From a virus, in the IMG/VR virus record IMGVR_UViG_3300032240_002475, positions 1-64,000 of that record: a stretch of 64,000 nucleotides of DNA, one strand, 5' to 3'. Under the pieces are notes generated by a model. It had not been told where the DNA came from. It was given only the letters and a program-made list of their open reading frames with translations, and made no database searches. Positions 1 through 64,000 of this stretch are shown in pieces. How positions within the stretch are numbered: position 1 is the stretch's first letter; every line of letters begins with the position of its first letter. The position numbers were made by a program, and so were the translations under genes.

Positions 1-129
1 ATTTAACCAATCATCTGCTTTATAATCTGGATGGTTTTCTTTCATATAATCAATACCCTTTACCCAAATCCAACAAAGATATGCCAATGCCGGTAATACT
101 ACCAATAATACTGTTAATATACTTGTCAT
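1..129 (-). CDS. Small membrane protein, C-terminus cut by window edge
   Basis: Open frame of 43 codons from an ATG at 129 running off the left edge, so the C-terminus is missing. The N-terminus is a hydrophobic stretch of about 20 residues (TSILTVLLVVLPALAYLCWI) followed by a charged segment with KENHPDYKADDW, which suggests a single membrane anchor and a cytoplasmic tail. It heads away from the 141-713 gene on the same strand. The family is not recognised. The gene is supported only by the open frame and the sensible membrane topology. Confidence 0.5.
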   Translation of the reverse strand, partial: MTSILTVLLVVLPALAYLCWIWVKGIDYMKENHPDYKADDWLN

Positions 130-140
130 AATTTATTTGT

Positions 141-713
141 TTAATCCCACCAACCTCTCATATCTGAACCATTGTACCATTCATTCCATACATCTTTGGT
201 CTTTTTTTCTTCGGTTGGTATTGTTTTAAAATATTTCTTATAATCTAAAATAGACTGACCTTTAAAGATATTCCACAACTCTCTCCATTCTCTATCATCT
301 ATTGTTGATGATAATTTAAATACTCTTTTGTTATGTTCGTTTTCTTCTTTGGTGTTGGTATCTAACAATCTACTAGCCCCATTTCCTAAATCTTCAAACT
401 CCAATGGCTTCAAATGTAGTTTACCTAATTCAGCTTCAGCTTGGTCAATATAATTATCATTTAAACGATTATTTAATAATTTAATTGCTCTCTTAATCTT
501 CTCTACTTTCTTACCTCTACTGACATTTTCTTCCATGCCGTTCTTTTCCAATTTATCAACCATAATAGTTAAGGAACGATGCAACATCTCCAATGTATAA
601 CGATAATCATACCATTGATGATTATATAATTCCTTACGGAAACGCCAAATGTTTCCAAAAAATCTTAGGATACCATATCTAATAAATTCCCATATTCTGT
701 ATCGTGTTGTCAT
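141..713 (-). CDS. Hypothetical protein, 190 aa
   Basis: Unrecognised 190-residue protein. The first 40 residues are rich in Arg, Tyr, Phe and Trp and could lie on a membrane surface; the middle (about 45-95) is predicted helical and charged (VSRGKKVEKIKRAIKLLNN). The C-terminus is Trp-rich and ends GWWD. Its ATG lies one base beyond the stop of the metallophosphoesterase gene on the same strand, so the two are probably co-transcribed. No catalytic motif was seen. Confidence 0.6.
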   Translation of the reverse strand: MTTRYRIWEFIRYGILRFFGNIWRFRKELYNHQWYDYRYTLEMLHRSLTIMVDKLEKNGMEENVSRGKKVEKIKRAIKLLNNRLNDNYIDQAEAELGKLHLKPLEFEDLGNGASRLLDTNTKEENEHNKRVFKLSSTIDDREWRELWNIFKGQSILDYKKYFKTIPTEEKKTKDVWNEWYNGSDMRGWWD

Positions 714-714
714 A

Positions 715-1470
715 TTACATTAAAAAGTTTATCTCTTTTGTTTGAAAATTGTAATCAAAAGTAATTGGTTTATTTTTATACTGATATTCCAATGATACAG
801 ATGCTCCATTAAAAGAATACATATCACCTACTTGTTTATACCCATAACCTTCGTGAACGTGCCCACAAAAATGTAGGTTTGGTTTTACAACCTGTAATCT
901 ATTGTAAAGGTCTTCACATCCAACTGGCAACCCACTATTGTATGCAACATCTAATGCTCCATACATAGGTCCGTGGGTAATTACAATGTTAGTATCTGTT
1001 GGAATGGTGTTCCAAAGTTTTGCAGCATCTTCACCTCTGTTTACATTAAATGCCCAATCTCTACCAAATGTAGGAGAGAAAGGTGAACCCCAAATCTTTA
1101 CACCATCTATTGTAATACTTTCATTTTCCAAATAGAATACACCACCTGCTAATCCAACTTCCAATAATTCACATAACCATTGTGGTTTTGCTTCATCAGC
1201 AGGTTCTTCATACGCTTTAAGTCCATCAAACCAATCTGCTTTCCTACGTTGTAATACTTCAGATTCAAATGTTAAGTCGTGATTACCTGCAATAAATACT
1301 TTGTTTGTGTAGTTATCTATTTTATTGAACCATTTGATAAATTGTTCAATTTCAGACCTTCTACCAATAGATGTAAAATCACCACTATGGATTAAAAGGT
1401 CTCCACCTGGCAGGTCTTCTTGAAGTTTTGAGTGGTTATTATGTGTATCACTTATGTGAGTTATTTTCAT
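715..1470 (-). CDS. Calcineurin-like metallophosphoesterase
   Basis: All the metal-binding blocks of the calcineurin-like superfamily are visible in order: SDTHNNH (D-x-H) near residue 8, HSGD near 29, GNHD near 63, ITHGP near 165 and CGHVHEG near 203. At 251 residues it matches the single-domain MPPED-type branch. These enzymes hydrolyse phosphomono- or diesters (nucleotides, cyclic nucleotides, nucleic-acid ends) with two bound metals; the substrate cannot be read from sequence. It overlaps the start-side 67-aa gene by 23 bp. A second, different metallophosphoesterase lies at 4120-4797. Confidence 0.9.
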   Translation of the reverse strand: MKITHISDTHNNHSKLQEDLPGGDLLIHSGDFTSIGRRSEIEQFIKWFNKIDNYTNKVFIAGNHDLTFESEVLQRRKADWFDGLKAYEEPADEAKPQWLCELLEVGLAGGVFYLENESITIDGVKIWGSPFSPTFGRDWAFNVNRGEDAAKLWNTIPTDTNIVITHGPMYGALDVAYNSGLPVGCEDLYNRLQVVKPNLHFCGHVHEGYGYKQVGDMYSFNGASVSLEYQYKNKPITFDYNFQTKEINFLM

Positions 1471-1651
1471 CTGATATGTAACCTAAGTTTGAGTATGCTA
1501 TTAATAAACTATCCAATGCAACTGATAAATGGTGCTTAACATCAGGATTTGCTATTGAAATGGGGTGATTTAAAATGTGGTCATCTAAATTGATTGATGT
1601 AATATGTATCCTATCCATCAACTCTAAATATTGTTCTTTGTTAGATTCCAT
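1448..1651 (-). CDS. Hypothetical protein, 67 aa
   Basis: Small acidic, helical protein of unknown family. It overlaps the metallophosphoesterase start by 23 bp and the upstream gene stop by 11 bp, the tight packing expected of a real co-transcribed phage gene. No motif was recognised. Confidence 0.55.
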   Translation of the reverse strand: MESNKEQYLELMDRIHITSINLDDHILNHPISIANPDVKHHLSVALDSLLIAYSNLGYISDENNSHK

Positions 1652-1901
1652 CAGTTGATTCTTTTTGTTTTTTCATAAAGTGTATATAATTTACTTTATC
1701 AAATTCATCTCCAATATTATCTGCGAATAGTAATTGTATATCTCTATTCATTCCAACTCCAATACCAACAAAACCAAATCCTTCACAAATAATTGATTTG
1801 TAATATCCTCTTGGTATTCCTGCTGCTATTTCTTCAATATCAAAATCCCAAGGCATTTCTGGGTCGTGAATCTCGCAGTATTGTTTACTAAACTCTGCCA
1901 T
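1641..1901 (-). CDS. Hypothetical protein, 86 aa
   Basis: The start was placed at the ATG at 1901 (MAEFSKQYCE) rather than at the longer in-frame ATG, because the longer version would run through the tRNA-like element upstream and because a host-type TATATTTG promoter box sits at 1920-1927. Gly-rich C-terminal half (GFGFVGIGVGMNRD). Family not recognised. It heads a - strand run 1901 to 141. Confidence 0.6.
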   Translation of the reverse strand: MAEFSKQYCEIHDPEMPWDFDIEEIAAGIPRGYYKSIICEGFGFVGIGVGMNRDIQLLFADNIGDEFDKVNYIHFMKKQKESTDGI

Positions 1902-1919
1902 ATTATTTATTTTATAAAA

Positions 1920-1927
1920 CAAATATA
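1920..1927 (-). promoter_or_regulatory. Bacteroidetes-type -7 box TATATTTG
   Basis: TATATTTG read on the - strand, 18 nt before the ATG at 1901. It matches the Bacteroidetes primary sigma -7 consensus TAnnTTTG. Confidence 0.5.
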
Positions 1928-1951
1928 CGAAAAATATTTCATATATCCAAG

Positions 1952-2126
1952 TGGCTGTGGTAGGAGGATTCGAACCATCCAAAGGGAGATTCAGTAAATA
2001 ACATCCGCTGGCCAGCTTGGTGGTCTACCCCATATTACTTACCTATTTCTTTGTCCCTGCCCCCGAGACAGGAGGGTGTGTCTGCCAAGGTAGTGACACT
2101 GCACTACCGAATTTCACCATACCACA
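1952..2126 (-). ncRNA. Expanded tRNA-like RNA (degenerate or insertion-bearing tRNA)
   Basis: On the - strand the ends form a perfect 7-bp acceptor stem TGTGGTA/TACCACA, followed by a discriminator G and an encoded CCA. A TTCGAAT T-loop lies where expected, although its stem is imperfect. The interior is about 100 nt longer than a tRNA and contains a perfect 7-bp hairpin GGTAGTG/CACTACC and others. It sits 5 bp from tRNA-Ser on the same strand. It could be an intron-bearing tRNA, a decayed tRNA or another RNA with a tRNA-like end. I could not assign an anticodon. Confidence 0.45.
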
Positions 2127-2131
2127 ATGTG

Positions 2132-2216
2132 AGGAGAGTGAGGGATTCGAACCCCCGGTCCTGTTACAGACAATAGTTTTCAAGACTATCTCGTTCGACC
2201 GCTCTGACAACTCTCC
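2132..2216 (-). tRNA. tRNA-Ser (TGA)
   Basis: Cloverleaf with a 7-bp acceptor GGAGAGT/ACTCTCC, anticodon loop CTTGAAA (anticodon TGA), a long class II variable arm typical of serine tRNAs and a T-loop TTCGAAT. CCA is not encoded. Confidence 0.9.
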
Positions 2217-2218
2217 TT

Positions 2219-2776
2219 TTATTCTTCTTCGTAATTCTTTAAATCTTCAATAACTTCTTTATGTATTCTTCTTTCTTCATCCAACAGTTCTTCAAGCATT
2301 TCATAAACCTCTTCTCTATACTCATCATCTTCATAGAATTTACCAACATCTACTAATGCATCCAAATATTCCTCTGTACCATATTCCGATGAATAGTATG
2401 CTACACCCATTGGGTCTAAACTTTCATCTTCAAATCTGTTCTCAATTACAACATCTTCTTTAATACATATCAGTTTAGAACATAGTTGTTTAAGTAATGG
2501 ATTAACTGCATCCCATGCCGATGTTAGATTGATTGTGATTTCATCTTCTGATTCATCTTCAATTTGTCCAAACACCCATTTAGCACCTACATTTTCCAAA
2601 ACCCATTCCCTATCATAATCATCGTTCGTCCAATCCTTATCATATATACCATTGATTAGGTCTATTGTACCTGTATCACCAATCTCATCCTTTACAGAAA
2701 AGATTCTTTGTAACTCATCAATAACTGCTTGATTGCAGTTCTTAACTTTAATGTAATTTTCTACATGATTTGCCAT
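2219..2776 (-). CDS. Api92/YubB-like ferredoxin-fold phage protein
   Basis: 185-residue acidic protein beginning MANHVENYIKV, with a WVLENVGAKWVFG block near residues 58-70. This resembles the Api92-like/YubB ferredoxin-fold proteins of phages and plasmids (a start such as MANWxxN and a later WGTKW-like motif). That family has no settled function. The C-terminal 50 residues form a very acidic helix with many Glu. The gene lies between tRNA-Ser and tRNA-Met on the same strand. The family call is by motif memory and is moderate. Confidence 0.6.
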   Translation of the reverse strand: MANHVENYIKVKNCNQAVIDELQRIFSVKDEIGDTGTIDLINGIYDKDWTNDDYDREWVLENVGAKWVFGQIEDESEDEITINLTSAWDAVNPLLKQLCSKLICIKEDVVIENRFEDESLDPMGVAYYSSEYGTEEYLDALVDVGKFYEDDEYREEVYEMLEELLDEERRIHKEVIEDLKNYEEE

Positions 2777-2796
2777 AACTTATTGTTTAATTTGTG

Positions 2797-2870
2797 TGGA
2801 CCAGATAGGACTCGAACCTATGACCTTCTCGTTATGAGCGAGCTGCGCTAACCAACTGCGCTACAAGTCC
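2797..2870 (-). tRNA. tRNA-Met or Ile2 (CAT)
   Basis: GGACTTG/CTGGTCC acceptor (one T-T mismatch), D-arm GCGCAGTTGGTTAGCGC, anticodon loop CTCATAA (CAT) and T-arm ATAGG/CCTAT around TTCGAGT. A second CAT tRNA lies at 27129-27202; one of the two could be a lysidine-modified Ile tRNA. Confidence 0.92.
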
Positions 2871-2926
2871 ATATCGTTTAATCTAACGATAAAATCTAAT
2901 ATCGTTTCTTTCAACGATAAATGAGG

Positions 2927-3034
2927 TGCCAGAGGAGGGATTGGCTACCCACACGTAGTCCTTTTCGGTTACTGCACCACTTCGAATCAGGCACGTCTAA
3001 TGGTTGTACTTCTCATTCTTTCCGCCACTCTGGC
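2927..3034 (-). ncRNA. tRNA-like element with inserted 48-bp repeat
   Basis: The ends pair as a perfect 7-bp acceptor GCCAGAG/CTCTGGC with a following A, and the 5' side (GCCAGAGTGGCGGAA) looks like a class II Leu/Ser D-arm start. The interior lacks a normal T-loop (AGCCAAT) and carries the 48-bp block at 2973-3020 that recurs at 3507-3554. Most likely a decayed tRNA disrupted by a duplication, but an unusual functional RNA cannot be excluded. Confidence 0.35.
2973..3020. repeat. 48-bp direct repeat, copy 1
   Basis: This block and 3507-3554 are identical except for one base (T/C near the right end). It begins tgcaccacttcgaatcaggc. Copy 1 lies inside a tRNA-like element, copy 2 inside the 3' end of a kinase gene. 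Confidence 0.9.
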
Positions 3035-3042
3035 ATATATCT

Positions 3043-3450
3043 TTACTTTTTTATATCCTCTTTTAAGTATCTGATTAATTCTTTATCATTTGGCTGGATA
3101 CTATAATTGTTCTTAAAGAATATTTCATAACTATCACTACCATACTTACCAATACCATATAACATAGTAGCATCATTACCATCCCATATTAAATAATCTA
3201 AACTCATTTGTAAAAGTCTTTTATATCTTATATTAACCATTCCCAAAGGTTTGATAATTTTTTTTACAAATTGCTCATCCGCATTAATCAATTCGGTTGG
3301 AGTTGGAAAATAATAAAGAAATTCAGGCAATACCATCTTCACCGGCTTTCTTCCAGTCTGATTTAACATAATAACACCTATCATATGCTCCCAAGCATTT
3401 GAAATTTGTTTTTGTACCATCAAATCATCACGTAGAGGAACGAATTTCAT
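3043..3450 (-). CDS. MBD4-like HhH-GPD DNA glycosylase
   Basis: 135-residue protein that matches the C-terminal glycosylase domain of MBD4 rather than bacterial MutY/Nth. It has VIMLNQTGRKPV near 26-37, FPTPTELINAD near 49, IIKPLGMVNIRYKRL near 65-79, the helix-hairpin-helix LYGIGKYGSDSYEIF at 97-111, and the catalytic-type Asp at about 122 in PNDKEL. No bifunctional Lys or iron-sulfur Cys cluster is present, so a monofunctional base-excision enzyme acting on G:T or G:U-type mismatches or damaged pyrimidines is expected. It lies 7 bp from the kinase gene, apparently in the same transcript. Confidence 0.8.
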   Translation of the reverse strand: MKFVPLRDDLMVQKQISNAWEHMIGVIMLNQTGRKPVKMVLPEFLYYFPTPTELINADEQFVKKIIKPLGMVNIRYKRLLQMSLDYLIWDGNDATMLYGIGKYGSDSYEIFFKNNYSIQPNDKELIRYLKEDIKK

Positions 3451-3456
3451 ACTATC

Positions 3457-3810
3457 TTATTTAATTAGATTATATAGTGGAGAATAACGGATTAGAACCG
3501 ATGTCTTGCACCACTTCGAATCAGGCACGTCTAATGGTTGTACTTCCCATTCTTGGGTGAAAGTATTTGAAACTGCGATTTCAGGGTAATATTGTTGGTT
3601 ATTTTGATGTTCAATCATTTTTGTTTCAACCTGTTCTTTACACCATTCATGAGCATATTTTAACTTGGTGGCATCAAAACGATATATACCATCTTCACCT
3701 ACAAAAAATTTATCAGCTTCACATACCGCATAATCATTCCAAATTGCAGTTGCAAATGATGTTTTACCTGAACCAGGTAATCCTCTTATTAAAAACAGCA
3801 CTCCACTCAT
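3457..3810 (-). CDS. P-loop nucleotide kinase, C-terminus replaced
   Basis: 117 residues. A Walker A RGLPGSGKTSFA at 9-20 and the Asp/Lys pair EADKFF near 31 place it with AAA_33/zeta-like small-molecule kinases (polynucleotide or nucleoside kinase type). NTFTQEWEVQP at 82-92 is the conserved core, after which homologues normally continue with a helix and another strand. Here the reading changes to LDVPDSKWCK exactly where the 48-bp repeat begins, so the last 25 residues look foreign and the lid and C-terminal region are lost. The protein may be inactive or have an altered end. It overlaps the upstream gene by 4 bp. Confidence 0.75.
   Translation of the reverse strand: MSGVLFLIRGLPGSGKTSFATAIWNDYAVCEADKFFVGEDGIYRFDATKLKYAHEWCKEQVETKMIEHQNNQQYYPEIAVSNTFTQEWEVQPLDVPDSKWCKTSVLIRYSPLYNLIK
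3507..3554. repeat. 48-bp direct repeat, copy 2
   Basis: Near-identical to 2973-3020 (47 of 48 positions by eye). It encodes the point where the kinase C-terminus departs from its family. Downstream on the - strand (3477-3506) is a stretch resembling a tRNA 3' half (T-loop TTCTAAT then ATTCTCC). Confidence 0.9.
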
Positions 3811-4127
3811 AAATTATTATCTATATTCCATATGTTAAAAAAATCAAATTCGTTTTCAGTTTCCCACCCATGTAATCTCATACTAATTTCATTTCGGGTT
3901 TCCAAAGATAATGCTTTTGCAATAAATTCTCTACTTACTGCGTGAATCATTTGGACCATCATCACAAAATTACAACCTTCATTTTTTAAATGAATTATTC
4001 TATTAATCTTTTCATCTACATATTCAACCTCATCGAAAGTCCTCCAAAAGCGAATACAAATCGTTTGTAATTCTTCGAAGCATTCATCTTTTGGAGGTGT
4101 ATAGAATAATTTAACTGACTTATCCAT
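3807..4127 (-). CDS. Hypothetical protein, 106 aa
   Basis: Start placed at MDKSVKLFY (ATG at 4127), which overlaps the upstream phosphoesterase stop by 8 bp and the kinase start by 4 bp. A mainly helical protein with a hydrophobic centre (NFVMMVQMIHAVSREFIAKAL). No family recognised. Translational coupling with both neighbours is likely. Confidence 0.6.
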   Translation of the reverse strand: MDKSVKLFYTPPKDECFEELQTICIRFWRTFDEVEYVDEKINRIIHLKNEGCNFVMMVQMIHAVSREFIAKALSLETRNEISMRLHGWETENEFDFFNIWNIDNNL

Positions 4128-4797
4128 TATCTTTATTTTGAATATCATCTAAGTGGTGGTCATAGTCCCCTATTTCAGAAACTTTAGGTCTGTTTCTAAG
4201 TAATGGAACAACTTCCCTATAAACATTGTATGGTCTAAACTCAGTGTGACCGTCCATACCCACATCCATTCTTTGACCTTTACTAAGTTTTAAATTGTTT
4301 GGTAAGTGGCAGTGACCGTGTAAGTGCATCACACCTTTACCAAGACCATCCCACGAACTTATTGGGTAGTGCATCAAACAAAACTTAAACTGTCCCATTT
4401 CAAGTGTATTGTAGTGAGAAACAGATTTAAATAACCCCTGACATCCATCTCTATTGTTTTCAATGTGGTGGTCGTGATTTCCTAACACTAAGTGAATGTT
4501 TTTACAGATGATTCTGTCCCAAAATTCACGTATTTGTTCATATCCACCAAAAGACCAGTCACCAAGGTGAATTAACATATCATCTTGACCAACAACTTTA
4601 TTGATGTTGTTGATAATTGTGGTATTCATTTTTTCTATTGTGGAAAAATCGCGAGTTTGAGACACAGGGATTTCACCTGATGGGGTTCTCCAACTGGTCA
4701 CACCCCTACATATATTCTTGTGAGAATAGTGGGTGTCAGAAGTAATCCATACATTAACTTCTGGGATATTTTTAGTATCTACAGGGACTTTTATCAT
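4120..4797 (-). CDS. Phage metallophosphoesterase
   Basis: 225 residues with calcineurin-like metal motifs: TSDTHYSHKNI near residue 19, HLGDWSFGG near 81, LVLGNHDHH near 105, LMHYPISSW near 142 and HLHGHCHL near 159. This branch is common in large phages and on plasmids; the substrate is unknown. It shares only the active-site pattern with the 715-1470 enzyme, so the two are not recent duplicates. A TATCTTTG box lies just upstream at 4802-4809 on the - strand. Confidence 0.9.
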   Translation of the reverse strand: MIKVPVDTKNIPEVNVWITSDTHYSHKNICRGVTSWRTPSGEIPVSQTRDFSTIEKMNTTIINNINKVVGQDDMLIHLGDWSFGGYEQIREFWDRIICKNIHLVLGNHDHHIENNRDGCQGLFKSVSHYNTLEMGQFKFCLMHYPISSWDGLGKGVMHLHGHCHLPNNLKLSKGQRMDVGMDGHTEFRPYNVYREVVPLLRNRPKVSEIGDYDHHLDDIQNKDNG

Positions 4798-4801
4798 ACA
4801 A

Positions 4802-4809
4802 CAAAGATA
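4802..4809 (-). promoter_or_regulatory. Bacteroidetes-type -7 box TATCTTTG
   Basis: Reads TATCTTTG on the - strand, 4 nt before the ATG of the phosphoesterase gene, which would give an almost leaderless mRNA. Confidence 0.5.
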
Positions 4810-4813
4810 AGAA

Positions 4814-5068
4814 TTATTCTGTGATTAAAAAAATGGGATTTTGGTCTCCAGCAAATAAACCTAAAATATTGTATTCGTAAAATTCAATAGCTTCAAGTGG
4901 AGTCATTCCATCTCTGTCTTCAAGAGTTTGAAGAACTTTGTTTTTTGAGTATAGGATTCTCGGTCCATTACCGAATTCCTCAACAATTCCAATAATTGCA
5001 TCATTAAGACCATCTAATAATACGGCCCCTTCTGCTTGTTCGTTAATATCGTCGATTGAAATTGTCAT
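4814..5068 (-). CDS. Conserved phage hypothetical protein, 84 aa
   Basis: Start placed at MTISIDDIN (ATG at 5068); the longer frame adds a hydrophobic tail with no support. Contains DGMTPLEAIEFYEYNILG, a pattern I recognise from small uncharacterised phage proteins. No function known. Transcribed towards the phosphoesterase. Confidence 0.6.
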   Translation of the reverse strand: MTISIDDINEQAEGAVLLDGLNDAIIGIVEEFGNGPRILYSKNKVLQTLEDRDGMTPLEAIEFYEYNILGLFAGDQNPIFLITE

Positions 5069-5208
5069 AAAAAAAACGAAAGAAGTCCAAAGTGAAGGCG
5101 ATAAGTAAATTACCAAGATACTATCAAAATGAAGTTGGACTCCTCCCGTTTCAAAATAATAGAATTTCTTCAGAAATAAGTCAAATGAAAAAAAGAAGAT
5201 TTATAAAC

Positions 5209-5217
5209 TATTTATAA
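5209..5217 (+). promoter_or_regulatory. Late-promoter-like box TATTTATAA
   Basis: TATTTATAA 13 nt before the ATG at 5231. It is one of over twenty matching boxes in front of virion and putative virion genes in this window. Confidence 0.5.
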
Positions 5218-5230
5218 TAAAAATATTATT

Positions 5231-6484
5231 ATGAGAGGTTATTTTGGATTAGGTCAATTATCTGCAACTGAAAAGTCTGATATTTTGAACCAACATAAAA
5301 GTGTCTATAACGGTTACCAAACAATGCAACCGCAAGTATCAAATACTCAACCATTAACTGTATATGATTTTGCTGGAGACAAAGAAGGATTGGTAGTTAA
5401 TAATAAAGGTGAAGTAAAAAAATATACAAACATGGGAATCAACGAACAAGTTGAAACTAATGAAGTTTGTGATGATTGTGGTGCAATGGAAATGAGTGAA
5501 GGCGAATGTTCTGAGTGTGGTGGTATGATGCGTGAAGGAGAATGTTCTGAATGTGGGTGGAAAGGTGAAGTTGGTGATATGGATGAACATTGGCAAGACG
5601 GTGACCCACAATATACAAGATTAGAGGAAGGTGCGGAATGTTCAGAATGTGGAGGAATGATGTATGAAGGAGAATGTTCTGAATGTGGATGGAAAGGTCA
5701 AATGGATGAAGAAACAGGACATTTGGATGACATTTATAAAGTGAGAGACCTAAACTTAAAACATGGTGATTTTGACTATGTTGAAGGTGGTGGAAATGAC
5801 TACGGAACTTTTGAAGGAATGCATAAAGGGTTATATAAAGAACAAGATGAATTTGTAAACTACGAAGATAATTTTGAAGACCCTGATAATGAGGACGATG
5901 GATTTGAAGATTTGGAAACTGGTGAAGAAATAGATGAACAAGGTGGAAATACAAATGATATGGATGTATCTGATGTTGACCCAGCTTTTGATTTTGAGTC
6001 AAACGGACCAATGGCTGGTGGAGATGTTTACCCTGTTAATGAAGATGGTGAATGTGAAGAATGTTGGGAACCAATGGAATCAGCTTGGGCTGACGAACTT
6101 GATGAAGTAGATGTTTCAGGAGTTCAAGGAATTTACGGAGGTATGAAAAAAGCTTATGATTTTGATAGTGAAGGACCTGGTAAAGCAGGACCTTATCAAC
6201 ATAGTCAGTACGAAGGTGAAACTGACGAGCAATATTTACCACCACACGGTTGGAAAAAAATGGCAAGACAACAAGCCGCTCAAGATAAAGGAGAAGATTT
6301 TGACCCTGACGAATTTGACCCATCTGACTACGAAGACTTAGACCCACTAAGTTCATGGGAAGATATTAAATCTTATTTTGGCGATAATGATTGGAGTGAA
6401 GTTGATGAAGATTTACAAGAATCATTCCATGTACAAAGAAATAAAATTACAGAAATGTTTAACAGATTCAGTAAATACAACTAA
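5231..6484 (+). CDS. Acidic zinc-ribbon repeat protein, probable virion component
   Basis: 417 residues. The N-terminus (LSATEKSDILNQHK) resembles the packaging helices seen in other putative virion proteins here. From about 78 to 180 come repeated Cys knuckles CDDCG, CSECGGMM and CSECGWKG arranged as at least two paired zinc ribbons, with a further CEEC near 275. The rest is strongly Asp/Glu-rich with no clear fold. It is preceded by a late-type box and followed by a strong terminator, so it forms a one-gene late unit. It may bind nucleic acid or partner proteins inside the head; this is inference. Function unknown. Confidence 0.7.
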   Translation: MRGYFGLGQLSATEKSDILNQHKSVYNGYQTMQPQVSNTQPLTVYDFAGDKEGLVVNNKGEVKKYTNMGINEQVETNEVCDDCGAMEMSEGECSECGGMMREGECSECGWKGEVGDMDEHWQDGDPQYTRLEEGAECSECGGMMYEGECSECGWKGQMDEETGHLDDIYKVRDLNLKHGDFDYVEGGGNDYGTFEGMHKGLYKEQDEFVNYEDNFEDPDNEDDGFEDLETGEEIDEQGGNTNDMDVSDVDPAFDFESNGPMAGGDVYPVNEDGECEECWEPMESAWADELDEVDVSGVQGIYGGMKKAYDFDSEGPGKAGPYQHSQYEGETDEQYLPPHGWKKMARQQAAQDKGEDFDPDEFDPSDYEDLDPLSSWEDIKSYFGDNDWSEVDEDLQESFHVQRNKITEMFNRFSKYN

Positions 6485-6489
6485 TAACA

Positions 6490-6517
6490 AACCCCTCTTA
6501 ATGGAGGGGTTTTTTTA
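6490..6517 (+). terminator. Intrinsic terminator
   Basis: CCCCTC-TTAATG-GAGGGG stem followed by a T run, directly after the stop at 6484. Confidence 0.85.
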
Positions 6518-7681
6518 TAAAATATCTTTGATTCTATCGTAGATAAATTCATCTTTTAGCTCACGCCACGAATACTCAATAAATTTACCATCATTAACAA
6601 ATTTAAATAAATCTTGATTTAATGGATAATAAGAATGTATAATTTTTTTTATTTCATTAACACCGTACATTTTCTGAAAGTTTTCAAGGGTATTTTCTTC
6701 TATAAGAACATCATAATATTTTGATGTTGGTAATAAAATATCGAATTGATTACCCTCATCAAAATGCACATTTAAACTAAATTTAACCTTATCATAGTTT
6801 AACGTTACTGTGTATTTTTTTGAATAATCTCTGCCAATTTTTTGACTCGGCAGTAAAAAATGATTTTTAGGTAATTCTCCGTTATATTCAATTAACCCAC
6901 ATGGTCTTTCAAAATCGTAATCAACTATTGATATTAAGTTATTAAAACAATTAGTTACATTTTCACTTATTTTTTCATTGTTGGATATAAGATTTAATTT
7001 TTTTATCGTTTTTTCAAGACTATAGAAATGCGAAAAATGAAACCCATTTTGACAAAGAGTTTTTCCAAGAAGTCTATTTTTTTTTCTACTGTATATTTGA
7101 TAAATTTTATTTGGTGATTGGATTAATGATGAAAATAAAAAACAACAAGTTCCTACATGAGGTGTTGGGTCATAATATTTTGTAGACCATATGAAATTTT
7201 TTTGACTTAAAATAACAGGCTCAAATTTTAAATTATCAATCACAGAGTTAAAATTTAAAAAGTTTGGTATTTCATCTACGTGTGAAAACAATACAATATC
7301 ATCAGGAATCAAATCAAACGACATGAGAAAATTATATAGTTCATACATTTGACAATATATAATATCGTTTTTAGTTAATTCAGAATTTTTAAATTGGGTA
7401 TATTGTGTGAATTCAGTTTTTTCACAAATTAAATCAACAAGAGTCTTATTAATATTTTTAGATACAATATGAATAATTTTGTTTTCCCATTTTTTAAATA
7501 ACTTTTTGCTTTCTTCAAATAATGATTTTTTATGATTTCCCTTAAAGTCTAACTCACATTCCATAATCACAAAATAATCAACAAACTCATCTAATTCATT
7601 TAGTCTAAATAAAAGCATGTCTATCTCGTCATAAAACAAAATACAATCTATCTTCTTATGATTTTTATCAATTACTTTCAT
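6515..7681 (-). CDS. GT17 family glycosyltransferase
   Basis: 388 residues. The N-terminus IDCILFYDEIDMLLFRLNELDEFVDYFVIMECELDF is the hallmark of glycosyltransferase family 17 (beta-1,4-N-acetylglucosaminyltransferase type), with a D-x-D-like acid pair in LFSHVDEIPNF near residue 125. GT17 enzymes transfer a sugar from a nucleotide sugar; in phages they may glycosylate DNA bases, capsid or host glycans. The gene stands alone on the - strand beside divergent 2OG-Fe oxygenases, which suggests an oxidise-then-glycosylate route, but this is unproven. Very AT-rich (many Lys, Asn, Ile). Confidence 0.85.
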   Translation of the reverse strand: MKVIDKNHKKIDCILFYDEIDMLLFRLNELDEFVDYFVIMECELDFKGNHKKSLFEESKKLFKKWENKIIHIVSKNINKTLVDLICEKTEFTQYTQFKNSELTKNDIIYCQMYELYNFLMSFDLIPDDIVLFSHVDEIPNFLNFNSVIDNLKFEPVILSQKNFIWSTKYYDPTPHVGTCCFLFSSLIQSPNKIYQIYSRKKNRLLGKTLCQNGFHFSHFYSLEKTIKKLNLISNNEKISENVTNCFNNLISIVDYDFERPCGLIEYNGELPKNHFLLPSQKIGRDYSKKYTVTLNYDKVKFSLNVHFDEGNQFDILLPTSKYYDVLIEENTLENFQKMYGVNEIKKIIHSYYPLNQDLFKFVNDGKFIEYSWRELKDEFIYDRIKDIL

Positions 7682-7738
7682 ATTCTATTGAAATTATAAC
7701 TTTAGTTAATTACTATTAATATACTAAAACTATTTAAA

Positions 7739-8335
7739 ATGTCATCAAATAATTTTTTCTTAAGTAATCAAAGAAACAACGTTAATCATCTTAATTATTA
7801 TTACTATACTAATGCATTTACACCTGAGGAAATAATGAAAATTATTGAACTTGGTGAAAAATATCCTAAAAAAAGCGCCACAGTAGTTGGTTCAGATGGC
7901 GATAATGTTACTGATTACAGACTTAGTGAAATTGCTTGGTTAGAAGAGAATGATGAAACATATTGGATTTATAATAAATTGTCAGAATACGCCAAAACCG
8001 CAAACCAAGAAATGTGGAATTTTGATATTTGGGGACTTAATGATTCTCTACAATATACAAAATATTATGGTAACGGTGGACATTATGACTGGCACGCAGA
8101 TTTAGGTCCTGGAATTTCAAACAGAAAATTATCATGTGTTTTACAATTATCGTCACCTGAAGAATATGAAGGAGGTGAATTACAAATGAACCCTGGTGGG
8201 GGAGTCATTTCAGTACCAAAAGGACTTGGAACATTATGTTTTTTCCCGTCATTCTTGTTACATAGAGTAACTCCTTTAAATTCAGGTATTAGATTATCTT
8301 TGGTTTCTTGGTTCGGAGGTGCAAATTTTAGATAA
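7739..8335 (+). CDS. 2OG-Fe(II) oxygenase (PKHD/prolyl-hydroxylase type)
   Basis: 198 residues. The double-stranded beta-helix signature is complete: iron ligands in HYDWHAD near residue 118 (H-x-D), a distal His in LLHRVTP near 178, and the 2-oxoglutarate-binding Arg in GIRLSLVSWF near 187. These enzymes hydroxylate proteins, nucleic acids or small molecules using O2, Fe2+ and 2-oxoglutarate. The stop overlaps the next gene start by 1 bp (TAATG). One of five related but divergent oxygenases in the window. Confidence 0.88.
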   Translation: MSSNNFFLSNQRNNVNHLNYYYYTNAFTPEEIMKIIELGEKYPKKSATVVGSDGDNVTDYRLSEIAWLEENDETYWIYNKLSEYAKTANQEMWNFDIWGLNDSLQYTKYYGNGGHYDWHADLGPGISNRKLSCVLQLSSPEEYEGGELQMNPGGGVISVPKGLGTLCFFPSFLLHRVTPLNSGIRLSLVSWFGGANFR

Positions 8336-8757
8336 TGGAAAGAAAAATAATAACCTATAAAGATTTTAAAGAAATTGGAAAAAGCAACGAATATTTTTTA
8401 TGGAACTTTTTACAAAAAGAACAAGATAAAAATATACTATCCCTTTTTTCAATTTTTAGTGAAAAAAAGAATCATACTAACGGATTAAAAGTCTTATTAG
8501 ATAGTTTAGACATTTCTTATTACGAATCCTATGTAGATGAAAGCGTTGATTTTTTAATTGATATTGGTGTTGAAAATAAAATTTGGGCCCCACCAATTAG
8601 TGGGACAACTCATCCAAATTATTATTTTAATCCTGTTTTACTACTTTTTAAAGGATATAGTTTAAAACGCACAACATTTCAGGGTTGTTATTGTATTGAA
8701 GGTGTTGTTGATTTACTTGGAAAAGAAAATCCCGAATTACTTTCGGGACTTACCTAA
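8335..8757 (+). CDS. Hypothetical protein, 140 aa
   Basis: Coupled to the oxygenase through a 1-bp stop/start overlap. Lys-rich N-terminal half; C-terminal half contains IWAPPISGTTHPNYYFNPVLL. Not recognised. It ends in a 4-bp convergent overlap with the DUF6445-like gene. Confidence 0.6.
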   Translation: MERKIITYKDFKEIGKSNEYFLWNFLQKEQDKNILSLFSIFSEKKNHTNGLKVLLDSLDISYYESYVDESVDFLIDIGVENKIWAPPISGTTHPNYYFNPVLLLFKGYSLKRTTFQGCYCIEGVVDLLGKENPELLSGLT

Positions 8758-9338
8758 CGTTCTGTGTTAAAGAAAAATACTTGAAATAATCTTCCATCAT
8801 ACATATTTTTTCCAAAATAGTCTAAAGAAACATGGTAATTATCGGCACGATACATTATCAATCTGTTAAAAACATTTCCTACTCTATCAACCATTTCCCA
8901 TTTAGTATAGTCTTGCATGTCATCTCCTGGAGGGGCTATTTTATTATAATTTGGGTCTTTCTCCGCTAGCTTATAATCATAATTCATCCATCCTGTTGCT
9001 TTATGTTTGAAGATTCCTGTTCCAGCACTCACAGGAGCATCAGGAGTTAAATAACACACTGCAGCCCAATCAGTTGTTGAATCTGCATGAATCCAAGACC
9101 TATCTGCCGCTGTTGTATATTGGAATGACCCAGTATATTCGCCACCCCACCAAGTAACTTCACCCGCAAATGGATATAGTATATCTCGTAATGTTTTCTT
9201 TAATGAATCATTTAAAAATGGCTCTGTTCTTTGGCCTGGGTAATTTCCTCTAACTTTAAATTCTTGTTTTAATGCAAACTCTCTAACCTCCATTGGATTA
9301 GAATAAAAATTATCAATTGTTAATGAATTAAATCTCAT
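8754..9338 (-). CDS. DUF6445-like 2OG-Fe(II) oxygenase fold protein
   Basis: 194 residues. RFNSLTIDNFYSNPMEVREFALKQEF at the start and the blocks SWIHADSTTDWAAVCYLTP and RLIMYRADNYHVS match the DUF6445 group of putative Fe/2OG oxygenases common in phages and marine bacteria. The H-x-D pair (HAD) and the later His and Arg (NYHVS, GRLFQVFFF) are retained. Substrate unknown. A TATTTATTA box lies 27 nt upstream on the same strand, so it may be a late gene. Confidence 0.8.
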   Translation of the reverse strand: MRFNSLTIDNFYSNPMEVREFALKQEFKVRGNYPGQRTEPFLNDSLKKTLRDILYPFAGEVTWWGGEYTGSFQYTTAADRSWIHADSTTDWAAVCYLTPDAPVSAGTGIFKHKATGWMNYDYKLAEKDPNYNKIAPPGDDMQDYTKWEMVDRVGNVFNRLIMYRADNYHVSLDYFGKNMYDGRLFQVFFFNTER

Positions 9339-9456
9339 AAATTATTTTTTGTAATAAAAGTATAATAATAAATAGAAATAAAAAAAGCGATATTAGTTTG
9401 TAAAAACTATGACTTTTGCTATGTTTTATAATATTTCTTTATAAATTGTTTTTATT

Positions 9457-9759
9457 ATGGAAATAAAAGAAATTATCTCATACTTCTTAAATCCTGACAC
9501 AAATGTTTTGGATGTATCATTCAGAACTATTGAGGATAGTGAAGAGGTTTTAAGAACGGACAACATAGATTATACTCATGTTGAAGATTATGGATTTGAC
9601 TTGGTGTCAGAATCATTTGATTTTTTTGATGATGAATTCGAAGATGATGAATTATTTGAAGAAGAAAAAATTGAATTGGATGAAGAAGAGTTAATTATAT
9701 TTTTAAATGAGTATTACACTATCAATCCTGATGCAATACCAAAGAGTGAGTTCTATTAA
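9457..9759 (+). CDS. Acidic hypothetical protein, 100 aa
   Basis: Very acidic protein (runs such as FFDDEFEDDELFEEEKIELDEEE). No motif beyond charge; such proteins can mimic DNA or be scaffolds, but nothing specific supports that. Its end overlaps the convergent lipoprotein gene by 4 bp. Confidence 0.55.
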   Translation: MEIKEIISYFLNPDTNVLDVSFRTIEDSEEVLRTDNIDYTHVEDYGFDLVSESFDFFDDEFEDDELFEEEKIELDEEELIIFLNEYYTINPDAIPKSEFY

Positions 9760-10289
9760 GGACCCACTCTTGTTAATGTTAATGTCATAACTTGTTTTTG
9801 ACCAAATTTCCCGTTGAACCAAGCGCCAGAGCTTTTTAATTGAAGGCTTTCGGTACCGTCATCTTCAATCATAAATGTGATTAATCTTGATGACCCATCA
9901 TCGGTTATATAATTAAATTGCATATACCCATTATTATATCTTGTTGCTCCAAATGTGTTATAGAAAATTTCATTTGGTGAACTACCATATTTCCAAATAT
10001 CTCTACCATCAGGTGTTACACCTAATAATTTCATCCTAATTGTTGAATAGTCTAAATGTATATAAAATCGATTTATTGGAATAAAATCGAATGGTTTTGG
10101 TAAAATACTATTAGAGTAGTTTGTACCTGAAAGATATAACGAATCTCTTGTTTCATTTTGGTCTACGTTAGTTATATCTAATTTAGACACAACGTATTTT
10201 CCACTTAATGTTAATGTTGGGGTTTCTGTAATATATTTTTCACAAGAAATTAATGATAATGATAAGAATAGAATTATTAGTTTTTTCAT
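9756..10289 (-). CDS. Putative lipoprotein, 177 aa
   Basis: Signal peptide KKLIILFLSLSLIS followed by C-E-K, a lipobox with the acylated Cys at residue 16, as in Bacteroidetes outer-membrane lipoproteins. The mature part is beta-rich (LTLSGKYVVSKLDI, LITFMIEDDG). A role at the host surface, such as superinfection exclusion, is possible but not shown. A TATATTTG box lies at 10294-10301. Confidence 0.65.
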   Translation of the reverse strand: MKKLIILFLSLSLISCEKYITETPTLTLSGKYVVSKLDITNVDQNETRDSLYLSGTNYSNSILPKPFDFIPINRFYIHLDYSTIRMKLLGVTPDGRDIWKYGSSPNEIFYNTFGATRYNNGYMQFNYITDDGSSRLITFMIEDDGTESLQLKSSGAWFNGKFGQKQVMTLTLTRVGP

Positions 10290-10293
10290 ACTG

Positions 10294-10301
10294 CAAATAT
10301 A
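10294..10301 (-). promoter_or_regulatory. Bacteroidetes-type -7 box TATATTTG
   Basis: TATATTTG on the - strand, 4 nt before the lipoprotein ATG at 10289. Confidence 0.5.
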
Positions 10302-10326
10302 ATGATTTTTTTTACAAACAGCAAAA

Positions 10327-10335
10327 TATTTATTA
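10327..10335 (+). promoter_or_regulatory. Late-promoter-like box TATTTATTA
   Basis: TATTTATTA only 2 nt before the ATG at 10338, implying a leaderless or very short-leader transcript if this is the -10 element. Confidence 0.5.
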
Positions 10336-10337
10336 CT

Positions 10338-10583
10338 ATGATTTTAGACGTAGATTTTTTAATAGATTTTTTTAAAAAACATTCCACTGAAGGAACTAGA
10401 GGTGAAATGGGAGAACAAGATGCTCCTGCAACCCCAGCACCATCTTCAGGAGGTTCAGGAAAAGCTCCTCCAAAGTGGGCTGATTCATATCCATTGAAAA
10501 GAGATAAAGCAAATAGATTAGGTCTTGCTGGCGAAAAGTGGGAAACTGGTCTTACAAGAGGTGCCGCTAATCAAATTTGGTAA
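10338..10583 (+). CDS. Small putative virion protein, 81 aa
   Basis: The start was moved to the ATG at 10338 because the late-type box lies immediately upstream. The N-terminal helix DVDFLIDFFKKHSTEG is followed by GEMGEQ, then a Pro/Ala/Ser linker and a compact C-terminus (KWADSYPLKRDKANRLGLAGEKWETG). The hxEQ-like site resembles the other putative prohead-cleaved proteins. First gene of a four-gene + strand run of similar proteins. Confidence 0.55.
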   Translation: MILDVDFLIDFFKKHSTEGTRGEMGEQDAPATPAPSSGGSGKAPPKWADSYPLKRDKANRLGLAGEKWETGLTRGAANQIW

Positions 10584-10591
10584 AACCGATA

Positions 10592-10600
10592 TATTTATAA
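10592..10600 (+). promoter_or_regulatory. Late-promoter-like box TATTTATAA
   Basis: TATTTATAA 16 nt before the ATG at 10617. Confidence 0.5.
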
Positions 10601-10616
10601 ATAAAAATTAATCATT

Positions 10617-11792
10617 ATGATACAACCACAATATAGTCCACAAGAGGCTTTGGATAGAATTAAATTAATGATGAAGTATGATACTTCAAAAACACTAAAT
10701 GAAAATGTACAAGTAATTTCAGAACAAGCAACACTAACTAGTACGGCTGGTTCAACAGCAATAGGTGCTGGTTTAGGTGCAGGAACTGGTATTGCTATGG
10801 GTGCAGGAGCTTTAGGTGGGTTAGGAACTACAGCAGGTGGTGCGGCCCTTGGACTTGGTACAACATTAGCACCATCATTAGGTGCAGCGGGTGCAACTGC
10901 ATTAGGTGCATCGGTTATTGGAGGTGCTGCGGCTTTAGCAATAGTCCCTTTAGTAATGTGGTATATGGATAAAGATAATGCAAAACCAAAAGTTGCAAGA
11001 ATCATACAATATTGTACAAGTGATGCCACTAAAATTGCAAAAATTAAAAGAGGAAATTCTGAAGCAGAAATTAGAAATTTATCTGACCAACTTTATGACG
11101 CAATGAACGGACTTGGAACCGATGAAGAAAAAGTTTATGGAGCATTCAAGTCGCTCAAAACGGCTTCTGACTTTTGTGCACTTGTGAATAGATTCAATAA
11201 AGATTACGGTAGTCAAGGAGATTTATTAGAATGGTTAGATGGTGATTTTGATGCGAGTGATGAGTGGGAACAAATCTTTAGACCAATTAGAGATGTTGTA
11301 GAAGATACATTGTTGAACATAAAAGATGAGACTCCTGTTGTTGATGCTAACAGACAATCAAAAATTAACTTATTATATTGTTCTGTAAAGAACGGTGTAA
11401 TTGATAATGTACTTAGTGAGTTCAACGGTGAAAAATGGGAGGAATTTGTAACTAAAAACGCAATAACACCTGCAGAAATAGAAACAGCTAAGAAGAGTTG
11501 TACTGGTGGTAAAAAAACTGACGATGGAGGTGGAGGTAGTGGATATAAATCTTGTACAGGAACATATCAATTTGGATGTAAATCTGATGTAATCGCTAAA
11601 GTACAAAAATGTATTGGAGTAGGCGCTGATGGTAAATTTGGACCAAAAACAAGAGCAGCTTTAAATGGTAAAGGAATCACAACATTTACTGATGCTGACG
11701 TAGATAAAATCTGTCAAACAGTAGCAGTAAACAACGATGAGTTCCAAAAACAAGTAGAACCTGATAATGTTGATGATGTATTAAATTCGTAA
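10617..11792 (+). CDS. Internal virion protein candidate: glycine zipper, annexin-like and peptidoglycan-binding segments
   Basis: 391 residues in four parts. Residues 1-38 are an amphipathic helix ending NVQVISEQ, a likely prohead-protease site. Residues 45-118 are Gly/Ala-rich and hydrophobic (repeats such as GAGLGAGTGIAMGAG), a glycine-zipper membrane-inserting stretch. Residues about 145-205 read like an annexin repeat (LYDAMNGLGTDEEKVYGAFK, then LLEWLDGDFD). Residues 325-350 (CIGVGADGKFGPKTRAALNG) match the PG_binding_1 pattern. The arrangement suggests a protein packed in the head and injected to cross the membrane and bind the wall; that is inference. Confidence 0.65.
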   Translation: MIQPQYSPQEALDRIKLMMKYDTSKTLNENVQVISEQATLTSTAGSTAIGAGLGAGTGIAMGAGALGGLGTTAGGAALGLGTTLAPSLGAAGATALGASVIGGAAALAIVPLVMWYMDKDNAKPKVARIIQYCTSDATKIAKIKRGNSEAEIRNLSDQLYDAMNGLGTDEEKVYGAFKSLKTASDFCALVNRFNKDYGSQGDLLEWLDGDFDASDEWEQIFRPIRDVVEDTLLNIKDETPVVDANRQSKINLLYCSVKNGVIDNVLSEFNGEKWEEFVTKNAITPAEIETAKKSCTGGKKTDDGGGGSGYKSCTGTYQFGCKSDVIAKVQKCIGVGADGKFGPKTRAALNGKGITTFTDADVDKICQTVAVNNDEFQKQVEPDNVDDVLNS

Positions 11793-11800
11793 TATATAAT

Positions 11801-12787
11801 ATGAAAAAATTTTTAATAGAAGAATCAGAAAAAAATCAAATTTTATCAATGCATAGATTGGTAAAAGAACAAACAAAAGCAACTGGACCATCTGCGGATT
11901 TAGAGTTGTTACGTCAAGCTGTTAAGGCTGGATGTCTAAAAAACGGTAAATTATTATCAAATAATGCAGGAACAAAATATGTTTACAGAGCTACAACAAA
12001 AAGTGGTAAGCAGGTAGACTTTTTTGCCGACATGACTTATAAATTTTCCGATGGTACCAAAACTGGTACGTGGAAAATGTGTGACCAAGCAGCTATTGAT
12101 GCAACAACTACAATGGATAATACTTCTAAAGTTGATGTGTTAAAAAAAGAAGGATGGAAAACATTAGATGATTTAAAGAAAGACCATGTGGATTTAAATA
12201 CATTAGATAAAGTTTACGATACTCAAAATGTTGGTAGTGTAACTCTTTATAAAATGAAAGGAATCGTTGGAGATTTAACTCCAGGTAATTCAACTCAACA
12301 ATTTAATCAAGAACAATTAGCGTTTATTGACAAATATGAGAAAAAAGGATACATAATAAATCCTCCTAGAGTTGATAGAGAAAATATGAGACCAATTACG
12401 GCTGATGAGTTAGGAGCTCCGAGTGATTTGTTTCCTAATGGTTTGACTTTATATTATAACCCAAATAAGCAACATAATCTTACAACTGACCAAAGTGAAT
12501 TAGGAACTGACCTTACAAATCAAACACCTCCAAGAGATGTATGTAGACAAAGAATTGAACAGTTCTATTCAGCATATACCAAGAGAGCTAGTGGAATTTT
12601 TGACGCCGCGTCAATCATCAAAGCTAGAAATATAGTTCAAGCTTGTAAAGACGAATATTATCCTAAGAAATGGGGTATTTTGGGTGGAGAACTTGGTAAA
12701 TTGAACCAATATATTGAAATTTTAAGTGGTGACAGAGATGGTGGACCTGGAACTCAAGGAAGTGATAAAATCTTTAGGTTGAAATAA
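11801..12787 (+). CDS. Putative internal virion protein, 328 aa
   Basis: Starts 8 bp after the previous stop. The N-terminal helix EESEKNQILSMHRLVKEQ carries the shared packaging and cleavage pattern (hxE followed by Q at residue 24). The rest is soluble and mixed alpha/beta (YKFSDGTKTGTWKMC near 85) with no known fold recognised. Translational coupling and the shared leader put it in the same virion set as its neighbours. Confidence 0.6.
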   Translation: MKKFLIEESEKNQILSMHRLVKEQTKATGPSADLELLRQAVKAGCLKNGKLLSNNAGTKYVYRATTKSGKQVDFFADMTYKFSDGTKTGTWKMCDQAAIDATTTMDNTSKVDVLKKEGWKTLDDLKKDHVDLNTLDKVYDTQNVGSVTLYKMKGIVGDLTPGNSTQQFNQEQLAFIDKYEKKGYIINPPRVDRENMRPITADELGAPSDLFPNGLTLYYNPNKQHNLTTDQSELGTDLTNQTPPRDVCRQRIEQFYSAYTKRASGIFDAASIIKARNIVQACKDEYYPKKWGILGGELGKLNQYIEILSGDRDGGPGTQGSDKIFRLK

Positions 12788-12796
12788 AATTATATA

Positions 12797-13528
12797 ATGC
12801 TAAAAAAAGATATTAAAAAAGTAATATTAGAGACAAAAGAAAAAAAAGAAAAACTTTTGATAGAACAAAAAATTGTCACAAATAGAGTGATGATGGTTTT
12901 TGAATCAAAAGAAAATATTGTAAATTTCAAACGTCTACCTAAGGAAAAAAAACAAAAAATTGCTAATGCACTTTTTGAAGAGATTTCCTATATGGAAGAA
13001 CAAGGTCTTCTTAATGAACAGCTATGGGATTTTTTAAAGTCTATTTTTGGTAATTCTTTAGGTGCTGCAACTGAGACTTTCGTAGAACCTTTAATCAACT
13101 CTGTATTTGGAGCAATTGGTCTTGGAGATAGTTTTTTCAGCAAATTTGTGGTTTCGTTTTTAACAACAAATCCAAGTAGAATTGCTCAAGCATTGAAAAG
13201 TTGTGATGAATTAACAAAGTTAATTGCAGAATCATTAACCGAAGCAGTTGCTATGATGATAATGAAACAACAAGGATTAGAAGGTAAAGGATACGCATTT
13301 TTGAGAAACGCATTAGGTGGAGCAGTAAGAAGCACTTCTTTTGCTAGTAGCTTAGAAAATCAACTTAGTAGTGTTGTATGTAGTCTTTTCCATAAGATGA
13401 ATGACAAAGCATCCAATGTTGTTGACAAGTTAAAAGGGGATTCAACAGAAAATAGTGGAGGTGGTATTAGTGGATTAATAGATGCGGGTAAGAAGGCGTT
13501 AACTCCTTCACCAGTACCTGCAACTTAA
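12797..13528 (+). CDS. Putative internal virion protein with hydrophobic segment, 243 aa
   Basis: Starts 9 bp after the previous stop. Lys-rich N-terminal helix followed by KLLIEQ near residue 27, again fitting h-x-E-Q. The middle (about 95-150) is hydrophobic (FVEPLINSVFGAIGLGDSFFSKFVVSFL), which may insert into membranes. Last gene of the 10.3-13.5 kb virion-like run, followed by a terminator. Function unknown. Confidence 0.6.
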   Translation: MLKKDIKKVILETKEKKEKLLIEQKIVTNRVMMVFESKENIVNFKRLPKEKKQKIANALFEEISYMEEQGLLNEQLWDFLKSIFGNSLGAATETFVEPLINSVFGAIGLGDSFFSKFVVSFLTTNPSRIAQALKSCDELTKLIAESLTEAVAMMIMKQQGLEGKGYAFLRNALGGAVRSTSFASSLENQLSSVVCSLFHKMNDKASNVVDKLKGDSTENSGGGISGLIDAGKKALTPSPVPAT

Positions 13529-13534
13529 CGCCAA

Positions 13535-13560
13535 AATAACTTTAAAAGGTTATTTTTATA
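13535..13560 (+). terminator. Terminator after virion-like run
   Basis: AATAAC-TTTAAAAG-GTTATT hairpin followed by Ts, just past the stop at 13528. Confidence 0.5.
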
Positions 13561-13599
13561 AACGACTAAAAAAACAAAAGGGGGTGTTCTAAAGTCTTG

Positions 13600-13630
13600 A
13601 AAAAGAAGGGTATTAACCCTTCTTTTTTGT
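13600..13630. terminator. Bidirectional hairpin at clpP end
   Basis: AAGAAGGGT-ATTA-ACCCTTCTT with A and T tracts on either side; it overlaps the clpP stop and could end transcripts from both directions. Confidence 0.6.
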
Positions 13631-14290
13631 TTTAATAATCTCATCAATAATTCCGTAATCTAAAGCTTCTTGACTGTCCAACCATAAGTCTCTTGAAGCA
13701 TCCATTTTAACTTGTTCTGCGGATTTACCACAATATTCACCTAAAAGGTCAAATAATGTGTCATTAATTTTTTCCCACTCTTTAAATGTAACTCGGGCAT
13801 CTTGGATATTTCCACCAGCTCCACCTGAAGATTGGTGTAACATTGTTCTTGAAAACTTTAATGAACTTCTTTTACCTTTAGTTCCTGCACCCAATAATAC
13901 AGAGCCCATAGATGCTGCCATACCTGTATTTACTGTTCTAATATCACATGAAATATAATTCATAACATCAACCATAGATAATCCTGATTTGACGCTTCCG
14001 CCAGGAGAGTCAATATGCATTGTAATGTCCCCTTTATCGTTATTATCCAAGAACATTAATTGTGCTTGAACAATGGTAGACATACGGTCCTCAACAACAC
14101 CTGCGACCCATAAAATCCTATCTCTCATCAAACGTGAAAAGATGTCAATTTGAGTAGCCCTCATCTCTCTTTCTTCGAGAATGTATGGAGTCATTGAAGA
14201 CTCAATTTGATTTGAAAAATTGTGAAGGTCTAATGAACCTTTACCTAAATGTTTAACGTAGTAGTTTTGAAAATCTTGTCCTATAGTCAT
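13613..14290 (-). CDS. clpP: ClpP serine protease
   Basis: 225 residues from the ATG at 14290 (the upstream extension is rejected because a promoter box lies at 14309-14316). The ClpP core is intact: ILWVAGVVEDRM, DITMHIDSPGGSV near 88, catalytic Ser near 127 in GMAASMG, His near 152 in MLHQSSGG, and Asp near 201 in SRDLWLDSQEAL. It forms the proteolytic barrel and needs an AAA+ partner; a ClpC-like ATPase is encoded at 39127-41142. Host takeover or prohead and tail quality control are possible roles. Confidence 0.93.
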   Translation of the reverse strand: MTIGQDFQNYYVKHLGKGSLDLHNFSNQIESSMTPYILEEREMRATQIDIFSRLMRDRILWVAGVVEDRMSTIVQAQLMFLDNNDKGDITMHIDSPGGSVKSGLSMVDVMNYISCDIRTVNTGMAASMGSVLLGAGTKGKRSSLKFSRTMLHQSSGGAGGNIQDARVTFKEWEKINDTLFDLLGEYCGKSAEQVKMDASRDLWLDSQEALDYGIIDEIIKTKKKG

Positions 14291-14308
14291 AAATGTTTTT
14301 GTTTGATA

Positions 14309-14316
14309 CAAATATA
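14309..14316 (-). promoter_or_regulatory. Bacteroidetes-type -7 box TATATTTG
   Basis: TATATTTG on the - strand, 18 nt before the clpP ATG. Confidence 0.5.
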
Positions 14317-14327
14317 GGAATTTAAAT

Positions 14328-14969
14328 TTAAAGACCCAAAATATCGTCAATAATTTCTTGGCTTGATAAAGTTTTCCAACATCTTGGATGTTGATATGAC
14401 CAAAAAGTTTTCCAATTACCGTACCAAATAACCCCTTCTTTTCTTGGGTCAATAGTTTTGAAATCAGTACTTTGTTTTGGGAATCTACCTATATTATAGG
14501 TCTTGTAATAGTCTATATTTTCAACGTTATAGTAATCTGAATATTCTTTATTAATCTCGTCAAATTCGGTATGAATTAATGGTTTACATCCGTGGATTTT
14601 CTTATATTCCATAACCCTATCAATCCATAATAAACACTCATCTTTATCCATAGTGTCTAAATTAAATTTAACTATTTTTCCATAATCATTATATCTATGA
14701 GAGTATATTTTTTTTATTCCATAGTTTGGAACATACTTTGATATTGAAATTTCAAAGTCTCCGTAAAATTCAATTGGAACTCCAAACCAATTTCTCCATC
14801 CATTATCAGTTGGGGAAATTTTATATCCATCAATAGTTAATGACCTGTCATCACCATTTGGATATTCTCTCATTTCAACATAGTAAAGATTATCAGGTCC
14901 TACAATTTTAACGTATGGGAATGGATTAAAATGTAATATACATTTTTCTTCGTTAAGTGAAAAATACAT
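14328..14969 (-). CDS. Hypothetical protein downstream of carbamoyltransferases, 213 aa
   Basis: ATG at 14969 overlaps the carbamoyltransferase stop by 17 bp, so translation is probably coupled. Rich in Tyr, Trp and Asp; begins MYFSLNEEKCILHFNPFPYVKIVG and contains NGWRNWFGVPIEFYGDFEISI. Not recognised. The position suggests it supports the carbamoyl-transfer pathway, but no catalytic motif was seen. Confidence 0.6.
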   Translation of the reverse strand: MYFSLNEEKCILHFNPFPYVKIVGPDNLYYVEMREYPNGDDRSLTIDGYKISPTDNGWRNWFGVPIEFYGDFEISISKYVPNYGIKKIYSHRYNDYGKIVKFNLDTMDKDECLLWIDRVMEYKKIHGCKPLIHTEFDEINKEYSDYYNVENIDYYKTYNIGRFPKQSTDFKTIDPRKEGVIWYGNWKTFWSYQHPRCWKTLSSQEIIDDILGL

Positions 14970-16542
14970 AATTTTCAACAATTAATTTATCAATAATTTT
15001 ATTTTCTAACATATGAAAAGCTTCCGTTGGGTTTTCAATTATAGGTGTATTATGAGGGTTGAATGAAGTATTCAATAAAACAGGAATCCCTGAGAGTTGA
15101 TAGTATTCATTTAGAATTTCCCAAAATTTTGGTAGTTTTGATTTAACAACAGTTTGAGGTCTTGCGGTTTTATCTGATTTTTGAATAACTGCAGGAATTT
15201 TTTCAATCCACTCTTCTTTTGTGTTATAACATAAAGTCATAAATTCTGAAGTGTACTTTGATTTTGAATAAGTAAAAATATTATCAAAATGTTCGTCCAT
15301 AACAATTGGTGCGAATGGCATTGTATCATATCTATTTAATCTTTTATTTAAAATTTTGTGTGTACCAATCTCAGTTGGTCTTACTAATATACTTCTAGCA
15401 CCTAACGACCTAGGACCAAATTCTGACCCTCCTTGGAACCACCCAACAATTGCACCATCATTTATTTCTTTGGCGATTTCTTTTGGGTTATAGTCCGTTT
15501 TTTTAAAATTGAATTTTTTAGATATTTCTAATATTTCGTTTTCAGTATATGAAATTCCAAAGAAAACATCATTTAACTTAAATGGTTTTGATAATTCACC
15601 TAACTCAACTGATTTATGAATACACGCACCTAATGATAAACCTTCATCTCCCATTGCAGGATAAATATAAATCTCATCAACCCATTCCAATTCATTAATT
15701 TTTTGATTCATTTTTACGTTTGCAAATAATCCTCCAGCAAAACATAGTTTTCTATAATCAGGATATAAATTGTGAATATCATCTAAGAATTTTAAAAATA
15801 AATCTTCAGTTAATTTTTGAAGATTAAATGAAAATACTTCTCTTTGTTTTTGAGTGTTAAGAAGACCTTCTGATTTCATCATATCAACTACAAATTGGGT
15901 TTTGCTATATGTTGATGATGGATAAAATCTAAAACTATCATAATTTATACATGTTTTTAACATATTATAAATTTTTTCATCATAATATCCGTCAGGAGCC
16001 ATTCCCATTAGTTTCCCTTCATCTTTACACATTTTCCAAATTCCTTCACCCCATTCATTATACCCCATAATGCTTGATGTACTAAATCCCCATAAATGTG
16101 ATAAACTGCCAAACGATGCGATTGGTTCACTCTTGATTAATGTCATATTTCCATCTTCACACAAATACATTTTCATGACTGTGGATTCACCACCACCATC
16201 ATATGTAAGTGTTATTATCTTTCCTTCAAACCCACTTGTAAAATAAGCACCATACGCGTGTGCAGTATGATGACTAATTTTTTCATATCTATTGTTTGTG
16301 ATTTTTCTTGCAAATGCGTCAGGTGTTGGGTCAACAAAGACATTATAATCTGCATCTGTAATATTAACACCTGTAAATTTTTGAACAGCTTCGGATGCCA
16401 GTTCAACATTAATATCATAGTTGTCTCCAGCCTTAATTCTTGTCATTCTTTCTTCTTCTAAACAAGAAACAATTTTCCCATCTTTCATTAAGGCAATTGT
16501 CGGACTATGCGAACCTGTAAAAAATCCGTAAATTAAACTCAT
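14953..16542 (-). CDS. NodU/TobZ-type O-carbamoyltransferase, copy A
   Basis: 529 residues with both domains of the family. The N-terminal Kae1/HSP70-like part starts IYGFFTGSHSPTIALMKDGKIVSCLEEERMTR and holds the metal-binding SHHTAHAYGAYFTSGF near 92. The C-terminal YrdC-like part holds VGWFQGGSEFGPRSLGARSI near 375 and GIPVLLNTSFN near 490. The enzyme makes carbamoyl-adenylate from carbamoyl phosphate and ATP and transfers the carbamoyl group to a hydroxyl. In phages it may decorate hydroxymethylated bases or a surface sugar. Overlaps copy B by 4 bp. Confidence 0.9.
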   Translation of the reverse strand: MSLIYGFFTGSHSPTIALMKDGKIVSCLEEERMTRIKAGDNYDINVELASEAVQKFTGVNITDADYNVFVDPTPDAFARKITNNRYEKISHHTAHAYGAYFTSGFEGKIITLTYDGGGESTVMKMYLCEDGNMTLIKSEPIASFGSLSHLWGFSTSSIMGYNEWGEGIWKMCKDEGKLMGMAPDGYYDEKIYNMLKTCINYDSFRFYPSSTYSKTQFVVDMMKSEGLLNTQKQREVFSFNLQKLTEDLFLKFLDDIHNLYPDYRKLCFAGGLFANVKMNQKINELEWVDEIYIYPAMGDEGLSLGACIHKSVELGELSKPFKLNDVFFGISYTENEILEISKKFNFKKTDYNPKEIAKEINDGAIVGWFQGGSEFGPRSLGARSILVRPTEIGTHKILNKRLNRYDTMPFAPIVMDEHFDNIFTYSKSKYTSEFMTLCYNTKEEWIEKIPAVIQKSDKTARPQTVVKSKLPKFWEILNEYYQLSGIPVLLNTSFNPHNTPIIENPTEAFHMLENKIIDKLIVENYVFFT

Positions 16543-18212
16543 AAATTTTTTCTTATGATAAAATTATTGATTACTAAAATATCAAGATTTCTTTCTATAA
16601 ATGTTTTTATTGCATCTTCTGGTGATTCAACCATTGGTTCCTTTGGACCATTAAAACTTGTGTTTAATAATACAGGAACATTTGTTTGGTTGTAAAAACT
16701 TTCAATTAGTTGATAAAACTTTGGATTGTTTTCTTTTGTGACAGATTGATGTCTTGCTGAATTATCTATATGTGTAACTGCAGGTATTTTACTTCTCCAT
16801 TCTTCTTTAACTGTTGTAGTAACTAACATATACGGAGAGTATACGTCTGATTCAAAAACTTTATTTTGATGTTCAAATAAAACTGCTGGCGCAAATGGTC
16901 TATACCATTCTCTACCTTTGATGTCTGAATTTATATGACCTGTCATCCAAGAGTTAATTGGAGATGCAATAATAGAACGATTACCTAAAGCTCTTGGACC
17001 AATTTCAGAACCTCCTTGAAACCATCCAATAACTCTATTTTGTCTCAACCAATGTGTAGTATCAGCAATTAATGTATCAAAATTTTCATATTCAGTATGA
17101 AGTAATTCTGGATACTTATTTAAACTTTCAATAATTTCTGATTTGGAATATGTTTTTCCAATATAAGGATTTAATGGTTCTGTAGATTCAATGTCTACAA
17201 GTTTTTGTTGAGCGTACCAAGCACATCCTAATGGTATTCCACTATCATCACTTGGTGGAATAAAATAACAATTCTCATATAATCCTGAATTTAAGATTTT
17301 TTCGTTTGAATTGCAATTTAAAAATGAACCGCCAGCAACACAAACATTTTTTGAGTTTGTTTTATTTTTAGCAATTTTGGCTAAAATAAGAGATGCTCTT
17401 TCTTGTTCTCTTTGATAAATTCCCGCAACACAAGCTCTTGAAAAGAAATCAGACTTCCAAGATACTCTTGGGTATATTGGATTGTTTGGTATGAATATAT
17501 CATCCCCTAAATCTTTAATAAATTCAGGTGCCTCATCAACAATTTTATCATCAGCATAAGACGCTAACCCCATTAATTTACCTGCTGGCCAAGTATGTTC
17601 ATTTGGTTCGTAAATTAATTGTAAAGAACCTTGAGAATATACTGTACCTACTGATACATCTTCTCCTGTATCAATCGGCACAGGATATTTTATCCATTTT
17701 TTATAAACTTCATTATATTTTTCTTTGGTAAAATAATAAATTGAAATTCCTTCTGTCCAATCTTCATCAGGATTTAATCCCGTTCTATCAACATCATACC
17801 ACTTGGTCAATTTATTTTTATAATTCAAAATACTACCTGAAGCATCTGCAACAATTACTGCGGCATTATCGAATCCTGAACTAAAAAATGTTGAATATGC
17901 GTGAGCCAAATGATGAGGAATAAAAAATAATATCTCTCTTTTTAAATCATTATATTTTTTAAAAAATTGTTGTCCAACATTATCTTCGATTTCTGTCGTA
18001 CTATAAACATAATAATCAATATCTCTATGTGTTATGTTTAATGCATTTAAACAATAAGTTATTGATTCAAAAGGTATGAGACCTCCCTGCCAAGCTCCAT
18101 CATGTTTAAGACGAGAAAGTCTTTCTTGAGTAATACCCACAGCAACTTTTCCGTTCTCAATAATTACGGCACCTTTATCGTGTCCTACTGAAAATCCTAA
18201 TACTCTCATCAA
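16539..18212 (-). CDS. NodU/TobZ-type O-carbamoyltransferase, copy B
   Basis: 557 residues, with the same two-domain plan as copy A but clearly diverged. It has VLGFSVGHDKGAVIIENGKV at the start, FIPHHLAHAYSTFFSSGF near 97, VCVAGGSFLNCNSN near 290 and VIGWFQGGSEIGPRALGNRS near 395. The stop overlaps the start of copy A (ATGA), which indicates a bicistronic unit. Retention of all motifs in both copies suggests two substrates or a hetero-oligomer rather than a redundant duplicate. Confidence 0.9.
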   Translation of the reverse strand: MMRVLGFSVGHDKGAVIIENGKVAVGITQERLSRLKHDGAWQGGLIPFESITYCLNALNITHRDIDYYVYSTTEIEDNVGQQFFKKYNDLKREILFFIPHHLAHAYSTFFSSGFDNAAVIVADASGSILNYKNKLTKWYDVDRTGLNPDEDWTEGISIYYFTKEKYNEVYKKWIKYPVPIDTGEDVSVGTVYSQGSLQLIYEPNEHTWPAGKLMGLASYADDKIVDEAPEFIKDLGDDIFIPNNPIYPRVSWKSDFFSRACVAGIYQREQERASLILAKIAKNKTNSKNVCVAGGSFLNCNSNEKILNSGLYENCYFIPPSDDSGIPLGCAWYAQQKLVDIESTEPLNPYIGKTYSKSEIIESLNKYPELLHTEYENFDTLIADTTHWLRQNRVIGWFQGGSEIGPRALGNRSIIASPINSWMTGHINSDIKGREWYRPFAPAVLFEHQNKVFESDVYSPYMLVTTTVKEEWRSKIPAVTHIDNSARHQSVTKENNPKFYQLIESFYNQTNVPVLLNTSFNGPKEPMVESPEDAIKTFIERNLDILVINNFIIRKNL

Positions 18213-18226
18213 TGTTTTTTTTTAAC

Positions 18227-18520
18227 TTACGCCTGTTCCGTAGACTCAGGTTCTTTATCATTTTGGTTCATACTAACCGCACTTCCTTCTGGAAGGTCTT
18301 CTTCGCATTTATAAATGTGGACTTGGTTGTTATGTTGAAAGACGATTACTTTCTTAACGTCTTCTCCTAAGTTTATGTCTCCAACAATGTCGACAACAAT
18401 ACCATCACCTTCATTAAGAATTAGACCTAATGCTCTTGCAAAGATTAATGATGCGTTTAATAGGTCTTGTGGATTTTGTAATTGTCCTGCCTCTTCTGGA
18501 TTTGTGTAATTTTCTTGCAT
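18227..18520 (-). CDS. Hypothetical phage protein, 97 aa
   Basis: Acidic protein with LLNASLIFARALGLILNEGDGIVVDIVGD in the middle, then a beta-rich VKKVIVFQHNNQVHIYKCEEDLPEG. Fourteen bases upstream of copy B of the carbamoyltransferase and on the same strand. Resembles small conserved phage proteins, but I cannot name the family. Confidence 0.55.
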   Translation of the reverse strand: MQENYTNPEEAGQLQNPQDLLNASLIFARALGLILNEGDGIVVDIVGDINLGEDVKKVIVFQHNNQVHIYKCEEDLPEGSAVSMNQNDKEPESTEQA

Positions 18521-18526
18521 AATATT

Positions 18527-18820
18527 TTATTCTGTTTTGTGTTCAAAGTATTCCTCAAACTGCTTTGCAGCTTTTGGGTTTATTTCTTTCAAATTTTCTA
18601 ATGAAAGTTCATATCTTCCGTTGTCAATGGATATATTAAAATTTTCTTCACGTAAACTATCACATTCTATTGATAGACTATCGTTCACATGATTCAAATT
18701 ATATATTTCGGTTTGTTGACTTTTAACTGTTGCAATATCATTGCACCACATAACGGTCATCCATAACAATGTTAAAATTGTTAATACCCATAACCCTCTT
18801 AATTTAGTTTCTGTTGTCAT
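18527..18820 (-). CDS. Membrane-anchored coiled-coil protein, 97 aa
   Basis: Single N-terminal membrane helix LRGLWVLTILTLLWMTVMW (about 8-26), then a heptad-like coiled coil (VKSQQTEIYNLNHVNDSLSIECDSLREENF). The shape fits an inner-membrane spanin or Rz-like protein, but the paired outer-membrane partner was not found beside it, so the role stays open. Confidence 0.55.
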   Translation of the reverse strand: MTTETKLRGLWVLTILTLLWMTVMWCNDIATVKSQQTEIYNLNHVNDSLSIECDSLREENFNISIDNGRYELSLENLKEINPKAAKQFEEYFEHKTE

Positions 18821-18849
18821 ATTTATCTTTTTAAATTTAATAAAGTTTT

Positions 18850-19338
18850 TTAATAAACAAATGATTTTTGATATTCATTCCAAACCTTTTGGACACTTGC
18901 ATTCTCACCAACTATTGTTGGTGTAAATGGTTTATGTTTCATTGGCATTTTAGCTTCTTCAGGAGTTTTACTTCCTTTCTTAAGGTTACATTTAAAACAA
19001 GAAGTAACCAAGTTTGTCCATTCATTTCCACCACCCCTTGATTTAGGAATAACGTGGTCTAAAGTCAAATTTTTATTTGACCCACAATAAACGCATTCAT
19101 AATTATCCCTCTTATAAATTCTTGGTCTACTTGCCCTTAAAGTCCTTACGTGATGTCTAATGTATTTTAGTAATCTAATAATTAAAGGGCGCACGTATGT
19201 TTTGTATCCAGTGATAATAGGTGATTCGTCTGATTTAATAACCTCAGCCTTACCTTTATCAACCAACACAAATCCCCTCCTAATACTTGTAATATTCAGG
19301 GGTGTGTAATCATAATTTAATACTAGCACAGTACTCAT
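18850..19338 (-). CDS. HNH endonuclease
   Basis: 162 residues. A classical HNH fold with zinc knuckles: YECVYCGS near 79, LTLDHVIPKSRGGGNEWTNLV near 91-111 (catalytic D-H and N), and CFKCNLKKGSKTP near 115. The N-terminus VLVLNYDYTPLNITSIRRGFVLV is shared with free-standing bacterial and phage HNH proteins of the RRXRR-less type. It cuts DNA; it could be a homing-type or a host-DNA-degrading enzyme. It stands alone, so no intron link was seen. Confidence 0.88.
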   Translation of the reverse strand: MSTVLVLNYDYTPLNITSIRRGFVLVDKGKAEVIKSDESPIITGYKTYVRPLIIRLLKYIRHHVRTLRASRPRIYKRDNYECVYCGSNKNLTLDHVIPKSRGGGNEWTNLVTSCFKCNLKKGSKTPEEAKMPMKHKPFTPTIVGENASVQKVWNEYQKSFVY

Positions 19339-19382
19339 TTAATCCAATTTTTACAAACTTAAGTGATTTAGATAATAAAAAC

Positions 19383-19411
19383 AAAAAAGGGGTCAATTTT
19401 ATCGACCCCTT
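19383..19411 (-). terminator. Intrinsic terminator for - strand micro-ORF
   Basis: AAGGGGTC/GACCCCTT stem, with a T run on the - strand side (AAAAAA at 19383-19388 on +). It lies just after the stop of the 33-codon frame at 19427-19528. Confidence 0.7.
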
Positions 19412-19426
19412 CTATATACTCATGAT

Positions 19427-19528
19427 TTAGCAAAAGTTTATGGTTCGAGATTTTCCAATTCTCAATACATCCGAGTTCTCATATTTTTGGTTAGTTCCCA
19501 AAAGACACGTTATTTTGTCTATCATCAT
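19427..19528 (-). CDS. Micro-ORF, 33 aa, with its own late box and terminator
   Basis: ATG at 19528, stop TAA at 19427-19429, encoding MMIDKITCLLGTNQKYEN... ending TINFC. A TATTTATTG box ends 2 nt before the ATG (19531-19539) and an intrinsic terminator follows the stop, so the whole promoter-gene-terminator unit fills what would otherwise be a 256-bp gap. The peptide has two Cys and no recognised family. Confidence 0.5.
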   Translation of the reverse strand: MMIDKITCLLGTNQKYENSDVLRIGKSRTINFC

Positions 19529-19573
19529 TACAATAAATATCCATAAAAATTTCTCAAAATCAAATTATTTTTA

Positions 19574-19581
19574 TATCTTTG
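19574..19581 (+). promoter_or_regulatory. Bacteroidetes-type -7 box TATCTTTG
   Basis: TATCTTTG 13 nt before the ATG of the lipoprotein gene at 19595. Confidence 0.55.
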
Positions 19582-19594
19582 TAAAAAAACGAAT

Positions 19595-20356
19595 ATGAAA
19601 CTAAAACAATTATTTGTCGGATTTATTTCCTTATCAGTAATCCTTGCATCTTGTTCCAAAGAAGAATCTTATGTGCCAAAACAAGAGGCCGTTACAGAAA
19701 CTATGTCTGTTGCCCCGATGGCAACGACAACTGTTGCAACTTCAGTTGAAACTCCAAAGGCATATATTTTTATTGAGCCTCAATCAAAACTTAGTTTAAT
19801 TGTTAATTATTTAAAAACGACACCTCACAGTGTTCAAACAACATTAAACACACCATTCTATGGGTTTTTTACTGGGTCACCAATCAAAACAACAAATTAC
19901 ACTGACTTGTTAAATTATGTTGATATGCCGTATTGGTATAATGGAACATTACCTTCAGTTGTTCAATCAGAAATTCCACAATCGTCTGGTGGTGTTGATT
20001 CATATGGTAACACAAAAACCGCATATAACTTTTTAACTATCAAAATTAATAAAGGAACCCTTGACGAATATGCATGGGTTACAGTTTTAATTCCAACAAG
20101 TGCAATGTCAAATGACAGTAAAAAACAAGTTAAAATTGCTTACTACAGTAAGAACGAAAATGTTATAACATCAAGTGGTAATAACACTCAGACAGTTTTT
20201 AGTACTAATTCTACGTTATATTCTTATGTATTAAATTACACAGGAACACGTATTCCTAAAGGACAATATAGAGTATATAGTACTTATGGTGGTACTGAAA
20301 TGAGAGTTAAATTTAACACTACAAATGACGTTTATTTCAGAGGAGCATCGAATTAA
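19595..20356 (+). CDS. Secreted lipoprotein, 253 aa
   Basis: Signal peptide KLKQLFVGFISLSVILAS followed by C-S-K-E-E (lipidated Cys at residue 20), typical of Bacteroidetes. The mature part is Thr/Ser/Val-rich and beta-like, with AWVTVLIPTSAMSND and a C-terminal RIPKGQYRVYSTYGGTEMRVKF. Driven by a host-type promoter box, so probably expressed early. Function not recognised; it may coat the host surface. Confidence 0.7.
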   Translation: MKLKQLFVGFISLSVILASCSKEESYVPKQEAVTETMSVAPMATTTVATSVETPKAYIFIEPQSKLSLIVNYLKTTPHSVQTTLNTPFYGFFTGSPIKTTNYTDLLNYVDMPYWYNGTLPSVVQSEIPQSSGGVDSYGNTKTAYNFLTIKINKGTLDEYAWVTVLIPTSAMSNDSKKQVKIAYYSKNENVITSSGNNTQTVFSTNSTLYSYVLNYTGTRIPKGQYRVYSTYGGTEMRVKFNTTNDVYFRGASN

Positions 20357-20390
20357 TTGACTTTGGGTATATTTATATTATTATAAGACT

Positions 20391-20489
20391 ATGGAAAACA
20401 TGAACTTAAATACTAATTTGGGCACACCGACAACTCCTAATGGAGATGGGGGCACTATGTGTTTATGTTCAGAGGCAAGTGGTTGGTAA
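20391..20489 (+). CDS. Micro-ORF, 32 aa, Cys-x-Cys peptide
   Basis: Begins MENMNLNTNLGTPTTPNGDG and ends TMCLCSEASGW. A TATTTATA box lies at 20370-20377 and a strong terminator follows at 20512-20545, so it is a complete one-gene unit. The short Thr/Asn/Gly leader and C-x-C tail could fit a secreted or modified peptide, but no modifying enzyme is adjacent. Confidence 0.5.
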   Translation: MENMNLNTNLGTPTTPNGDGGTMCLCSEASGW

Positions 20490-20511
20490 TTAAAAATAAA
20501 GCCAAATATTA

Positions 20512-20545
20512 AAACCCTGAACATTGAAAGTTCGGGGTTTTTTAT
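20512..20545 (+). terminator. Intrinsic terminator
   Basis: AACCCTGAAC-attgaaa-GTTCGGGGTT stem followed by Ts. A near copy of this terminator lies at 25388-25427 after another micro-ORF. Confidence 0.85.
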
Positions 20546-20546
20546 T

Positions 20547-20554
20547 TACCTTTG
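20547..20554 (+). promoter_or_regulatory. Bacteroidetes-type -7 box TACCTTTG before tRNA-Pro
   Basis: TACCTTTG 9 nt before tRNA-Pro, with a TTG about 20 bp further upstream as the -33 element. Confidence 0.5.
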
Positions 20555-20563
20555 TTAAACAAT

Positions 20564-20637
20564 CGGAGAGTAGTACAGTCAGGTAGTATGCTTGGTTTGG
20601 GACCAAGAGGTCGTAGGTTCGAATCCTGCTTCTCCGA
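20564..20637 (+). tRNA. tRNA-Pro (TGG)
   Basis: Acceptor CGGAGAG/TTCTCCG, anticodon stem CTTGG/CCAAG with loop TTTGGGA (TGG) and T-loop TTCGAAT. CCA is not fully encoded. Confidence 0.93.
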
Positions 20638-20645
20638 CATAAATT

Positions 20646-20717
20646 GTCTCCTTAGCTCAGTGGTAGAGCTCTTCGCTGTTAACGAAGAAGTCCAAGGTTC
20701 GAATCCTTGAGGGGACG
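20646..20717 (+). tRNA. tRNA-Asn (GTT)
   Basis: Acceptor GTCTCCT/AGGGGAC, D-arm GCTCAGTGGTAGAGC, anticodon loop CTGTTAA (GTT) on stem CTTCG/CGAAG, and T-loop TTCGAAT. Confidence 0.93.
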
Positions 20718-20801
20718 CGACGGGTAGGGTGGAAAAAATTTCCAATGTTGTAGTATCGTGGATGGAGAAATCCTGAAGCATAAACGGACAAAAAGAAAGA
20801 A
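20718..20801 (+). other. Non-coding spacer with small hairpins
   Basis: 84 bp between tRNA-Asn and the endolysin gene. It holds two small hairpins (GGAAA-AAA-TTTCC and GGAT-GGAGAA-ATCC) but no frame or promoter that I can support. It may be the endolysin mRNA leader, processed from the tRNA transcript. Confidence 0.4.
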
Positions 20802-21287
20802 ATGAAGAGAAAAGTTTTCTTATTGACGTTAGTGTTGTTCTTTATAGGTTCACCACTAAAAACAAGTGAGATGTTGGCACAAACAAAAGAAAATGTTCAA
20901 GAGAACATAACACATGAAAGTTTGTACGAACAGATAATTAAATTTGGTATTAAATTTCCTGATGTTGTGTTTGCACAAGCAGTATTAGAGTCAGGAGATT
21001 TTACCTCAAAGTTATTCCAATCAGCGAACAACTTGTTTGGTATGAAAATACCATCAGAACGTGAATCAGCGGCAATTGGTCAAACCAAAAGCGGGTATTC
21101 AAAATATGACGATTGGAATTTTAGTGTATATGATTACTTTTTGTGGCAAGATTATATGTTAAAAAAACATGGTGATTTGACAAAATCTCAGTATCTTGCA
21201 CTACTTGGTAGGATATATGCTGAAGACAAAAAATACATTAGTAGTATTAAACGAGTAATCGGAGAGCACCAAAGTATTTTGAATTAA
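20802..21287 (+). CDS. Exported glucosaminidase (endolysin candidate)
   Basis: 161 residues. Signal peptide RKVFLLTLVLFFIGSPL at the start, then a FlgJ/endo-beta-N-acetylglucosaminidase domain: VVFAQAVLESGDFTSKLF near 58 with the catalytic Glu, SANNLFGMK near 77, YSKYDDWNFSVYDYFLWQDYM near 100-120. The enzyme cleaves peptidoglycan glycan chains. A signal-bearing lytic enzyme this size fits a Sec-exported endolysin, or a host-surface modifier. It lies between tRNA genes and is probably processed from the same transcript. Confidence 0.85.
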   Translation: MKRKVFLLTLVLFFIGSPLKTSEMLAQTKENVQENITHESLYEQIIKFGIKFPDVVFAQAVLESGDFTSKLFQSANNLFGMKIPSERESAAIGQTKSGYSKYDDWNFSVYDYFLWQDYMLKKHGDLTKSQYLALLGRIYAEDKKYISSIKRVIGEHQSILN

Positions 21288-21290
21288 AAT

Positions 21291-21364
21291 GGGATGTTAG
21301 TAGAGTTGGTTACAATGCGTCCCTGTCACGGACGAGGTCACGGGTTCGAGTCCCGTACGTCCCG
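21291..21364 (+). tRNA. tRNA-Asp (GTC)
   Basis: Acceptor GGGATGT/ACGTCCC, anticodon stem CGTCC/GGACG with loop CTGTCAC (GTC), and T-arm ACGGG/CCCGT. Starts 3 bp after the endolysin stop. Confidence 0.92.
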
Positions 21365-21368
21365 CAAA

Positions 21369-21415
21369 GCAGATAAAATGTGTAGTAACTGCAGAGAAGG
21401 TACCTCTCACTACAC
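21369..21415 (+). ncRNA. Structured spacer RNA between tRNA-Asp and tRNA-Gly
   Basis: A 7-bp helix GTGTAGT (21380-21386)/ACTACAC (21409-21415) encloses a small AGAG/CTCT hairpin. GCAG at 21369-21372 could pair with CTGC at 21389-21392 and cross the helix as a weak pseudoknot. It may only be a processing signal for the tRNA precursor. Confidence 0.3.
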
Positions 21416-21421
21416 TCTTAA

Positions 21422-21494
21422 GCGGAAGTAGCTCATTTGGTAGAGCACCGTCCTTCCAAGTCGGGGGTGGCCAGTTCGAGCCTGGTCTTCCGCT
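21422..21494 (+). tRNA. tRNA-Gly (TCC)
   Basis: Acceptor GCGGAAG/CTTCCGC, D-arm GCTCATTTGGTAGAGC, anticodon loop CTTCCAA (TCC) and T-loop TTCGAGC. Confidence 0.92.
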
Positions 21495-21546
21495 CATAGG
21501 GTCTGAGGGAGTCCCTTAAACGGATAAATAACGTGTCCCTCTCATT

Positions 21547-21620
21547 GCTTCCTTAGCTCAGCAGGCCAGAGCAACTGATTTGTAATCAGTAGGTCGTCAG
21601 TTCGATTCTGACAGGAAGCT
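21547..21620 (+). tRNA. tRNA-Thr (TGT)
   Basis: Acceptor GCTTCCT/AGGAAGC, anticodon stem ACTGA/TCAGT with loop TTTGTAA (TGT), and T-arm GTCAG/CTGAC. Confidence 0.93.
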
Positions 21621-21634
21621 CAAAATTTTTATTT

Positions 21635-21868
21635 ATGAATATTTTTATTGCTTATTACGTTATATGCGTAATTTATTGTTTCTATCAGTTATTTAAAAAC
21701 CTTAGTAAAAGGTATAGTGATGACCCAACAGGTGGTTCGCCTGAATTAGATACTATCATGGTTATTATGATGGCTTGGGTCTTAGCACCTATTGATGTAT
21801 CTTTGACTTGGATTAGATGGTACAAAGAAGCAGAAATTGCAAGAAAAAAACACACAAAAGTTTTTTAA
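21635..21868 (+). CDS. Small membrane protein, 77 aa
   Basis: Two hydrophobic segments (IFIAYYVICVIYCFYQLF at 3-20 and IMVIMMAWVLAPIDVSLTWI at about 42-61) with a basic tail. Starts 15 bp after tRNA-Thr and abuts the next gene exactly. Family not recognised. Confidence 0.6.
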   Translation: MNIFIAYYVICVIYCFYQLFKNLSKRYSDDPTGGSPELDTIMVIMMAWVLAPIDVSLTWIRWYKEAEIARKKHTKVF

Positions 21869-22216
21869 ATGGCACACCCTAATGTACATGCTAAATCATC
21901 CGCCAAAAAATTTGGTGGAAAACCAGAAGATTATATTCATCTCCATGAATGGTTAGATGAAACAAAAGGATGGTTTGGGGATTCTCTTCATAGAATGTTT
22001 AGACATCATAGTGAAGGTATTTTTGAGATGGAAAAACGTTTTGGTGTTGAATTTAAAAACAGTGATGGTAAAACAGTTTACACTCGATATGTTGGTGAAC
22101 AACATGTAAAAGAAGATTGTAATAACTATATCCCATCAGCCAAAGAATGGGTTAATAACATTACAACAAACCAAAGACCTCAATGGATGACCAGAACACT
22201 TAAACTGGAAGACTAA
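21869..22216 (+). CDS. DUF6915-like protein, 115 aa
   Basis: MAHPNVHAKSSAKKFGG, HLHEWLDETKGWFGDSLHRM and FRHHSEGIFEMEKRFG match the DUF6915 group, small His-rich proteins found in phages and bacteria (typical pattern MAHP...SxxKxGG...HxWxDxxK...HRxxRHHxEGIF). The many conserved His suggest metal binding, but no function is established. The start follows the previous stop without a gap. Confidence 0.75.
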   Translation: MAHPNVHAKSSAKKFGGKPEDYIHLHEWLDETKGWFGDSLHRMFRHHSEGIFEMEKRFGVEFKNSDGKTVYTRYVGEQHVKEDCNNYIPSAKEWVNNITTNQRPQWMTRTLKLED

Positions 22217-22225
22217 TATTTATTA
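22217..22225 (+). promoter_or_regulatory. Late-promoter-like box TATTTATTA
   Basis: TATTTATTA 2 nt before the ATG at 22228. Confidence 0.5.
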
Positions 22226-22227
22226 TC

Positions 22228-22968
22228 ATGGCAAGAAGAAAAGTAAATTCGTTTAAATTATTAACTCCTGAAGATAAGCAATATCTTAGAAGAGTTTGTA
22301 GATACTTAGGTTCACTCGGAATGCAAGACGGTAGCATTGAAATGGATATAGATACTGGTTTTGATTTTGATTTTTCTGATATTTATTGGGAAGAAGAAAC
22401 TCATTTTTCAAATAACTACAGCGCTGAAGTTCCTGATGGATTGACGCCAATCTTTAAAAAAATTGCAGATTACATCCAAGAAAATGATATATTTCAAAGT
22501 CCTAATGATGAGGAATTAAATTATGAAAGAATTGATTTTGATATTGATTGTGAAAGACAAGAATTATCTGTAAATCATTGGTGGACTTTCTATGCTAGAG
22601 GTGATGGTAATAGTGTTACTTGGGATGCCGAAGAAGATAAAGAAATGTTTGAAGAGTGGGAAAAAGATGGTGTTTTTGAAGACCTTACAATTCCTGATAA
22701 TGGAATATTAACCGTAAAATATAATGGTTCTGGTGATTCTGGATATATTGAGAGTAGTTTTGAAGAAACTTCCGACGGAGTTCCTACATCAATAGAAGAT
22801 TGGTGTTACAATCAACTTGAAAGAAATTTTGGTGGGTGGGAAATTAATGAAGGTTCTGATGGTGAATTTATATTCAATTTCCATGATACGACTATCGAAT
22901 TGAATCACACTTATAATACTGAAGAAAACGCAACTGACACTATCTACGAAGAAAGTTTTGCCGAGTAA
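22228..22968 (+). CDS. Acidic hypothetical protein, 246 aa
   Basis: Basic N-terminus (ARRKVNSFKLLTPEDKQYLRR) and a strongly acidic remainder, with a beta-rich block ILTVKYNGSGDSGYIESSFEE near 168. A late-type box sits directly before its ATG, so it may be expressed with virion genes. No family recognised. Confidence 0.6.
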   Translation: MARRKVNSFKLLTPEDKQYLRRVCRYLGSLGMQDGSIEMDIDTGFDFDFSDIYWEEETHFSNNYSAEVPDGLTPIFKKIADYIQENDIFQSPNDEELNYERIDFDIDCERQELSVNHWWTFYARGDGNSVTWDAEEDKEMFEEWEKDGVFEDLTIPDNGILTVKYNGSGDSGYIESSFEETSDGVPTSIEDWCYNQLERNFGGWEINEGSDGEFIFNFHDTTIELNHTYNTEENATDTIYEESFAE

Positions 22969-22995
22969 TCCTTTGATTTATTAATTTAAATTCCG

Positions 22996-23003
22996 TATCT
23001 TTG
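22996..23003 (+). promoter_or_regulatory. Bacteroidetes-type -7 box TATCTTTG before tRNA-Arg
   Basis: TATCTTTG 9 nt before tRNA-Arg. Confidence 0.6.
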
Positions 23004-23012
23004 TTATACATT

Positions 23013-23086
23013 GGTTCGGTAGCTCAGTTGGATAGAGCAACAGCCTTCTAAGCTGTGGGTCAAAGGTTCGAATCCTTTCCGAATCA
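23013..23086 (+). tRNA. tRNA-Arg (TCT)
   Basis: Acceptor GGTTCGG/CCGAATC, D-arm GCTCAGTTGGATAGAGC, anticodon stem ACAGC/GCTGT with loop CTTCTAA (TCT), and T-loop TTCGAAT. Confidence 0.93.
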
Positions 23087-23087
23087 C

Positions 23088-23198
23088 AATATCATATCTT
23101 CAGGTACCCGTACCGCTAACGTAGGGTTAAATAAGATACAATTTCGTACTGCATTTGTGTAGGAGCGGGAAGTAGAATGCCTGTCTGATGTGATACAT
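23088..23198 (+). ncRNA. Structured spacer RNA between tRNA-Arg and tRNA-Leu
   Basis: 110 bp with no good frame. Helices by eye: TATCTT (23095)/AAGATA (23133), a GGTAC-CC-GTACC hairpin at 23103-23114, GCATT (23151)/AATGC (23176), and CCGCT (23113)/AGCGG (23164), which crosses the first helix as a pseudoknot. Candidate small RNA; unverified. Confidence 0.35.
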
Positions 23199-23279
23199 AC
23201 CCCGTTGGTGGAATTGGTAGACACGCTGGTTTTAGGCACCAGTGCGAAAGCGTTAAGAGTTCGAGTCTCTTATGGGGTA
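23199..23279 (+). tRNA. tRNA-Leu (TAG)
   Basis: Class II tRNA with acceptor ACCCCGT/ATGGGGT, Leu-type D-arm GTGGAATTGGTAGACAC, anticodon loop TTTAGGC (TAG) on CTGGT/ACCAG, a variable arm with GCGAAAGC, and T-loop TTCGAGT. Confidence 0.93.
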
Positions 23280-23293
23280 CAACAATTTAAGAT

Positions 23294-24010
23294 ATGTACG
23301 TACAAAACCCTTTAGTTCCCACCAGCCAAGAAAATTTATTTCATTTGGCGCCTATCCCTGTTTATATGAAAATATTTGGGGATGATGAACTTCATGATGA
23401 GGTTTATACTTTTGGGTTTGATAATTTGACCGAGCAACAAAAGTTAATGGGTCAAGAACTTCCAGAACAATACGATTCATTAAGACAATCAAATTACTTT
23501 GTAAATTACGACAGGAGAGAAATGTGGGTAGAACCTACAGAGTATAATCCCATTGGTAGTCGTTTTTGGACTCCTCCTAACGACTTTCTTAATACAGACA
23601 CACCAAATATCAAAACAATAAGAAACAGGGTAGAAAAGGGATATATGGAGCTTTTAGATATGTTAGGATTTCAACACAATAGAAAACCAAATATTACTGA
23701 GAGTTGGATTCAATATTATAACCCAACAGATGGCCGAGGTCATAATGCACACAATCATTGTAGATGGCAACCAAATGAAGAAACCATTTCCAATTTTTCA
23801 GGTGGTTATTATTTGTCTGATGGTGACCCTATTGCCGACCATCCTTATAGTGGTGTATTTACGTTTCATGTTAGAGGAATGTCTTATTTTATTAGACCTA
23901 AAAAAGGTATGTTAATCATTTGGCCATACGACATTGTCCATTCAGTTAAACCATTTTATGGTAAAACTCATAGATGTGTAATTAATTTTAATATCCAAGA
24001 TTCAATATGA
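23294..24010 (+). CDS. 2OG-Fe(II) oxygenase (PF13759-like)
   Basis: 238 residues. The TIGR02466/PF13759 oxygenase core is visible: ITESWIQYYNPTDGRGHNAHNH near 137-158 with the iron-ligand region, FSGGYYLSDGDP near 170, a distal His in YDIVHSVKPF near 217, and an Arg in HRCVINFNI near 229. Substrate unknown; phage members often sit beside DNA- or protein-modification genes. The stop overlaps the next oxygenase start by 4 bp. Confidence 0.85.
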   Translation: MYVQNPLVPTSQENLFHLAPIPVYMKIFGDDELHDEVYTFGFDNLTEQQKLMGQELPEQYDSLRQSNYFVNYDRREMWVEPTEYNPIGSRFWTPPNDFLNTDTPNIKTIRNRVEKGYMELLDMLGFQHNRKPNITESWIQYYNPTDGRGHNAHNHCRWQPNEETISNFSGGYYLSDGDPIADHPYSGVFTFHVRGMSYFIRPKKGMLIIWPYDIVHSVKPFYGKTHRCVINFNIQDSI

Positions 24011-24585
24011 AACAAATAGATTTAGATATTTTTGTGTTTCCAAAAATCATGTCTAATGAACTTATCGAAAGATTAATGTCCATTAGAAATAAAAGTGACT
24101 TTGATGGTAGATTAGATTTACACATTGAGGACAAAAACACTTTTTACATCTTTGATAATTTTTGGTTTTCCGAAATTGAATCACAGTATTTAAATCATTA
24201 CTTCAACACATATAATGTTGAAAGAGGTATAGGTTTGAATACCAGTGAAGATACAATAAAAGAATTAAAAAAATTCGTTGAAACAAAATGGAGAGATTTA
24301 TTCTTATTACATTATGCACCTCATGTTATGAATAAGGGTGAAAAAGATACTCACTGGGATTTTAGTGGATTAAGTATGGTTGGTTGTTTAACTGATGATT
24401 ATGAAGGTGGACAACTAATTTTTCCAAGACAGAGTGTAAGTTATAGATTAGATAAAGGAGACATTATAGTATTTCCAGGTGGATTAACTCACCCACATTA
24501 CGTTGAACCAATAACCAAAGGTTTTAGGGATGTGATTGTGGGACAAAGTCTTACAATAGAACAAAACCACAAAATTGATTATTAA
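24007..24585 (+). CDS. 2OG-Fe(II) oxygenase (prolyl-4-hydroxylase-like)
   Basis: 192 residues. The core has DTHWDFSGLSMVGCL near 117 (H-x-D), YEGGQLIFPRQ near 138, KGDIIVFPGGLTHPHYVEP near 152-170 (distal His) and GFRDVIVGQS near 175 (2OG-binding Arg). It is translationally coupled to the preceding oxygenase (ATGA overlap), so the two may act in sequence or as a complex. Followed 2 bp later by the sulfotransferase. Confidence 0.87.
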   Translation: MKQIDLDIFVFPKIMSNELIERLMSIRNKSDFDGRLDLHIEDKNTFYIFDNFWFSEIESQYLNHYFNTYNVERGIGLNTSEDTIKELKKFVETKWRDLFLLHYAPHVMNKGEKDTHWDFSGLSMVGCLTDDYEGGQLIFPRQSVSYRLDKGDIIVFPGGLTHPHYVEPITKGFRDVIVGQSLTIEQNHKIDY

Positions 24586-24587
24586 TT

Positions 24588-25244
24588 ATGGTAAGTAAAA
24601 AAGAAAAATTGGTTTTTTTGACCCCGCCAAAAACAGCGTCAACTTCATTTAATTATTGTTTGGATTCTTCTCCAATTAAATTTGATAATTTTGATAAAGA
24701 TTATCATAAACCAAAAACACATTTGTTTCTTTCTGAATTAGTTGAATGTTTTAATATCGAGAATATTGAAGAATATAAAATTATTCAAATTTTAAGGGAC
24801 CCATATGAAAGATTTGTATCGGCTTACCATCATTTTTTAGCGTTAATACCAATAACCTATAAAATAAGGGAAATGAAAATAAATGAATTTATTGTTTTTT
24901 ATAAAAATTGTTTGGAAAGCGATGATTTCATTTCTTGTATGTATGAAGACCCTGAATATGTTCAAGCATTAATTTCCCAAAAAATAAATTTTGGAGGAAG
25001 TAGGTATTTTATACCACAAGTAGATTGGAATGATTTAAATTTAAATGTTAATTATTTTAACTTGAATGACATATCAAAAGACGTATCAAAAATTTCTAAC
25101 TTTATCGGATTTGATTTAAAAGAATTAGGTGTTAAAAATGTAAATCCTGAAAGAAAACCTGCAAAAGATGTTTTGTCTGAGGAATCAATTAATATAATTA
25201 AAAATCTTTATAAGAAAGATTTTTTGACTTTTGAGAAACTTTAA
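24588..25244 (+). CDS. Sulfotransferase
   Basis: 218 residues with both PAPS-binding motifs: the 5'-phosphosulfate loop FLTPPKTASTSF at 10-21 and the 3'-phosphate motif ILRDPYERFVSAYHHFL near 69-85. It belongs to the Sulfotransfer_2-like group that sulfates carbohydrates. In operon with two hydroxylases, so oxidation followed by sulfation of a hydroxyl on a glycan, protein or base is a reasonable idea, though not shown. Confidence 0.85.
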   Translation: MVSKKEKLVFLTPPKTASTSFNYCLDSSPIKFDNFDKDYHKPKTHLFLSELVECFNIENIEEYKIIQILRDPYERFVSAYHHFLALIPITYKIREMKINEFIVFYKNCLESDDFISCMYEDPEYVQALISQKINFGGSRYFIPQVDWNDLNLNVNYFNLNDISKDVSKISNFIGFDLKELGVKNVNPERKPAKDVLSEESINIIKNLYKKDFLTFEKL

Positions 25245-25245
25245 C

Positions 25246-25253
25246 TATATTTG
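25246..25253 (+). promoter_or_regulatory. Bacteroidetes-type -7 box TATATTTG
   Basis: TATATTTG 16 nt before the 28-codon frame at 25270. Confidence 0.45.
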
Positions 25254-25269
25254 ATGTAATTATAATAAC

Positions 25270-25356
25270 ATGAACACTACAATGCAACATATAAGTTTTA
25301 GTCATCAACAAGAAATTTGTTGGTATGAAGCTATGCTTTGTAGTTCGGTCGTGTAA
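25270..25356 (+). CDS. Micro-ORF, 28 aa
   Basis: Encodes MNTTMQHISFSHQQ... ending MLCSSVV, with two Cys. It has a host-type promoter box upstream and a terminator at 25388-25427 that nearly copies the one after the 20391 micro-ORF. Unknown function. Confidence 0.4.
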   Translation: MNTTMQHISFSHQQEICWYEAMLCSSVV

Positions 25357-25387
25357 TAGATAAGTAATTCCTGAAGAATTAATATAC

Positions 25388-25427
25388 AAACCCTGAACGA
25401 CAGAAATGAAGTTCGGGGTTTTTTTGT
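25388..25427 (+). terminator. Intrinsic terminator
   Basis: AAACCCTGAAC ... GTTCGGGGTTTTTTT hairpin with a T run. Confidence 0.85.
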
Positions 25428-25453
25428 TATTTGAAATATTGGTTGTATCTTTG
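25423..25453 (+). promoter_or_regulatory. Bacteroidetes promoter for tRNA-Glu
   Basis: TTTG at 25423-25426, a 19-bp spacer, then TATCTTTG at 25446-25453, 10 nt before tRNA-Glu. This is the full Bacteroidetes consensus. Confidence 0.7.
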
Positions 25454-25463
25454 TGAAACAAAC

Positions 25464-25537
25464 GCTCCGTTGGACAAATCGGTTAAGTCGCATCCCTTTC
25501 ACGGATGAGATTACGGGTTCGAGCCCCGTACGGAGTA
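25464..25537 (+). tRNA. tRNA-Glu (TTC)
   Basis: Acceptor GCTCCGT/ACGGAGT, anticodon stem CATCC/GGATG with loop CTTTCAC (TTC), and T-arm ACGGG/CCCGT. Confidence 0.92.
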
Positions 25538-25544
25538 CAAATGA

Positions 25545-25607
25545 CAAAGTTGGAAGTAAAACCTGTCCAAAGTCGGAAGTAAAAACAAGACAAAATCGGA
25601 AGTTATG
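25545..25607 (+). repeat. Three imperfect tandem repeats before a small gene
   Basis: Copies begin CAAAGTTGGAAGT (25545), CAAAGTCGGAAGT (25568) and CAAAATCGGAAGT (25591), a 23-bp spacing of about two helical turns, with the last touching the ATG at 25605. Could be protein-binding sites. Confidence 0.55.
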
Positions 25608-25820
25608 AAATATATTTTTAGAGGACATACTGTTTTTGAATATAAAGCAGATGATAAAAGGGATAAAATAGTTCAAGGAAAGATTCATGACGCAATTCCA
25701 GCGTTTGATTATTGTCATATGATTCCTGAGGACTATAAATTGTTAGGAGAATTTTTCAACACAGTTTATAGGCACACTCAGGGAGAAGATGTACCTTTGG
25801 AAGATATTGAAGTGTATTAA
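25605..25820 (+). CDS. Hypothetical protein, 71 aa
   Basis: Small soluble protein with DAIPAFDYCHMIPEDYKLLGEFFN. Its ATG lies at the end of a triple repeat and its stop is 1 bp before tRNA-Phe. Not recognised. Confidence 0.55.
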   Translation: MKYIFRGHTVFEYKADDKRDKIVQGKIHDAIPAFDYCHMIPEDYKLLGEFFNTVYRHTQGEDVPLEDIEVY

Positions 25821-25821
25821 T

Positions 25822-25894
25822 GGTGACGTAGCTCAGTTGGTAGAGCACTTGCCTGAAGAGCAAGGTGTCGTCGGTTCAATTCCGACCGTTACCA
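25822..25894 (+). tRNA. tRNA-Phe (GAA)
   Basis: Acceptor GGTGACG/CGTTACC, D-arm GCTCAGTTGGTAGAGC, anticodon stem CTTGC/GCAAG with loop CTGAAGA (GAA), and T-loop TTCAATT. Confidence 0.93.
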
Positions 25895-25969
25895 CGGAGT
25901 CCCGAATTAACGGGAAACCCCCACTCCCATATGGCAGCCAGTCCGTTAACCTGGTGAAGTGGGGTAGGA
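25895..25969 (+). ncRNA. Pseudoknotted spacer RNA
   Basis: Two perfect 7-bp helices cross: TTAACGG (25907-25913)/CCGTTAA (25943-25949) and CCCCACT (25919-25925)/AGTGGGG (25958-25964). CCAG/CTGG (25938/25951) forms a small hairpin around the first helix's 3' strand. Directly between tRNA-Phe and the tRNA-like element at 25970. Confidence 0.45.
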
Positions 25970-26072
25970 TGTTAAGTAGTAGATATGTAAGCGGGCACAG
26001 GGCTCGGTAAATCGAAATGGTGATGATTCTCTTTACGAGACTACATTGTGGGTTCAAATCCCACCTTAACAA
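25970..26072 (+). ncRNA. Expanded tRNA-like RNA
   Basis: Perfect acceptor TGTTAAG/CTTAACA and a perfect T-arm GTGGG-TTCAAAT-CCCAC, with the CA of a CCA end. The space between is too long (103 nt overall) and has no normal D- or anticodon arm. Instead GTAG/CTAC and a long helix CTCGGTAAA/TTTACGAG are seen. With the pseudoknot just upstream it could be one RNA of about 180 nt. No reliable anticodon; an intron-bearing or decayed tRNA is the alternative. Confidence 0.45.
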
Positions 26073-26104
26073 CAAATAAATTAGTAGGATATAAAATAAA
26101 TGAT

Positions 26105-26338
26105 ATGAAAGCGATACTTGAATTTAATTTACCTGATGACCAACAAGATTTTGAGTTGGCAACTAAAGGAATGAAATTTTGGTCAGTCCTATGGGAATTA
26201 GACCAATCTTTAAGGGCTAAAACAAAATATGCTCCCGACAGTTTGCCTCAGGATAAGTACGACGCTTATCAAGAAATTAGAGATGAACTTCGTGAGTTAA
26301 TGTCAGATAATAATCTTAGTTTTGATATGGTTAAATAA
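26105..26338 (+). CDS. Conserved phage protein, 77 aa
   Basis: The start at MKAILEFNLPDDQQDF avoids reading through the tRNA-like element. This start plus ATKGMKFWSVLWELDQSLRAK is a pattern I recognise in small conserved phage proteins of unknown function. Acidic, helical. Confidence 0.7.
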   Translation: MKAILEFNLPDDQQDFELATKGMKFWSVLWELDQSLRAKTKYAPDSLPQDKYDAYQEIRDELRELMSDNNLSFDMVK

Positions 26339-26344
26339 AAAAAT

Positions 26345-26551
26345 ATGGAAAAAATAATACAAAATTTAGTTGAAGAAACGGGAAAATTATTAGTAGCTCG
26401 TTCAGAAGATATTGGTTATTATGGTGATATAAGTGATTTCGGAAATGAAGTTGGAGTTGTTGTAGGTCAACACTTCAAGAAAAAACAAGACATTGAAGAT
26501 TTCATCACAGGATTGAGACATGGTATTTCATTAGTAGACGGAACACATTAA
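26345..26551 (+). CDS. Hypothetical protein, 68 aa
   Basis: Begins MEKIIQNLVEETGKLLVARSEDIG; Gly/Val-rich middle (NEVGVVVGQHF). It lies in a tight run with genes at 26105 and 26562. Not recognised. Confidence 0.55.
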   Translation: MEKIIQNLVEETGKLLVARSEDIGYYGDISDFGNEVGVVVGQHFKKKQDIEDFITGLRHGISLVDGTH

Positions 26552-26561
26552 AAATAAAAAA

Positions 26562-26777
26562 ATGAAAGTGGTAGTAAAAAAAGACAGTATAGATATTTTT
26601 CCTCACCTTTATGAGGGTACGGTATTACAGGATGTTAGAGAGAAAGGTATGAATTACGTTGGAGTTTTTACTTCTGTCTTTGGTTCCTATTATGTTGAAA
26701 TACCTAAAAAAAGGTGTAAAAAATATAAGGAGAAAAAAACATTAAATGGTCAGTTGGCCGAGTGGCTTAGGCGATAG
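26562..26777 (+). CDS. Hypothetical protein, 71 aa, 3' end inside tRNA-Cys
   Basis: SH3-like small protein (VVVKKDSIDIFPHLYEGTVLQDV, then FTSVFGSYYVEIPKKRCKK). The frame continues 30 bp into tRNA-Cys, so the last ten residues (GQLAEWLRR) are encoded by the tRNA 5' half. The natural stop was probably lost, or the overlap is tolerated. Confidence 0.55.
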   Translation: MKVVVKKDSIDIFPHLYEGTVLQDVREKGMNYVGVFTSVFGSYYVEIPKKRCKKYKEKKTLNGQLAEWLRR

Positions 26778-26819
26778 TCTGCAAAACTATTTACACAGGT
26801 TCAAATCCTGTACTGACCT
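26748..26819 (+). tRNA. tRNA-Cys (GCA)
   Basis: Acceptor GGTCAGT/ACTGACC, anticodon stem ATAGT/ACTAT with loop CTGCAAA (GCA), and T-arm ACAGG/CCTGT. Overlaps the end of the 26562 gene. Confidence 0.93.
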
Positions 26820-26827
26820 CAAAGAAT

Positions 26828-26900
26828 GCGTGTGTAGCTCAATTGGTAGAGTACTAGTCTCCAAAACTAGGAGTTTCAGGTTCGAGTCCTGACATGCGTG
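26828..26900 (+). tRNA. tRNA-Trp (CCA)
   Basis: Acceptor GCGTGTG/CATGCGT with wobble pairs, D-arm GCTCAATTGGTAGAGT, anticodon stem CTAGT/ACTAG with loop CTCCAAA (CCA), and T-arm TCAGG/CCTGA. Confidence 0.92.
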
Positions 26901-26908
26901 CTAAAGGT

Positions 26909-26994
26909 TGATTGGGGAATGATGATGTAAAAACCTGGTAGTGGTTGGAATAAGACATCGTCGGAGTTTAAACTACCATGAGTAATGCCAATCA
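26909..26994 (+). ncRNA. Pseudoknotted small RNA between tRNA-Trp and tRNA-Tyr
   Basis: A closing helix TGATTGG/CCAATCA (26909-26915/26988-26994) surrounds two crossing helices: GATGATGT/ACATCGTC (26921/26955, one G-T pair) and TGGTAGT/ACTACCA (26936/26972). All are 7 to 8 bp. There is no frame and no tRNA cloverleaf. No known riboswitch or ribozyme consensus was recognised; an HDV-type fold was considered but its P3 helix is missing. Confidence 0.5.
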
Positions 26995-27038
26995 TAAAAG
27001 GAGATGTCCACTGAACCATCTTCTCCTTTCCTTAATTT

Positions 27039-27121
27039 GGGAGTGTTGTCAATGCGGTAATTGGCACCTGACTGTAAATCAGGAGTCTTAGACTTCGGCG
27101 GTTCGAATCCGTCCACTCTCA
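27039..27121 (+). tRNA. tRNA-Tyr (GTA)
   Basis: Class II tRNA: acceptor GGGAGTG/CACTCTC, anticodon stem CCTGA/TCAGG with loop CTGTAAA (GTA), long variable arm, and T-loop TTCGAAT. Confidence 0.93.
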
Positions 27122-27128
27122 CAATTTT

Positions 27129-27202
27129 GGACTTGTAGCTCACTCGGTTAGAGCGGCACACTCATAATGTGAAGGTAGTAGGTTCGATTCCTACCTGGTC
27201 CA
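27129..27202 (+). tRNA. tRNA-Met or Ile2 (CAT)
   Basis: Acceptor GGACTTG/CTGGTCC (one T-T mismatch), anticodon stem CACAC/ATGTG-like with loop CTCATAA (CAT), and T-arm GTAGG/CCTAC. Its acceptor is the same as in the CAT tRNA at 2797, but the D- and anticodon stems differ. Confidence 0.9.
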
Positions 27203-27205
27203 CAT

Positions 27206-27276
27206 TGTCCTTTAGTATAACGGTAGTACAGATGGTTTTGGTCCATCTAGTTGGGGTTCGAATCCCTGAGGGACAA
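27206..27276 (+). tRNA. tRNA-Gln (TTG)
   Basis: Acceptor TGTCCTT/AGGGACA, anticodon stem GATGG/CCATC with loop TTTTGGT (TTG), and T-loop TTCGAAT. Confidence 0.93.
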
Positions 27277-27289
27277 CAAAAAGTAATAT

Positions 27290-27373
27290 ATGACTAATAT
27301 TTGTACAATACATGAAACACTTTTAGATAAAGATGGAAGTTGCCCAAAATGTTTGGAAGAAAGTAATAAGTAA
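27290..27373 (+). CDS. Micro-ORF, 27 aa, zinc-knuckle-like
   Basis: Encodes MTNICTIHETLLDKDGSCPK... with spacing C-x2-H-x10-C-x2-C, able to bind one zinc. It lies between tRNA-Gln and tRNA-His. The regular Cys/His spacing is the only support. Confidence 0.45.
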   Translation: MTNICTIHETLLDKDGSCPKCLEESNK

Positions 27374-27376
27374 TAT

Positions 27377-27450
27377 GGTGGATATAGCTCAGTTGGTAGA
27401 GCGCTAGATTGTGGTTCTAGTTGTCGCGGGTTCGAGCCCCGTTATTCACC
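27377..27450 (+). tRNA. tRNA-His (GTG)
   Basis: Acceptor GTGGATA/TATTCAC with the extra G-1 at 27377 opposite C73, anticodon stem CTAGA/TCTAG with loop TTGTGGT (GTG), and T-loop TTCGAGC. Confidence 0.93.
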
Positions 27451-27460
27451 CACATCGCCA

Positions 27461-27469
27461 TATTTATAT
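27461..27469 (+). promoter_or_regulatory. Late-promoter-like box TATTTATAT
   Basis: TATTTATAT 2 nt before the ATG at 27472. Confidence 0.5.
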
Positions 27470-27471
27470 GT

Positions 27472-27933
27472 ATGGAAAAAAAAGTAATGTTAACTAAAGA
27501 ACAATTATTTAAAGTAATACATTTAAATGAGGCTGAAAATAAAGAAGAAACAACAGAAACTGCGGATGTTGTTGATATGATTGCAACATTACTTCACTCA
27601 AGAAGTCAAGCACATATTTTTCATTGGCAAACTAAATCACAATCTTCATTTGCCGAACATATGGCATTAGGTACGTATTATGAAGAAATTGTTGAATTAA
27701 TTGATGGTATTGTTGAAAGTTACCAAGGAAAACACGAATTAATTACAGGATACAAAACAGTAAAAATGGTTGATTATAAATCAACAGAGCAATTAATAAG
27801 TTATTTCAAAGACTTAGATAATAATATTGAAAAGAATAGAAAAGCAGTCAAAGAATCTTATATTCAAAATCAAATTGATGGAATTCAAGAATTAATATAT
27901 TCCACATTGTACAAATTAAGATTCTTAAAATAA
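27472..27933 (+). CDS. DUF5856-like ferritin-type helical protein
   Basis: Start at MEKKVMLTKEQ, right after the late box. 153 residues. After an N-terminal helix (KEQLFKVIHLNEAE) comes a four-helix-bundle-like region: MIATLLHSRSQAHIFHWQTKSQSSFAEHMALGTYYEEIVELIDGIVE. This matches the DUF5856 group found in large phages and giant viruses, which resembles Dps/ferritin proteins (HxxHW and ExxE-type residues). Iron or oxidative protection, or a virion role given the leader, are possible. Confidence 0.7.
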   Translation: MEKKVMLTKEQLFKVIHLNEAENKEETTETADVVDMIATLLHSRSQAHIFHWQTKSQSSFAEHMALGTYYEEIVELIDGIVESYQGKHELITGYKTVKMVDYKSTEQLISYFKDLDNNIEKNRKAVKESYIQNQIDGIQELIYSTLYKLRFLK

Positions 27934-27954
27934 TTATTAATAAAATAGGATTTA

Positions 27955-28620
27955 ATGAAAAGAATTATCAAATTGACTGAACAAGACCTTAATAGATTGG
28001 TTAAAAGAGTTATAAAAGAACAACAAGGCCAAGGTCCTTGGTTTGGAAGAGCACCTGGTCCCGCTTCATTGGGAGTTCGTGAAGTTAAAAGACCAATCAA
28101 AATGGATGGTTCTTTATTTGCAAATGGTATTGATACTATTGATACAAATAGCCAACAATTCAAACAAGGAGTTGATGCAATTAAAAGTGCATTAATGAAA
28201 TCCAAAAATTTAGAAGTTGATGTTCAAGGAGGAGCTTCTGCAGTTGGTAGTAACTCAGGATATGACAATAAATCATTAGCAACGAGAAGAAGTTCCAATT
28301 TTATTAAAGCAATTAAACCCATTTTCCCTAATGTGACTTTTAATGTAGGTACACCTATTGTAGGAACCGCAACAACAAAGAATTCACTTGAAGCAAATGC
28401 CGAACAATTTGTAAAACTTTCATTCAATACTACAGATACTGACTTATATCAAATTCCAGCTGTTGACAACACTGCAAACGCAATGATAAGAATCAACCCT
28501 AATAAAAAGTTGACTCCTAAACCAAATGAATCTACAGTTACAAAATGTGTTAAAATACCAGCTAGTCAAGTAGCCATGTTTGAAAAAATTGCCAGTTCAT
28601 TAGGATTGATTATTACGTAA
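27955..28620 (+). CDS. Putative virion protein with OmpA-like segment, 221 aa
   Basis: The N-terminus KLTEQDLNRLVKRVIKEQ is the clearest copy of the shared packaging helix and ends in IKE-Q at residues 21-23. Residues 65-130 read like an OmpA/MotB peptidoglycan-binding fold (LEVDVQGGASAVGSNSGYDNKSLATRRSSNFI), where homologues have a GHTDSxG...LSxxRA pattern. Starts 21 bp after the DUF5856 gene. Likely packaged and wall-facing after injection, by inference. Confidence 0.6.
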   Translation: MKRIIKLTEQDLNRLVKRVIKEQQGQGPWFGRAPGPASLGVREVKRPIKMDGSLFANGIDTIDTNSQQFKQGVDAIKSALMKSKNLEVDVQGGASAVGSNSGYDNKSLATRRSSNFIKAIKPIFPNVTFNVGTPIVGTATTKNSLEANAEQFVKLSFNTTDTDLYQIPAVDNTANAMIRINPNKKLTPKPNESTVTKCVKIPASQVAMFEKIASSLGLIIT

Positions 28621-28639
28621 TTTTTTAATACAATATAGT

Positions 28640-28810
28640 ATGGGACAATATAGATATACAATAGCACATTATGCTGACGGTCAATTAGTTAGACCTGAAT
28701 TTTTTACTGATTCATTAGAAGAAGCTCAAAAGATTGCTTCAATGTATGAAGGATGTGTTAGAGTTTATGATGAAGAAGGAAACATTATCATAGACAACGA
28801 TGTTCAGTAA
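28640..28810 (+). CDS. Hypothetical protein, 56 aa
   Basis: Small complete frame MGQYRYTIAHYADGQLVRPE ending DEEGNIIIDNDVQ. Helical centre LEEAQKIASMYEGCVRVYDEEG typical of small phage proteins. Starts 19 bp after the OmpA-like gene. Not recognised. Confidence 0.6.
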   Translation: MGQYRYTIAHYADGQLVRPEFFTDSLEEAQKIASMYEGCVRVYDEEGNIIIDNDVQ

Positions 28811-28859
28811 ATCTTAAAAAAAACTTAAAAAAAATTGACTATTTCACAATCAGTCTTTA

Positions 28860-28868
28860 TATTTATAG
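28860..28868 (+). promoter_or_regulatory. Late-promoter-like box TATTTATAG
   Basis: TATTTATAG 44 nt before the ATG at 28913, which gives an AT-rich leader. Confidence 0.4.
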
Positions 28869-28912
28869 TCTATTAAGTTAATCAAAACATTAAATTAAAA
28901 AACAAAAAAAAC

Positions 28913-29086
28913 ATGAAAAAAATCGTAGCATTATTTGCAATCGTAGCATTGGCATCTTGCGGAACAGGAGCATCAACTGAAGTAAAATCTGATTCAACTG
29001 CTGTTGTAGTAGATTCAACTAAGAAAGATTCTACAGTTGTACCTGTAGATTCTGCAAAAGCTGAAAAAGCAGCAGAAGTTAAATAA
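28913..29086 (+). CDS. Small lipoprotein, 57 aa
   Basis: Signal peptide KKIVALFAIVALAS then Cys-Gly-Thr (lipobox with Cys at residue 15). The mature part is a repetitive Val/Asp/Ser/Lys sequence (VKSDSTAVVVDSTKKDSTVV). One-gene unit with its own promoter-like box and terminator. It may be an outer-membrane tether or spanin-like protein; unproven. Confidence 0.65.
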   Translation: MKKIVALFAIVALASCGTGASTEVKSDSTAVVVDSTKKDSTVVPVDSAKAEKAAEVK

Positions 29087-29107
29087 TATAACTTTCTGTA
29101 AAGAAAT

Positions 29108-29141
29108 TAACCCCCTTACTTGATAGTTTGGGGGTTTTTTA
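29108..29141 (+). terminator. Intrinsic terminator
   Basis: AACCCCC ... GGGGGTTTTTT hairpin after the lipoprotein. Confidence 0.85.
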
Positions 29142-31055
29142 TTATAATAATTTTTTAATTCTTTCTATATCTTCATTCACTTTTTTAGTAAATGGTTTTT
29201 TGATTGCATCTATAACCCAAGGGTCAACAGGTCTTTTATCTGAAACTCCTCCCCATCTTTTTTGTTTCAGTTCACCAGTTTTTTTATCGTATCTATTTCC
29301 AAATATTTTGTTAAATGCCATACTTGGTAACATTCCTAATAATGCGACTGCAGGGTCTTCATAATACCTTTCTTTTTCTGGTTTTTTTCTTTCATCTTTA
29401 TCGTCTTCTTTATCGTATCTTTTTTTCTTTTCTGTTGGTTTTTTAACTTCAAATTTGTCACCAATATAAGCTCTATTCCAAGAACGGTCATAGAGCGTTA
29501 CTTCAACATCATCCTCGGTCATACCGATTATTTGTCCTTCAACAACTTTCATACCATGACTAACTAAAGGTTTACTAATTCCACAAAATTCTAAATAAAT
29601 TTTTTCATTATCTTCATTTTTGATTGTAATTTGATTTTTACATGAAGAAGAAAATCTTGAATTATCAACTATTCCTGATATTGGAGTTCTTATTTTTTTA
29701 TTTAAATCTCCTGGAATAATTATTTTTCCAAATCTATTTTGAACACCATTGCCAAAGTTTTGTTGTTCTTTTATTTGTCTACTTTCGTTATTTGGTTTAG
29801 GTTTTTCTTTAGAGCCAAACAGAAAACTACCAATTTTTTCACCAGCTTTGTAAATAAATTCATCTCTATCTTCAATATCTGATGTTTTGTATGAGCCTAA
29901 ATTCGATGGTGTTGAACCTGAACTAGCTGAACTTGCTCCAGCGCATTTTAAAGTACCATCATCATTTAAAAATTCTTTAATATTATGGCCAGTTTCCACT
30001 CCAATATGTACGTGGTCAGAATCACTTCCAGGAAAATCTGCAATATAACCAATTAATTGGCCACATTGAATTTTTGAACCCTGATTTATTGGCGAATCTT
30101 TTAAATGGGTATAATAAACACTTGGTAAACCACCATCACTTTTTACGGTAAAACTTTGTCCAAATAATCTTTTACCGTCTTTTTCAACAATTTTTTCACC
30201 GTAATCACTAAATGTTTGGGCAACACCATCAGCAATTGCATATACAGGAGTTCCAACTTCTCCCATTATGTCCCACGCATTATTACTTTGCCATCCTGAT
30301 TGACCAGCGTGTGCTCCATCTGCGGGTATAACTACGTCGGCACCTCCAAAAAGTTGAACGCTGTTTTCTAATGCTTCATTCATTAAGAATTTTTTAAATT
30401 CTTTTTTTGTTTGAATCATTTCACTTAATCCGCTAGTACTTTTTAAATTTTGAATAATTTGACCAAACCCTGTTTTACCTGTTGATGTTGTCGGTTGATT
30501 TTTTCCTGTTGCCGCTGCGTAGGCTTTTTCGGCATCACCTGAATTATCAATAGGTTCTGATGATGGCGTTGTTGGAGTTGCACCTGATAGAGTAATACCA
30601 TCTTTATTAATGTAATCCATTGGATTTAATAACTGACCGTTCTTTCTAAGTGTAAAATGTAAATGTCTGCCATCGCTTATACCATGACCTAAGTCATTCG
30701 CTCCACCACCACTAATACCTATGACATCTCCTTGTTTAACTTGTTGACCTTGAGTAACATTAATTTTTTGCATGTGACAAAATCCTGTTCTGAATCCATC
30801 CGCGTGGTCAATAACAATTGTACCACCACATGGGGGTTCATCAGCGGCTACTTTGGCAACAACTCCATCTGCGGGAGCTTTAACCTCTGCAGCATCTGCA
30901 GCTAAATCAACTCCGTTATGACTAGAGCTAAACCCTTGATTAAGTGATATATTATCCAAAGGGCCATTCAACGCTGACTCATGTAAACTCAACAAAGATT
31001 TTTTTGAGTTACTAATTTCTTCGTAGATTTCAAGAATCTTTTTTTCAATATTCAT
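29142..31055 (-). CDS. Multi-domain M23 peptidase, probable virion lysin
   Basis: 637 residues. N-terminal helix, then M23 domain 1 (about 35-150) with HNGVDLA, GTIVIDHADGF and DGRHLHFTLRKNG, keeping the H-x3-D and H-x-H zinc ligands. Domain 2 (about 230-365) has NNAWDIMGEVGTPVYAIADG and DHVHIGVETG, where the first His is replaced by Asn/Ala, so it may not be catalytic. A third, more worn lysostaphin-like fold lies at about 435-520. The C-terminus is basic. It cleaves peptide cross-links. Its late box suggests tail or internal virion placement. Confidence 0.8.
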   Translation of the reverse strand: MNIEKKILEIYEEISNSKKSLLSLHESALNGPLDNISLNQGFSSSHNGVDLAADAAEVKAPADGVVAKVAADEPPCGGTIVIDHADGFRTGFCHMQKINVTQGQQVKQGDVIGISGGGANDLGHGISDGRHLHFTLRKNGQLLNPMDYINKDGITLSGATPTTPSSEPIDNSGDAEKAYAAATGKNQPTTSTGKTGFGQIIQNLKSTSGLSEMIQTKKEFKKFLMNEALENSVQLFGGADVVIPADGAHAGQSGWQSNNAWDIMGEVGTPVYAIADGVAQTFSDYGEKIVEKDGKRLFGQSFTVKSDGGLPSVYYTHLKDSPINQGSKIQCGQLIGYIADFPGSDSDHVHIGVETGHNIKEFLNDDGTLKCAGASSASSGSTPSNLGSYKTSDIEDRDEFIYKAGEKIGSFLFGSKEKPKPNNESRQIKEQQNFGNGVQNRFGKIIIPGDLNKKIRTPISGIVDNSRFSSSCKNQITIKNEDNEKIYLEFCGISKPLVSHGMKVVEGQIIGMTEDDVEVTLYDRSWNRAYIGDKFEVKKPTEKKKRYDKEDDKDERKKPEKERYYEDPAVALLGMLPSMAFNKIFGNRYDKKTGELKQKRWGGVSDKRPVDPWVIDAIKKPFTKKVNEDIERIKKLL

Positions 31056-31060
31056 ACAAA

Positions 31061-31068
31061 TATAAATA
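31061..31068 (-). promoter_or_regulatory. Late-promoter-like box TATTTATA
   Basis: TATTTATA on the - strand, 5 nt before the M23 peptidase ATG; it runs into TATATTTG, so both promoter types overlap here. Confidence 0.5.
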
Positions 31069-31081
31069 TCTATGATACAAA

Positions 31082-31107
31082 TAAAAAAAACCGACTGTTG
31101 TCGGTTT
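31082..31107 (-). terminator. Intrinsic terminator
   Basis: AAACCGAC-AACA-GTCGGTTT with a T run on the - strand; it ends the 31408-31106 transcript. Confidence 0.8.
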
Positions 31108-31408
31108 ATTTAGAATACGTAAGTCTTTTGATTTTTGGTTCTTCAGGTTTTGTTTCAACCTTTACTTCTTTTGGTTTTTTTGGTTGTTTAATTTCAACTA
31201 AGCCAAACTTCATAAATTTATACCAAAATCTTTCGTGTAAATAATATAATGCAGGTTTAACTATTAATTCAGCAGCTCCAAAAGCCGCACCAATTTTTAC
31301 ACTTCCTGTTGCTGCCCACATGATTAAAAATCCAATGAGTGTGCTAATTATTCTGTAACTGATTGTTTTTGCCAAGTGTCTTTTGGCCGATACTTTAAAT
31401 TGATTCAT
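31106..31408 (-). CDS. DUF2061 membrane protein, 100 aa
   Basis: HLAKTISYRIISTLIGFLIMWAATGSVKIGAAFGAAELIVKPALYYLHERFWYK is a complete DUF2061 unit (two membrane helices with the family's KTxSYR and HERxW ends). A basic Pro/Glu/Lys tail follows. DUF2061 proteins are small inner-membrane proteins of unknown function, sometimes fused to sulfate-assimilation enzymes. The start overlaps the HAD gene stop by 14 bp. Confidence 0.85.
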   Translation of the reverse strand: MNQFKVSAKRHLAKTISYRIISTLIGFLIMWAATGSVKIGAAFGAAELIVKPALYYLHERFWYKFMKFGLVEIKQPKKPKEVKVETKPEEPKIKRLTYSK

Positions 31409-31790
31409 AAGGACTAATATATGAAGGGATTTCAATGTCTTTCAATCCCCCATCTCTTTGTAAGTTTATTCCAATTGCTCTTGGTAATTCAGGATTTTCA
31501 GGGTCAACGTCATTCAAGATTACTCTTGTACCTCTTCCCATTTCCATAATTAATTGGCTATATCTAACACCAATGGTGTCAAGCTCCTGTTTAGTAAATA
31601 GTCTATAACTTTCAGGACGAGCAGTTGTTATAACAACAACTGAACCATTGTCATGATGACTATTCACATAATCCACAACATCTTGAATTGGGGTTAATAC
31701 TGATTCAGATAATTCACTGAATTTACGATACTTTACAAGTGTACCATCTATGTCCACGAATAATGTGGGGTTTTTGATTACTTTATTCAT
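31395..31790 (-). CDS. HAD-superfamily phosphatase, 131 aa
   Basis: Start placed at MNKVIKNPTLFVDIDGTLV. Motif I DIDGTLV (nucleophile Asp near 13), motif II VVVITTARPE near 56, and a C-terminal ILNDVDPENPELPRAIGINL with acidic residues of motif IV. A small capless HAD; probably dephosphorylates a small molecule or nucleic-acid end. Overlaps neighbours on both sides, in an operon with PspC and DUF2061 genes. Confidence 0.8.
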   Translation of the reverse strand: MNKVIKNPTLFVDIDGTLVKYRKFSELSESVLTPIQDVVDYVNSHHDNGSVVVITTARPESYRLFTKQELDTIGVRYSQLIMEMGRGTRVILNDVDPENPELPRAIGINLQRDGGLKDIEIPSYISPYESI

Positions 31791-31972
31791 ATTTTTGGTT
31801 GTTTTGGAATTACTATCCAAAACAAAAGATAAGTTAAAATACTGGGAAATGGACTAAAAATTCCGACAAGAAATAATAATCTAAAAATAGATTCATCAAC
31901 GTTAAAATATTCACCTAAACCGCCACAAACGCCTGCAATTTCGGAATTTCTATGTCTGTAAAGTTTTTTCAT
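31787..31972 (-). CDS. PspC-domain membrane protein, 61 aa
   Basis: KKLYRHRNSEIAGVCGGLGEYFNVDESIFRLLFLV is the complete PspC signature (IAGVCGGLAEYF pattern), followed by one membrane helix. Bacterial PspC proteins sense envelope stress; in a phage it could damp or mimic the host phage-shock response. First gene of the operon, 4-bp overlap with the HAD gene. Confidence 0.9.
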   Translation of the reverse strand: MKKLYRHRNSEIAGVCGGLGEYFNVDESIFRLLFLVGIFSPFPSILTYLLFWIVIPKQPKI

Positions 31973-31982
31973 AATTAAGTTA

Positions 31983-32063
31983 AAAAGATGGTCAGAGGTT
32001 GATGGGTATTACCTAAGAGTGCACTTCCGTTTACCGCTGCAGACGGTTACATCAACTTGACCA
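31983..32063 (-). terminator. Large structured terminator or attenuator
   Basis: On the - strand TGGTCA-A-GTTGATG pairs with CATCAAC-CTC-TGACCA (32063-32050 with 32005-31990), enclosing about 44 nt with hairpins ACCG/CGGT and GGT/ACC, then a TCTTTTT tail. It sits between the 36-aa gene and the PspC gene. It could be a terminator, an attenuator for the PspC operon, or a small RNA. Confidence 0.5.
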
Positions 32064-32070
32064 CCATGCG

Positions 32071-32181
32071 TTAAAAGTAAATAATATCTCCAGGATTGTC
32101 CCAATCTTCAGTTTCTTCAACATCTTTTGGACCTACACTTAAATTGTTAAGTTTTACCTTAATTTCTACAACTTGATACAT
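32071..32181 (-). CDS. Small hypothetical protein, 36 aa
   Basis: Complete frame MYQVVEIKVKLNNLSVGPKD ending WDNPGDIIYF. A TATATTTG box lies at 32207-32214 and a structured terminator follows. Codon use is coherent, but there is no family match. Confidence 0.5.
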   Translation of the reverse strand: MYQVVEIKVKLNNLSVGPKDVEETEDWDNPGDIIYF

Positions 32182-32206
32182 TTTTTTAACGTTTTTAATT
32201 CCTTTT

Positions 32207-32214
32207 CAAATATA
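32207..32214 (-). promoter_or_regulatory. Bacteroidetes-type -7 box TATATTTG
   Basis: TATATTTG on the - strand, 25 nt before the 32181 ATG. Confidence 0.5.
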
Positions 32215-32222
32215 ATATATTA

Positions 32223-32426
32223 TTAAGTATTATCAAAGTTTTTTTTGTTTAATTCTTGAATAGAAATTTCGTTATGTTTCCATTCTTTCCATACTTCAAA
32301 ATCTTTTAAATCTTCCAAAGTTTTTTCATGGACTAAAACAAAACCTTCAGGTGCAATACCGTCAAATTTTCTAATGTGACCTTCTTCTTTAATTATTTTT
32401 TTAATATCAATCATTTGTTTTTCCAT
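32223..32426 (-). CDS. Hypothetical protein, 67 aa
   Basis: Start placed at MEKQMIDIKK, which overlaps the thioesterase stop by 20 bp. Contains GIAPEGFVLVHEKTLEDLKDFEVWKEW. Lys/Glu-rich and helical; not recognised. Confidence 0.5.
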   Translation of the reverse strand: MEKQMIDIKKIIKEEGHIRKFDGIAPEGFVLVHEKTLEDLKDFEVWKEWKHNEISIQELNKKNFDNT

Positions 32427-32769
32427 GAGGGTATGGTTTTCCGTTTCCATCTAATAATACAAATACAATTTCGTCAACTTTGACAATTGATTGTTTTGTT
32501 TTTTTATTTCTTACATCACAACAAACTGTTACTGATGTATTTCCAAATTTAACTAAATCCATTCCAAATTCAATAATATCACCAAGATGTGCTGTTGTCA
32601 CAAAATTAACTTCGGACATAAGTTTTGTTACAATACTTGAACTCTCCAATTGACAAATTGCAAATATAGCCGCCTCTTCATCTATCCATTGAAGTATTCT
32701 TCCGCCAAATAAAGTACCTCTTGGATTTAAGTCTTCAGGTTTAATTAGTTTTCTTGTTCTGTATATCAT
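32407..32769 (-). CDS. Hotdog-fold acyl-CoA thioesterase
   Basis: 120 residues with the YciA/BFIT-type hotdog signature: LNPRGTLFGGRILQWIDEEAAIFA at 13-36 (the G-x-hhGG-hhxxxD core with the catalytic-type Asp), then VNFVTTAHLGDIIEFGMDLV and VTVCCDVRNKKT. It hydrolyses acyl-CoA thioesters. A thioesterase is unusual in a phage and may alter host lipid or acyl-CoA pools. Overlaps the small membrane gene upstream. Confidence 0.85.
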   Translation of the reverse strand: MIYRTRKLIKPEDLNPRGTLFGGRILQWIDEEAAIFAICQLESSSIVTKLMSEVNFVTTAHLGDIIEFGMDLVKFGNTSVTVCCDVRNKKTKQSIVKVDEIVFVLLDGNGKPYPHGKTND

Positions 32770-32884
32770 CTTTGTTTAATTTATTTCCTAACCACAAAGC
32801 AGTACTAAAAATAATGATTATTATTAGTACAGTTGCTCCTAACCCAATAGTTAAATTAACTATCTGTTTTAGTGTCGTCGTCAT
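32741..32884 (-). CDS. Small membrane protein, 47 aa
   Basis: Frame MTTTLKQIVNLTIGLGATVL continuing into IIIIIFSTALWLG, one membrane helix with a Lys/Asn-rich tail. It overlaps the HAD-like gene upstream by 29 bp and the thioesterase by 29 bp in other frames. Filling the gap between them and having clear topology are its support. Confidence 0.5.
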   Translation of the reverse strand: MTTTLKQIVNLTIGLGATVLIIIIIFSTALWLGNKLNKDDIQNKKTN

Positions 32885-33461
32885 TTAAAAATTTTATAAT
32901 TTTTTCTTTGATTCCATTTTGTTTAATGCCTTCTCTACTAGATGGTGTTAAGACAAAGTTAGTTAATCCCCAATCCATTTCAATCTCTCCCCACGTTTCA
33001 TTTGTTTGTGGTATACCCATATCCAAATCATCAACAGCAACCCAATGAGTAATTTCAGGATGGTCTTGAAGATATTGTTTAATCTCTAATGACCGAGATT
33101 GCTCTAAATCATATGTTCGTGACCATGGAAAGTTTTGAGGAATTTCACAGTCATTTAAATTCTTTGTAAACGCAATAGGTTTCTTAACAATACCTTGTTG
33201 TTCATAATATTCACCTAATTTTTCTAAATTAGCCCATTTCTTCCAATCTGAACTTACAACAATTTCTGCACCCGTCTCTTCTAAAATTTCATTCAAAACC
33301 TTGAGCGCTTTTTTATTGAAATTATCAAAGCGAGCATCTACAGGCAAACTATCGATAGATTGACTTAACTTCCTACCAGCTTCTTTTTGCTTCTTGAAAC
33401 GACCACCCCACTCTGTTGATAAACAGATTACTCCATCATGGTCTAAAAATATAGTTTTCAT
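32856..33461 (-). CDS. HAD-like protein (PF18143-type)
   Basis: 201 residues. Motif I FLDHDGVI near 5, EIVVSSDWKKW near 65 and WVAVDDLDMG near 141 match the HAD domain found in Swiss Army Knife-type RNA repair proteins and many phages. Suggests a phosphatase acting on nucleic-acid ends or nucleotides, which would pair with a polynucleotide kinase such as the fragment at 3457. TATCTTTG at 33466-33473 is the likely promoter. Confidence 0.75.
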   Translation of the reverse strand: MKTIFLDHDGVICLSTEWGGRFKKQKEAGRKLSQSIDSLPVDARFDNFNKKALKVLNEILEETGAEIVVSSDWKKWANLEKLGEYYEQQGIVKKPIAFTKNLNDCEIPQNFPWSRTYDLEQSRSLEIKQYLQDHPEITHWVAVDDLDMGIPQTNETWGEIEMDWGLTNFVLTPSSREGIKQNGIKEKIIKFLNDDDTKTDS

Positions 33462-33465
33462 AATA

Positions 33466-33473
33466 CAAAGATA
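33466..33473 (-). promoter_or_regulatory. Bacteroidetes-type -7 box TATCTTTG
   Basis: TATCTTTG on the - strand, 4 nt before the ATG at 33461. Confidence 0.55.
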
Positions 33474-33533
33474 CGATATTTATTTAGAAAAACACGTCTA
33501 CGGGCATAAAAATTAAACACCCTTCTATGGAAG

Positions 33534-33758
33534 ATGGCGATAAACAGAAAAACGTGGAGAAGAACGTTTCAAGACAATCTCTCCCAAATATTTTTAATGC
33601 TGGCGTTGTTTTTCAATCCATTTGGGTTCGATGCCGTTCAATATTCATTGATATTACTGACAGGAAGTTTATGGAAAGCGAACTTCGTTTTGTATTGTAT
33701 TGCGGGAGTATTTTTTGGATTATATATCTACTTTCGCAGATTATCTAAAGGGCTTTAA
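33534..33758 (+). CDS. Small membrane protein, 74 aa
   Basis: MAINRKTWRRTFQDN, then two hydrophobic segments (IFLMLALFFNPFGFDAVQYSLILL and FVLYCIAGVFFGLYIYF) and a basic end. Chosen over the overlapping frame starting at 33527, which has no coherent topology. It ends in a 14-bp convergent overlap with the next gene. Confidence 0.55.
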   Translation: MAINRKTWRRTFQDNLSQIFLMLALFFNPFGFDAVQYSLILLTGSLWKANFVLYCIAGVFFGLYIYFRRLSKGL

Positions 33759-35238
33759 GTTCTCCTGATTTGAATGCCTCAAAATTGGGACCTTTGACTA
33801 AGAAATAATCTTTACCAATTTTTCTATAATTTAAAATTCCTGCCATTTTTGCGGATGCAAAGAAAGATGAAAACTGACCTCTGAATTGAGAAGATGGTAC
33901 ATAATTGTCTCCTGAACGAGAGTATAATTTTTTACCATCAACAACTTTTGTTTTAAGTTTACCAAGAGACTCTAAAAAATCTAATTTTGTTCCTATAGTG
34001 CCAGCGTCTAAGAAATCGACCAATTTTTTAATAAGTCCTTTGTTTTTTCCAAAAGTATAACCGTAGTTGAATCTATCTGGTCTCCATACTTTCGACGTTC
34101 CTGCAATTTTTTGAGTTAATTTTGGATTGTTTATAATATGGTCCAATACTCTGGATGCAATGTGTTTTCTAATACTTTCGGCAGTTTCCGCAGGATTTCT
34201 ACCAATACTATAAGTTACATCAATTCCCCACTCTTCAAGTCCAAGGTCTTCAAAATCTTCACCAGGTACTTCATCAGGTCCTGCAAATCCTATACTGGCG
34301 GTAAATGTTTTTTTATCTTTGGATTTGTAAGTGATAAAAACTTGATATTCATCAATCAAATTATTTTCTTTATCTGAATTTAATGATATTGATAAAATAG
34401 CCTCCGAATGACCAAATCCCAAATCAGGATTATTTTGAAATCCTCTTATATAAGTTAATAAATTATAATTTGAGTTTAAATAATTTTTACTTTCTTTGGA
34501 GTTTTCCCCCATAGAGTTAAATGACTGAGTTAAAAACTTATCCGTCATTGACCCTGCATGAGCTTTATAGTCATCTTTAATTGATTCAATCATTTCAGGA
34601 AATGCATATTCAAATACATCAATTTCCCTTTGACTCATTGGTGAATCTTGGGCGTCCCAATATCTCATAAATCCTTCATCATTAAAATGGATTGCGACTT
34701 TTGAGTAATTTTTGTTTGTTGACTTTGCTTTGTTAATTATAAAATATAATCCTTGACGACCTGCGGTATATCTACCAAAATGACCTGAATTTTTTGATGT
34801 AACACACCACTTTGTATTTGAACCGTATTTACAAGAGGCTTCTTCAGTTTTTGGTTGAATAACAACAAAATCACCTTTTTCGTAAATCTTTTTTGCTTGA
34901 CCTTCTAATTCTTTTTCTTTGTTTTTTCCTCTAATGTAAAGAATTACTTTTTCAAGTTCATTTAATGACACGTATTGATTTATATCTTTTTTAGGAAATT
35001 GGGATTGATACTTATCAAAATCTTTTATAAGCCCTACAAGGTGTTCTAATTTATCAGTATCCAATTCACCGTCACCATCTGTATGTTTTAATACAAAATC
35101 CGTATACTTGTGATTGAAATCCTTTAAATCAGAAATATTCAAAATAAAGTCTAAATCTTCTTCATTAAACTTTGTAGAATATTTTTTTTTTAAATCTTCT
35201 TTACGACCTTCCCTTAAAAGAATACCCATGAATTTCAT
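33745..35238 (-). CDS. Conserved hypothetical protein, 497 aa
   Basis: The N-terminus MKFMGILLREGRKEDLKKKY and the block CKYGSNTKWCVTSKNSGHFGRY near 135-156, followed by LYFIINKA and YSKVAIHF, form a pattern I have seen in uncharacterised proteins of T4-like and marine phages. No enzyme motif was identified; the YGSxTKWC block with its Cys pair is the best candidate for a functional site. A TATTTATC box 3 nt before the ATG marks it as probably late. Confidence 0.65.
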   Translation of the reverse strand: MKFMGILLREGRKEDLKKKYSTKFNEEDLDFILNISDLKDFNHKYTDFVLKHTDGDGELDTDKLEHLVGLIKDFDKYQSQFPKKDINQYVSLNELEKVILYIRGKNKEKELEGQAKKIYEKGDFVVIQPKTEEASCKYGSNTKWCVTSKNSGHFGRYTAGRQGLYFIINKAKSTNKNYSKVAIHFNDEGFMRYWDAQDSPMSQREIDVFEYAFPEMIESIKDDYKAHAGSMTDKFLTQSFNSMGENSKESKNYLNSNYNLLTYIRGFQNNPDLGFGHSEAILSISLNSDKENNLIDEYQVFITYKSKDKKTFTASIGFAGPDEVPGEDFEDLGLEEWGIDVTYSIGRNPAETAESIRKHIASRVLDHIINNPKLTQKIAGTSKVWRPDRFNYGYTFGKNKGLIKKLVDFLDAGTIGTKLDFLESLGKLKTKVVDGKKLYSRSGDNYVPSSQFRGQFSSFFASAKMAGILNYRKIGKDYFLVKGPNFEAFKSGELKAL

Positions 35239-35241
35239 ATA

Positions 35242-35249
35242 GATAAATA
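35242..35249 (-). promoter_or_regulatory. Late-promoter-like box TATTTATC
   Basis: TATTTATC on the - strand, 3 nt before the ATG at 35238. Confidence 0.45.
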
Positions 35250-35253
35250 CCCA

Positions 35254-35604
35254 TTATTTCCAAAACAATTGAATACCAAGAATAACAAAACTCAAGAAAA
35301 GACAAACTGATGTTTTTAAGGTAACAGGTTCTTTTAACATAGTCCAAGACATTATACTAAAAACAATAACCCCAAGACAAAAGCCTATAATCCTGTTAGG
35401 CCACGTTTGACCACCCCACAGTTCAACCATTTGTCTGCTAGCTAGTATTACCACATAACCAATCGGGAGTCCGAGGATGGTCATTAAAAGTGGGTTTTCT
35501 TTAATCCATTTATTCCACAGATGTCCTTGTAATTGATAAAACGTAAAAACCTGAGATATAGTATAGGCTACAAAAATGAATAACCCTATTAAAATTTTGT
35601 TCAT
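35254..35604 (-). CDS. Four-helix membrane protein, 116 aa
   Basis: Start at MNKILIGLFIFVAY. Four hydrophobic segments (about 3-17, 42-57, 72-89, 97-114) with short loops, the size and shape of a small EamA/SMR-like transporter half. Conserved residues of those families were not clear enough for a firm call. Confidence 0.6.
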   Translation of the reverse strand: MNKILIGLFIFVAYTISQVFTFYQLQGHLWNKWIKENPLLMTILGLPIGYVVILASRQMVELWGGQTWPNRIIGFCLGVIVFSIMSWTMLKEPVTLKTSVCLFLSFVILGIQLFWK

Positions 35605-35631
35605 ATTACAATGATAGTAAATTTTTGGCAT

Positions 35632-35664
35632 AAAAAAACCCCCACCTAAAAAGATGAGGGTTTA
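35632..35664 (-). terminator. Intrinsic terminator
   Basis: AAACCCTCATC/GGTGGGGGTTT stem with a T run on the - strand, after the YkgJ-like gene. Confidence 0.8.
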
Positions 35665-35668
35665 ATCA

Positions 35669-36058
35669 CTATTGTGTCAAACTATTTGAGAGGTATTCAC
35701 ACTCATACTCTTGACAAGTTTTTGGCCTAATGTCGTACATTGAACACGCCTTAACTTTAGTATTGTAAAAAATACACGGAAGTCTTGGATTATAAAAATC
35801 TACTCTAAATGCTGGATATGAACCAGGGTTTTGCCAAGTAGATTTATTTGGAAATAAAGTTTTTCCTTCTTCGTAATTTACAAAAACCTCTCTGTACTCA
35901 ATTTCTCTACCTAATTTATCTGATAATCTTTCAATAAATTCTTCAGCATCAGGATGAGGGCCAATGATAAAATCTCTGTCCTCTAAAGTACAACAACTTC
36001 CGTGGTGTCCTGGCATTCCATAACACTTGTTACTACATATATTACAATCTGTACCCAT
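35669..36058 (-). CDS. YkgJ-like cysteine-cluster protein
   Basis: 129 residues from MGTDCNICSNKC. Cys pattern C-x2-C-x3-C near 5-12, CC near 21, then LPCIFY, ACSMYDIRPKTCQEYEC near 104-120. This is the zinc/iron-chelating YkgJ (Fe-S-type) cluster family with its RPxxCxxY end. The role is not settled; it may bind an iron-sulfur cluster. Immediately downstream of the tmRNA gene on the same strand. Confidence 0.8.
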   Translation of the reverse strand: MGTDCNICSNKCYGMPGHHGSCCTLEDRDFIIGPHPDAEEFIERLSDKLGREIEYREVFVNYEEGKTLFPNKSTWQNPGSYPAFRVDFYNPRLPCIFYNTKVKACSMYDIRPKTCQEYECEYLSNSLTQ

Positions 36059-36097
36059 AATTAAAATAAAAAAAAAGTTCACATTACTATGAACCTA

Positions 36098-36495
36098 TGG
36101 TGGAGGTGGCGAGAATCGAACTCGCGTCTTACAATATTAACATAAACAGACTACACGTTTAGTACAACATCGGTTCTCAATGTTACGAAATATCAGGTTT
36201 GATGTGTGTGAGAACCCTACCTGCAAACAACTTGGTCTCAGAGTTATTTTAAACGAGCTCTGACCTGTGACCCGTATAGCGGACTTCTGTTCCTAGGTTA
36301 TATGTCCTAACCGACCCGAACGTTGTTCTCTACTATTAAGCAGCAACAACAGACGCTTCTCTAGTTAAACCTAAAGCAGCCATCTTAGCAAAAGTATTGC
36401 CATTTGAATTTTTTCACCGTGGATTTAAGTCATAGATGAATTCTGACTACGTGCCTGCGTACCCTAAGTATCGCAATCAATACCTGGACACCCCC
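36098..36495 (-). ncRNA. ssrA: tmRNA (ssrA)
   Basis: 398-nt RNA. The ends form an acceptor GGGGGTG/CACCTCC with discriminator A and encoded CCA, and the 3' side has a T-arm ACGCGAG-TTCGATT-CTCGC. Inside, a short frame runs from a GGC resume codon (36401-36399) to TAA TAG (36338), giving a 21-residue tag that starts GNTFAKMAA and ends SVVAA. Ala-Ala ends mark proteins for Clp proteases. A host-type TATCTTTG box lies 21 nt upstream. It rescues stalled ribosomes; no SmpB was seen in this window. Confidence 0.93.
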
Positions 36496-36515
36496 ATAAT
36501 TTCAATGAACTGATA

Positions 36516-36523
36516 CAAAGATA
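36516..36523 (-). promoter_or_regulatory. Bacteroidetes-type -7 box TATCTTTG before tmRNA
   Basis: TATCTTTG on the - strand, 20 nt before the mature tmRNA 5' end. Confidence 0.6.
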
Positions 36524-36555
36524 AGAATAAATACTGTAAAACCAAACTGAAATCA

Positions 36556-36564
36556 TATTTATTA
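36556..36564 (+). promoter_or_regulatory. Late-promoter-like box TATTTATTA
   Basis: TATTTATTA 5 nt before the ATG at 36570. Confidence 0.5.
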
Positions 36565-36569
36565 ACAAT

Positions 36570-37610
36570 ATGGCATCATACGATACTTTTATGGCTTTGA
36601 AGGGTTACGTTAAAGGTAACACTTCTAGATATGAATTGGAAGATTCTGACCCAGACATTTATCACGTTAGAGAAGATAGGTCTAACCTTGGACAGAGTGT
36701 TATTAAATTAGGCTTCAATGATGATAAATTTTGGAAAAATGTGGGTTTACATGAAGACGATGTTTGGTTTATGAAGATAATTAATTCACCTTATTCAGAT
36801 TATGAATTCATGGATACGTATAGTGTTAAGGACGATTTTAGTCTCGGGTATACTATTTTTTATGAATTGAATGAAGATAATATTGAAAAACTAAAATTAA
36901 TATCACGATACATTTTTCCAAAAAAATTTGATTTAGAAAATGAAGAGTTCAGGTCAGAATTCGCACAAAAATTATTGTCCTCATTTAAACGTGAAACAGA
37001 AGATATTCTTGACGATTATCAGTCTGAAAAAAATAGAGAAATGTCAAATGTTGCTCAAAAATCAATTCAGAAAGAATTAAATGACTATTTTAATGATTTT
37101 GGATTTACCTATATACCCGATGACGAGTTTACTACAACTGTTGCAAATCTTATGATGTGGTATATCAGGGAAAACGCAGTACATGAACCCATTTCAAAAT
37201 TACTACCTAAAATTTTTAGTTCTAGCAGGATTTCAATAGGAGGATGGCAAGAAAATAGTTATGAATATCAGGATTCAAAAGAATTTGATAGTATATCATT
37301 TAACAATTATGTTGAGCGTAAATTAGATGAAATAATTGAAAAGATTGAAGATGGATATGACGGAGATTTCAAGATTCAAGATTATCTTGATATGGTAGAA
37401 AGAGTTAGTAAAAAGTTTGAAGTTGGTGAATGGCATAACTTACCAAAAAAGAAAGATGTTAGATTTTATATTGAAAATTTTGAAATGAATCCAAATAAAG
37501 TTGTTGTTAAACTTTCCAAAGCGTTCAAACAAAGAAGTTTAAAATTATCTGAGGAGAATTTTTATCATCTACTTTATCAGCCTACATTATTTAATTTGGA
37601 AGAAATCTAA
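36570..37610 (+). CDS. Hypothetical protein, 346 aa
   Basis: Begins MASYDTFMALKGYVKGNTSRYE. Acidic and mostly helical, with an ILDDYQSEKNREMSNVAQKS stretch that may be coiled coil. Preceded by a late-type box. Not recognised; no catalytic motif. Confidence 0.6.
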   Translation: MASYDTFMALKGYVKGNTSRYELEDSDPDIYHVREDRSNLGQSVIKLGFNDDKFWKNVGLHEDDVWFMKIINSPYSDYEFMDTYSVKDDFSLGYTIFYELNEDNIEKLKLISRYIFPKKFDLENEEFRSEFAQKLLSSFKRETEDILDDYQSEKNREMSNVAQKSIQKELNDYFNDFGFTYIPDDEFTTTVANLMMWYIRENAVHEPISKLLPKIFSSSRISIGGWQENSYEYQDSKEFDSISFNNYVERKLDEIIEKIEDGYDGDFKIQDYLDMVERVSKKFEVGEWHNLPKKKDVRFYIENFEMNPNKVVVKLSKAFKQRSLKLSEENFYHLLYQPTLFNLEEI

Positions 37611-37618
37611 ATTTTTAC

Positions 37619-37626
37619 TATATTTG
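37619..37626 (+). promoter_or_regulatory. Bacteroidetes-type -7 box TATATTTG
   Basis: TATATTTG 4 nt before the ATG of the M20-like peptidase. Confidence 0.5.
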
Positions 37627-37630
37627 TGGT

Positions 37631-38473
37631 ATGACACAAAATATATCCCTGCTAAAACAAGTTCTTAGCATCCCTAGTAAAACATATAAGGAAGATTTAA
37701 TGGTTGAATTCTTGGTTAAATGGTTGACCGAGAACGGTATTGAACATTATGTTGATGAACATAAAAATGTTTATGCAACCAAACAACAAAGCCCTCTTAT
37801 TTCCGAAGATTTTTATTTTCCATTAGTAATTGCACATACAGATACTGTACATGAGATTGAAGGTATTTTTATTGAGGAGGAACAATTACCAAATGCTCAA
37901 GGGGAAATAAAAGACGCTTTGAAAGCCTACAACGCCATTGGAAAACCAACAGGTATTGGTGGAGATGATAAATGCGGTGTTTTTGCTTGTTTAACACTAC
38001 TTCAAGAATTACCATATTTGAAGGCTGCATTCTTTGTTTCTGAAGAAACGGGATGTCATGGTTCAAGAAAGGCTGATGAAAGATTTTTCAAAAACGTTGG
38101 ATACGGAATTCAGTTTGACGCGCCTGAAAACTGGATGATTACAGAAAAATGTTTTGGTCAAGTTTTGTTTGACCGAGAAAGTGAATTCTTTGAAAAAGTC
38201 GACCAAGTATTAACCGAAGGTATGGTTAATGAAGATATGAAATATATGGTTCATCCATACACTGATGTTTATGCTTTAAGAAATAAATTTGATTTTTCTT
38301 GTATTAATTTTTCAATTGGATATTATGACTATCATACCAAGAATGAATATGTTGTTATTGAAGACGTATTTAATGGGATTGGAATGGGTAGAAAAATGAT
38401 TAGTGAATTAGGATATAAATTACATTTTAAGAAATCTGTGCCGTATGACCCAATGAGCAGGTTTATTATATAA
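37631..38473 (+). CDS. M20-family-like metallopeptidase
   Basis: 280 residues. Zinc-binding blocks of the M20/PepT clan are present: VIAHTDTVH near 82, IGGDDKCGVFA near 116, VSEETGCHGS near 137 and YDYHTKNEYVV near 238. The protein is shorter than bacterial PepT (about 400), and the usual dimerisation domain appears to be reduced or absent. It could process peptides or amidated metabolites; the substrate is unknown. Own promoter and terminator. Confidence 0.8.
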   Translation: MTQNISLLKQVLSIPSKTYKEDLMVEFLVKWLTENGIEHYVDEHKNVYATKQQSPLISEDFYFPLVIAHTDTVHEIEGIFIEEEQLPNAQGEIKDALKAYNAIGKPTGIGGDDKCGVFACLTLLQELPYLKAAFFVSEETGCHGSRKADERFFKNVGYGIQFDAPENWMITEKCFGQVLFDRESEFFEKVDQVLTEGMVNEDMKYMVHPYTDVYALRNKFDFSCINFSIGYYDYHTKNEYVVIEDVFNGIGMGRKMISELGYKLHFKKSVPYDPMSRFII

Positions 38474-38484
38474 AACATTTAACC

Positions 38485-38529
38485 ATCGGGTGGTCTTGAA
38501 TATTGATAAATTCACCACCCGATTTTTTT
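38485..38529 (+). terminator. Intrinsic terminator
   Basis: ATCGGGTGGT ... ACCACCCGAT 10-bp stem with a T run, after the peptidase. Confidence 0.85.
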
Positions 38530-38544
38530 ATCTACATATGAACA

Positions 38545-39081
38545 CTATTCGTTAGGTTTCCAATCAACAATTAAATGAATTCTGTCTTTATCACCATGAT
38601 TAAAAACACCATGGAGTTTTTCAGAATTATTAATTTCCCAAATTTCACCAACTTTTAAAATTTTACTTTCATCTTCAATTGTAAAAAAACAATTATTATT
38701 TGTTATAATTGGTATATGAATCCTTTTTGAAAAATTTAACGAATCTCCCATATCTAAATGAGGAGGAATTTCACCACCTTTAACTAACATAACCAAAAGG
38801 GCTCTAAAAATTTTGCCATTCAAACCAATAGATTTATTTAAAGTTTCTTGTAAAGAATCTATTTGTTCTTTAAATAAAGTATAATTAGATGTTGGAATTG
38901 CATCAAACGATTTGAAATTTGCGTTAAATAATATTGGGATTGTTTTGGTTTTTCTATGAACAGGAAATGCTTTTTGTCTGTAATCAAATTCATCCCAATC
39001 AAGATTTGAGTCATTTAAAACATTTAAAAAATTTGATGTGTCAAAATTGCCATAATATTTAAATCTGAAATCTTTTTCCAT
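38545..39081 (-). CDS. Aspartyl/asparaginyl beta-hydroxylase-like 2OG oxygenase
   Basis: 178 residues. GGEIPPHLDMGDSLNFSKRIHIPII near 105-130 holds the H-x-D iron ligands, KLHGVFNHGDKDRIHLIVDW near 157-175 the distal His and the 2OG-binding Arg, as in the Asp_Arg_Hydrox fold. Fifth 2OG-type oxygenase of the window. It stands alone between two terminators. Confidence 0.8.
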   Translation of the reverse strand: MEKDFRFKYYGNFDTSNFLNVLNDSNLDWDEFDYRQKAFPVHRKTKTIPILFNANFKSFDAIPTSNYTLFKEQIDSLQETLNKSIGLNGKIFRALLVMLVKGGEIPPHLDMGDSLNFSKRIHIPIITNNNCFFTIEDESKILKVGEIWEINNSEKLHGVFNHGDKDRIHLIVDWKPNE

Positions 39082-39093
39082 ATTTTTAAATAT

Positions 39094-39124
39094 AAAAAAA
39101 GGGGAGACAAAATCTCCCCATTTT
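39094..39124 (-). terminator. Intrinsic terminator of clp gene
   Basis: GGGGAGA/TCTCCCC stem with a T run on the - strand, just past the ClpC-like stop. Confidence 0.8.
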
Positions 39125-39126
39125 AA

Positions 39127-41142
39127 TTATCTACTCTTTTTTTCGATTTTGACTAAGTCATCTTCTACTTTTAATTTGTAGGATTTACCCTCAAGCAATT
39201 TACCTGTAAGAACCTCTTCAGATAATAAGTCTTCAATCTTATCTTGGATTGCTCTTTTTAATGGACGAGCTCCATATAATTCATCAAAACCTATTTTAGC
39301 CAAATAATCTACAAGTGTTTCGTCATAGGTAAGTTTGTATTTCATTTCATCTAAACGAGAAACTAATTTTTTAAGTTCAATCTCAGTGATTTTCTTAATG
39401 TCTTCAGGACTTAATGAATTGAATACAATAGTATCATCAATACGATTTAAGAACTCAGGAGAGAAAAAATTCTTCATCTCTTTCATTAATACTTGTTTCT
39501 TAGCTTCTTCATTGCTGTAAGTACTAGTACCAAATCCAATACCTGTACCAAAGTCTTGTAACTTTTTAACACCCAAGTTTGATGTTAAAATAATCAAGGT
39601 ATTCTTGAAGTTAATCTTACGACCAAGACTATCTGTTACGTGACCATCATCTAATATTTGAAGTAAAATTGTGAACACATCTTTGTGTGCTTTTTCAACC
39701 TCATCAAATAAGATTACTGAGTATGGTTTATTCTTAACCTTCTCGGTTAATAATCCACCTTCTTCATATCCAACGTAACCTGGAGGAGCTCCCACTAATT
39801 TAGATACTGTGTGTTTCTCTTGGTATTCAGACATATCCACACGGATAAGTGAATCTTCAGAGCCAAACATTTCTTTTGCTAATTGTTTGGCCAAGTAAGT
39901 TTTACCAACACCTGTTGAGCCTAAGAACACGAATGAACCAATTGGACGGTTAGGGTCTTTAATACCTAAACGGTTTCTTTTAATAGATTTTGCAATCTTA
40001 ATAACCGCAGCATCTTGACCAATAACTTTACCCATTAACTCTTTATCCAAGTTTAATAATGTTGATTTATCATCAACACTCATTTTATTAACAGGAATTT
40101 TGGTCATATTAGAAACAACGTCATAAACATCTTCAGGGGAAATCATTTGTTTATCTTTTTCCATTTGTTCTTCAAACTTACGTTTTTCAGAGTCTAATTT
40201 ATCCAATAACTTTTTTTCCTTATCTCTAAGTTGAGCTGCTTGTTCATAATTTTGTTTTTTAACAACATCAACTTTCTGTTGACGAATTTCCGCGGCCTTT
40301 CTTTTTAATTCTTCAATTGATTCAGGAACTTTAAGTTCTGTTTGCATACGAGCTCCAACTTCATCTAAGATGTCAAATGCTTTATCAGGAAACTCGCGGT
40401 CAGTAATATAACGGTCAGCTAACTTAACACAAGTTTCAATAATTTCATCACTATACGTAACCTTATGATAAGACTCATACTTATCACGTACGTTCTTTAA
40501 AATTTGAATTGTCTCAACAACTGAAGACGGTTCAACAATTACCTTTTGGAATCTACGTTCTAATGCTCCATCCTTCTCAATGTTCTTACGGAATTCATCC
40601 AAAGTGGTTGCACCAATTACTTGAATTTCACCACGAGATAAAGCTGGTTTGAAAATGTTTGAACCATCCATTGAACCTGATGAATTACCTGAACCTACAA
40701 GAGTATGGATTTCATCAATGAATACGATGATATTAGGGTTAGCTTGAAGCTCCTCAATAATCACCTTCATCCTTTCTTCAAATTGACCACGGTATTTTGT
40801 ACCAGCAACCACAGAAGTTAAATCAAGGTTTACAATTCTTTTATCCACCAAATTTCTTGGACAATCACCGCTAATAATTTTCATAGCTAAACCTTCTACG
40901 ATTGCAGTCTTACCACAACCAGGTTCACCTAAGATAATAGGGTTATTTTTTTTTCTACGAGATATGATTTGAGCAATTCTCAAAATTTCTCTATCTCTAC
41001 CAATTACAGGGTCTAACTTACCAGCCTCAGCTAATTTGTTTAAATCTCTACTGAAATTGTCTAATACAGGTGTACTACTGTCTGATGATTGTTTTTGTTT
41101 CTTACTCATCATTTTGTCGTCGTCGTCCATTAAATCGTTCAT
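39127..41142 (-). CDS. ClpC-like AAA+ unfoldase lacking the N-domain
   Basis: 671 residues from MNDLMDDDDK. D1 has Walker A GEPGCGKTA at about 72 and Walker B FIDEIHTL; a short M-domain has a UVR-like helix pair (KKQNYEQAAQLRDKEKKL); D2 has GSTGVGKTY and LFDEVEKAH; an IGF-type loop (GTGIGFGTS) lies near 535, the ClpP-docking element. The usual N-terminal adaptor domain (about 150 residues) is missing and replaced by a short acidic tail. With phage ClpP it could make a full protease. Confidence 0.92.
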   Translation of the reverse strand: MNDLMDDDDKMMSKKQKQSSDSSTPVLDNFSRDLNKLAEAGKLDPVIGRDREILRIAQIISRRKKNNPIILGEPGCGKTAIVEGLAMKIISGDCPRNLVDKRIVNLDLTSVVAGTKYRGQFEERMKVIIEELQANPNIIVFIDEIHTLVGSGNSSGSMDGSNIFKPALSRGEIQVIGATTLDEFRKNIEKDGALERRFQKVIVEPSSVVETIQILKNVRDKYESYHKVTYSDEIIETCVKLADRYITDREFPDKAFDILDEVGARMQTELKVPESIEELKRKAAEIRQQKVDVVKKQNYEQAAQLRDKEKKLLDKLDSEKRKFEEQMEKDKQMISPEDVYDVVSNMTKIPVNKMSVDDKSTLLNLDKELMGKVIGQDAAVIKIAKSIKRNRLGIKDPNRPIGSFVFLGSTGVGKTYLAKQLAKEMFGSEDSLIRVDMSEYQEKHTVSKLVGAPPGYVGYEEGGLLTEKVKNKPYSVILFDEVEKAHKDVFTILLQILDDGHVTDSLGRKINFKNTLIILTSNLGVKKLQDFGTGIGFGTSTYSNEEAKKQVLMKEMKNFFSPEFLNRIDDTIVFNSLSPEDIKKITEIELKKLVSRLDEMKYKLTYDETLVDYLAKIGFDELYGARPLKRAIQDKIEDLLSEEVLTGKLLEGKSYKLKVEDDLVKIEKKSR

Positions 41143-41202
41143 ATGTTTCTGTTTTTTACAAAGTAATAACAAATTTTGTACATATCCAAATAATTTGACA
41201 AA

Positions 41203-41232
41203 TTGTCAGTTTGTATTATATTTAACTGACAA
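41203..41232. promoter_or_regulatory. Inverted repeat upstream of clp gene (operator candidate)
   Basis: TTGTCAGTT - 12 bp - AACTGACAA, perfect 9-bp arms, in the 130-nt leader between the TATCTTTG box (41272-41279) and the ClpC-like ATG. Suits a repressor site or an mRNA hairpin. It is not the CIRCE sequence. Confidence 0.55.
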
Positions 41233-41271
41233 GATGTCGTAAACACTTGGTCGGCACTAAACTTGATAATA

Positions 41272-41279
41272 CAAAGATA
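41272..41279 (-). promoter_or_regulatory. Bacteroidetes-type -7 box TATCTTTG for clp gene
   Basis: TATCTTTG on the - strand, 130 nt before the ClpC-like start, leaving a long leader. Confidence 0.5.
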
Positions 41280-41310
41280 AATAATAAATTCGAAATAAAA
41301 AATTAAAACT

Positions 41311-41697
41311 ATGTTTGGAAACAGAAGAAATTACAATGACGTGTTCAGATTATTTGATGAAATGTTTGAACAATTTAATTTAAACAATGGTGGGTGGAAG
41401 ACTCAAACCAGAATGTCCGAAGACGGAACAACAAAAGTAACAACTCATTATTGGAGTAACGATACAACAAATCCAAAATCAAATGGAGGTGTTGAAAGTT
41501 TGAAATCTCAACTTGAATATGCAATTGAAAACGAAGATTTTGAGTTGGCGGTTAAACTTAGAGACCAAATTAAAAGTTTGGAATCAAACCAAGAAGAAAT
41601 CGATAAACTTGAATTGGAATTGAAAAAATCAATCAAGGAACAAAACTTTGAAAAGTCTATTGAGATTAGAGACCAATTGAAAAAATTGAAACAGTAA
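41311..41697 (+). CDS. UVR-motif protein, candidate Clp adaptor
   Basis: 128 residues. Two UVR motifs in the C-terminal half: LKSQLEYAIENEDFELAVKLRDQI near 68-91 and LELELKKSIKEQNFEKSIEIRDQL near 100-123. UVR pairs occur in UvrB/UvrC and in McsA, the ClpC adaptor. This gene is divergently transcribed next to the phage ClpC-like gene, whose M-domain also carries a UVR-like motif, so a role as an adaptor is attractive. The N-terminus (FRLFDEMFEQFN) lacks the McsA zinc fingers. Confidence 0.75.
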   Translation: MFGNRRNYNDVFRLFDEMFEQFNLNNGGWKTQTRMSEDGTTKVTTHYWSNDTTNPKSNGGVESLKSQLEYAIENEDFELAVKLRDQIKSLESNQEEIDKLELELKKSIKEQNFEKSIEIRDQLKKLKQ

Positions 41698-41703
41698 TTA
41701 AAG

Positions 41704-41728
41704 ACCCTCACTTCGGTGGGGGTTTTTA
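41704..41728 (+). terminator. Intrinsic terminator
   Basis: ACCCTCAC-TTCG-GTGGGGGT hairpin then Ts. Confidence 0.85.
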
Positions 41729-41742
41729 ATTAAAAATTAATC

Positions 41743-41750
41743 TATTTATA
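41743..41750 (+). promoter_or_regulatory. Late-promoter-like box TATTTATA
   Basis: TATTTATA 3 nt before the ATG at 41754. Confidence 0.5.
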
Positions 41751-41753
41751 CAT

Positions 41754-42089
41754 ATGAAACCATATGAAAAATTTTTAAATGAAAGTCTTGGTCTTAAGGA
41801 GCTTATAGAAATATACCTACAATTAAGACAACATTTCCAAGAATTGGAGTTTAGCGTAAATGATTTAGAAAGTCCTCCAACGTATACTGCAAAAATGATG
41901 TCCCTCCACCAACGTTTTCAATCCACTCAAAAAGCTTTATTTAAACAAGTTAATGACTATGGTTTTAATGTTAGTATGGAAGAATTTGTAGAATATATGA
42001 AACCAATACTATCTAAAATTGATGAATTAACACCTTTAAAAAATGGCAATAACGAAAGAAGAAATCAAGGGGACGAAGATTTTGAATGA
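41754..42089 (+). CDS. Hypothetical protein, 111 aa
   Basis: Begins MKPYEKFLNESLGLKELIEIYL and is helical throughout. Its 3' end overlaps the KTSC gene by 47 bp in another frame. Late-type box directly upstream. Not recognised. Confidence 0.55.
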   Translation: MKPYEKFLNESLGLKELIEIYLQLRQHFQELEFSVNDLESPPTYTAKMMSLHQRFQSTQKALFKQVNDYGFNVSMEEFVEYMKPILSKIDELTPLKNGNNERRNQGDEDFE

Positions 42090-42285
42090 GATTAAATCTT
42101 CAAACATTAAAAAAACTGAATACGATACTGAAACAAGTAAGTTAATCGTTGAATTTAATAACGGGTTTAAATATGAATATGAGGGAGTACCTCATCAGGC
42201 GTACACTGCCTTCAGAAAAGCCGAATCACAAGGCAAGTATTTTACCACAGACATATCAAAGAAGTACAAGTATAAGAAACTGTAG
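42043..42285 (+). CDS. KTSC-domain protein, 80 aa
   Basis: The whole protein matches the KTSC domain: IKSSNIKKTEYDTETSKLIVEF near 16, GFKYEYEGVPHQAYTAFRKAESQGKYF near 41. KTSC is a small domain of unknown function common in phages, sometimes fused to tRNA synthetase-like proteins. The start lies within the previous gene, and translational coupling is likely. Confidence 0.85.
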   Translation: MAITKEEIKGTKILNEIKSSNIKKTEYDTETSKLIVEFNNGFKYEYEGVPHQAYTAFRKAESQGKYFTTDISKKYKYKKL

Positions 42286-42294
42286 TATTTATTA
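42286..42294 (+). promoter_or_regulatory. Late-promoter-like box TATTTATTA
   Basis: TATTTATTA 3 nt before the ATG at 42298. Confidence 0.5.
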
Positions 42295-42297
42295 AGG

Positions 42298-43032
42298 ATG
42301 AATAGTTTTCAAAAAATTCTTAATAGTTTTTCAGTTAAAAAAACTTTAAACCCAAAGGTTTGGGAAAATCCTGAAGAGCCAAATAATGCTGTTATGATTC
42401 CTAAAGTTAGGAAAGCTCTTGAACACATTGCAGATAAATTTATTGAGTACTTGGGAGAAGATGTTTTTGTTGAGGATATTGTATTAACGGGTTCTTTGGC
42501 TAATTTCAATTGGTCTGAATTTTCGGACTTTGACCTCCATGTTATAATTGATTTACAACAATACGAAGACGACGCCGAATTATATAAAGAATTATATAAT
42601 CTAAAAAAACAAGTTTTCAATGATAAGCATGATATTAAAATATACGGATACGATGTTGAGTTATATGCTCAAGACGTTGAAGAGTCTCACTATGCATCAG
42701 GAGTATATTCGGTCATGAATAATGAGTGGGTAACAAAACCAAAAAAATTCAAAGCGGATGTGGATAAAGAAGTTCTTGAAAACAAAATTAAATGTTGGAC
42801 AGAAAAAATTGATAAAGCTATTGAATCTGATGAGGAAAAATCATTAGACACTATCAAAGAAAAATTAAAAGATTATAGAAAGTCAGGACTTGAAAAAGAT
42901 GGAGAATTATCTTACGAAAATTTAGTTTTTAAATTTTTAAGGAGGTCTGGTCATATTCAAAAATTATTTGATACGGCAAATAAAGTAATGGATAAAGAAC
43001 TTTCTATTGAGAGAAAATTAGACGATGAGTGA
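42298..43032 (+). CDS. Nucleotidyltransferase-fold protein
   Basis: 244 residues. The polymerase-beta-type active site is clear: LTGSLANFNWSEFSDFDLHVII near 62-83 (GS plus D-x-D), with a third acid in YDVELYAQD near 118. The C-terminal half is helical. The fold covers MNT-type toxins/antitoxins, tRNA and antibiotic nucleotidyltransferases and phage proteins; substrate unknown. Preceded by a late-type box, so it may be packaged or act late. Confidence 0.75.
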   Translation: MNSFQKILNSFSVKKTLNPKVWENPEEPNNAVMIPKVRKALEHIADKFIEYLGEDVFVEDIVLTGSLANFNWSEFSDFDLHVIIDLQQYEDDAELYKELYNLKKQVFNDKHDIKIYGYDVELYAQDVEESHYASGVYSVMNNEWVTKPKKFKADVDKEVLENKIKCWTEKIDKAIESDEEKSLDTIKEKLKDYRKSGLEKDGELSYENLVFKFLRRSGHIQKLFDTANKVMDKELSIERKLDDE

Positions 43033-43061
43033 TAATTCCTTAATAAATGTGAATAATCGTA

Positions 43062-43070
43062 TATTTATAA
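43062..43070 (+). promoter_or_regulatory. Late-promoter-like box TATTTATAA
   Basis: TATTTATAA 19 nt before the ATG at 43090. Confidence 0.5.
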
Positions 43071-43089
43071 AGAAAAATTAGAGACCATA

Positions 43090-43869
43090 ATGGCAACAAT
43101 TATACTTAAACTTAATGCGTCTAACGCATCATCAAGTACTTGGTTTGATGAATCAGGTAATGGTTACAATATCACATTGACTGATGTGACGCAAAATCAA
43201 TACCCAATACCAGCATTATTATTTAATGGTACATCAAGTGAAGGGCAATCGTCAACTGTTTTTACTAATTTCAAAACAGGTGGTGTTACAGGTATTACTC
43301 TTGAAACTTATTTTAAGTTCAATAGTGTTACAGGAGTACAAGGAATTTTTTCATATAATGGAGGAGGAAATTATTTAAATCTACAATTACGTGATGGTGA
43401 TGTAAGATGGGAAACTGCCGCAGGGCAATCAATGTTTTCAAATACTCCAGCAAATGATACAGGATGGGTTTATCTTGTTGCAACTAATGATGGTACAACA
43501 TCTAAAATATATTTAAATGGAGTGTTGGATGCAACAAGTGCTAAGACATGTATAACTTCGGCAAACACAATTTTTGAAGTTGCCAATTACGAAGGATATT
43601 TCAACGGTCAACTTAATACATTAAAATTATATAGAGGAGCTTTAACGGCTGCGGAAATTGCTGCAAATTATGCAGAACTACCCAATCAACCATTAGGTGT
43701 AAAGCCTCAGTATGAATATACTGCGGCTATGGAGGGCTCTATGAGTGGTGGAACATTACCAGCAGGAACAGTAGTTCCTCATCCTGTTTGGACAAGTAAT
43801 GATGGTTCTAGAGAACTAATACAATTAAACGCAGTTACAATCGGAGGATTTAACGGATTAAATAATTAA
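43090..43869 (+). CDS. LamG/concanavalin-like virion protein
   Basis: 259 residues. A Laminin_G_3 fold: WFDESGNGYNITLTD near 18, FKTGGVTGITLETYFKFNS near 60, GWVYLVATNDGTTSKIYLNGVLD near 127 and FNGQLNTLKLYRGALTAAEIAANY near 170-194. Such lectin-like domains decorate phage capsids or tails and can bind sugars. Head of the + strand structural run, with a late-type box. Confidence 0.8.
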   Translation: MATIILKLNASNASSSTWFDESGNGYNITLTDVTQNQYPIPALLFNGTSSEGQSSTVFTNFKTGGVTGITLETYFKFNSVTGVQGIFSYNGGGNYLNLQLRDGDVRWETAAGQSMFSNTPANDTGWVYLVATNDGTTSKIYLNGVLDATSAKTCITSANTIFEVANYEGYFNGQLNTLKLYRGALTAAEIAANYAELPNQPLGVKPQYEYTAAMEGSMSGGTLPAGTVVPHPVWTSNDGSRELIQLNAVTIGGFNGLNN

Positions 43870-43888
43870 AATATAAATTAAAGAATAT

Positions 43889-45133
43889 ATGGCAGATTTA
43901 AAACCAATTGGTAGTGAAAAACTTCAAGGCCAAGATAAAATAAAAAGAATTATGGAAATTGCTCGTTTCAAAGAAACGGCTCCATCAAATATAAATGAAA
44001 CTGCTAAAAGTGAGTATAATAGAACTTTAGCTGATGGTAACACCTATGAAATTGTAAAAGAAAGACAAGGTTATATCATTAAAAAAACTATTTCAGAGTC
44101 TGAAACAGACTATATTGAGCCGATAAAAAATAGAAAATATTATTCATCATATTCTCAGGCTTTAAAAAGATTAAACCTTGTTGCGGGTGAGTTAAATAGA
44201 CTCAACGAAAACGAAGAAGGTACTGCAATGTTTGGTGAACAAAAAAAGTTTACGTTAAAAACTCCAAAACCAGCACCAGCACCTGCTCCAGCACCTGCCG
44301 CTGAAGCTCCAATGGCTCCACCACCAGTACCATCACCTGAACTACCTCCATCACCAGTTGATGCAGGTGCGGATATGGGAATGGATATGGGTGCAGAAGG
44401 TGATGTTAATGTTGATATGAACGCAGATGAAATGGGGCCTGAAGGTGACACTGATGTAAATGTTGACGTTGATGCGCCAGAAGGAGAAGAAGAAAAAGTA
44501 ACTTTCAAAACAATTCAAAAACTTACAGGTAAATTAACTCAGAAAATCAGAACTTTAGATAATGAAGAAGGAATGACTTCTGAAAATATCAAATATGTTA
44601 TTAACATGGTTTTATCATCTTTGGATTTGAAAAATTTATCTGAAGAAGATAAAGATGATATTATGAGTAAATTTGATGAAGCTGAAGAAAGAGAAGAAGG
44701 TGGGGATGATATGGGAGGAGAAGATTTAGGTAATGATAGTGAAGTTGGAGATATTCAATCTGATGATATGAATGTACCAGTTGAAAGTGAAATGGATGAA
44801 GAAGATTATGGAAATGGGGCAATTTTAGACCATATTTTTGGAGAATCTAAAGTTGACAAAGTTATTTCAAAATATTTTGAAGTTTCAAAAAAAGAAATTT
44901 TAGAAAGTAGAGAAAAAACCGCTAAGAAAAAAATTAAACAAATTTCTGAAGCTAGAAAACAAATGGGTGAAGTTATTAAATTGACTGAAACAATTGAACA
45001 AGAAATAGCTTCTAAGAAATTTTTACAAAAAAATACTTCAGCTAAAATTGTTGGTCTTACCAATAAGAAAAACTTAGTTTTTGAAAATAAAGGAAAACAA
45101 GTAAGAATATCACCTGAAGGACAAATTTTGTAA
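43889..45133 (+). CDS. Probable virion structural protein, 414 aa
   Basis: Begins MADLKPIGSEKLQGQDKIKRIM. Residues 1-115 are a folded N-domain ending AMFGEQKKF (another h-x-E-Q-like site), then a Pro/Ala linker (PKPAPAPAPAPAAEAP), an acidic Asp/Met/Gly-rich region with repeated DVNVD-type units, and a helical C-domain. First large gene of the head block. No T4 counterpart recognised. Confidence 0.6.
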   Translation: MADLKPIGSEKLQGQDKIKRIMEIARFKETAPSNINETAKSEYNRTLADGNTYEIVKERQGYIIKKTISESETDYIEPIKNRKYYSSYSQALKRLNLVAGELNRLNENEEGTAMFGEQKKFTLKTPKPAPAPAPAPAAEAPMAPPPVPSPELPPSPVDAGADMGMDMGAEGDVNVDMNADEMGPEGDTDVNVDVDAPEGEEEKVTFKTIQKLTGKLTQKIRTLDNEEGMTSENIKYVINMVLSSLDLKNLSEEDKDDIMSKFDEAEEREEGGDDMGGEDLGNDSEVGDIQSDDMNVPVESEMDEEDYGNGAILDHIFGESKVDKVISKYFEVSKKEILESREKTAKKKIKQISEARKQMGEVIKLTETIEQEIASKKFLQKNTSAKIVGLTNKKNLVFENKGKQVRISPEGQIL

Positions 45134-45136
45134 TTT

Positions 45137-45529
45137 ATGAGTAATTTGATATACGTGAATGGTTTAGGACCCAACTACAAGGGAGACAATCTTTACGAAT
45201 TCATATTCTCAGACAGTTTGGATGTGTGGGGGGAATCTTGGGAGAGTAAACCATCTAATGGGTACCCAGGACCACCTGAATTAAAATATATTAAAAAAGT
45301 AGGAGTTCTGAGAAATACTGATATAAAATTGGAATTGATTCAGAACTCCGATTTTTTTTGTATGATAGATGCAATTGACAATGTTGTTGCATTGGCTTGG
45401 GAAACTGATGATGAAGACGGAAAAAGATTAGTCTTTAGATTCGGAATGACTGAACAAGAAATAAAAGACAAACTCTATGAAAGAGATTTGATTTTGGAAT
45501 TCGAAAAGAAAGTAGTTTATGAAAATTAA
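45137..45529 (+). CDS. Conserved hypothetical phage protein, 130 aa
   Basis: MSNLIYVNGLGPNYKGDNLYEF, WGESWESKPSNG and FRFGMTEQEIKDKLYERD. I have seen this type beside gp17/gp20 genes in related T4-like phages, but no function is known. Overlaps the next gene by 11 bp. Confidence 0.65.
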   Translation: MSNLIYVNGLGPNYKGDNLYEFIFSDSLDVWGESWESKPSNGYPGPPELKYIKKVGVLRNTDIKLELIQNSDFFCMIDAIDNVVALAWETDDEDGKRLVFRFGMTEQEIKDKLYERDLILEFEKKVVYEN

Positions 45530-46280
45530 TAAAAAAGCGTTGGAACTTATTGAAAAGGGATTATCATCTAAAACTGTTAGTAAATTAGATGAGTCACAAA
45601 TTAATGTTTTACATAAAAAATTATTTGTTGAACAAAATTCTCCAGGAACAACAATGGTTCCGAGAACTGATACTACAAAAATTAATCAATTAAAAAGTCA
45701 AAAACAAACTTTCCAAGTTTATGAAAGAGAGATTGAAGAAGATGTTGAAGTTTCTGATGACCCAAATAAAGAAGTAGAAACCCAAAATCCAGAACAAGTT
45801 GGACCATCATCAAATGATGGTTTTGGTAATGAAGATGATGGTATGGGTATGTTTGAGGAAAAAGATAAAAATAAACCCAATCCATGGGCAATTTGTCATT
45901 CTCAAGTAGGACCCAAAAAGTCAAGAAAATGGGAAAGATGTGTAAAACAAATAAAAAAACAATTGGGGGAAGGAAAAAATCCCGTATCTTTGTTCATAGA
46001 AAATCAAATTATGAATATAGTAGAAAAAAATTTACCTCCAAGAATTACTAAAGGTGATTTAGTAAAATATTTGGCAGAAGCTGGACCAGCAACAGCACCC
46101 TCAAAACCAGCAACGAGACCAACAACAAAACCAGGAGCACCTGATAAAAAACCAAGACCGTCACATCCTGGTAAAAACCCAAACCCTGGTGAAAAAGAAT
46201 CTCCAAAAGCTAAGAAAATATCGGCGGAACAAGCAAAGGATGAAGTTATAGATGTTATTATGCAACTTTTACAAAAATAA
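45519..46280 (+). CDS. Putative virion protein with two-Cys motif, 253 aa
   Basis: The N-terminal helix ends LHKKLFVEQ near residue 35, fitting the shared prohead-cleavage pattern. NPWAICHSQVGPKKSRKWERCVKQIKK near 125-151 is a short basic module with two Cys that recurs in T4-like phages of marine and Bacteroidetes hosts. Then a Pro/Lys-rich tail. Probably packaged in the head; exact role unknown. Confidence 0.6.
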   Translation: MKINKKALELIEKGLSSKTVSKLDESQINVLHKKLFVEQNSPGTTMVPRTDTTKINQLKSQKQTFQVYEREIEEDVEVSDDPNKEVETQNPEQVGPSSNDGFGNEDDGMGMFEEKDKNKPNPWAICHSQVGPKKSRKWERCVKQIKKQLGEGKNPVSLFIENQIMNIVEKNLPPRITKGDLVKYLAEAGPATAPSKPATRPTTKPGAPDKKPRPSHPGKNPNPGEKESPKAKKISAEQAKDEVIDVIMQLLQK

Positions 46281-46284
46281 GAAA

Positions 46285-47589
46285 ATGGCAAAAAAATTAA
46301 AAGAACAATTAGATTACGGAAATAGACCCGAAAGAATGGACCCAAGTTTGGAAAAAAAATTGGCTAGTCCTGACAGTTTATATGCACAAAATCCTGCAAT
46401 GAGAAAGGGTCCTGCTGACGTACAAAGATTGGTTAGCCAAAGATTTGGTAAAGTTGCGGACAAGTTAAAAGAAGTTGTAGGTAATAGAAATATCAACTCT
46501 CAACAAGTTCAGGGAATGATTTACAATGAAATGATGGGTAAGCTAAGGAATATCATGTCAATTGAGGCTGCTCATAAAGATGAACTTGAACAATTGGCTG
46601 TTAATGCTTCTTTAGAAGAACAAGAAGTACCTGAAGGATGGTACCAAATTGAACCACATTTAGGTCAACAACCTGATGTTTCAGATTTTAGATATGCACC
46701 TGAAGAACCAAAAGATGAAAAAGAAGAAAAAGAAAAATTAGAAATTCCATCATTTGATGTTGAAGATTTAACTGATGAAGAAGAATTAGAATTAGAAAAA
46801 CATAAGAGAAACATAATAAACGCCATTATTCAAGGGGCGGCAAAAAAAGGACATTATCTTTTTCAAAAACCTGACATTAAAGCTCAATTAGATGCTATTG
46901 ACCCTTCCCTTTATAGAGATTATTTGGGAATTATGGCAATCAACGATTTCATGTATTTTACTATGGAACAAATGATTGAAATGATGAGTCAAACAGGTCA
47001 AGGTGTTGCAGGTAAAGTATCATTAGAAGATGCCGACGATGAAGAAGAAGGTGAAGAGGGAGGTGAAGAACAACCTGACACAAAGATTGTTGCTGTAGGT
47101 ATGATTTTCCCAATCTTATGTCATGAAATTATTAAAGGTTTAGAAGAGGCTAAAGGTAGACATGGTCATTCTAAAAATCCTGATATTCGTGAAAAAGTTA
47201 GAGGTGCCGTAGATGTATTATCTAACGAACCAATGCAATTAAGAATAGGACCCGAAATTGTAGAAAAGTTTAGACACGCAATGCCTGATGAAATGTTTGA
47301 TGAATCAAACAAGGGTCTAATAAACTGGTTTCAAATTTTGTTATACCAAATACCAGCACAAGAATTTTTAGAAATTATTGGAAATGCTATTTCTGAAGAT
47401 GTATCTAAAGTTAAAAAAGCAACTAATAGATTCAGAGAAATTATGAGAGAGGCCCAAGAAATGAAAAGTGAGTTTGAAGACTACAAAGAAGACAAAGGGA
47501 TTGAATCTAATGATGACGATGATGATTTTGGTGATGATGACGATTTAGATGATTTCTTCAGTAGTTTAGGTATATCGAGACCTAAATAA
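46285..47589 (+). CDS. Probable head-module protein, 434 aa
   Basis: Start at MAKKLKEQLDYGNRPERM, after the previous stop by 4 bp. Acidic C-terminus with a DDDDDFGDDDDLDDFF run; the central part is helical (MEQMIEMMSQTGQGVAG). Directly upstream of the terminase gene. No homologue was recognised, though this position in T4-like phages often carries neck or portal-proximal genes. Confidence 0.6.
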   Translation: MAKKLKEQLDYGNRPERMDPSLEKKLASPDSLYAQNPAMRKGPADVQRLVSQRFGKVADKLKEVVGNRNINSQQVQGMIYNEMMGKLRNIMSIEAAHKDELEQLAVNASLEEQEVPEGWYQIEPHLGQQPDVSDFRYAPEEPKDEKEEKEKLEIPSFDVEDLTDEEELELEKHKRNIINAIIQGAAKKGHYLFQKPDIKAQLDAIDPSLYRDYLGIMAINDFMYFTMEQMIEMMSQTGQGVAGKVSLEDADDEEEGEEGGEEQPDTKIVAVGMIFPILCHEIIKGLEEAKGRHGHSKNPDIREKVRGAVDVLSNEPMQLRIGPEIVEKFRHAMPDEMFDESNKGLINWFQILLYQIPAQEFLEIIGNAISEDVSKVKKATNRFREIMREAQEMKSEFEDYKEDKGIESNDDDDDFGDDDDLDDFFSSLGISRPK

Positions 47590-47597
47590 TCACACAA

Positions 47598-49352
47598 GTG
47601 ACCAAAGAACAATTAATTATAGAAGTTACGAAGTGTATGAGGAATACTCCTTACGCACTTCGTACTTATTTACAAACATACGACAACACGGTTTCAAAGT
47701 ATGTTCCTTTAGATTTATTTCCTGACCAAGTTAGTCTTATTGAAGACTATGATGCTTACAATGAAAACATTGCCTTGAAATATCGTCAAGCGGGTGTATC
47801 AACAGTTACTGCTGCTTGGGCGTCAAAAAAATTGGTATTTGCCAAAAAACAAAAACCTGAAAAGATTCTAATCATTGCAAACAAGTTGGATACATCTGTT
47901 GAAATGGCTAATAAGATTAGAAGTTTTACAGAACAATGGCCTTCATGGGTCGGTGTTGGATTTGCAAAAGAAAAAAATTCACAAAGACACTTCAAACTTA
48001 CAAACGACTGTGAAGTAAAGGCAGTTGCAACATCAAAGGATGCTTTGAGAGGTTATACCCCAACCATTCTTATTTTTGATGAGGCGGCGTTCATTGAGGC
48101 TGACGGAGATTTTTGGTCAGCGTGTATGGCCTCACTATCTACGGGTGGTAAGGTTATTGTTGTATCCACACCAAACGGATACGACCCAATCTATTACGAA
48201 ATTTATGACCAGTCATTAAGAAACATGAACGATTTCAAAATATCGGAAATGTTTTGGTACCGTGACCCAAGATATACAAAAGATTTGTATATGGTTAAAA
48301 CAAATGACTTGGTACATTTTTTATTGAATAGAGAAGAATATGCATCAGACGCTGTCGTTGATTTATCAATAGAAAATCCATACGATAGAGACCACACAGT
48401 TACAACGGATTATATTGCTCAAGGATATAAGCCATGCTCTGCTTGGTTTGAGGGGATGGTTAAAAAGTTGAAGTTTGACAGACGTAAGGTGGCTCAAGAG
48501 TTGGAATGTAACTTCTTAGGTTCGGGTGACAACGTGTTCGAATCAGAGTTAATGCAAGGTATTGCAAAAAATACTTTACGTGAACCCCAAGCAAAACTTA
48601 TGGGAGGGTCATTGTGGATATTTAAAGAACCCGTAAACGGACACAAATACGTTATGGGTGTCGATGTATCCCGTGGAGATTCGGAAGACTTCTCGTGTAT
48701 TCAAATCATTGATTTTGACGAAAGAGAACAAGTGTTAGAATACGTTGGTAAAGTTCCACCTGATGTAATTGCTGAAATTGCTTACAAGTGGGGTAATATG
48801 TATAACGCGTATTGTGTTATTGATATTACTGGAGGTATGGGAGTTTCAACCGCAAGAAAAATGCAAGAACTTTCATATGGAGGGGGATTATATGTTGATA
48901 ATATTGATACTACAAACAAATGGAAATATGACCCAAAAATGAACGAAAGAATCCCTGGAATTAATTTCAATAATAAAAGGGTTCAAATTATTGCATCGTT
49001 TGAAGAATCAGTAAGACATGGTTTCAAAGTATATTCACATAGATTGTATAATGAAATGAATACGTTTATTTATGTGAACGGAAGACCTGACCATCAGAAA
49101 GGACACCATGATGACTGTATTATGGGAATGTCTATGGCAATATATGTTGCAGAAAAATCATTCGCATCTTTAAGTAAAGTTGTTAATCATACAAAGGCGA
49201 TGTTAAATTCTTGGTCTACAGTAATGAATGAGAATAAAAACAGTTCAGATTTCTTTAATCCATTAGTTCCTCAGATGGGTAGACAGAACCCAATAAATCA
49301 AGGAGCAACTAAAGCCGATTACCAAAAATATGGGTGGTTATTTGGTGCGTAA
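47598..49352 (+). CDS. terL: Terminase large subunit (gp17-like)
   Basis: 584 residues, starting at a GTG. The ATPase part has ALKYRQAGVSTVTA at about 59-72 (Walker A variant) and TILIFDEAAFIEAD near 156-169 (Walker B with catalytic Glu). The nuclease part has VMGVDVSRGDSEDFS near 351, YCVIDITGGMGVS near 398, and HHDDCIMGMSMA near 501, which are the RNase-H-like acids. It cuts and packages DNA into proheads. T4-like headful packaging is expected. Confidence 0.96.
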   Translation: MTKEQLIIEVTKCMRNTPYALRTYLQTYDNTVSKYVPLDLFPDQVSLIEDYDAYNENIALKYRQAGVSTVTAAWASKKLVFAKKQKPEKILIIANKLDTSVEMANKIRSFTEQWPSWVGVGFAKEKNSQRHFKLTNDCEVKAVATSKDALRGYTPTILIFDEAAFIEADGDFWSACMASLSTGGKVIVVSTPNGYDPIYYEIYDQSLRNMNDFKISEMFWYRDPRYTKDLYMVKTNDLVHFLLNREEYASDAVVDLSIENPYDRDHTVTTDYIAQGYKPCSAWFEGMVKKLKFDRRKVAQELECNFLGSGDNVFESELMQGIAKNTLREPQAKLMGGSLWIFKEPVNGHKYVMGVDVSRGDSEDFSCIQIIDFDEREQVLEYVGKVPPDVIAEIAYKWGNMYNAYCVIDITGGMGVSTARKMQELSYGGGLYVDNIDTTNKWKYDPKMNERIPGINFNNKRVQIIASFEESVRHGFKVYSHRLYNEMNTFIYVNGRPDHQKGHHDDCIMGMSMAIYVAEKSFASLSKVVNHTKAMLNSWSTVMNENKNSSDFFNPLVPQMGRQNPINQGATKADYQKYGWLFGA

Positions 49353-49356
49353 TAAC

Positions 49357-49365
49357 TATTTATAT
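49357..49365 (+). promoter_or_regulatory. Late-promoter-like box TATTTATAT
   Basis: TATTTATAT 27 nt before the portal ATG. Confidence 0.45.
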
Positions 49366-49392
49366 TATTGAGGTAATAAGTAAACTTATAAT

Positions 49393-51240
49393 ATGGCAGA
49401 ACAAAACATGACGGTCTGGCAAAGGCTGTCAAAAACATTTGGACCGAATTCGTTATTAAACCAAGATTATCCTACATTCACGTTCGATAAAAAGGAATTA
49501 TTACGCACAACAAGTAGACAAGAATATGAAGTTGAAAAACTTCAAGCACAACAAACTTTTTACTTAACAAATCAATGGGCAAAAGTTGAGAATAATCTTT
49601 ATTCTCAAGCAATTTATTATGAACCAACAAGATTGTCTGCTCAGTATGACTATGAATCAATGGAGTATACTCCTGAGATTTCAGCCGCACTTGACATCTA
49701 TGCTGAAGAATCTACAACGACAAACGAAGATGGATTTATTCTTCAAATTTATTCTGAATCAAAAAGAATTAAAGGAGTATTAGCCGACTTATTTAATAAT
49801 AATTTAGATATTAATACCAACTTACCAATGTGGACAAGGAACACTTGTAAGTATGGTGACAACTTCGTTTATTTAAAATTAGACCCTGAAAAAGGGGTTG
49901 TTGGTGTACAACAATTACCGACAATTGAAATTGAAAGACATGAGGTTGGGGTAACTGCAAAAATTTCTGTTGATATTACAAAAGAATTAGACAAAGACAA
50001 AAAAGCCCTTCACTTTACTTGGAAGAACAAAAACATGGAATTTCAATCATGGGAGATTGCTCACTTCAGATTATTAGGTGATGATAGAAAACTTCCTTAT
50101 GGTACTTCTATGTTGGAAAAGGCAAGAAGAATTTGGAAACAACTTTTATTATCAGAAGATGCAATGTTGATTTATCGTACATCAAGAGCACCTGAAAGAA
50201 GAATGTTTAAAGTATTTGTTGGAAACATGAATGATGACGATGTTGAAGCGTATGTACAACGTGTTGCTAATAAATTTAAAAGAGAACAAATTGTTGATAA
50301 TAAGACAGGTAATGTAGACATGAGATTTAATCAAATGGCGGTAGACCAAGATTATTTCATCCCTGTTAGAGACCCTGCGGCACCTGACCCAATTACAACA
50401 TTACCAGGTGCAACAAACTTATCTGAGATTGCCGATATTGAATACATTCAAAAGAAATTATTAACAGCTCTTCGTGTACCTAAAGCATTTTTAGGGTTTG
50501 AAGAAGTTGTTGGGGACGGAAAAAATTTAGCCTTACAGGATATTAGATTTGCTCGTACAATCAACAGAATCCAAAAAAGTATGATTCAAGAACTAAATAA
50601 GATTGCAATTGTGCATTTATTCTTATTAGGATTTGAAGATGAATTATCCAACTTTACATTAGGATTAACAAATCCTTCAACTCAGGCTGATTTATTGAAG
50701 GTTGATATATGGAAAGAAAAAGTATTATTATATAAAGATTTAGTGTCTGACCCAGGAAACGGAATTCAAGCAACTTCATCAACATGGGCTAAAAAACATA
50801 TTTTTGGTTGGTCAGATGAAGAAGTTCGTTTGGATTTACAACAACAAAGAATTGAAAGAGCGGTAGGGGAAGAACTTAAAGCAACTCCAACAGTTATTAC
50901 AAAAACAGGATTATTTGATAATATTGATAAATTATATGGAAGTGCAACAGGAGGTACTGCAACAGCAGCGTCAGCAACTGCTGGTGGTGAAATAACTGCT
51001 CCACCACCAGGAGGAAGTTTTGAAACTTCTCCTCCACCTGAAGCCGCAGCTCCACCTGAAGCCGCAGCTCCACCTCCACCAGCAGGAGAACCACCATTAG
51101 CTCCTGAGTCTATAAAAAAAGACATGAACATTTTAGTTGAAAACAATTTGATTGAGGGGTCTCGAATGATTGATTTAGGTCAAGGTCAAGATTCTTTAGG
51201 AGAAATTTCAAAAGAATTGGATAAGTTATTAAATTCATAG
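49393..51240 (+). CDS. 20: Portal protein (gp20-like)
   Basis: 615 residues. T4 gp20 core blocks: YEPTRLSAQYDYESMEYTPEISAALDIYAEEST near 77-109, WTRNTCKYGDNFVYLKLDPEKG near 143, LGDDRKLPYGTSMLEKARRIWKQLLLSEDAMLIYRTSRAPERR near 222-264. A Pro/Ala-rich segment near 530-570 followed by an extra C-terminal helix (KKDMNILVENNLIEG) is longer than in T4. Forms the 12-subunit ring for DNA entry and exit. Confidence 0.95.
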   Translation: MAEQNMTVWQRLSKTFGPNSLLNQDYPTFTFDKKELLRTTSRQEYEVEKLQAQQTFYLTNQWAKVENNLYSQAIYYEPTRLSAQYDYESMEYTPEISAALDIYAEESTTTNEDGFILQIYSESKRIKGVLADLFNNNLDINTNLPMWTRNTCKYGDNFVYLKLDPEKGVVGVQQLPTIEIERHEVGVTAKISVDITKELDKDKKALHFTWKNKNMEFQSWEIAHFRLLGDDRKLPYGTSMLEKARRIWKQLLLSEDAMLIYRTSRAPERRMFKVFVGNMNDDDVEAYVQRVANKFKREQIVDNKTGNVDMRFNQMAVDQDYFIPVRDPAAPDPITTLPGATNLSEIADIEYIQKKLLTALRVPKAFLGFEEVVGDGKNLALQDIRFARTINRIQKSMIQELNKIAIVHLFLLGFEDELSNFTLGLTNPSTQADLLKVDIWKEKVLLYKDLVSDPGNGIQATSSTWAKKHIFGWSDEEVRLDLQQQRIERAVGEELKATPTVITKTGLFDNIDKLYGSATGGTATAASATAGGEITAPPPGGSFETSPPPEAAAPPEAAAPPPPAGEPPLAPESIKKDMNILVENNLIEGSRMIDLGQGQDSLGEISKELDKLLNS

Positions 51241-51249
51241 TATTTATTT
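51241..51249 (+). promoter_or_regulatory. Late-promoter-like box TATTTATTT
   Basis: TATTTATTT 4 nt before the ATG at 51254. Confidence 0.4.
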
Positions 51250-51253
51250 GAAA

Positions 51254-51961
51254 ATGAGCAAAATGACCTTCGGAACCATAAAATCCATAATTGAAAACAA
51301 TCTTCTTGAATCTTACAAAAACGAGAAAGAATTTAAGAAATCTTTACGAGAATTCAAACACAACGTATTGAGTGATAAATCTATGTCAAAAGCGTATGCG
51401 TTATATGACCAATTAAGTTCTGCACAAGGTCTTTCAGAAGAAACAGCCAAGGAATATTTGGAAGAAGGTGTTAATTTGCTACAAAAAATAATACCAAATA
51501 TTAGATTACCGAAGTCATCGTCAAAAAGTGTGAGTAACAAATATTCTGACATTGATAAACTTGTTTATACAAACAAATTAGATTTATTAGAAAGAGTACA
51601 GGCAAAAAAGAATATTGTTTTATTATTGACATCATCTAATAATACGATTAAAGAATCTATCAATATTCCTGTCAAATCAATGGTTAGTATTGCAAACCAA
51701 ACTTTAAGAAATTATATTGATACTTTAGATGAAAATTCTAAAAAAGAATTTTTACAATTAATTTCAGAAGATACAAAATCTCTTGAGACTAAGTTTGAAA
51801 CAATTCGTGAAAGTGCAATCAAAAAACTACAAACAATTTTAGAAAAAGAAGAAGAGTTTGAACTCAAAACAAAACTGTCTGAAACAATTGACAAATTAAA
51901 AATTGAAAAGTTTGACCAAATGAATTTTATACGATTAAAAAATCTTGAAGAATCAATCTAA
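51254..51961 (+). CDS. Helical protein next to portal, 235 aa
   Basis: MSKMTFGTIKSIIENNLLESYK, then a long helical coiled-coil-like region. Position between portal and protease suggests a prohead core component (as T4 gp67/gp68), but the size and sequence do not prove it. The 3' end overlaps the antisense bS21 gene by 9 bp. Confidence 0.6.
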   Translation: MSKMTFGTIKSIIENNLLESYKNEKEFKKSLREFKHNVLSDKSMSKAYALYDQLSSAQGLSEETAKEYLEEGVNLLQKIIPNIRLPKSSSKSVSNKYSDIDKLVYTNKLDLLERVQAKKNIVLLLTSSNNTIKESINIPVKSMVSIANQTLRNYIDTLDENSKKEFLQLISEDTKSLETKFETIRESAIKKLQTILEKEEEFELKTKLSETIDKLKIEKFDQMNFIRLKNLEESI

Positions 51962-51978
51962 TTGATTCTTCTTTTTTT
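51947..51978. terminator. Hairpin terminator shared by convergent genes
   Basis: GAAGAATCAAT-CTA-ATTGATTCTTC with a T run; it lies inside the ends of the core-like gene and the antisense bS21 gene. Confidence 0.75.
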
Positions 51979-52144
51979 GTATATAAATTGCTTTCAAAAG
52001 TTTTGTTCTTTTTACAACAGATGGTTTTTTAAATTCTTTTCTTTCTTGTAATTTCTGAGTCTGTTTAGTTTTAATAACTTTGGACTTTAAAGTCTTCAAA
52101 GCTCTTTCAAGGTTGTCGTTATTTTTAATATCTACTATTATCAT
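51953..52144 (-). CDS. rpsU: Ribosomal protein bS21
   Basis: 63 residues. MIIVDIKNNDNLERALKTLKSKV, then KTKQTQKLQERKEFKKPSVVKRTKLLKAIYIQ; the second block matches bacterial bS21 (pattern LRxRxxFxKPSxxKRxxxxKAxYxQ). Start placed at MIIVDI. Bacteroidetes ribosomes use bS21 near the anti-Shine-Dalgarno pocket, so a phage copy could change initiation choice. Encoded antisense within the head module, with no Shine-Dalgarno of its own. Confidence 0.9.
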   Translation of the reverse strand: MIIVDIKNNDNLERALKTLKSKVIKTKQTQKLQERKEFKKPSVVKRTKLLKAIYIQKKKNQLD

Positions 52145-52241
52145 ATTATACAAATATCTTATTTTTACAAAAATTTTGACATTAATGGTTATATATGTTA
52201 TTTTTTAACAAACAAATAAACATTTATAATTATGAAAATTA

Positions 52242-52682
52242 ATGAAAAAAGGAAAGAGTGTAAAGCTTCAATTGTTCAATCCAATTAAATCAACATATGG
52301 AACAGTCGATTCAAAAAACCTTAAATCGGTTTATATAAACATTCAATCATGGGTAACACCAAAAAAAGAATTAGACAATTGGAATCGAGTTGTATCAAAT
52401 TTAGGTAGAGAAATAAAACATTCTGTTTTTGAATCAATAAACACAAACTTATTTCAAGAAAAAAGTATAGTTGATTTAGACCTTAGAACAAGTGGAATAT
52501 CCCATGGAAAAAAATCATTTTTCAACTTAGAAATAAATTTATATACAACGTCTGAACTTGATTTTAAATCTCTTGAAATAAAAGATTCTATAAAACAAAT
52601 TGTAAAAAGCGTATTCAAAAATAATATTAATCAAAACAAATATTTTGATTTTTCTATTTCAAAAAAACCAGTCTCTGAATAA
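52242..52682 (+). CDS. Hypothetical head-module protein, 146 aa
   Basis: Begins MKKGKSVKLQLFNPIKSTYG; KSVYINIQSWVTPKKELDNWNRVVSNLG near 27-54. An ATG ten bases upstream gives only a short other-frame peptide and was rejected. Not recognised. Just before the protease gene, it could be a small core or neck protein. Confidence 0.55.
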   Translation: MKKGKSVKLQLFNPIKSTYGTVDSKNLKSVYINIQSWVTPKKELDNWNRVVSNLGREIKHSVFESINTNLFQEKSIVDLDLRTSGISHGKKSFFNLEINLYTTSELDFKSLEIKDSIKQIVKSVFKNNINQNKYFDFSISKKPVSE

Positions 52683-52699
52683 ACAATGTTAAATGGTAT

Positions 52700-52707
52700 A
52701 TTTATCA
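52700..52707 (+). promoter_or_regulatory. Late-promoter-like box TATTTATC
   Basis: TATTTATC 11 nt before the protease ATG. Confidence 0.45.
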
Positions 52708-52718
52708 TAAAAGATTAG

Positions 52719-53435
52719 ATGAAAAATTTAAGAATATTAGAAGCTAACGAGCTTGGTCATGGCATCTTAATTGAAATGGATGCGGGTTGGGTTTCTCCCA
52801 AAGATGAACGTAATATGTCAGTTTTAAAAGAAGCAACAAATTTAGACTATAGAAATCCATTTGAGTTTTACGCAGTACTTCAAAAATATGATACACCGAA
52901 TAGAAATGGTAGATTTTATCCTGAAAGAATTCTAAAAAGAGAAGCTGAAAATTATAAGAAAACAATTGCCAAAGGTTTATCAACTTCTGAATTAAATCAC
53001 CCTGAATCTTCACTTATTGACTTAGATAGAGTTTCACACATTATCACAGACATTTGGTGGGATAAGAATATCTTAATGGGTAAACTTAAATTATTAACTT
53101 CACCAGGATTTCATGAAAAAGGAATTGTTTCAACAAAGGGAGACATTGCAGCAAATTTAATGAGACAAGGTGTTACTATGGGAGTATCTTCAAGAGGAGT
53201 TGGTTCATTGAAAAAAGTTGGAGAGAGAAATGAAGTCCAAGATGATTTCGAATTAATTTGTTTTGACTTAGTATCATCGCCTTCGACACCAGGGGCGTAT
53301 TTGTTTTCAAACGCGGAAGATAGAAATAAGTATGAAGAAAATTTAGACGAAGAAAGAAATCGTAAACAACCAAATGATTTTGCTGAGAAATCAGTTGACT
53401 TAATGAAAAAATTAACCGATTTTTTAGGAAAATAA
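52719..53435 (+). CDS. 21: Prohead core protease (gp21-like)
   Basis: 238 residues. Herpes-assemblin/T4 gp21-type serine protease: NGRFYPERIL near 63, catalytic His in STSELNHPESS near 93, and catalytic Ser in GVTMGVSSRGVGSL near 157, then FDLVSSPSTPGAYLF near 187. It degrades the core and trims head proteins after short h-x-E sites during maturation. Suitable sites are seen in the capsid protein and several putative packaged proteins of this window. Confidence 0.93.
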   Translation: MKNLRILEANELGHGILIEMDAGWVSPKDERNMSVLKEATNLDYRNPFEFYAVLQKYDTPNRNGRFYPERILKREAENYKKTIAKGLSTSELNHPESSLIDLDRVSHIITDIWWDKNILMGKLKLLTSPGFHEKGIVSTKGDIAANLMRQGVTMGVSSRGVGSLKKVGERNEVQDDFELICFDLVSSPSTPGAYLFSNAEDRNKYEENLDEERNRKQPNDFAEKSVDLMKKLTDFLGK

Positions 53436-53439
53436 AATT

Positions 53440-53649
53440 ATGGACGAAAAATACTTTGTAGCAAAAATTCAGTACGATTTACCTGACGATAGTACAGGAA
53501 AGATTAAAAAAATTAGAGAAGAAAAACTTGTTAAAGGTTTTTCAGTAACAGATGTGGAGGCTAAAGTAACAAAAAGATATGAGGGATTCACTCATGATTG
53601 GAGAATTACTGCAGTTTCAGAAAGTAAAATTGACGAGGTTATAGAATAA
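53440..53649 (+). CDS. DUF4494-like protein, 69 aa
   Basis: MDEKYFVAKIQYDLPDDSTGK, then VKGFSVTDVEAKVTKRYEG, matching the DUF4494 group of small proteins in Bacteroidetes phages and prophages (pattern WFxxKxxYxxxxExGxxKKVTExYLVxAxSFxEAExR). No function known. Starts 4 bp after the protease stop. Confidence 0.65.
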   Translation: MDEKYFVAKIQYDLPDDSTGKIKKIREEKLVKGFSVTDVEAKVTKRYEGFTHDWRITAVSESKIDEVIE

Positions 53650-53670
53650 CTTCAAAATTACAAAATTATT

Positions 53671-53699
53671 AAAAGTGGTCTTATGACCACTTTTTTTGT
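53671..53699 (+). terminator. Intrinsic terminator
   Basis: AAAAGTGGTC-TTAT-GACCACTTTTTTT. Confidence 0.9.
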
Positions 53700-53707
53700 T
53701 TGGTAGA

Positions 53708-53716
53708 TATTTATTA
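53708..53716 (+). promoter_or_regulatory. Late-promoter-like box TATTTATTA
   Basis: TATTTATTA 9 nt before the ATG at 53726, right after a terminator. Confidence 0.5.
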
Positions 53717-53725
53717 AATAAAAAT

Positions 53726-54058
53726 ATGAATTTTTTAGCAACTTTATCAAACAATAATGTTCCTGTGAACAAATTAATTAACGCAAGTTCTTGGTCATCA
53801 TGCTTGGCCTATTGCGAAGGAACTGGATTTCAAATAAATAATATACTTGTACTTCAGTCAAATACTGAGGTAGTTTTGAATAATCCGTCAAGTGAAAATT
53901 GTTATAATGTTTTTTTACAATCTAACACAAGCGCGGCTAGTTATAACTATTTTGTTTTTGATACTGACTTTAATTCACTTGAAACTTGGATTAATTCTCA
54001 AACAGATAAAACCGTAAGCGGCATCCAATTGAATAAAAAATCTTACGTATCAGTATAG
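53726..54058 (+). CDS. Hypothetical protein, 110 aa
   Basis: Start at MNFLATLSNNNVPVNKLI after the late box. Ser/Asn-rich and beta-like, with two CxxxC-like Cys (SCLAYCEGTG). Between the protease and scaffold genes, so it is probably structural, but unrecognised. Confidence 0.55.
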   Translation: MNFLATLSNNNVPVNKLINASSWSSCLAYCEGTGFQINNILVLQSNTEVVLNNPSSENCYNVFLQSNTSAASYNYFVFDTDFNSLETWINSQTDKTVSGIQLNKKSYVSV

Positions 54059-54086
54059 TTAAAATGAATTTTTTTCGTTTTGATAC

Positions 54087-54095
54087 TATTTATTA
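54087..54095 (+). promoter_or_regulatory. Late-promoter-like box TATTTATTA
   Basis: TATTTATTA 21 nt before the scaffold ATG. Confidence 0.5.
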
Positions 54096-54116
54096 GTTAA
54101 AATAACCAATTTTTTC

Positions 54117-55766
54117 ATGCAAGAAAATAAAAATTTAGTACAAGAGGCACTCATTCAAATGAAAAATGTTGAAGAGGCTATTGCCGAGAATGCAAAAGGA
54201 ATACTTGCTTCTACAATGAAGGAAGAAATCAATCAATTAGTAAAGGAATCTCTATCAGAACAAGACGATGAAGAAGAGGTTGATTTAGACGTAGATACAG
54301 ACACAGACGATGTTGACGGTGACGTTGACGTTGATATGGATGTAGATACAGATAATGATGATGAAATGGACATGGATTTTGACATGGACATGGATTCTGA
54401 AGAAAGTCCAATAGATTTAACTGACGCTTCTGACGAAGAAATTCTTAAGGTGTTTAAAGCAATGGGTGAAGATGACGGAATCATCGTAAAAAAAGATGGT
54501 GACGATATTCACTTAACTGACAGTAACTCCGATGAAGAATATCTTGTTAAGCTTGGCGAATCTTTAGAAGACGAAAACTTAGATGAAACTATGAATGTAG
54601 ATGAAATCGACGAAATGGATTTAGACACTGATGAAGTGATTAGAGCTATTTTTGACAAAGACGGTGACGCTTCTGATATTGAAGTTGACCAAGATGACGA
54701 AGAATTTGATGAAGGCGTAATGTACGAAATTGAATTCGACGAACAAGAAGAAATGGACGAACAGGACGAAATGGACGAACAAGAAGAAATGGACGAACAG
54801 GACGAAATGGACGAACAAGAAGAAATGGATGAAGAATTTGATGACGACGACGACGAATACGACGACGAAGACGACGAAGAAGAAGAAGAAGAAGAAGAAG
54901 AAGAAATGGACGAATCTTACAACCCTAGAATGGCTGTTAGAGAAGGAAAGTCGACAGTAAAACCTAAAGGTGTTGGAATTGGCTCAGGCCCTAAATTCAC
55001 TTACAAGTCAAAAGCTGCTGGTGGATTTAAAGAGGACAAAAAAGAAGGTCCTAAAACAATGGGAACTGGTAAAGCTAAATTCGAATACAAGAAAGGTGCA
55101 AATATGGAAGGTAAATCCAAGGTTGTTAAAGCAGAAACAAAAGAAGGTGATTACGGAATGAACAAGGGTGATAAATCTAAAACTTTCAAAGGTGATAAAG
55201 ATTACACTACTAAAAAAGGTGACACTTTAAAAAGAAAAGCTTTTGGAAAAGAAGAAACTAAAGAAGCTGCTAGAACTTTTGGAATGGGTTCCAAAGAAGG
55301 TAGAGGTCTAAGAAAAGGCATCACAAATAACAGAAACTATGTTTATGGTAAAGGTGGTGTTAAAGTAGAATCTACACAAGAAGAAGTTAATATGTTGAGA
55401 GAAAAGAATGAAGAATACAGAAAAGCATTAAATGTTTTCAGAGAAAAACTTAATGAAGTTGCAATCTTCAACTCAAACTTAGCGTACGCAACTAGATTAT
55501 TCACAGAACATTCAACTACTAAGAAAGAAAAAATTAACATTCTTAGAAGATTTGATGATGTTGATACTTTAAAAGAATCAAAAAATCTTTACAAGTCTAT
55601 CAAAGATGAATTATCTACAACGGAATCAAAATCAATGAATGAATCAGTTGAAGTAAAATTAAACAAATCTGTATCATCAGGTTCGTCAACAACTTTAATT
55701 GAATCAAAAACTTATGAAAATCCTCAGTTCTTAAGAATGAAAGATTTAATGAGTAAAATTATCTAA
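54117..55766 (+). CDS. 22: Prohead scaffold/core protein (gp22-like), enlarged and acidic
   Basis: 549 residues, directly before the capsid gene as in T4. N-terminal helix with SLSEQDDEEE near 43, then a very acidic region with Asp/Val repeats and five imperfect DEQEEM/DEQDEM units near 208-240. The middle (275-400) is basic and Gly/Lys-rich. The C-terminal coiled coil (VNMLREKNEEYRKALNVFREKLNEVAIFN near 422-450) is the gp22-like part. Much larger than T4 gp22 (about 270), mainly through the acidic and basic inserts. Confidence 0.75.
   Translation: MQENKNLVQEALIQMKNVEEAIAENAKGILASTMKEEINQLVKESLSEQDDEEEVDLDVDTDTDDVDGDVDVDMDVDTDNDDEMDMDFDMDMDSEESPIDLTDASDEEILKVFKAMGEDDGIIVKKDGDDIHLTDSNSDEEYLVKLGESLEDENLDETMNVDEIDEMDLDTDEVIRAIFDKDGDASDIEVDQDDEEFDEGVMYEIEFDEQEEMDEQDEMDEQEEMDEQDEMDEQEEMDEEFDDDDDEYDDEDDEEEEEEEEEEMDESYNPRMAVREGKSTVKPKGVGIGSGPKFTYKSKAAGGFKEDKKEGPKTMGTGKAKFEYKKGANMEGKSKVVKAETKEGDYGMNKGDKSKTFKGDKDYTTKKGDTLKRKAFGKEETKEAARTFGMGSKEGRGLRKGITNNRNYVYGKGGVKVESTQEEVNMLREKNEEYRKALNVFREKLNEVAIFNSNLAYATRLFTEHSTTKKEKINILRRFDDVDTLKESKNLYKSIKDELSTTESKSMNESVEVKLNKSVSSGSSTTLIESKTYENPQFLRMKDLMSKII
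54739..54835 (+). repeat. Tandem 36-bp repeat in scaffold gene
   Basis: The units GAACAAGAAGAAATGGAC and GAACAGGACGAAATGGAC alternate, giving the DEQEEM/DEQDEM peptide repeat. Prone to slippage, so copy number may vary. Confidence 0.85.
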
Positions 55767-55803
55767 AAAATAAAATAAATAAAAAAACAAAACAAATACT
55801 AAA

Positions 55804-57609
55804 ATGGGAGCATTATTAGAATCAGGTCTTGTTGGTAACATCGGTTTAAAACACCTTAAAGTTATTAAAGAAGACACAATCAACAAATGGGACAAATTAG
55901 GCTTTTTAGAAGGTCTTAGAGGTCACATGAGAGAAAACGTAGCTCAATTATACGAAAACCAAGCATCATTTTTAATTAATGAGGCATCATCTACATCTGA
56001 CACAGGTGCATTTGAAACAGTTGTTTTCCCAATTGTAAGAAGAGTATTCTCTAAATTATTAGCAAACGACATCGTTTCAGTACAAGCTATGAACTTACCA
56101 ATTGGTAAATTATTCTACTTTGTACCTAACATTCAGGCATACACTGACCCTGCAAACTTGGCTACAACGGGTATTCACTACGCACCGTATGGTTCACCAA
56201 ACGCAGCTGACACGCAAACACCAAACAGTGGTTATGACTATAACAACACTAAAGACCTTTACGATAGATTCTATGAAGGTAATGAACCAGCATTAGACCC
56301 TCCAGGTTTATTTGACTATTCTAAAGGACAATACTCAGCAATCACAGCACCAGTTGTTACTGTGTCTTGGTTAGCTGACCAATTAGTTCCTTCTGCTTAC
56401 ACTATTTCTGATTACAGAAAGGTATTAGTAGTTATGTCAGGTTTCGCATCTGATGGAGCTGGTAAATTAATCGGTCCTGATGGTCAACCAATGGATAATG
56501 AAGCTTTCTTATCTGATTTGACTATCTATGGTGTTGCTGGAAACGCAACAACTTCAGCTAACACAACAAACCCTTACTTATTCAGAGTTGTAACTCAAAG
56601 ATATGGTAAAGGTATTGTACAATATGGTAACAACAACGCTACATTAGTATTCCCTAACAGTAAAACTGACGGTGGTCAATATGACAACGTATGTGATGCT
56701 GAAGGAAAAATCTACTTAGAAGTTGACTTACAAGTACCAGTTTGTATTACTTGTGGCGGTTCAATGGACGGTTACACAGGTTCAACATTTACTTCAACAG
56801 TTGCAACTAGCAACGCATTCACAGCTACTTATAGAATCTATAAGAACTTAGAATTCGAAGATAGAATTGGTGAGGTTTCATTTGACCTTATGTCAGTAAC
56901 AGTTTCTGTAACTGAAAGAAAATTAAGAGCTCAATGGTCTCCAGAAATGGCACAAGACGTTGCAGCATTCCATAACATCGACGCTGAAGCTGAATTAACA
57001 GCTTTATTGTCTGAGCAAGTTGCGGCTGAAATCGATAGAGAAATCTTGAGAGACTTAAGAAAAGGAGCAGCTTGGAACTTAAGATGGGATTACAACGGTT
57101 GGAAGAGATTAGGTGGAAACGCTCAACCTTACACTCAAAAAGACTGGAACCAAACGCTTATTACAGCGATTAACCAAATTTCAGCTCAAATCCATAAGTC
57201 TACTTTAAGAGGTGGTGCTAACTGGATAGTTGTATCTTCTGAAATCAGTGCAATCTTTGATGACTTGGAGTATTTCCACGTTTCAAACGCAGCTCCTGAG
57301 CAAGACCAATACAACATGGGTATTGAAAGAGTTGGTACTTTAGCTGGTCGTTACCAAGTGTATAGAGACCCTTACTTCCCACCAAACCAAGTGTTATTGG
57401 GACACAAAGGTACGTCTTTACTTGACACAGGTTACATCTACGCACCGTACGTACCATTACAACTTACTCCTACAATGTACAATCCATTCAACTTTACACC
57501 AATCAAAGGTATTATGACAAGATACGCTAAGAAAATGGTGAACAACAGATTCTACGGAAGAATCACAGTTGATGGTGTAAGAACATTTGACTTAAGAGAG
57601 TTAAGATAA
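55804..57609 (+). CDS. 23: Major capsid protein (gp23-like)
   Basis: 601 residues. T4 gp23 landmarks: FETVVFPIVRRVFSKLLANDIVSVQAMNLPIGKLFYF near 70-105, SFDLMSVTVSVTERKLRAQWSPEMAQDVAAFHNIDAEAELTALLSEQVAAEIDREIL near 360-416, and the C-terminal GIMTRYAKKMVNNRFYGRI near 569. A likely maturation site, FLINE followed by A, lies after residue 60 (T4 gp23 is cut after 65). Forms the capsid shell. Confidence 0.96.
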   Translation: MGALLESGLVGNIGLKHLKVIKEDTINKWDKLGFLEGLRGHMRENVAQLYENQASFLINEASSTSDTGAFETVVFPIVRRVFSKLLANDIVSVQAMNLPIGKLFYFVPNIQAYTDPANLATTGIHYAPYGSPNAADTQTPNSGYDYNNTKDLYDRFYEGNEPALDPPGLFDYSKGQYSAITAPVVTVSWLADQLVPSAYTISDYRKVLVVMSGFASDGAGKLIGPDGQPMDNEAFLSDLTIYGVAGNATTSANTTNPYLFRVVTQRYGKGIVQYGNNNATLVFPNSKTDGGQYDNVCDAEGKIYLEVDLQVPVCITCGGSMDGYTGSTFTSTVATSNAFTATYRIYKNLEFEDRIGEVSFDLMSVTVSVTERKLRAQWSPEMAQDVAAFHNIDAEAELTALLSEQVAAEIDREILRDLRKGAAWNLRWDYNGWKRLGGNAQPYTQKDWNQTLITAINQISAQIHKSTLRGGANWIVVSSEISAIFDDLEYFHVSNAAPEQDQYNMGIERVGTLAGRYQVYRDPYFPPNQVLLGHKGTSLLDTGYIYAPYVPLQLTPTMYNPFNFTPIKGIMTRYAKKMVNNRFYGRITVDGVRTFDLRELR

Positions 57610-57631
57610 TATGGTCTAACCAATTATATAA

Positions 57632-57660
57632 AAGGGTCCCCACAAGGGGCCCTTTTTTTA
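57632..57660 (+). terminator. Intrinsic terminator after capsid gene
   Basis: AAGGGTCCCC-acaa-GGGGCCCTT followed by a T run. Confidence 0.9.
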
Positions 57661-57669
57661 TTTTTAAGA

Positions 57670-57678
57670 TATTTATTA
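57670..57678 (+). promoter_or_regulatory. Late-promoter-like box TATTTATTA
   Basis: TATTTATTA 2 nt before the ATG at 57681, right after the capsid terminator. Confidence 0.55.
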
Positions 57679-57680
57679 AC

Positions 57681-59000
57681 ATGATTAAGCAAACATGGAA
57701 TATTTCGTCTGACGAAGTTCAAAGAATATTAATGATGCACGAAAATGCAACCAAAAATCATTATTTAATTTTAGAACAAAGAAGTATGGTTACAAAAACC
57801 TTACAACCAAAACAATTTAAGTTACCCAATAATACGTTTCCATCAGGAAAATATCTTGAATTTGATAAGGCTGCAGTTGATAATGTTATTCAACAAATGA
57901 ATGATTATCTTAAAGATTATCCTTTGAATCAAAAAATTAATGTTGAAATAGAATCTTCAGAATCAAATGTTCCAAACAAAAGTTTGAAAAATGATGAAGG
58001 TAAATCAATGGTTACAGGTGATTTATCTCGTTTAAGAGGTAAAACTATGGAAAATTATTTGAGAGGGAAATTACCAAAAAATGTTAACTTAGTTATTAAA
58101 GACTTGGGGGCGCAAGGACCAAAATGGAACCCACCAAAAACCGCGACTGTAGAACAAATAAAACAAATGGTGAATGACCCTTCATATACTCAATGGCAAT
58201 ATGTTACATTTAACATTGTAGGTGGTGGAGAAAAACAAGAAGAATATTGTGATTTAGGATTTTCAGTTATTGTTGATTACAGAGAAGAATGGTGTAAACC
58301 TGACGTAGATGAATCTTTGTGTCATAAATGTAATACAGCTGTCTTCCTAATGTGGGCAAACGGCATTCCTTTAACAACAAAGGAGGGTAGTCCCCAAATT
58401 AATCTAAATAATGGATTACAAGGTTACGGAAAAAGTGGACCATCTAGAGTTGTTGAACTTGTCGTGAGTGCGGAACAAAAGAAACAAATCTTAGCAAAAA
58501 ATCCTGAAGAAATTGTAATAACCTACGGATGTGCATTACCGAACTGTCATAGTGACCCTGCACACATAACAATTATTAATACTGAAGGTCAAGTTTTATT
58601 ACCAGGTACTTTTTTAACAACGGGAGGAAAAAATCAAATGAAAAAAGATAATCCTCCAATTACTTTGTTAAAACTTAATAAATGTGGAGAAAAAATTTGG
58701 CCACCGTCACCTGAATCTGTTCCTCAAAAGGTAGAAATTGCCCCCCAAGAAAAACCACAACCAAAAGTTAAAAAAATTGATATTAACACAAGTTACCCAT
58801 CTAGCATTATGGAATTGTACAAATTTGTGGGTGAAGACAAAATTTTAAAAATACCCGAGGATAAAAAACAATATTTTGCACGTTATATTAATGACTTGAA
58901 CGGTAAACCTTGGGATGAAGTTATGGACTCTTTGAATATGGCTAGTTGGGAGAAAAAAGAATTTAGACAATATCTTAAAAAGATGTCAAACAATCAATAA
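57681..59000 (+). CDS. Putative packaged virion protein, 439 aa
   Basis: Leader SSDEVQRILMMHENATKNHY followed by LILEQ near residue 29-33, a good h-x-E-Q site. The body has paired Cys (LCHKCNTAVF near 214 and YGCALPNCHSDPAH near 282) and a PxPEKPQPKVKK-type linker near 355. The fold was not recognised. The late box and leader make capsid packaging likely. Confidence 0.6.
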   Translation: MIKQTWNISSDEVQRILMMHENATKNHYLILEQRSMVTKTLQPKQFKLPNNTFPSGKYLEFDKAAVDNVIQQMNDYLKDYPLNQKINVEIESSESNVPNKSLKNDEGKSMVTGDLSRLRGKTMENYLRGKLPKNVNLVIKDLGAQGPKWNPPKTATVEQIKQMVNDPSYTQWQYVTFNIVGGGEKQEEYCDLGFSVIVDYREEWCKPDVDESLCHKCNTAVFLMWANGIPLTTKEGSPQINLNNGLQGYGKSGPSRVVELVVSAEQKKQILAKNPEEIVITYGCALPNCHSDPAHITIINTEGQVLLPGTFLTTGGKNQMKKDNPPITLLKLNKCGEKIWPPSPESVPQKVEIAPQEKPQPKVKKIDINTSYPSSIMELYKFVGEDKILKIPEDKKQYFARYINDLNGKPWDEVMDSLNMASWEKKEFRQYLKKMSNNQ

Positions 59001-59362
59001 AATACCGTAAGTTTTACTCGGCTACGATTATTATTTCTAATAATGGTAATCATGCATTCAGTATGGTTTAATTTATTTTTCCCAAAATTTGTTTTTTTAT
59101 ATCTTTTTTCAGTGATATTGTCAGTGGAAACTTTGATATAATAATTTTTGTTATTTATTTTTTTCATCGTTTCATTAGAAACCCATACAATAAATTCATT
59201 TTCCATTTTAACTTCCTTAAGACAGTCTACGTATAATATCTTTTCGAAAGGAGTCATCTGAGAAAAAATTTTTTCGTTCATTGGTCCTATATATTTAAAA
59301 TTTTGTGAATAGGAATTTAACCCCAAAAAACAAAATAAAATTAGTATTATTATTTTTTTCAT
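58994..59362 (-). CDS. Secreted protein, 122 aa
   Basis: Signal peptide KKIIILILFCFLGLNSYSQ (cut after about residue 19). The mature part is Lys/Asn-rich with VWVSNETMKKINNKNYYIKVS. Antisense to, and overlapping the end of, the 57681 gene by 7 bp. Unknown. Confidence 0.6.
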   Translation of the reverse strand: MKKIIILILFCFLGLNSYSQNFKYIGPMNEKIFSQMTPFEKILYVDCLKEVKMENEFIVWVSNETMKKINNKNYYIKVSTDNITEKRYKKTNFGKNKLNHTECMITIIRNNNRSRVKLTVFY

Positions 59363-59533
59363 AAAAAGTATTTTTACAAAACTACTAAAAAAAATGTTTT
59401 CATCAAAATAATTTTTAGTATAATTATTAATAGATTTTAGTTTATCAGTCCCCAGTCATAACAGGCTGTCGAGTATTCACGGACACAAAGGTATTGGTAA
59501 CGTAGTCATAAAGCTAATATAAAATTTAAAAAA
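59363..59533. other. Intergenic region, no gene seen
   Basis: 171 bp between divergent genes. AT-rich left half. No frame of use, no promoter box of either class and no convincing hairpin were found on the + strand. Confidence 0.4.
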
Positions 59534-60355
59534 ATGAATTACGCAACACAAGTGGGCAAACCGACTGCGCACATCACAAAGAAAAAGTCACGTCTAAAGG
59601 TCTATAACGGCCATCTTGTCTTTCTAAATGACAAAGATAATTTTGAATTTGAACTTCATAATCCAAAACAAAAATCTGTTCTTGTAAAGATTAAATTGAA
59701 TGGTGAATACATTTCCACAAGTGGGGTTGTATTAAAACCAGGTCAGAGGGTCTTTTTAGAACGTTTCCTTGACTCTAATAACAAGTTTGAGTTCAGTACC
59801 TATGAAGTTAATAACACGTCTGAAAACAGGTCTGCAATTGATTTAAATGGAGATATAAGAATCGAGTTCTACGATGAACAAGAAGTTAGGAATAATTTCT
59901 ATTTAGGAAACAGAACTATCTATGGTAATGGTATAGTTTACGGAAGTCGTACTAACGATTATCATCCACAATTTGGAACAACAATCAGTACAACTGGAGG
60001 GGTAGGATATTCAACAACAACCTCAACATTTAATACGTCAAATGCAACTTATACAAGTTCAATCAATACTGATGCAATAATGAAAGAGTTAAAAAACAAA
60101 GGTTTATACTCTGAAAAAAAAGGTAAAAAATCTATCGAGACAGGTAGAGTTGAAAAGGGGGATAAATCTTCTCAAGATTTTATCAATTCGTATCAAGAAT
60201 TTTATCATCATACGTCGCATGAGATTAGTTTTAAAATTCAACCATTAAGTACAAAAAACAAAACCACAGAAGACATTAGACACTATTGTACGGAATGTGG
60301 AACCAAGATAAAATCAAATTTCAAGTTTTGTCCGTCTTGTGGAAATAAGTTATAA
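59534..60355 (+). CDS. Beta-sandwich protein with C-terminal zinc ribbon, 273 aa
   Basis: Residues 1-125 form beta-strands (RLKVYNGHLVFLNDKDNFEFELHNP, SVLVKIKLNGEYIS), similar in feel to proteins that bind or coat. A Gly/Thr/Ser linker follows, then a double-Cys ribbon HYCTECGTKIKSNFKFCPSCGNKL at the end (C-x2-C-x13-C-x2-C). Such zinc ribbons mediate protein contacts. Function unknown. Confidence 0.65.
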   Translation: MNYATQVGKPTAHITKKKSRLKVYNGHLVFLNDKDNFEFELHNPKQKSVLVKIKLNGEYISTSGVVLKPGQRVFLERFLDSNNKFEFSTYEVNNTSENRSAIDLNGDIRIEFYDEQEVRNNFYLGNRTIYGNGIVYGSRTNDYHPQFGTTISTTGGVGYSTTTSTFNTSNATYTSSINTDAIMKELKNKGLYSEKKGKKSIETGRVEKGDKSSQDFINSYQEFYHHTSHEISFKIQPLSTKNKTTEDIRHYCTECGTKIKSNFKFCPSCGNKL

Positions 60356-60358
60356 ATG

Positions 60359-60386
60359 AAAAGGGTCCCGTGAGACCCTTTTTTTA
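60359..60386 (+). terminator. Intrinsic terminator
   Basis: AAGGGTC-ccgtga-GACCCTT followed by Ts. Confidence 0.85.
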
Positions 60387-60396
60387 TTAATTAAAC

Positions 60397-60405
60397 TATT
60401 TATAG
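60397..60405 (+). promoter_or_regulatory. Late-promoter-like box TATTTATAG
   Basis: TATTTATAG 6 nt before the ATG at 60412. Confidence 0.5.
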
Positions 60406-60411
60406 ATAATC

Positions 60412-61101
60412 ATGGGATTAAATAAAAAACATATCAAAGAAGCAACTGGTTCAGGAGGTTCGGGACATTTTAAAGTTCCAATTGTTCTTGCACCTCAAGA
60501 TTGGAAAAAAGACCAACTAGCACCATATAATATTCCTGTTTATGAATATACAAATGCGGAATTAGCGTATGAAGAAGCTAGTGGAGATGATTATAAAGAG
60601 TCTCCTGAAGAAAGAAAAAAAATAGAAAACAAAACTGAGTTGTTGTCTCGAATTGATACGTATTTGAAAAGTTTTTATACTGACCAAAATGACGATGAAG
60701 GTAGTAGTATTTCCGACATTGAAAGCCCTGATAAATTAATCCAACAAGCGGTTGGACCACTTAAAGAAGATTTGGGGGTATGGTTTGGTACAAAGAAAAA
60801 ACCAAAAGGTAGCAAACAACCTGCAGGTCCTTGGGTTAATATTTGTAGAAAAGTGGATGGTAAACATCCTCCTTGTGGTAGACCTGAAGCAAAAGACAAA
60901 GGGTACCCAAAATGTAGAGCCGCAGGAGTTGCATCTAAAATGAGTGTGTCTCAAAAAAAATCTGCTTGTCAACAAAAAAGAAGTGCGGAAAAATCACATT
61001 CAAAGGCTGGTACTGGTAACAAACCAAAAATGGTTTCTTATAAACCAAAAAATGAAGGATTGACTGAACTTATCAGAAAAGTATTAAGAGAACGCTTTTA
61101 G
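60412..61101 (+). CDS. DUF5872-like putative virion protein, 229 aa
   Basis: GVWFGTKKKPKGSKQP near 122, then WVNICRKVDGKHPPCGRPEAKDKGYPKCR and a basic KMSVSQKKSACQQKRSAEKS, matching the DUF5872 pattern (W...CGR...GYPKC...) found in phages and giant viruses. Positively charged, so DNA binding inside the head is possible. The packaging-type helix (LTELIRKVLRERF) is at the C-terminus here. Late box upstream. Confidence 0.65.
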   Translation: MGLNKKHIKEATGSGGSGHFKVPIVLAPQDWKKDQLAPYNIPVYEYTNAELAYEEASGDDYKESPEERKKIENKTELLSRIDTYLKSFYTDQNDDEGSSISDIESPDKLIQQAVGPLKEDLGVWFGTKKKPKGSKQPAGPWVNICRKVDGKHPPCGRPEAKDKGYPKCRAAGVASKMSVSQKKSACQQKRSAEKSHSKAGTGNKPKMVSYKPKNEGLTELIRKVLRERF

Positions 61102-61508
61102 ATTAATTTATCCAAAATATTACTTAATGAATGCTGGATGTTTTTTTTGATTTCAGATTCAAGAACTTCTCTTCTATCTTCTAAAACTTTATCAAATTTT
61201 TGAGTTAATTCTGAGAATTTAGATGTATCTTGAAGATATACACTATAGCTATATACATGATTTATTAAATGGATAGTATAACTTTCCATTACAACATACA
61301 TACTTTTTTCTTCGTTTTTAATAATTCTTTTGTGTGAAATTGGAGAAAAACTTAATTCTGATGTTGGATTAATAATTAATTTTTCACAGATTTCGGCAGC
61401 AAAAATTTCTTCATCTGTAGCTTTAGGTTTGGGGTCAAACTTATCTTTAAGATTTAAATAGATTTTAAATAATAAACGAGGGATGTATCCTACAACTTTA
61501 TTTTCCAT
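61098..61508 (-). CDS. Hypothetical protein, 136 aa
   Basis: Helical protein with KATDEEIFAAEICEKLIIN and a beta hairpin KSMYVVMESYTIHLINHVYSYSVYL. A TATATTTG box at 61513-61520 drives it. The end overlaps the convergent 60412 gene by 4 bp. Not recognised. Confidence 0.6.
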   Translation of the reverse strand: MENKVVGYIPRLLFKIYLNLKDKFDPKPKATDEEIFAAEICEKLIINPTSELSFSPISHKRIIKNEEKSMYVVMESYTIHLINHVYSYSVYLQDTSKFSELTQKFDKVLEDRREVLESEIKKNIQHSLSNILDKLI

Positions 61509-61512
61509 TTAG

Positions 61513-61520
61513 CAAATATA
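61513..61520 (-). promoter_or_regulatory. Bacteroidetes-type -7 box TATATTTG
   Basis: TATATTTG on the - strand, 4 nt before the ATG at 61508. Confidence 0.5.
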
Positions 61521-61536
61521 GATTAATTTTTTCAAA

Positions 61537-62007
61537 TTAACAATAGGCACCTGAACAATGTTTTTGCCCGTCTAATCCTTTGATTCTACCTTTGCAAACT
61601 GAAACCGCATATCCGTTAGCATACGCTGAAGGGTATACTTTAAATTTTGATTTTGCGGCTGCTTTACCTCTAGCGCAAAGTTTTGTTCCTGCTTTTTTAC
61701 GACTTTCATGAATATCTTCATAATCAACATATTCACTTTGTTTTCCTGCTTCTCTGTTTAAAAAATCAAATACTTGGTCAATATTTGTTTTAGCTTCACT
61801 TACATGGTCGTCAGCCCAATCATGACCATTGCTTAAAATATCATCAACAACGTGAGGGTCTAATTCTAATAATCTTTCACATTGAGTTTTAATTTGTTGT
61901 AAATTACCAAAAAACATATAGTTTGCTGGTTCTTCCATTTGTTCTCTTAATGCTTTTTTTACTAAAAGAGATAAGTTTTTTTCTGATAAATTTATTAATT
62001 TACTCAT
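61537..62007 (-). CDS. Putative packaged protein with C-terminal Lys/Cys module, 156 aa
   Basis: Leader INLSEKNLSLLVKKALREQ (site LRE-Q at 21-23), nearly the same as in the 27955 protein. Middle: FGNLQQIKTQCERLLELDPHVVDDIL. C-terminal: GTKLCARGKAAAKSKFKVYP, then NGYAVSVCKGRIKG, a small basic two-Cys module I know from T4-like phages of marine and environmental hosts. It overlaps the upstream structural gene by 4 bp, so it is in a late transcript. Confidence 0.7.
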   Translation of the reverse strand: MSKLINLSEKNLSLLVKKALREQMEEPANYMFFGNLQQIKTQCERLLELDPHVVDDILSNGHDWADDHVSEAKTNIDQVFDFLNREAGKQSEYVDYEDIHESRKKAGTKLCARGKAAAKSKFKVYPSAYANGYAVSVCKGRIKGLDGQKHCSGAYC

Positions 62008-63512
62008 GATTGTTTTGTATTTACAATGTTAAATGTTAATTGTTGTTTATAAGTATCTTTTTCACCTGAAGTATTCACTTGAATATCTACATAATATTGA
62101 TTAGGTATTTTGTCTCTCATATCAAATATAAAGTAATATTCATTTGGTGTTCTATTAATAGGAGTCCAATCCTGTACTAAAACTTCTGTTGTACCTTCTT
62201 TAACGTATACTCTATAAAATGCTGATATATTTTCTAACAACTGTTGACCTGTATACGCTTTCTTAATTGTAACTCCAACTTTTCTAATGTCGGTGTTGAG
62301 AATTTTTTCGTTTTGAAGAATGCCATAAAAACTAAAACCAAATTTTTTAGGTTCTTGAGATATTGGTCCAATTTGGATTCCAGCATTATATTGTTGTAAT
62401 GTAAATTGATTCGTTACATTTGGAATACCTTGTCCGTTAATTGTTAACCCTGACCAAATATCAAAATATTGACAAGGTGTGGGAGAACTATTAAATCCAT
62501 TAGGAACAATAACTTCATAAACTCCTTTAGTTCTTAAACAAGTTGATAAGGATGCCATACCATCTACAGAATCACCATTTCTATCTTCAATTCTAACAAA
62601 TGGTGTTGAATCTAAATTAACCAAATCTCCATTTTGATACACATAAAGATATAATCTATTTGTCTGACTTTTTAAAAATAAATTTCTATCATCTTTAATA
62701 ATGTCATCATAGTTTGTTAGAAGAAATGGTTGATAAAATGTTTGGGTATGTCTTGAGAAAAATGCCACACTATAACTTTCAGTTAATCCTGTAATATTTT
62801 CTATTTGAGGTAAATAAGCAACTCCCCATCCTGTAACACCTGTAATAGACCCTTCTAAAATACCATTGATTTCATCGGTCATATCCATGTTGAGGTCTTC
62901 ATTACCCAATTCAAAATGTTGTCTTGCGACAATTGTAAGTCCTGAGTAATTTACACTACCTTCGTTTTTGTTGTTATACACACCTGATTGTGACCATCCA
63001 CTTATTGTTGTTGTTTGGTACCAATTTGATGGCCTTGTTGAATAAGCTCTACTATCTACATAAGTTAATGGGGATGAACCTCCATTGGCACTATTTTTTG
63101 CAATATTAAAATCATTGTAGTCGTACCCAACACCTTCATCCCAATATTGTGGTTGACCCGTATCTCCTGAAATTTTAGGTATTCTAAATAATATTAAATC
63201 AAATGATGTAGCACGTCTTCTTTCATTTGACATAAACGAGTTAAGTAGTTCATTATCAAATGATGAAGTGTTAGTCATTTTTAATGTGTGAGTCATTGCA
63301 GATGTACATCCAGTTGATATAATACCTGATGCAATGTTTTCTTCTAACAAAGATAAGTCTAAGTTGAAAAGTAATCTTGAGTAACCGTAATTTGGTACGA
63401 TTAAATCTGAAGCACCAAAATTCAACTCAATAACAGGATTTCTTCCTGTATTAACAAAAGAGTTTGAAACAATGGTATTGTTTTTATCTATGTAAGACCT
63501 AAGAATTGACAT
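62004..63512 (-). CDS. Probable tail or baseplate structural protein, 502 aa
   Basis: Start placed at MSILRSYIDKNNTIVSN, after a TATTTATTG box 11 nt upstream. Beta-rich, Asn/Gly/Ser-rich throughout; ERRRATSFDLILFRIPKISGD near 97 and a C-terminal domain with FYRVYVKEGTTEVLVQDWTPINRTPNEYYFIFD. Its character matches long structural proteins of Bacteroidetes myophages, but I cannot name it. Confidence 0.6.
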   Translation of the reverse strand: MSILRSYIDKNNTIVSNSFVNTGRNPVIELNFGASDLIVPNYGYSRLLFNLDLSLLEENIASGIISTGCTSAMTHTLKMTNTSSFDNELLNSFMSNERRRATSFDLILFRIPKISGDTGQPQYWDEGVGYDYNDFNIAKNSANGGSSPLTYVDSRAYSTRPSNWYQTTTISGWSQSGVYNNKNEGSVNYSGLTIVARQHFELGNEDLNMDMTDEINGILEGSITGVTGWGVAYLPQIENITGLTESYSVAFFSRHTQTFYQPFLLTNYDDIIKDDRNLFLKSQTNRLYLYVYQNGDLVNLDSTPFVRIEDRNGDSVDGMASLSTCLRTKGVYEVIVPNGFNSSPTPCQYFDIWSGLTINGQGIPNVTNQFTLQQYNAGIQIGPISQEPKKFGFSFYGILQNEKILNTDIRKVGVTIKKAYTGQQLLENISAFYRVYVKEGTTEVLVQDWTPINRTPNEYYFIFDMRDKIPNQYYVDIQVNTSGEKDTYKQQLTFNIVNTKQS

Positions 63513-63523
63513 TAACCTTTTTT

Positions 63524-63532
63524 CAATAAATA
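63524..63532 (-). promoter_or_regulatory. Late-promoter-like box TATTTATTG
   Basis: TATTTATTG on the - strand, 11 nt before the ATG at 63512. Confidence 0.5.
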
Positions 63533-63533
63533 T

Positions 63534-64000
63534 CAATTAAGTCTGATATTTCCGTTAAGAATCTTATTAACGGCATTTTGAAGTTCTGTAAGTAACTTAT
63601 CTACTGAAGAACCGTCTTGTGTTATAGTTACTGGTGGAAGACCAGGATAAGCGTGAGTATGGGTAACAAGGAATCTAACAATCATATTAATTAGTTCTAA
63701 CAATTCTTCACCTCTAACTAAACTTGAAGTTTTTGGAACAATTTCATCGGCAAATTTTTCAACAGAAATTCCGTATAATGTATCGTCAAAATTAATTTTT
63801 CCTTTGCCAGGTATTTGAGAATTGTGTGAAAGTAAAAATAACTTATCACTACCTAAAGCTCCGTATGTTGTTTCTCCTGTAATATATTTTGATTCGTTTA
63901 AAGTTTTTTTAATAGGAGTTTTTGGTATACCTACTTTGTTTTTGGCGTATATTAATCCTGAACCACCTTTAAGTGCTGCGTATAATTTAATTCCTCTATT
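63534..64000 (-). CDS. Structural protein, N-terminus beyond window
   Basis: Open - strand frame from the right edge to a TGA at 63534-63536; only the last 155 residues are present. It contains NESKYITGETTYGALGSDKLFLLSHNSQ, LVTHTHAYPGLPPVTITQDG and a helical end VDKLLTELQNAVNKILNGNI. The repeated Gly/Ser/Asn make-up and the neighbouring structural gene suggest a tail or baseplate component. Specific identity not recognised. Confidence 0.6.

What the first reader, a model, noticed from the sequence alone, without database searches (positions are those of the whole stretch)
36098..36495. Phage-encoded tmRNA with a 21-residue, VVAA-ended tag
A complete tmRNA is encoded on the - strand with its own host-type promoter. 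The tag frame (36401 to 36338) starts at GGC, is longer than the 10-11 residues of E. coli, and ends SVVAA rather than YALAA. Because Clp adaptors and unfoldases read the last residues, the change could steer tagged proteins to the phage's own Clp enzyme. This is seen in sequence for the RNA; the redirection idea is inference.
Basis: partly seen in the sequence, partly recalled or inferred. Interest (0 to 1): 0.8.

Follow-up and report, generated by a model that had tools for sequence, protein, structure and literature searches.

The report
Phage tmRNA with its own tag
This Bacteroidota phage carries a complete tmRNA (the RNA that frees stuck ribosomes) whose 21-residue tag differs from its hosts' tags, is kept across dozens of related phages, and sits beside the phage's own protein-unfolding and protein-cutting genes nearly wherever the sequence reaches far enough, so the virus may run a private protein-disposal line.

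Summary
Window 36098-36495 (-) is a complete one-piece tmRNA (Rfam 95.7 bits, E 4.8e-36; ARAGORN misses it). The tag is GNTFAKMAALGLTREASVVAA followed by three stops. The gene has a Bacteroidota-type promoter and a terminator. Relatives gave 70 distinct tmRNAs with 48 different tags of 21-22 residues. All keep G3-U70, the helices covary, and the tag frame shows purifying selection (pN/pS 0.55; other frames 0.82 and 0.91). Bacteroidota hosts encode short tags ending LAA (GENNYALAA and similar). Endings in this phage family vary: only 12 of 70 end VAA, and the conserved part is the first 12 residues.

The phage also encodes an N-domain-less ClpC with the ClpP-docking IGF loop, 2.6 kb from the tmRNA, and a cellular-type ClpP. 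In 25 long records found by the tag alone, ClpC is present in 23 and ClpP in 19; nearly every absence is a contig end. Two related records add SmpB. Phage tmRNAs are already known. What appears new is the proprietary tag family linked to a phage ClpC/ClpP pair. That ClpCP degrades the tagged proteins is inference (about 50%). Huge phages with a similar ClpC showed no such tag nearby.

The parts
36098..36495 (-). one-piece tmRNA (ssrA) gene, 398 nt, CCA encoded
   Evidence: Rfam RF00023, 95.7 bits, E 4.8e-36
36339..36401 (-). tag reading frame GNTFAKMAALGLTREASVVAA, resume codon GGC; stops TAA TAG TAG follow from 36338
   Evidence: translation; 48 homologous tags in 70 distinct tmRNAs, pN/pS 0.55 against 0.82 and 0.91 in the other frames
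36489..36495 (-). 5' strand of the acceptor stem (GGGGGTG), with G3
   Evidence: G3-U70 in 33/33 aligned and 70/70 relatives; pairs 4-7 compensate
36102..36108 (-). 3' strand of the acceptor stem (CACCTCC), with U70
   Evidence: as above
36109..36125 (-). T-arm GCGAG-TTCGATT-CTCGC
   Evidence: 100% paired, all 5 pairs with changes on both sides
36413..36448 (-). pseudoknot PK1 upstream of the tag (AGTCA/TGACT and TTCATC/GGTGAA)
   Evidence: pairing in the window; covariation in both stems
36359..36376 (-). hairpin CTTTAG/CTAGAG inside the tag frame (P5-like)
   Evidence: 73% of cells paired, only 2 of 6 pairs change on both sides
36281..36312 (-). pseudoknot PK2 (GGTT/AACC and GGAC/GTCC)
   Evidence: second stem 100% paired with changes on both sides in 4/4 pairs
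36225..36265 (-). pseudoknot PK3 (GGTCAGAG/CTCTGAGACC and AAATAA/TTGTTT)
   Evidence: pairing in the window; 67-77% of cells paired, 5/8 pairs covary in the first stem
36167..36216 (-). pseudoknot PK4 (GGTTCTCA/TGAGAACC and ACATC/GATGT)
   Evidence: pairing in the window; 62-78% of cells paired across all sub-groups
36516..36546 (-). Bacteroidota-type promoter TTTG-N19-TATCTTTG
   Evidence: conserved upstream of 51-55 of 70 relatives, far above shuffles
36068..36097 (-). intrinsic terminator (GTTCA...TGAAC then T9)
   Evidence: sequence; T5 within 40 nt downstream in 55 of 69 relatives
39127..41142 (-). ClpC-like double-AAA unfoldase, about 671 aa, no N-terminal Clp domain, D2 loop DFGTGIGFG (IGF), pore loops KYRG and GYVG
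   Evidence: Pfam, motif survey, nearest solved structure ClpC, tree
13613..14290 (-). cellular-type ClpP with Ser-His-Asp triad
   Evidence: PF00574 E 3.2e-58, best NCBIfam ClpP PRK14514, PDB ClpP matches
41311..41697 (+). small protein with two UVR motifs, weakly McsA-like, divergent from clpC; possible adaptor (inference)
   Evidence: Pfam UVR, 2 stretches; NCBIfam McsA below cut-off; next to clpC in 47 of 73 loci

Best explanation
The locus encodes a working tmRNA of a T4-type phage of Bacteroidota. Transcribed from a host-type promoter, it is charged with alanine, enters stalled ribosomes (normally with host SmpB) and adds a 21-residue tag that belongs to the phage lineage and not to the host. 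Tagged fragments are most likely unfolded by the phage's own ClpC, which lacks the adaptor-binding N-domain and would have to take the tag directly or through a phage adaptor, and cut by the phage's own ClpP. Purpose: keep ribosomes free when host and phage mRNAs are being fragmented, and clear or recycle the truncated proteins without relying on host proteases. Shown in sequence: RNA, frame, purifying selection, promoter, ClpC/ClpP and their linkage. Inferred: activity, alanine charging, and recognition of the tag by ClpCP.
For: Complete tmRNA with intact alanine identity and covarying helices. Tag frame under protein-level selection, strongest in residues 1-12 (pN/pS 0.39), length fixed at 21-22. 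Bacteroidota cellular tags are short and end LAA; other one-piece phage tags in the sample mostly end LAA. 68 of 80 ClpC loci carry the long tag on the same strand, 4.3-6.4 kb from the ClpC start; the other 12 loci are short fragments. In 25 records found by tag alone, ClpC is present in 23 and ClpP in 19. Both ClpC absences and 5 of 6 ClpP absences lie beyond a record end, and in the sixth (G072) the record ends within the range of usual distances. Three more long-tag phages, picked as controls before their tags were read, also carry the short ClpC and ClpP. All phage ClpCs inspected have the ClpP loop. Two relatives encode SmpB, one 140 nt from the tmRNA.
Against: No binding or degradation data. 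All family members may share one ancestor, so linkage is not many independent events. The C-terminus, which ClpX/ClpA read in E. coli, is the variable part here. Huge phages LR745206 and LR756502 have a similar N-domain-less ClpC and ClpP without this tag nearby, and no tmRNA was found in LR745206, so this ClpC/ClpP kind has uses without the tag. Phages with full-length ClpA plus ClpP keep a host-like ALAA tag.
Confidence: 0.5

Rival explanations
1. Ribosome rescue is the benefit; the tag is still degraded by host ClpXP or ClpCP, and its phage-specific sequence is drift of a hydrophobic Ala-ended degron. Phage ClpC/ClpP serve other roles, such as chaperoning or removal of host proteins.
For: Most tags still end in a small residue, chiefly Ala; E. 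coli ClpXP accepts LVA, AAV and SVA variants of its own tag (PMC9382460); ClpC/ClpP occur in huge phages without the tag; most of these phages lack SmpB and must use the host's.
Against: The tag is long, of fixed length and most conserved in its first half, which a C-terminal ClpX degron does not need; endings such as VTI, VKA, VEA and VTVS depart from LAA; near-complete linkage with ClpC and ClpP.
Confidence: 0.3
2. The tag is a stealth or localisation tag: it spares tagged phage fragments from host proteolysis or routes them elsewhere, or the RNA mainly competes with host tmRNA for SmpB.
For: Tag differs from the host LAA tags; a phage RNA made of little more than the tRNA-like domain (DS6A) is discussed as an inhibitor of tmRNA (PMC4131195).
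Against: The full mRNA-like domain and tag frame are kept under selection, which a mere SmpB sponge does not need; linkage to ClpC/ClpP is unexplained.
Confidence: 0.12
3. The apparent tag conservation is RNA-structure conservation, and the frame is incidental.
For: The tag overlaps a hairpin and a partial helix.
Against: Synonymous change clearly exceeds replacement change in the tag frame (0.466 against 0.258), far less so in the other two frames (pN/pS 0.82 and 0.91); all 70 frames end in a stop after 21-22 codons; the in-tag hairpin is only 73% paired.
Confidence: 0.04

Closest known systems
Bacterial one-piece tmRNA (Rfam RF00023), Bacteroidota type
   Same: Acceptor stem with G3-U70, T-arm, P2, pseudoknots, resume codon GGC as in GENNYALAA-type tags, host-type promoter.
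   Different: Tag of 21-22 residues instead of 9-11, no LAA end, frame runs on past the P5-like hairpin.
Other phage-encoded tmRNAs (mycobacteriophages, Bacillus phage G, Melnitz, huge phages; PMC4131195, PMC9004378, PMC7162821)
   Same: tmRNA in a phage genome; huge phages are also reported with SmpB.
   Different: A distinct tag family; sampled one-piece phage tags mostly end LAA; no such tag-plus-ClpC/ClpP linkage was found in the papers searched.
Mollicute tag/Lon pair (Mesoplasma florum ssrA; PMC9382460)
   Same: A long divergent tag that went with a change of degrading protease.
   Different: There it is a cellular tag read by Lon; here a phage tag and, by inference, a phage ClpCP.
Chryseobacterium phage MA9V-3 (PMC13120357)
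   Same: Bacteroidota phage annotated with an SsrA RNA and a Clp unfoldase.
   Different: Authors list ClpX, not ClpC; tag not reported in the passages read.

Membership tests
tmRNA (RF00023) | Covariance-model match over the full length | tested here: met
   1-374/374, 95.7 bits
tmRNA (RF00023) | tRNA-like domain with G3-U70 (alanine identity) and T-arm | tested here: met
   33/33 G-U; T-stem fully covarying
tmRNA (RF00023) | Internal tag frame ending in a stop | tested here: met
   21 codons then TAA TAG TAG, conserved
tmRNA (RF00023) | Four pseudoknots | tested here: inconclusive
   four can be drawn; covariation clear for PK1 and PK2, partial for PK3 and PK4
tmRNA (RF00023) | SmpB binding, alanylation, tagging activity | not testable with these tools
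   needs experiment; no SmpB gene in this record
Host-type (LAA-ended) ssrA tag | 8-11 residue tag ending LAA | tested here: not met
   21 residues, VVAA; sampled Bacteroidota tags are 9-11 residues and end LAA
ClpC unfoldase | two AAA domains with ClpP-docking loop (I/L/V)GF | tested here: met
   IGF in the window and in all relatives inspected
ClpC unfoldase | N-terminal Clp_N domain for adaptors | tested here: not met
   about 671 aa against 842-879 aa in Bacteroidota; no Clp_N match
Cellular-type ClpP protease | ClpP family match and Ser-His-Asp triad, not head-maturation type | tested here: met
   best family PRK14514, 234.5 bits (below its equivalog cut-off of 361), against 84 bits for the best prohead model; residues S128 H152 D201

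The most novel reading that the evidence does not exclude
A phage lineage encodes a self-contained, host-orthogonal protein-disposal pathway: its own tmRNA with a proprietary degron, a ClpC stripped of its adaptor domain that reads this degron directly, its own ClpP, and in some members its own SmpB.
Probability: 0.4. Interest if true: 0.85.

Novelty: new variant of a known kind. Interest (0 to 1): 0.66.

Why it matters
Why phages carry tmRNA is an open question. Here the tag has diverged from the host's, is kept under selection, and travels with phage ClpC and ClpP, which makes a concrete and cheap test possible: which protease degrades the tag. If phage ClpCP does so selectively, phages have evolved an orthogonal degradation channel, and a new orthogonal degron/protease pair becomes available for laboratory use. 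It also shows that a standard tool (ARAGORN) missed this tmRNA, so phage tmRNAs may be under-counted.

Tried and rejected
DNA search of the tmRNA region and tblastn of the tag in 50,697 phage records: no relative. Exact tag-core pattern in 84,980 bacterial and archaeal genomes: none, so no cellular or prophage source was found, though a looser tag could be missed. MCP relatives as an unbiased frame for co-occurrence: mostly short fragments, not usable. First impression that 8 of 46 related records lack a tmRNA was wrong: five hold the gene with an odd T-loop or an intron and another is cut by its contig end; G022 has the tag elsewhere (L147); only G041 remains without one. Idea that any phage Clp pair goes with a novel tag rejected: phages with full-length ClpA and ClpP keep ANENSYFEEFALAA. 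No structure predictions were run, since only single chains can be folded and the question is a complex.

Full report
What is there. The finding's region was checked with Rfam: RF00023 matches 36098-36495 (-) end to end at 95.7 bits, E 4.8e-36, and it is the only match over the cut-off in the 122,290-base virus record. ARAGORN misses it. The RNA begins GGGGGTG and ends CACCTCC-ACCA with G3-U70, the alanine identity pair (established knowledge). The tag resumes at GGC 36401, aligned by the model to the normal resume position, and reads GNTFAKMAALGLTREASVVAA, then TAA TAG TAG. Upstream is TTTG-N19-TATCTTTG, the Bacteroidota promoter form, and downstream a hairpin with T9.

Relatives. The adjacent gene, the Clp gene, a tmRNA 3'-end pattern and the tag itself were used as four separate probes of IMG/VR. 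Rfam finds tmRNA over the cut-off in 38 of 46 related records. Inspection of the rest found five more genes that the model missed and one cut by a contig end; one further record has the tag elsewhere. Collected, they give 70 distinct tmRNAs with 48 different tags: 64 of 21 and 6 of 22 residues, resume codon GGC in 67, all ended by a stop. Loci found by tag pattern are biased to the GNTFAK form; those found by gene neighbours are not, and include GNVLNKMALLGLVKQDELVEVA and GNVLDKLSAVGFIRTEEVAVA.

Selection. In 52 distinct 21-codon frames pN/pS is 0.55 overall, 0.39 for residues 1-12 and 0.76 for 13-21; the other two frames of the same bases give 0.82 and 0.91. So the peptide, chiefly its first 12 residues, is under selection. 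The endings vary: VAA 12, TVA 11, VGA 9, VVA 8, VTI 8, AVA 6, VEA 5, VTA 4 and others.

RNA structure. On 33 sequences a hand-drawn structure with pseudoknots has 81.7% of cells paired and 317 cells with changes on both sides, against 115 in shuffles and at most 91 in slid controls. G3-U70 never varies while pairs 4-7 of the same stem compensate; the T-stem and the second stem of PK2 are fully paired and covary. The structure was derived from the window sequence, so the percentage paired is somewhat favoured; the compensatory changes are the safer measure. PK3 and PK4 differ between sub-groups and are less sure.

Host. The nearest cellular ClpCs are Flavobacteriia and other Bacteroidota (57-61% identity), the ClpP matches the PRK14514 model best, and the promoter is of Bacteroidota type. 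Seventeen Bacteroidota genomes gave cellular tmRNAs; tags read there are GENNYALAA, GEDNYALAA, GETNYALAA, DNNNSYALAA, DNTSYRLAA and the like, all LAA-ended. Terminase, portal and capsid proteins are T4-like; the nearest isolates by terminase include Flavobacterium phage immuto, at 25% identity.

Protease partners. ClpC at 39127-41142 lacks the Clp_N domain; phage ClpCs of this clade are about 670 aa against 842-879 aa in hosts, all inspected carry IGF at the ClpP loop, with pore loops KYRG and GYVG. They form one separate branch apart from host ClpCs. ClpP at 13613-14290 is of cellular type. In 80 ClpC loci, 68 carry the long tag on the same strand, 4.3-6.4 kb from the ClpC start; the other 12 are fragments of 13.6 kb or less. 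In 25 records of 62-321 kb found by tag alone, ClpC is in 23 and ClpP in 19. Tag-to-ClpP distance is about 15-27 kb, and with tag positions both ClpC absences and five of six ClpP absences lie beyond the record end; the sixth (G072) has 17 kb left, within the range. Among 25 other tmRNA-bearing phage records of 90 kb or more, the only three with the short ClpC (G086, G090, G099) turned out to carry this tag family too. SmpB is in 2 of 43 records, once 140 nt from the tmRNA.

Limits. The linkage may reflect one ancestral gene block. Huge phages LR745206 and LR756502 have N-domain-less ClpC and ClpP without this tag nearby, so that pair works for something else as well. Two phage records with full-length ClpA and ClpP keep an ALAA tag. 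Whether tagged proteins go to phage ClpCP, to host ClpXP or are left alone cannot be decided from sequence.

Known and new. Phage tmRNAs are known: 402 of 18,146 genomes in one survey (PMC9004378), and tmRNA with SmpB is reported in huge phages (PMC7162821). Long tags are not unique either: Mollicute tags are long and read by Lon (PMC9382460), and other phages here have tags of about 20-30 residues, such as ANNIVRFEDFTACGEELALAA. New, as far as the library searched shows, is a proprietary tag family fixed in length, distinct from the hosts' tags and linked to a phage ClpC/ClpP pair. Hence 'new variant of a known kind'.

Noticed in passing
L263:12871-13087 and the same gene in L264 (IMG/VR records of 68,565 and 97,694 bp): The phage tmRNA gene is interrupted in its T-loop by a group I intron (RF00028, 72.5 bits, about 217 nt in L263); such introns are described in cellular tmRNA genes of Bacteroidia (PMC11915505). 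It hid the gene from the Rfam tmRNA model.
   Followed up: partly
L126, L127 and L131 (tag at 11207 and 8594 of the reverse strand in L126 and L131): Otherwise normal long-tag tmRNAs whose T-loop reads GGCGGAA or GGCAGAG instead of TTCRANN; Rfam scores them below threshold. Unexplained.
   Followed up: no
L351:961-1360 and SmpB at about L351:1487-1921: A related phage carries its own SmpB 140 nt downstream of the tmRNA.
   Followed up: partly
window 36570-39081: Between tmRNA and clpC lie a 346-aa unknown protein, an M20-like peptidase and an Asp/Asn beta-hydroxylase; the M20 gene is in 77 of 80 related loci, the unknown one in 74.
   Followed up: partly
window 14953-18212: Two tandem Nol-like carbamoyltransferases next to clpP.
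   Followed up: no
window 2131-27451: Seventeen tRNA genes, 15 of them clustered at 20.5-27.5 kb.
   Followed up: no
window 31787-31972: A 61-aa PspC-domain protein in a phage.
   Followed up: no
L529:1501-1612 (LR756508.1, 484 kb huge phage): A second tmRNA-like RNA of only about 112 nt, apparently little more than the tRNA-like domain (58.2 bits); the same record holds a 447-nt tmRNA with a long frame GVNNADYESAGFTAEDFAQMDGESLYHGSERKPAAV.
   Followed up: no
L535 and L536 (records of 92,840 and 221,342 bp): Another phage lineage with a two-piece tmRNA, full-length ClpA and ClpP but a host-like tag ANENSYFEEFALAA.
   Followed up: partly
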